This document shows, piece after piece, positions 1 through 11,591 of a DNA stretch of 11,591 nt; the first letter of the stretch is position 1, and each line of letters opens with the position of its first letter. The notes under the pieces are model-generated. The model saw only the letters and a list, made by a program, of their open reading frames with translations, was not told the origin of the DNA and searched no databases. The stretch is from Actinomycetota bacterium (lineage in GTDB: Bacteria; Actinomycetota; Actinomycetes; Nanopelagicales; Nanopelagicaceae), in assembly GCA_009700155.1 (NCBI GenBank), contig WLMP01000022.1, forward strand, positions 1 through 11,591, written 5' to 3'. Position numbers and translations under genes: made by a program.

Positions 1-711
1 AGTTCCTGTATTGGCGCTCAAATTAAATCAGTAAAGCGAAGAGGAAAGTTTCTTTGGCTTGAATTGGACCGAGATTTCGTTCTGGTCGCTCATTTAGGTA
101 TGAGTGGTCAGTTGCTAGTCCAAGATGAATCAGCCACACAACATGCTCACCTACGAGCTAAATTTGGGTTATCTGGCAGCAAAAAGAGTAATAAAATTGA
201 GATTCGATTTATAGATCAAAGGACTTTTGGCTGGTTATCAGTTGAAGAGGTAGTTAATGGCACGCCAGAATCAGTGAAAAATATTGCAAGTGATCCATTT
301 GAAAGTGAATTCAACCTTAAGCTAGTTACTTCAGATATTAAGCGGCGAAAATCAGCAATTAAGCCAGCAATTTTGAATCAGAATATTATGAGTGGGGTAG
401 GAAATATTTATGCAGATGAAGCACTTTGGCGGGCAAAAATACACCCAGAAATTATTTGTGAAGATTTAAGTGAGATAGAGATAAGAAAAGTTATAACATC
501 TGCCGTTTCAGTGATGAAATCTGCAATAAAAGCAGGTGGAACCTCATTTGATGAACAGTATAAAAATGTAAATGGTGAAAGTGGCTATTTTTCTAGATCA
601 CTAAAGGTATATGGCCGAGAGGGTGAACCCTGCCTTAGGTGCGGCAGCGCTATTCGCCGAATCGCCTTTGCAAACCGATCTTCGCACTTTTGTCCGCGTT
701 GCCAGCGTTAG
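1..711 (+). CDS. mutM: Formamidopyrimidine-DNA glycosylase (Fpg/MutM), 5' end outside window
   Basis: The reading frame is open from base 1 to the TAG at 709-711, so the N-terminus (with the catalytic Pro-Glu pair) lies upstream of the window. The family is a bifunctional base-excision-repair glycosylase/AP lyase that removes 8-oxoguanine and ring-opened purines. Visible hallmarks are the VKRRGKFLWLEL strand, the segment HLGMSGQLL, the helix-two-turn-helix region around ILNQNIMSGVGNIYADEALW (bases about 361-428), and a C-terminal zinc finger with Cys-X2-Cys and Cys-X2-Cys (PCLRCG ... FCPRCQR). A TTG at 64 is an internal codon and not the start, because the family sequence continues in frame upstream of it. 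The neighbour smc starts 62 bases downstream, the usual actinobacterial mutM-smc order. Nothing in the visible part suggests inactivation. Confidence 0.95.
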   Translation, partial: SSCIGAQIKSVKRRGKFLWLELDRDFVLVAHLGMSGQLLVQDESATQHAHLRAKFGLSGSKKSNKIEIRFIDQRTFGWLSVEEVVNGTPESVKNIASDPFESEFNLKLVTSDIKRRKSAIKPAILNQNIMSGVGNIYADEALWRAKIHPEIICEDLSEIEIRKVITSAVSVMKSAIKAGGTSFDEQYKNVNGESGYFSRSLKVYGREGEPCLRCGSAIRRIAFANRSSHFCPRCQR

Positions 712-763
712 GTGCCAAGATTTCAGGTGGTTTTTAGATAGGTTTGCGCCATGCGTCAGCTGT

Positions 764-770
764 GGGGTGA
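764..770 (+). promoter_or_regulatory. Shine-Dalgarno-like site of smc
   Basis: GGGGTGA lies three bases before the smc ATG. The spacing is short, but the in-frame TGA at 768-770 rules out a start further upstream, so ATG 774 is fixed as the first possible start. Confidence 0.5.
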
Positions 771-773
771 TCT

Positions 774-3700
774 ATGTATTTAAAGAGCATGAATCTGAAA
801 GGGTTCAAGTCCTTTGCCTCCTCGACAACTCTTAATTTTGAGCAGGGCATCACCTGCGTAGTAGGTCCTAATGGTTCCGGTAAATCAAATGTGGTCGATG
901 CACTCTCATGGGTAATGGGAGAGCAAGGTGCTAAATCTTTACGTGGTGGAAAAATGGAAGATGTTATCTTCGCTGGAACATCTGGCCGTGCCCCTCTTGG
1001 TCGAGCAGAAGTCTCCGTCACAATTGATAATGCTGACGGTGTACTACCGATTGATTTTTCAGAAGTAACAATTACCCGCGTTTTGTTTAGAAATGGTTCA
1101 TCAGAGTATTTGCTCAACGGTGAAACAACTCGACTTTTAGATATTCAAGAACTGTTAAGCGATAGCGGAATTGGTCGAGAAATGCATGTGATTGTTGGCC
1201 AAGGCCAGCTTGATGCAATTTTGTTAGCAAACCCAGAGGAAAGAAGAGCATTTATTGAAGAGGCTGCTGGAGTTCTAAAGCACCGTAAGCGTAAAGAAAA
1301 AGCAATTCGAAAACTTGATTCCATGCAAACAAACCTTGCGCGAATTCAAGATTTAACTGTTGAGTTACGTAGACAGTTGCGTCCATTAGGTAAGCAAGCT
1401 GAAGTCGCCAGGAAAGCCTCTGTAATTCAATCTGATGTTAGAGATGCAAAATTGCGATTAATGGCAGATGACATGCTCCGAATGCGAAATGAAATGGAGT
1501 TAGAAGTCGCTGATGAAAATGTACTTAGGCAACGAAAAGAGCAAGTTGAGGCCGAACTAAATAAAGCACGCAATCGAGAAATTGAATTAGATGCAATTGC
1601 GGCGAGTGAAAATCCACAGCTAATTGCGGCTCAAGAAAATTTCTATCGCCTAACTGCTCAGCGAGAACAAATTCGTGGTGTGCAGAATTTATCTTCAGAA
1701 CGTGCAAGATTTTTAGCAGAAGAGGCAGAAGAGGCAAAAGCTACCGGTAGAGATCCAGATGCATTAGATCAAGAAGCACGAATTTTAAGAAGTGAAGAAT
1801 CTACTCTTGCTAACCAAGTCAGAAGTTCACAGGAGCAACTAAATACAGATTCAAGTTCATTGAAAGCTATTGAAGAAAAATTAGCATTAGAAGAGAACCG
1901 TGTCTCAGCAGCTTTAAGGGCGATTGCAGATCAACGTGAAGGCACTGCTAGGCAAGAAGGCCATATAAATGGTCTACGTTCTAGAATCGATGCAACTACT
2001 GGAGAAGTAAGCCGTTTAACTTCTGCTAAAGATCTAGTTGAAATTAGATTAAAAAATTACCGTGAAAATTTCGCTCAAATTGAGACACAAATATCTGCAC
2101 TATCTTCATCAGAACCTGGTCTAGATAGTTTATTTGATAAGTTAAAGGCTGAGTTAAAAAACTCAGAAAATAATCTTAAGCTGCTGTCAGATAAGTTACA
2201 GTCCACAGAAAAACTTCGAGCTGGATCCTTAGGTCGACTTACTGCATTTAAGGAAATATCTGAATTAGTTCAATCAGTTTCTAATTCAGAGTTGATATCA
2301 AAGATTAGTGCTCTAACAACTGAATGTGAACAAGAAGTTAATAAGGTAAATGCCGATTGTGATCGAATTAAGTTTGAGCTAAGTGGACTAAATGAAGAAT
2401 TAAATAAGGTAAATAAAGAGTATGAATTAGTACTTTCTAAGTTGAATGATTCTGATGCGGCAATGACTGGACTAGCAGAACAGCTAGCAATATCTGGTCA
2501 AAATGTGAAAAACACAGTTGAGGAATTAGATCGACTTGGTTCGGCACTAGGTGCTGCTAATGATCAGAAAAATTCAGATGAACGAGATCTAGCTGCAGCC
2601 ATTGCACAGTTTGAATCCCATCAAACACCCGTAGAGCCAGATTTAACTAACCTTGAAGATTTAAGGTCACAGGTTTCAGCAGCTAGATCTAAGGAAGTCG
2701 AAGCCCGCTTAAGTCTTAGAACAATTGAAGAACGTAAAGATGCTATTGCCCAACGAGCAATAGCACTTGAGAATCAAGCTGCTGCTGAACGTGAATCAGA
2801 ATCTAGATCTATTTCGCGAAGAGAAAACCGAGCACAAGCTGCAATAACAGCTCAGGAGATTGCAGATACTGCCTATGAGGCATTGATTCAGATTGAATCT
2901 TCAATTTCGCGCTCTGGAATTGAAAGAGAGAGACTGGAAGCTTCAAGATCTTCTCGCGAGGGAGAGATATTAAATCTACGCACAATCAGCAGAGAATTAG
3001 CAGTAGAGCTAGAAAAACTAACCTCTAGTGTGCATAGAGATGAAATTGCACGGGCTGAGCAGAGGTTGAGAATTGAACAATTAGAAACTAAAGCAGTTGA
3101 AGAACTTGGAATTGATGTTCAAACCTTAATCAGTGAGTATGGACCTAATAATGACGTACCTACGTTCTATGAAAATGAGCAGGGAGAGTTTGTCCCTGGA
3201 GATTTAATCCCATATCGTAGAGATCAACAAGAAAAGCGACTGGCGCAAGCTGAGCGTTCTCTGACTCTACTCGGAAAGATTAACCCACTAGCACTTGAAG
3301 AGTACTCATCATTAGAAGAGCGACTGCGCTACCTTGCAGAACAGTTAGAAGATTTAAAAAAGACAAAGAAAGATTTACTCGACATTATCAAAGAGGTAGA
3401 TGATCGAGTACAACAGATTTTCACTGAAGCTTATGAAGACACAGCAAGAGAGTTTGAAATTGTGTTTTCAAGATTATTTCCTGGAGGAGATGGAAAACTT
3501 ATTTTAACTAATCCATCTGATATGTTGACTTCAGGTGTGGATGTTGAAGCTAGGCCGCCAGGCAAGCGAGTAAAACGACTATCCCTTTTATCCGGTGGTG
3601 AGAGATCTTTAGTTGCCGTAGCGCTTTTAATTGCAATATTTAAAGCAAGGCCTTCGCCGTTTTATGTTATGGATGAAGTTGAGGCAGCACTCGATGATAC

Positions 3701-3881
3701 AAACCTAGGTAGGTTGCTTGGTGTATTTGAAGAGTTACGTGAAAAATCACAGTTGATCATAATCACTCACCAGAAGCGAACTATGGAAATTGCTGATGCA
3801 CTTTATGGAGTCACGATGCGAGGAGATGGTGTTAGTGAAGTTATATCGCAACGAATTCGCGAAGTTGACGCTGTTTCTTAA
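774..3881 (+). CDS. smc: Chromosome segregation ATPase Smc, apparently lacking the hinge domain
   Basis: Smc is the ATPase subunit of the bacterial condensin Smc-ScpAB, which organises and segregates the chromosome. The protein has 1035 residues; actinobacterial Smc usually has about 1150-1210. The N-terminal head carries Walker A GPNGSGKS at 31-38 and the Q-loop region VGQGQLDAIL at 141-150. A coiled-coil arm follows from about 165 to 497. A second arm runs from about 507 to 870, interrupted near 779-815 by the segment GIDVQTLISEYGP. The C-terminal head has signature LSLLSGGE (936-943), Walker B with D967-E968, the D-loop ALDDTN and switch His at about 999. Between the arms, where a globular hinge of roughly 150 residues belongs, I see only a short link around residues 490-515 and no Gly-rich hinge consensus. 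The start MYLKSMNLKGFKSF matches the family exactly. ftsY follows after 8 bases, so the two are probably co-transcribed. Identity is certain; the hinge loss is inferred by eye. Confidence 0.96.
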   Translation: MYLKSMNLKGFKSFASSTTLNFEQGITCVVGPNGSGKSNVVDALSWVMGEQGAKSLRGGKMEDVIFAGTSGRAPLGRAEVSVTIDNADGVLPIDFSEVTITRVLFRNGSSEYLLNGETTRLLDIQELLSDSGIGREMHVIVGQGQLDAILLANPEERRAFIEEAAGVLKHRKRKEKAIRKLDSMQTNLARIQDLTVELRRQLRPLGKQAEVARKASVIQSDVRDAKLRLMADDMLRMRNEMELEVADENVLRQRKEQVEAELNKARNREIELDAIAASENPQLIAAQENFYRLTAQREQIRGVQNLSSERARFLAEEAEEAKATGRDPDALDQEARILRSEESTLANQVRSSQEQLNTDSSSLKAIEEKLALEENRVSAALRAIADQREGTARQEGHINGLRSRIDATTGEVSRLTSAKDLVEIRLKNYRENFAQIETQISALSSSEPGLDSLFDKLKAELKNSENNLKLLSDKLQSTEKLRAGSLGRLTAFKEISELVQSVSNSELISKISALTTECEQEVNKVNADCDRIKFELSGLNEELNKVNKEYELVLSKLNDSDAAMTGLAEQLAISGQNVKNTVEELDRLGSALGAANDQKNSDERDLAAAIAQFESHQTPVEPDLTNLEDLRSQVSAARSKEVEARLSLRTIEERKDAIAQRAIALENQAAAERESESRSISRRENRAQAAITAQEIADTAYEALIQIESSISRSGIERERLEASRSSREGEILNLRTISRELAVELEKLTSSVHRDEIARAEQRLRIEQLETKAVEELGIDVQTLISEYGPNNDVPTFYENEQGEFVPGDLIPYRRDQQEKRLAQAERSLTLLGKINPLALEEYSSLEERLRYLAEQLEDLKKTKKDLLDIIKEVDDRVQQIFTEAYEDTAREFEIVFSRLFPGGDGKLILTNPSDMLTSGVDVEARPPGKRVKRLSLLSGGERSLVAVALLIAIFKARPSPFYVMDEVEAALDDTNLGRLLGVFEELREKSQLIIITHQKRTMEIADALYGVTMRGDGVSEVISQRIREVDAVS

Positions 3882-3889
3882 AGATTGAA

Positions 3890-4726
3890 ATGAGTTTATT
3901 TCGAAAGCTAGTTTCTGCACTCAAAACTGGATCAGTTTCGCCCGAAGATTGGACACAATTACGTCAGCAACTAATCGCATCTGATTTAGGGGTCAATCTT
4001 GTTGATCAGGTAATTGAAAAAGCAAAATCTACAAAATCAGAGGATGCTGTAAGTTCAATTTCAAGTGAGGTATCTTCTTGGTTAAGCAATAAGAGCCGTA
4101 TTCTTACGGGTGATAAAGGAATAACTAAAACTATTTTAGTAGTCGGTGTTAATGGAACCGGTAAAACAACCTCAACTGCAAAGCTTGCAAATTATCTAGT
4201 AAAAAATGGCAATTCGGTTTTACTTGCAGCCGCAGATACCTTTAGAGCAGCAGCAACTGAACAGCTTCAAACTTGGGCCAAAAGAATTGATGTTGAAGTA
4301 GTTTCAGGATCTGAAAATAGTGACCCAGCAGCAGTTGCCTTTACTGCAGTAAGCAGAGCAAAGGAATTGAAAGTAGATTACCTAATAGTTGATACTGCTG
4401 GCAGACTTCATACCAAGCAGAATCTGATGGATGAGCTTGGTAAAATTGTTAGAGTTATCCAGAAGCAATCAACAGTTGATGAAATATTGCTTGTTATTGA
4501 CGCAACCACAGGTCAAAATGGATTAAATCAGGCAAATGTATTTATTGAAGCAGTTGGGGTTACCGGCTTTATAGTGACAAAAATAGATGGCTCAGCTAAA
4601 GGTGGAGTCGCAATTGCAATTGAGAAATCAAGTGGCCTACCAATTAAATTCATTGGCACAGGGGAGCAGATTGAGGATTTCGGACCATTTGCTCAAGAAG
4701 TGTATATAGCCGGATTATTCGATTAA
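3890..4726 (+). CDS. ftsY: Signal recognition particle receptor FtsY, NG core only
   Basis: FtsY is the membrane-associated GTPase that docks Ffh-bound ribosome-nascent chain complexes at the SecYEG translocon. The 278 residues make up just the N and G domains. The N domain begins with a short amphipathic helix (SLFRKLVSALK) that may serve as the lipid contact. G-domain motifs are GVNGTGKTT (86-94), DTFRAAATEQL (116-126), G3 DTAGRLH (168-174), G4 TKID (230-233) and closing GTGEQIEDFGPF (256-267). The acidic or membrane-spanning A domain found in many actinobacterial FtsY proteins is absent. This is not a start-site error: an in-frame TGA lies at 3866-3868 and no ATG, GTG or TTG occurs between it and 3890. 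Smc ends 8 bases upstream and no clear Shine-Dalgarno site is visible, so translation may be coupled to smc. Confidence 0.95.
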   Translation: MSLFRKLVSALKTGSVSPEDWTQLRQQLIASDLGVNLVDQVIEKAKSTKSEDAVSSISSEVSSWLSNKSRILTGDKGITKTILVVGVNGTGKTTSTAKLANYLVKNGNSVLLAAADTFRAAATEQLQTWAKRIDVEVVSGSENSDPAAVAFTAVSRAKELKVDYLIVDTAGRLHTKQNLMDELGKIVRVIQKQSTVDEILLVIDATTGQNGLNQANVFIEAVGVTGFIVTKIDGSAKGGVAIAIEKSSGLPIKFIGTGEQIEDFGPFAQEVYIAGLFD

Positions 4727-4742
4727 GTAACATACTTTTAAC
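4727..4742 (+). promoter_or_regulatory. GlnR-like nitrogen-regulator half sites upstream of amt
   Basis: GTAAC-N6-TTAAC sits immediately after the ftsY stop. The actinobacterial nitrogen regulator GlnR recognises GTnAC-N6-GAAAC type repeats at amtB and glnA promoters, so the spacing and first half site fit and the second half site matches three of five positions. The position, upstream of a candidate amt promoter, suits an activator. No GlnR gene is in the window, so this is a suggestion only. Confidence 0.35.
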
Positions 4743-4753
4743 AAATCAGAGCT

Positions 4754-4781
4754 TTGTTTCATGAGCCTGAAATCTTATATG
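4754..4781 (+). promoter_or_regulatory. Candidate amt promoter
   Basis: A possible -35 TTGTTT (4754-4759) and -10 TATATG (4776-4781) are separated by 16 bases, placing transcription start near 4788 and giving an amt leader of about 80 bases. Both hexamers are only moderate matches. A dyad TTTCA-N6-TGAAA (4757-4772) overlaps the spacer and could be an operator. Confidence 0.3.
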
Positions 4782-4805
4782 CCTCTGTAATTAACCCCAG
4801 TAGCC

Positions 4806-4863
4806 GATAGTTGCCCTATCTCAATGGCGAGGATTTCACATCGTATTTGTTGCTAGCGATAGG
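4806..4863 (+). promoter_or_regulatory. Possible alternative base pairing in the amt leader
   Basis: GATAG (4806-4810) and CTATC (4816-4820) can form a 5-bp hairpin with a TTGCC loop. The same strand, read as CCTATC (4815-4820), can instead pair with GATAGG (4858-4863), which includes the first bases of the amt Shine-Dalgarno site. The arrangement could expose or hide the ribosome binding site, but the stems are short. Confidence 0.25.
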
Positions 4864-4865
4864 AG
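4861..4865 (+). promoter_or_regulatory. Shine-Dalgarno site of amt
   Basis: AGGAG is followed by five bases and then the ATG at 4871. The codon just before the ATG is an in-frame TAA, so no longer amt protein is possible. Confidence 0.75.
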
Positions 4866-4870
4866 TTTAA

Positions 4871-6510
<1,640 letters not shown>

Positions 6511-6517
6511 TTAAATG

Positions 6518-6530
6518 TAAGATGCCTCCA
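6518..6530 (+). promoter_or_regulatory. Candidate leaderless promoter of ffh
   Basis: TAAGAT (6518-6523) fits the actinobacterial -10 pattern TANNNT and is followed by exactly six bases and the ffh ATG, so transcription could begin at the A of the start codon. There is no purine-rich ribosome site in the gap, and the in-frame TAA at 6518-6520 excludes an earlier start. No good -35 is visible. Confidence 0.4.
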
Positions 6531-7963
6531 TGTTCGAAGCGTTAGGCCAGAAATTCAGCAGCATATTTTCTGGCCTGCGCGGCAAAGTTACCGACACGGA
6601 TTTAAGAGACTTTACCGCTCAGATCAAAATAGCATTATTAGAATCAGATGTAGCAGTTGAAGTAGCAGAGAGTTTCTCAAATCGAATTCTTGAAAAAGCT
6701 AAACTTCTAGAATCGGATATAAATAAGAGTACAAATCCTGCTCAGAAAATTTTTGAAATAGTAAATACTGAACTTACCCAGATATTAGGCGGATCAGCAC
6801 GACGCCTTAGGTTTGCGAAGTCTTCCCCCACTGTTATTTTACTAACTGGCCTGCAAGGTGCTGGAAAAACTTCGTTAGCAGGAAAACTTTCCCACTACTT
6901 GCTAGAGCAAGGTAATACACCGCTCTTAGTGGCTGCGGATTTACAAAGGCCAAATGCAGTTAATCAACTACAAGTTGTTGGTAAGTTGGTGAATACTCCT
7001 GTTTTTGCACCAGAGGCAGGCAATGGTGTTGGTGATCCAGTTCAAGTTGCTAAAGATGGTTTGAAGTTTGCTAAAGATAAGTTGCATAACTTTGTAATTG
7101 TCGATACTGCGGGCCGAACCGGTGTAGATAAAGAACTAATGCAGCAAGTTGAGAGTATTAGAGATGCTATTAACCCAAACGAGATCCTATTTGTTGTTGA
7201 TGCCATGATGGGTCAGGATGCAGCCAGGACAGCACAAGCATTTGCAAACGGTGTTGGATTTGATGCCGTTGTTCTTACTAAATTAGATGGCGATGCACGA
7301 GGTGGAGCAGCACTTTCTATAGTTGAATTAACAGGAAAGCCAATTATTTTTGCAGCTACCGGAGAAAAAGTTACTGACTTTGACCTTTTCTATCCAGAGA
7401 GAATGTCATCAAGAATACTTGGATTAGGTGATATAGCCTCACTTGCTGAACAAGCCAAGCGTGCAATGCCAGAGGCTGCCTCGAAAAATTTAGAAGATAA
7501 GTTTATAAAAGGTGAAGACTTTACATTTACAGACTTTTTATCACAGCTTGAAGCAATGAAAAATATGGGAAGTATGAGTAAGTTGATCGGATTACTTCCA
7601 GGTGCTGGTGGTATGAAAAAACAATTAGATAACTTTGATGAATCAGAGTTGGTAAGAACTCGGGCAATTATTGAATCGATGACTCCTCAGGAAAGGAATG
7701 ATCCGAAAGTACTAAATGGTTCCCGTCGAGCACGAATAGCAAAGGGTAGTGGTCGAGCAATTTCAGAAATTAATTCCTTAGTTGAGCGTTTTTCTCAGGC
7801 CCAAAAAGTTATGAAGCAAATGCGTAATGGTTCAGTTCCACCAGCAATGGCAGGACTTGGTGGGATGGGTTCAATGCCAAAACCGAAGCAACCTAGCCAA
7901 AATTTCAAGAAGAAGTCTCGCTCTGGCAACCCGGCAAAGCGAGCTGCGCAAGAGGGCAGTTAG
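6530..7963 (+). CDS. ffh: Signal recognition particle protein Ffh (SRP54)
   Basis: Ffh is the GTPase that, together with SRP RNA, binds hydrophobic signal sequences on ribosomes and delivers them to FtsY. The 477 residues show the N domain (1-95), the G domain with G1 GLQGAGKTS (107-115), DLQRPNA (137-143), G3 DTAGR (192-196), G4 TKLD (250-253) and ATGEK (276-280), then the methionine-rich M domain (about 325-435). The M domain holds the RNA-binding SRRARIAKGSG motif (398-408). A basic Gly/Pro/Lys-rich tail (440-477) follows. The product is somewhat shorter than typical high-GC actinobacterial Ffh, mainly in the tail. No SRP RNA gene was recognised in the window. The gene is separated from rpsP by 162 bases with several hairpins. 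Confidence 0.97.
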   Translation: MFEALGQKFSSIFSGLRGKVTDTDLRDFTAQIKIALLESDVAVEVAESFSNRILEKAKLLESDINKSTNPAQKIFEIVNTELTQILGGSARRLRFAKSSPTVILLTGLQGAGKTSLAGKLSHYLLEQGNTPLLVAADLQRPNAVNQLQVVGKLVNTPVFAPEAGNGVGDPVQVAKDGLKFAKDKLHNFVIVDTAGRTGVDKELMQQVESIRDAINPNEILFVVDAMMGQDAARTAQAFANGVGFDAVVLTKLDGDARGGAALSIVELTGKPIIFAATGEKVTDFDLFYPERMSSRILGLGDIASLAEQAKRAMPEAASKNLEDKFIKGEDFTFTDFLSQLEAMKNMGSMSKLIGLLPGAGGMKKQLDNFDESELVRTRAIIESMTPQERNDPKVLNGSRRARIAKGSGRAISEINSLVERFSQAQKVMKQMRNGSVPPAMAGLGGMGSMPKPKQPSQNFKKKSRSGNPAKRAAQEGS

Positions 7964-7973
7964 AACTCAAAAA

Positions 7974-7999
7974 GCCAATTTGGGTTATCCCAAATTTGC
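7974..7999 (+). terminator. Hairpin after ffh, possible terminator
   Basis: AATTTGGG (7977-7984), loop TTAT, CCCAAATT (7989-7996) make a perfect 8-bp stem starting 13 bases after the ffh stop. One mismatch and two further pairs (GC/GC) extend it. It is not followed by a T-run, so it is not a canonical intrinsic terminator; it could also be an RNA processing or protective stem. Confidence 0.45.
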
Positions 8000-8016
8000 T
8001 GGCAAGATAAGCCTCC

Positions 8017-8044
8017 TGCTAGTGGGACCCTCTAACCCGTAGCA
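8017..8044 (+). promoter_or_regulatory. Imperfect hairpin in the rpsP upstream region
   Basis: TGCTA (8017-8021) pairs with TAGCA (8040-8044) and GGG (8024-8026) with CCC (8036-8038), with a small internal loop between. Its role is unknown; it may be part of a structured rpsP leader. Confidence 0.25.
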
Positions 8045-8068
8045 AAATTGTCCGCAAAGTTGTCTGGT

Positions 8069-8089
8069 GTAAACGCCCCCGCTGTTTAC
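8069..8089 (+). promoter_or_regulatory. Hairpin in the rpsP leader
   Basis: GTAAAC (8069-8074) and GTTTAC (8084-8089) are perfect complements. Two inner G-C pairs, a one-base bulge and a CCCC loop complete an 8-bp stem. It ends 36 bases before the rpsP start. It could be an operator-like dyad, a translational control stem for S16 or a terminator-type hairpin. No clear promoter could be assigned in this gap. Confidence 0.3.
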
Positions 8090-8115
8090 TAAAGATTAAA
8101 CAAATAATTTTCTAT

Positions 8116-8121
8116 AGGGAG
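8116..8121 (+). promoter_or_regulatory. Shine-Dalgarno site of rpsP
   Basis: AGGGAG ends four bases before the GTG at 8126 and supports this GTG as the start. A TAA at 8105-8107 closes the frame upstream. Confidence 0.65.
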
Positions 8122-8125
8122 TTTT

Positions 8126-8707
8126 GTGTCAGTAAAGATTAAGTTAATGAGACTTGGAAAGATCCGTACACCACATTTTAGAATTGTAATTGCAGATTCA
8201 CGTTCTGCTAGAAATTCAAAAGCAATTGAAGAGATTGGTCGTTACTCACCAGCATCTGAACCTTCATTAATTGAGGTTAATTCAGAGCGTGTTCAATACT
8301 GGCTTGGAGTTGGGGCACAACCAACAGAGGCAGTAACTGCACTTCTTAAAATTACTGGTGACTATCAAAAAGCAAATGGCCTTCCTGGAAGCGAAGGAAC
8401 TTTAAAGCCACAACCAGTAAGAGTTGATAAGAGAGTTGCCTATGAGGCAGCAGTTAAAGAAGCAATGAATGAACCAGCAGATGGTGCTACAACATTAAAG
8501 AAGAAAGCCGCTGAGAAGTTAGCTGCGAAGGCAGCACCAGTTGTGCAAGAGGCTCCAGTAGCTGAATCTGCACCAGTAGCTGAATCTGCACCAGAAGAGG
8601 CAGCACCAGTTGTGCAAGAGGCTCCAGTAGCTCAAGCAGAATCAGTAGAGGCTGCACCTGCAGAGGTTGTTGCTGAGGCTGCAACTGAAGAAACCCCTCA
8701 AGCTTAA
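8126..8707 (+). CDS. rpsP: 30S ribosomal protein S16 with long Ala/Pro/Glu-rich tail
   Basis: S16 binds 16S rRNA early in assembly of the small subunit. The first roughly 95 residues are a normal S16 domain ([51 protein letters not shown]). From about residue 115 to 193 the protein continues as a low-complexity acidic, Ala- and Pro-rich tail. Actinobacterial S16 proteins often carry such tails, but this one is long and is built from DNA repeats. The GTG start is supported by AGGGAG and by the family N-terminus. Downstream, KH-protein, rimM, trmD and rplS usually follow; here lepB starts after 13 bases. Confidence 0.96.
8529..8632 (+). repeat. Direct repeats in the rpsP tail
   Basis: A 35-base unit at 8529-8563 recurs identically at 8598-8632, 69 bases later. 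Between and overlapping them, an 18-base unit, CCAGTAGCTGAATCTGCA, is present twice in tandem (8555-8572 and 8573-8590). All units are multiples of three in phase, so they repeat peptide motifs ([16 protein letters not shown]) without breaking the frame. Confidence 0.9.
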
Positions 8708-8708
8708 G

Positions 8709-8721
8709 TAAAATAAACTTA
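8709..8721 (+). promoter_or_regulatory. Candidate leaderless promoter of lepB
   Basis: TAAAAT (8709-8714), six bases, then ATG at 8721. No ribosome site is present, and an in-frame TAA at 8709-8711 fixes the start. The geometry is the same as upstream of ffh and dprA. A -35 was not recognised. Confidence 0.4.
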
Positions 8722-9392
8722 TGCTGAAGAAGGGTTCATTCCTTCGGGAACTACCCATAATTGTTGTATCTGCACTTATTGTTTCTATTGTTATAAAGAC
8801 ATTTCTACTTCACTTTTTTTATATTCCATCTGGTTCGATGGAGAATACACTTCAAGTTGGTGACCGAATAGCAGTTAATAAGTTTGGTGCCCTTTTTAGT
8901 GAGATCAAACGCGGTGAAGTTGCAGTCTTTAATGACCCGGATAAGTGGCTAGGGGATGCACCAATAGATGAGAGTTCAAGTATCTCTAGCAAATTAAAAA
9001 ATGGGCTAATTACTGTCGGGGTACTGCCTGATCCTGCTAAACAATTTTTAATAAAAAGAGTTGTGGGCGTTGGAGGAGATAACGTAATTTGCTGTGATGC
9101 CTCTGGAAAAATTCAAGTTAATGGAGTCTCAATTAACGAGCCATATATTTACCCAGGCGATAAGCCAAGTGAAATGAAATTCAATGTTGATGTTCCTAAG
9201 GGGTTTGTCTATGTTTTGGGCGACCACCGCGCAGCTAGTTCTGATTCAAGATTTCATTCAGACCGTGCAAACAATGGCATGGTCCCCCTGAGCAAAGTCG
9301 TGGGTCGAGCAACATTTATAGTTTGGCCACTATCTAATATTGCATTTATATCAAAAGGTGATGACTTAGAGAAGGTTAAGCTAAAAGATTAG
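8721..9392 (+). CDS. lepB: Signal peptidase I
   Basis: LepB is the membrane-bound serine protease that cleaves signal peptides from exported proteins on the outer face of the cytoplasmic membrane. The 223 residues have one N-terminal membrane segment (about 11-34) preceded by basic residues. The box with the nucleophile is IPSGSM (35-40, Ser39), the general-base lysine is Lys112 in IKRVVGVGGD (111-120), and the last box reads GDHRAASSDSR, the form seen in actinobacterial enzymes. The start is fixed by an upstream stop. rnhB starts 9 bases downstream, so these two are probably in one operon. The gene's place next to the SRP genes fits a shared role in protein export. Confidence 0.96.
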   Translation: MLKKGSFLRELPIIVVSALIVSIVIKTFLLHFFYIPSGSMENTLQVGDRIAVNKFGALFSEIKRGEVAVFNDPDKWLGDAPIDESSSISSKLKNGLITVGVLPDPAKQFLIKRVVGVGGDNVICCDASGKIQVNGVSINEPYIYPGDKPSEMKFNVDVPKGFVYVLGDHRAASSDSRFHSDRANNGMVPLSKVVGRATFIVWPLSNIAFISKGDDLEKVKLKD

Positions 9393-9401
9393 CAATAATC
9401 C

Positions 9402-10001
9402 ATGATCGAAAGTCAATTACTGCAATCTGGGATAAAGAATATTGCTGGAGTTGATGAAGCAGGTAGAGGACCATGTGCTGGCCCATTAATTATTGCTGCA
9501 GTTATATTAAATGATCCACTAGCAAAATCACTAGGTGGAGTTAAAGATTCAAAGCAGTTATCTGCCGATCAAAGAGATGATTTATTTGAATTAATCAAAG
9601 CCAACTCACTTGCTTATTCAATTATAGAGATTTCAGTTGAAGAGATTGACTCTCTTGGCCTACATAAATGTAATATCGAAGGTATGAGACGGGCAGTGCA
9701 AGCTTTAGATGTAAAAGCAGATTATGTGTTAACAGATGGTTACTCAATACCAGGTCTAAGCACGCCAAATCTTGCGGTGTGGAAAGGTGACCAGGTTGCA
9801 ATCACTATTAGTGCTGCATCCATACTGGCTAAGGTTCATCGAGATCGGATAATGATTGAGTTAGATAAGAAGTATCCAATGTATGGATTAGCAAATCACA
9901 AAGGGTATATAACTGCATCACATACTGCAGCCATAAAAGAATTTGGTGTACTTCCTATTCATAGAAAGTCATTTGCAAATATAGCCGCTATTACTGGCTA
10001 A
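9402..10001 (+). CDS. rnhB: Ribonuclease HII
   Basis: RNase HII nicks RNA-DNA hybrids and single ribonucleotides embedded in DNA. The 199 residues are typical. The first motif GVDEAGRGPCAGP (17-29) supplies Asp18 and Glu19; Asp112 in VLTDG and Asp130 in WKGD complete the expected metal-binding acidic set. The segment ISAASILAKVHRDR (136-149) and YGLANHKGY (161-169) are family signatures. An in-frame TAA at 9396-9398 fixes ATG 9402. The gene follows lepB by 9 bases. In many actinobacteria yraN and comM come next; here dprA follows after 65 bases. Confidence 0.96.
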   Translation: MIESQLLQSGIKNIAGVDEAGRGPCAGPLIIAAVILNDPLAKSLGGVKDSKQLSADQRDDLFELIKANSLAYSIIEISVEEIDSLGLHKCNIEGMRRAVQALDVKADYVLTDGYSIPGLSTPNLAVWKGDQVAITISAASILAKVHRDRIMIELDKKYPMYGLANHKGYITASHTAAIKEFGVLPIHRKSFANIAAITG

Positions 10002-10054
10002 TACTCTGGTATTAACAGCTACTCAGATAAGCCCAATTTTGAATTCCAATCAAT

Positions 10055-10069
10055 TAGATTATCAATGTG
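10055..10069 (+). promoter_or_regulatory. Candidate leaderless promoter and GTG start of dprA
   Basis: TAGATT (10055-10060), six bases, then the GTG at 10067. The overlapping ATG at 10065 opens a frame that stops after two codons. In the GTG frame the preceding stop is TAG at 10055-10057, so GTG is the only ordinary start that keeps the family N-terminus. No Shine-Dalgarno site is visible. Confidence 0.4.
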
Positions 10070-10948
10070 CTAAGTGAGGCTAACTGTCGATTAATTCTAT
10101 TTGCCTGTATTGAACCTGCAGATAGCTATTTTAGCAATATGGTATTTAAATATGGAGCACAAGCAACTTACTATCAACTAATCTCTGATAAATATAAGCA
10201 ATCTAAGAAAGTTTCACTAAAAGTTATAAACAAATTAGCAAATACACAGATAGGCCCTCTCCAAAAAGAGATTGAGGATTCATGCTCGACTCTAATAACA
10301 TCAGAAGATTCAGATTGGCCCACTGGAGTCAATGACTTAGAAAGTCCACCAATTGCGTTATTGATTAAAGGAAAACGAGAAACTCTAAGGGACTTATCGC
10401 AATCGATATCAATTGTTGGAAGTCGTAGACCAACTAGTTACGGAAATCAAATTGCAACATTCTTAGCAAGGCAAGCAGCAGACTCTGGGCTAGTTGTTGT
10501 AAGCGGTGGTGCAGTTGGAATTGATACCGCAGCACATATTGGATCAATAGCAAAGAGAGGTTCTACTGTCTGTGTTCAAGCAGGTGGCTTTAACAATTTA
10601 TACCCAGCAGAAAATAATAAGTTATTTGCAGAGATAAGCAGGTGTGGATTACTTGTGAGTGAAGTTATGCCAACTACTCAATCTAAGCCATTTCGGTTCC
10701 TAATTCGAAATAGATTAATCGCAGCACTTTCCAAAGCCACAGTTGTAGTTGAGGCAGAGTATGTAAGTGGATCTATAAGAACAGCTCGAGATGCGGCTGA
10801 AATATTTAGACCTGTATTTGCTATCCCAGGTGAGGTCACTTCACCTTTAAGTCAGGGGTGCCACCGGTTAATTGCTGAGCGAGTTGCTGATATAGCCACA
10901 AGCTTTGATGAAATTTTAGAGGTAATTACCCCACTGCAATTGCGCTAG
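10067..10948 (+). CDS. dprA: DNA-processing protein DprA (Smf)
   Basis: DprA binds incoming single-stranded DNA and loads RecA during natural transformation; it occurs in many bacteria not known to be transformable. The 293 residues hold an N-terminal helical region (about 1-75), a lead-in TLITSEDSDWPTGVNDLESP, and the Rossmann-like core: SIVGSRRPTSYG, LVVVSGGAVGIDTAAHIGS, AGGFNNLYPAEN, SEVMPTTQ, IRNRLIAALS, VVVEAEYVSGSIRTARDAAE and IPGEVTSPLSQGCHRLI. The usual Gly-Gly-Gly-Leu-Asp type loop reads AGGFNN. The protein ends soon after the core, so the C-terminal winged-helix domain common in longer DprA proteins seems absent. comM and yraN, its usual actinobacterial neighbours, are not here. era follows after 24 bases in the same frame. 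Confidence 0.93.
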   Translation: MLSEANCRLILFACIEPADSYFSNMVFKYGAQATYYQLISDKYKQSKKVSLKVINKLANTQIGPLQKEIEDSCSTLITSEDSDWPTGVNDLESPPIALLIKGKRETLRDLSQSISIVGSRRPTSYGNQIATFLARQAADSGLVVVSGGAVGIDTAAHIGSIAKRGSTVCVQAGGFNNLYPAENNKLFAEISRCGLLVSEVMPTTQSKPFRFLIRNRLIAALSKATVVVEAEYVSGSIRTARDAAEIFRPVFAIPGEVTSPLSQGCHRLIAERVADIATSFDEILEVITPLQLR

Positions 10949-10972
10949 AAAAAAGGTGAGAGAATATACCTA

Positions 10973-11591
10973 ATGAGTAATTTTAGATCCGGCTTCGTTG
11001 CAATTGTTGGCCGTCCAAATACAGGTAAATCAACATTAGTAAATGCACTTGTGGGAACAAAGATTGTGATTACGTCACACCATCCAAATACTACGCGAAA
11101 TCCAATACGCGGAATTATAAATAGAGAAGATTTCCAAATGATCGTGGTAGATACACCAGGAATGCATAAACCTAAGACTGCCTTAGGAACAAGATTAAAC
11201 ACTATGGCTAACGAGAATATTGAATCAACAGATAGCGTCGCAGTCTGCTTACCTGCCAATGAAGATATCGGATCAGGAGATGAGTATATTGTTAAGCAGA
11301 TAAAGGGTAATCAACCTATATTTATTGTTGTTACAAAGATTGATAGCATTTCAAAAACAGAACTTGCTGAGAAGCTTAATCTTGTAAATCAATTTGTTAA
11401 TCGACTAAATTTAAGAAATGTCGAGATAATTCCAATTTCAGCAAAGAATTTAGACCAAACCGATCTGCTTTTGGATTTACTAGCCAAAACATTGCCAGAT
11501 TCGCCTGCACTTTACCCCAAAGATATAAATACAGATCAGGCACAAGAGTTAATGTTTTCAGATCTAATTAGAGAAGCAGCAATTGAGGAAT
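10973..11591 (+). CDS. era: GTPase Era, 3' end outside window
   Basis: Era is an essential GTPase that binds the 3' end of 16S rRNA and assists 30S maturation. 206 complete codons are visible, covering the GTPase domain; the C-terminal KH domain lies beyond the window. Motifs are G1 GRPNTGKS (13-20), the switch I region HHPNTTR (36-42), G3 DTPGMHKPKT (60-69), G4 TKID (121-124) and G5 SAK (156-158). The frame opens after the dprA stop at 10946-10948 and ATG 10973 is the first good start. AGGTGAG (10954-10960) is a possible ribosome site, but 12 bases is a long spacing. Adjacency to dprA is unusual: era normally sits with ybeY or a CBS-domain protein gene in actinobacteria. Confidence 0.95.
   Translation, partial: MSNFRSGFVAIVGRPNTGKSTLVNALVGTKIVITSHHPNTTRNPIRGIINREDFQMIVVDTPGMHKPKTALGTRLNTMANENIESTDSVAVCLPANEDIGSGDEYIVKQIKGNQPIFIVVTKIDSISKTELAEKLNLVNQFVNRLNLRNVEIIPISAKNLDQTDLLLDLLAKTLPDSPALYPKDINTDQAQELMFSDLIREAAIEE

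Follow-up and report, generated by a model that had tools for sequence, protein, structure and literature searches.

Can a bacterial Smc dispense with its hinge, and what would then become of the contact at the tip of its arms? The question is raised by the window, i.e., the whole stretch of 11,591 nucleotides analyzed here, one gene of which encodes an Smc of 1035 aa with two ATPase heads and two arms, in which no hinge was recognized. The hinge is regarded as a defining part of the SMC motor; in the available text of PMC12647877 it is proposed as a gate for the bypass of single-strand-tethered obstacles, its channel being absent from other SMCs. A first-pass annotation of the window had read the protein as an Smc with intact heads and arms, from which the hinge was removed by one clean in-frame excision.

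The smc gene and its missing segment

The window protein was recognized by TIGR02168 (SMC_prok_B) with 779 bits, the cut-off being 567; in Pfam (E<=10) SMC_N was found with 236 bits and SMC_hinge (PF06470) gave no match. By phmmer, residues 1-213 align with the solved Smc heads 3zgx_A and 5xg3_A, and residues 832-1031 with 3zgx_A. The ABC ATPase head is split between the two ends and carries all three motifs (Walker A, signature and Walker B), where we take GPNGSGKS to be the Walker A motif, LSGGER the signature and residues 961-975 the Walker B region (Table 1). A mutM-like gene upstream and an ftsY-like gene downstream presumably reflect the usual order of an smc locus, and by descent and locus the protein is an Smc orthologue without a defining domain, the hinge. 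Further along the window (8126-9392) an rpsP-like gene, whose long tail is rich in Ala, Glu and Pro, stands immediately before a lepB-like gene. The genes rimM, trmD and rplS, which usually lie between rpsP and lepB, are not found there among the window ORFs of >=80 aa.

Table 1. Position of smc, its parts and its downstream neighbour in the window.
Feature	Position	Strand	Basis
smc, hinge-less, 1035 aa	774..3881	+	ORF, TIGR02168 score, no PF06470, own hinge profile
ATPase head, N-terminal half, residues 1 to ~170	774..1283	+	phmmer to solved heads 3zgx_A, 5xg3_A
Walker A (presumed) GPNGSGKS, residues 31-38	864..887	+	invariant, 30-sequence alignment
Upper left arm, predicted single helix, residues 328-499	1755..2270	+	AlphaFold2/DSSP
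Apex helix EKLRAGSLGRLTAFKEI, conserved, residues 479-495	2208..2258	+	entropy 0.16, mean pN/pS 0.07
Predicted apical turn QSVSN, five residues, 500-504, site of lost hinge	2271..2285	+	AlphaFold2/DSSP, MAFFT hinge gap
Upper right arm, predicted single helix, residues 505-615	2286..2618	+	AlphaFold2/DSSP
ATPase head, C-terminal half, residues 831-1035	3264..3878	+	phmmer to 3zgx_A, invariant columns
Signature (presumed) LSGGER 939-944; Walker B region (presumed) 961-975	within 3264..3878	+	invariant columns
ftsY-like signal recognition GTPase, downstream neighbour	3890..4726	+	ORF list, identity by reading

A hinge profile of our own, built from 62 actinobacterial hinges and run with filters off, assigned -1.9 bits to the window Smc and 38.5-51.8 bits to four held-out hinge-bearing Smc. 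All hinge-bearing Smc tested reached >=38.5 bits, and all hinge-less ones <=0.5 bits or no hit at all.

The extent of the missing piece was taken from a MAFFT alignment in which 25 hinge-less Smc stand beside 28 others (27 hinge-bearing ones and that of Candidatus Ancillula). The hinge-less rows comprise the window, 22 copies from its genus, one from a sister genus (G123) and L063, perhaps of the same species as L017; L070 (cut at its 5' end) and the duplicate L001 were left out. All 25 hinge-less Smc are exactly 1035 aa long and share one common junction, whereas the 27 hinge-bearing proteins measure 1178-1189 aa, the aligned Nanopelagicales among them 1178-1185 aa. The gap, which covers the hinge and some flanking residues, lies between EKLRAGSLGRLtAFkE and LIsKIsaLT and amounts to 143-154 aa, so that the earlier estimate of about one missing hinge held, its figure of 150-170 residues being slightly high. 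The junction itself is where the annotation had placed it, with LRAGSLGRLTAFKEISEL at residues 481-498 and SELISKISALTTE beginning at residue 505, and the claim of intact heads and arms agrees with the domain matches above. The Smc of the endosymbiont Candidatus Ancillula (L077:1803-5156, ~1115-1118 aa), in which the hinge profile found no hit, lacks the first half of the hinge while a C-terminal remnant aligns, and is possibly a hinge caught in decay.

An AlphaFold2 model (30 sequences, single chains) places two long helices on either side of a short turn (Table 1), with ten-residue pLDDT means of 80-90 across residues 471-550. It contains no globular domain within residues 480-620, the region in which, according to the annotation, such a domain would have spoken against its reading. 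As the heads were modelled poorly (pTM 0.28), the model was used at the local apex only, where each Smc chain is predicted to turn back on itself through a helical hairpin of five residues.

Distribution and phylogeny of the hinge-less state

The genus of the window is here called Ca. Nanopelagicus after the label of protein P0138, whose 87% identity to the window Smc falls into the range seen within the genus (78-95%). PF06470 had no match in the window's own genome (E<=10), for which search 12 of 14 control genomes gave a match, ten of them above the cut-off. In none of the 25 genus genomes, the own genome included, was it found at E<=1, and it was present in all 16 genomes from other families of the class at the same threshold. 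A match to Smc residues 1-1035 in one collinear piece was obtained in 23 of the 25 genus genomes, again including the own one, with identities to the window Smc of 78-95% in the 22 others, and no Smc match was found at the threshold used in G015 and G019. Length was likewise constant, at 1030 or 1035 aa, in all of the best 120 of 7997 scored proteins. The hinge-less state of the Nanopelagicus Smc is thereby established, and the one clean in-frame loss that the first-pass annotation had proposed is borne out genus-wide.

Two further readings were rejected. In the three single-contig genus genomes (G001, G005 and G013; completeness 99-100%) the next matches to P0001 after Smc were frames of 582-583 aa (E 2e-5 to 2e-4), so that no second Smc was seen and the protein cannot be taken for a paralogue. 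A hinge encoded elsewhere in the genome is not indicated either, as PF06470 was not found in the genus and our own profile obtained weak hits only among G013 ORFs of >=60 aa (best whole-protein E 0.0016, domain 10.6 bits).

Across the order, a hinge match was found in 176 of 201 genomes (E<=1), 175 of them above the cut-off; the one below it, G214, had no Smc match either. Sixteen of the 25 genomes without a hinge match belong to Ca. Nanopelagicus. The remaining nine (five handles were deduced from the numbers missing in the series, the totals agreeing) comprised one collinear Smc of 1035 aa, two in pieces, one frame of 875 aa and five without a match of Smc scale. G123, the single genome searched of a different (sister) genus, carries a collinear Smc of 1035 aa with 73% identity, and the hinge-bearing relatives include Candidatus Planktophila and Candidatus Nanopelagicaceae. 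The 875-aa frame (L150 in G162, genus g20) lacks the hinge and ~160 more arm residues, by deletion or assembly fault, the Smc of g20 being mostly ~1181-1191 aa long among the members listed.

A survey of 178 genomes of the phylum yielded a hinge match in 148 (E<=0.1), 142 above the cut-off, and three of the six below it (G241, G337 and G358; E 0.03-0.06) belong to one family, f21. P0001 was used to search the 29 genomes that, apart from the window's own, gave no match (ten handles inferred from numbering gaps, totals agreeing), and 25 of them fall into five families, f21, f24, f42, f46 and f49; excluded from the calls were G369 (middle like a divergent hinge), G303 and G366 (split) and G248 (near contig start). 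Among the seven f21 genomes Smc is collinear in one piece in six, one of these six being cut at query residue 978; the five whole proteins read have ~1020-1045 aa, PF06470 is absent from the precomputed domains of the best 120 of 7963 proteins, and AlphaFold2 predicts a four-residue turn at 499-502, near the 500-504 turn of the Nanopelagicus Smc. Shorter frames were found in f24 (13 genomes; 741-798 aa in 12 and 448 aa in one), f42 (two genomes; 893 and 900 aa), f46 (two genomes; 792 and 909 aa) and f49 (one genome; 921 aa). In Pfam, one representative of each of the five families displayed neither a hinge nor a known apex domain, the frames of f24 and f49 starting late, and by profiles alone f24, f42, f46 and f49 appear hinge-less. 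Within f24, the Smc of L196, L197, L198, L201 and L206 (~740-800 aa) combine short arms with a middle that varies and is rich in Gly in one of them; they may carry an unrelated apex domain. By eye, the Smc middle of L189 (G369, f57) and L210 (G303, f50) resembles a divergent hinge missed by Pfam.

A tree of the heads was calculated from 71 sequences and 419 columns, including five of the 25 hinge-less and 15 of the 27 hinge-bearing rows of the first alignment. The tree omits the cut or doubtful frames L188, L189, L191, L195, L210 and L211, the pieces L190 and L212, L247 (no Smc frame found) and seven more f24 loci, and L219-L221 were removed by hand (doubtful frames and a family-mate). Five changes of hinge state resulted, each forced by well-supported branches (bootstrap range 5-6); the counts themselves cannot distinguish loss from gain, and loss is inferred from the hinge-bearing relatives that lie around every group. 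The clade formed by Nanopelagicus (97/95) nests inside the hinge-bearing Nanopelagicales (fork 100/97). A single origin of Nanopelagicus and f21 was rejected (p-AU 0.0005), as was one clade of all hinge-less rows (p-AU 1e-43), both for groups picked after the tree had been seen. The families f24 and f42 have long branches and a composition flagged as unusual by the tree program, and may represent one or two losses.

Partners, selection and the apex

The own genome encodes ScpA (G000:C1:24113-24784) and ScpB (23542-24012), and both were found in 19 of the 25 genus genomes, missing from the same six, which are 62-76% complete; the survey of relatives that the annotation had called for thus returned the same deletion together with retained partners. 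Among 29 genomes of hinge-less lineages scored for ScpA, including three f21 genomes whose Smc sequence was not read, 28 possess it, the exception being G282. In the closed genome G013 a ParB-like ORF (1233183-1234064, by motif and reading) lies beside two parS cores of 14 bases (1234956 and 1235584, 628 bases apart) that match exactly. The whole genome contains no further parS at <=1 mismatch and three at two mismatches, and its GC-skew minimum is near position 3113, the parS pair lying close to the origin. In the hinge-bearing G049, of whose 1,331,009 bases 780,000 were examined, a ParB-like ORF occupies the same place, together with two one-mismatch parS sites separated by 640 bases. For both genomes the parS consensus was the one we assume to be general.

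The hinge is thought to help resolve collisions between SMC motors. With the loading sites gathered in one cluster, few motor collisions would occur, which may have made the loss of the hinge tolerable. As the same arrangement exists in G049, it is no mark of hinge-less genomes in particular, and one loading cluster is probably older than hinge loss; a low number of parS as a result of that loss is therefore unsupported. In Bacillus subtilis whose Smc carries a substituted hinge, leaving a single parS site suppresses the folding defects, according to the accessible part of PMC12647877.

Selection was measured as mean pN/pS over pairs from 14 of the 25 coding sequences, ratios that are rough because pS is near saturation (~0.7). 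The heads averaged 0.03, the two arms 0.18 and 0.15, the apex helix (residues 479-495) 0.07 and the turn 0.55. Such values point to strong purifying selection on the heads. In the closest pair (WIN/L002) pN was 0.105 in the apex helix versus 0.061 and 0.032 in the arms. Taken together, the kept ScpA and ScpB, the ParB-like protein with parS and the selected heads argue for an Smc-ScpAB that works, and against a relic or an assembly error, and as far as sequences can tell, a functional hinge-less motor in Nanopelagicus is strongly supported.

Mean entropy of the apex helix is 0.16 in the 25 hinge-less Smc versus 1.36 in 19 hinge-bearing Nanopelagicales. Since the two sets differ in divergence, ranks within each are the fair comparison: 0.16 is reached by 7% of arm windows in the hinge-less set, so that the conservation of the apex helix is not unique, and 1.36 is matched or beaten by 73% of arm windows in the hinge-bearing set. 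Identical in all 25 are E479, L481, A483, G484, L486, G487, R488, L489, A491, E494 and I495, and the consensus EKLRAGSLGRLtAFkEI is nearly invariant in the hinge-less set only, while positions 500-506 vary and are often S, N, G, A or D. An arm block at residues 381-400, LRAiADQREGTARQEGHING (window 1914-1973), is with an entropy of 0.02 in the genus more conserved than the apex. The near-invariant helix suggests a new surface for helix packing and a new apical contact. Self-pairing would be its simplest use, but its conservation could also serve another partner or the hairpin as such.

By alignment and tree, the chromosomal smc lost the entire hinge in frame in the lineage leading to Ca. Nanopelagicus and a single sister genus, and strong purifying selection has maintained the hinge-less Smc ever since, alongside ScpA and ScpB. 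The complex would remain an Smc-ScpAB motor, with heads that dimerise on ATP and ScpA as the bridge between them. The apex, if pairing, would pair via the conserved helix, the small-residue face of which is fit for close packing, and this tip contact would take over ring closure from the hinge. For the reading as a whole, i.e., a hinge lost in frame, a complex still working and an apex helix contact, if any, in place of the hinge, we see the scales about level.

A tentative alternative, which deserves attention, is that two hairpin-tipped Smc are held solely by ATP-dependent head engagement and ScpAB, with no apical pairing at all, which would make the complex an open clamp and not a closed ring. 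The hinge is gone and the tip reduced to a fast-evolving turn of five residues (mean pN/pS 0.55), ScpA and ScpB are retained, and apex sequences differ in the other hinge-less families; however, the left apex helix is near-invariant in the hinge-less set alone, which a free tip would not need. That another protein binds the apex, bridging two Smc tips or anchoring them elsewhere, seems unlikely, since no candidate is known, although the confinement of the constraint to one helix would suit it. Still harder to maintain is a continuous rod, in which two antiparallel chains complete each other's heads: the arms are joined with almost no linker, but with fair confidence the AlphaFold2 model has a break in the helix at 500-504, and the variable residues at 500-506 are those of loops. 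A non-functional remnant of genome reduction, as the small genomes (~1.2 Mb) might suggest, is highly improbable and contradicted by nearly invariant heads (pN/pS 0.03) and a length unchanged in 25 of 25 aligned sequences. An assembly artefact, conceivable for a window from a genome of 102 contigs and 75% completeness, has next to no likelihood, as the collinear frame recurs in 23 of 25 genus genomes, three of them single-contig, and the best 120 of 7997 proteins all have 1030 or 1035 aa.

Known systems and the role of the hinge

With the canonical bacterial Smc (TIGR02168; Planktophila-type and other actinobacterial proteins) the Nanopelagicus Smc shares heads, signature motifs, arm layout, ScpA and ScpB, the ParB-like protein with parS and the smc-ftsY locus; unlike it, it has no hinge, a five-residue turn joining the arm helices and a near-invariant tip helix. 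MukB and JetC belong to other subfamilies with other kleisins and retain a reduced dimerising hinge. Like the Nanopelagicus Smc, MukB and the JetC of Wadjet II/III have no donut-shaped hinge channel (PMC12647877, available text). Rad50/SbcC and archaeal ClsN/ASRP are likewise built head-coil-head without an SMC hinge and dimerise by a CXXC zinc hook, which for ClsN/ASRP is described in the accessible part of PMC9389158 (see also PMC12153180, in part), whereas the Nanopelagicus apex has none: CXXC is absent from residues 479-530 of the window Smc, the cysteines there being 518 and 529.

A close counterpart is one 'hinge-less' ocean SMC cluster of the class Actinomycetes, with heads and coil, no hinge and no CXXC hook, described in the available text of PMC12153180 (Environ Microbiome 2025;20:65). 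The Nanopelagicus Smc, an actinobacterial SMC with neither hinge nor CXXC, fits this description, which concerns ocean gene-catalogue sequences of unassigned lineage. The statement of the first-pass annotation that every known bacterial Smc has a hinge was consequently too strong, the more so as five further actinobacterial families appear hinge-less. In the literature, preprints being outside the scope, no report of a hinge-less SMC in the Nanopelagicus lineage was found, nor, beside the cluster as far as that source describes it, of any other natural hinge-less Smc. With the cluster published in 2025 the hinge-less kind was already known; new here are the lineage, the closed genomes, the retained partners, the recurrence and the apex motif.

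Engineering had swapped the hinge for a Rad50 zinc hook, with which B. subtilis grows normally (PMC5344682, accessible part), while evolution here used no known dimerisation domain. We consider it rather probable that Smc-ScpAB needs no hinge: with at least five actinobacterial losses, two lineages turning at 499-504 and a tip remade as a minimal contact or left open, loop extrusion and chromosome segregation would proceed without a hinge gate in free-living cells. Hinge-less Smc forms an unexpectedly recurrent evolutionary pattern, and repeated loss argues that the essential motor consists of heads, arms and kleisin. A natural hinge-less Smc-ScpAB beside hinge-bearing sister genera offers a test bed for the roles of the hinge in ring closure, DNA entry, the bypass of single-strand-tethered obstacles and collisions between motors.
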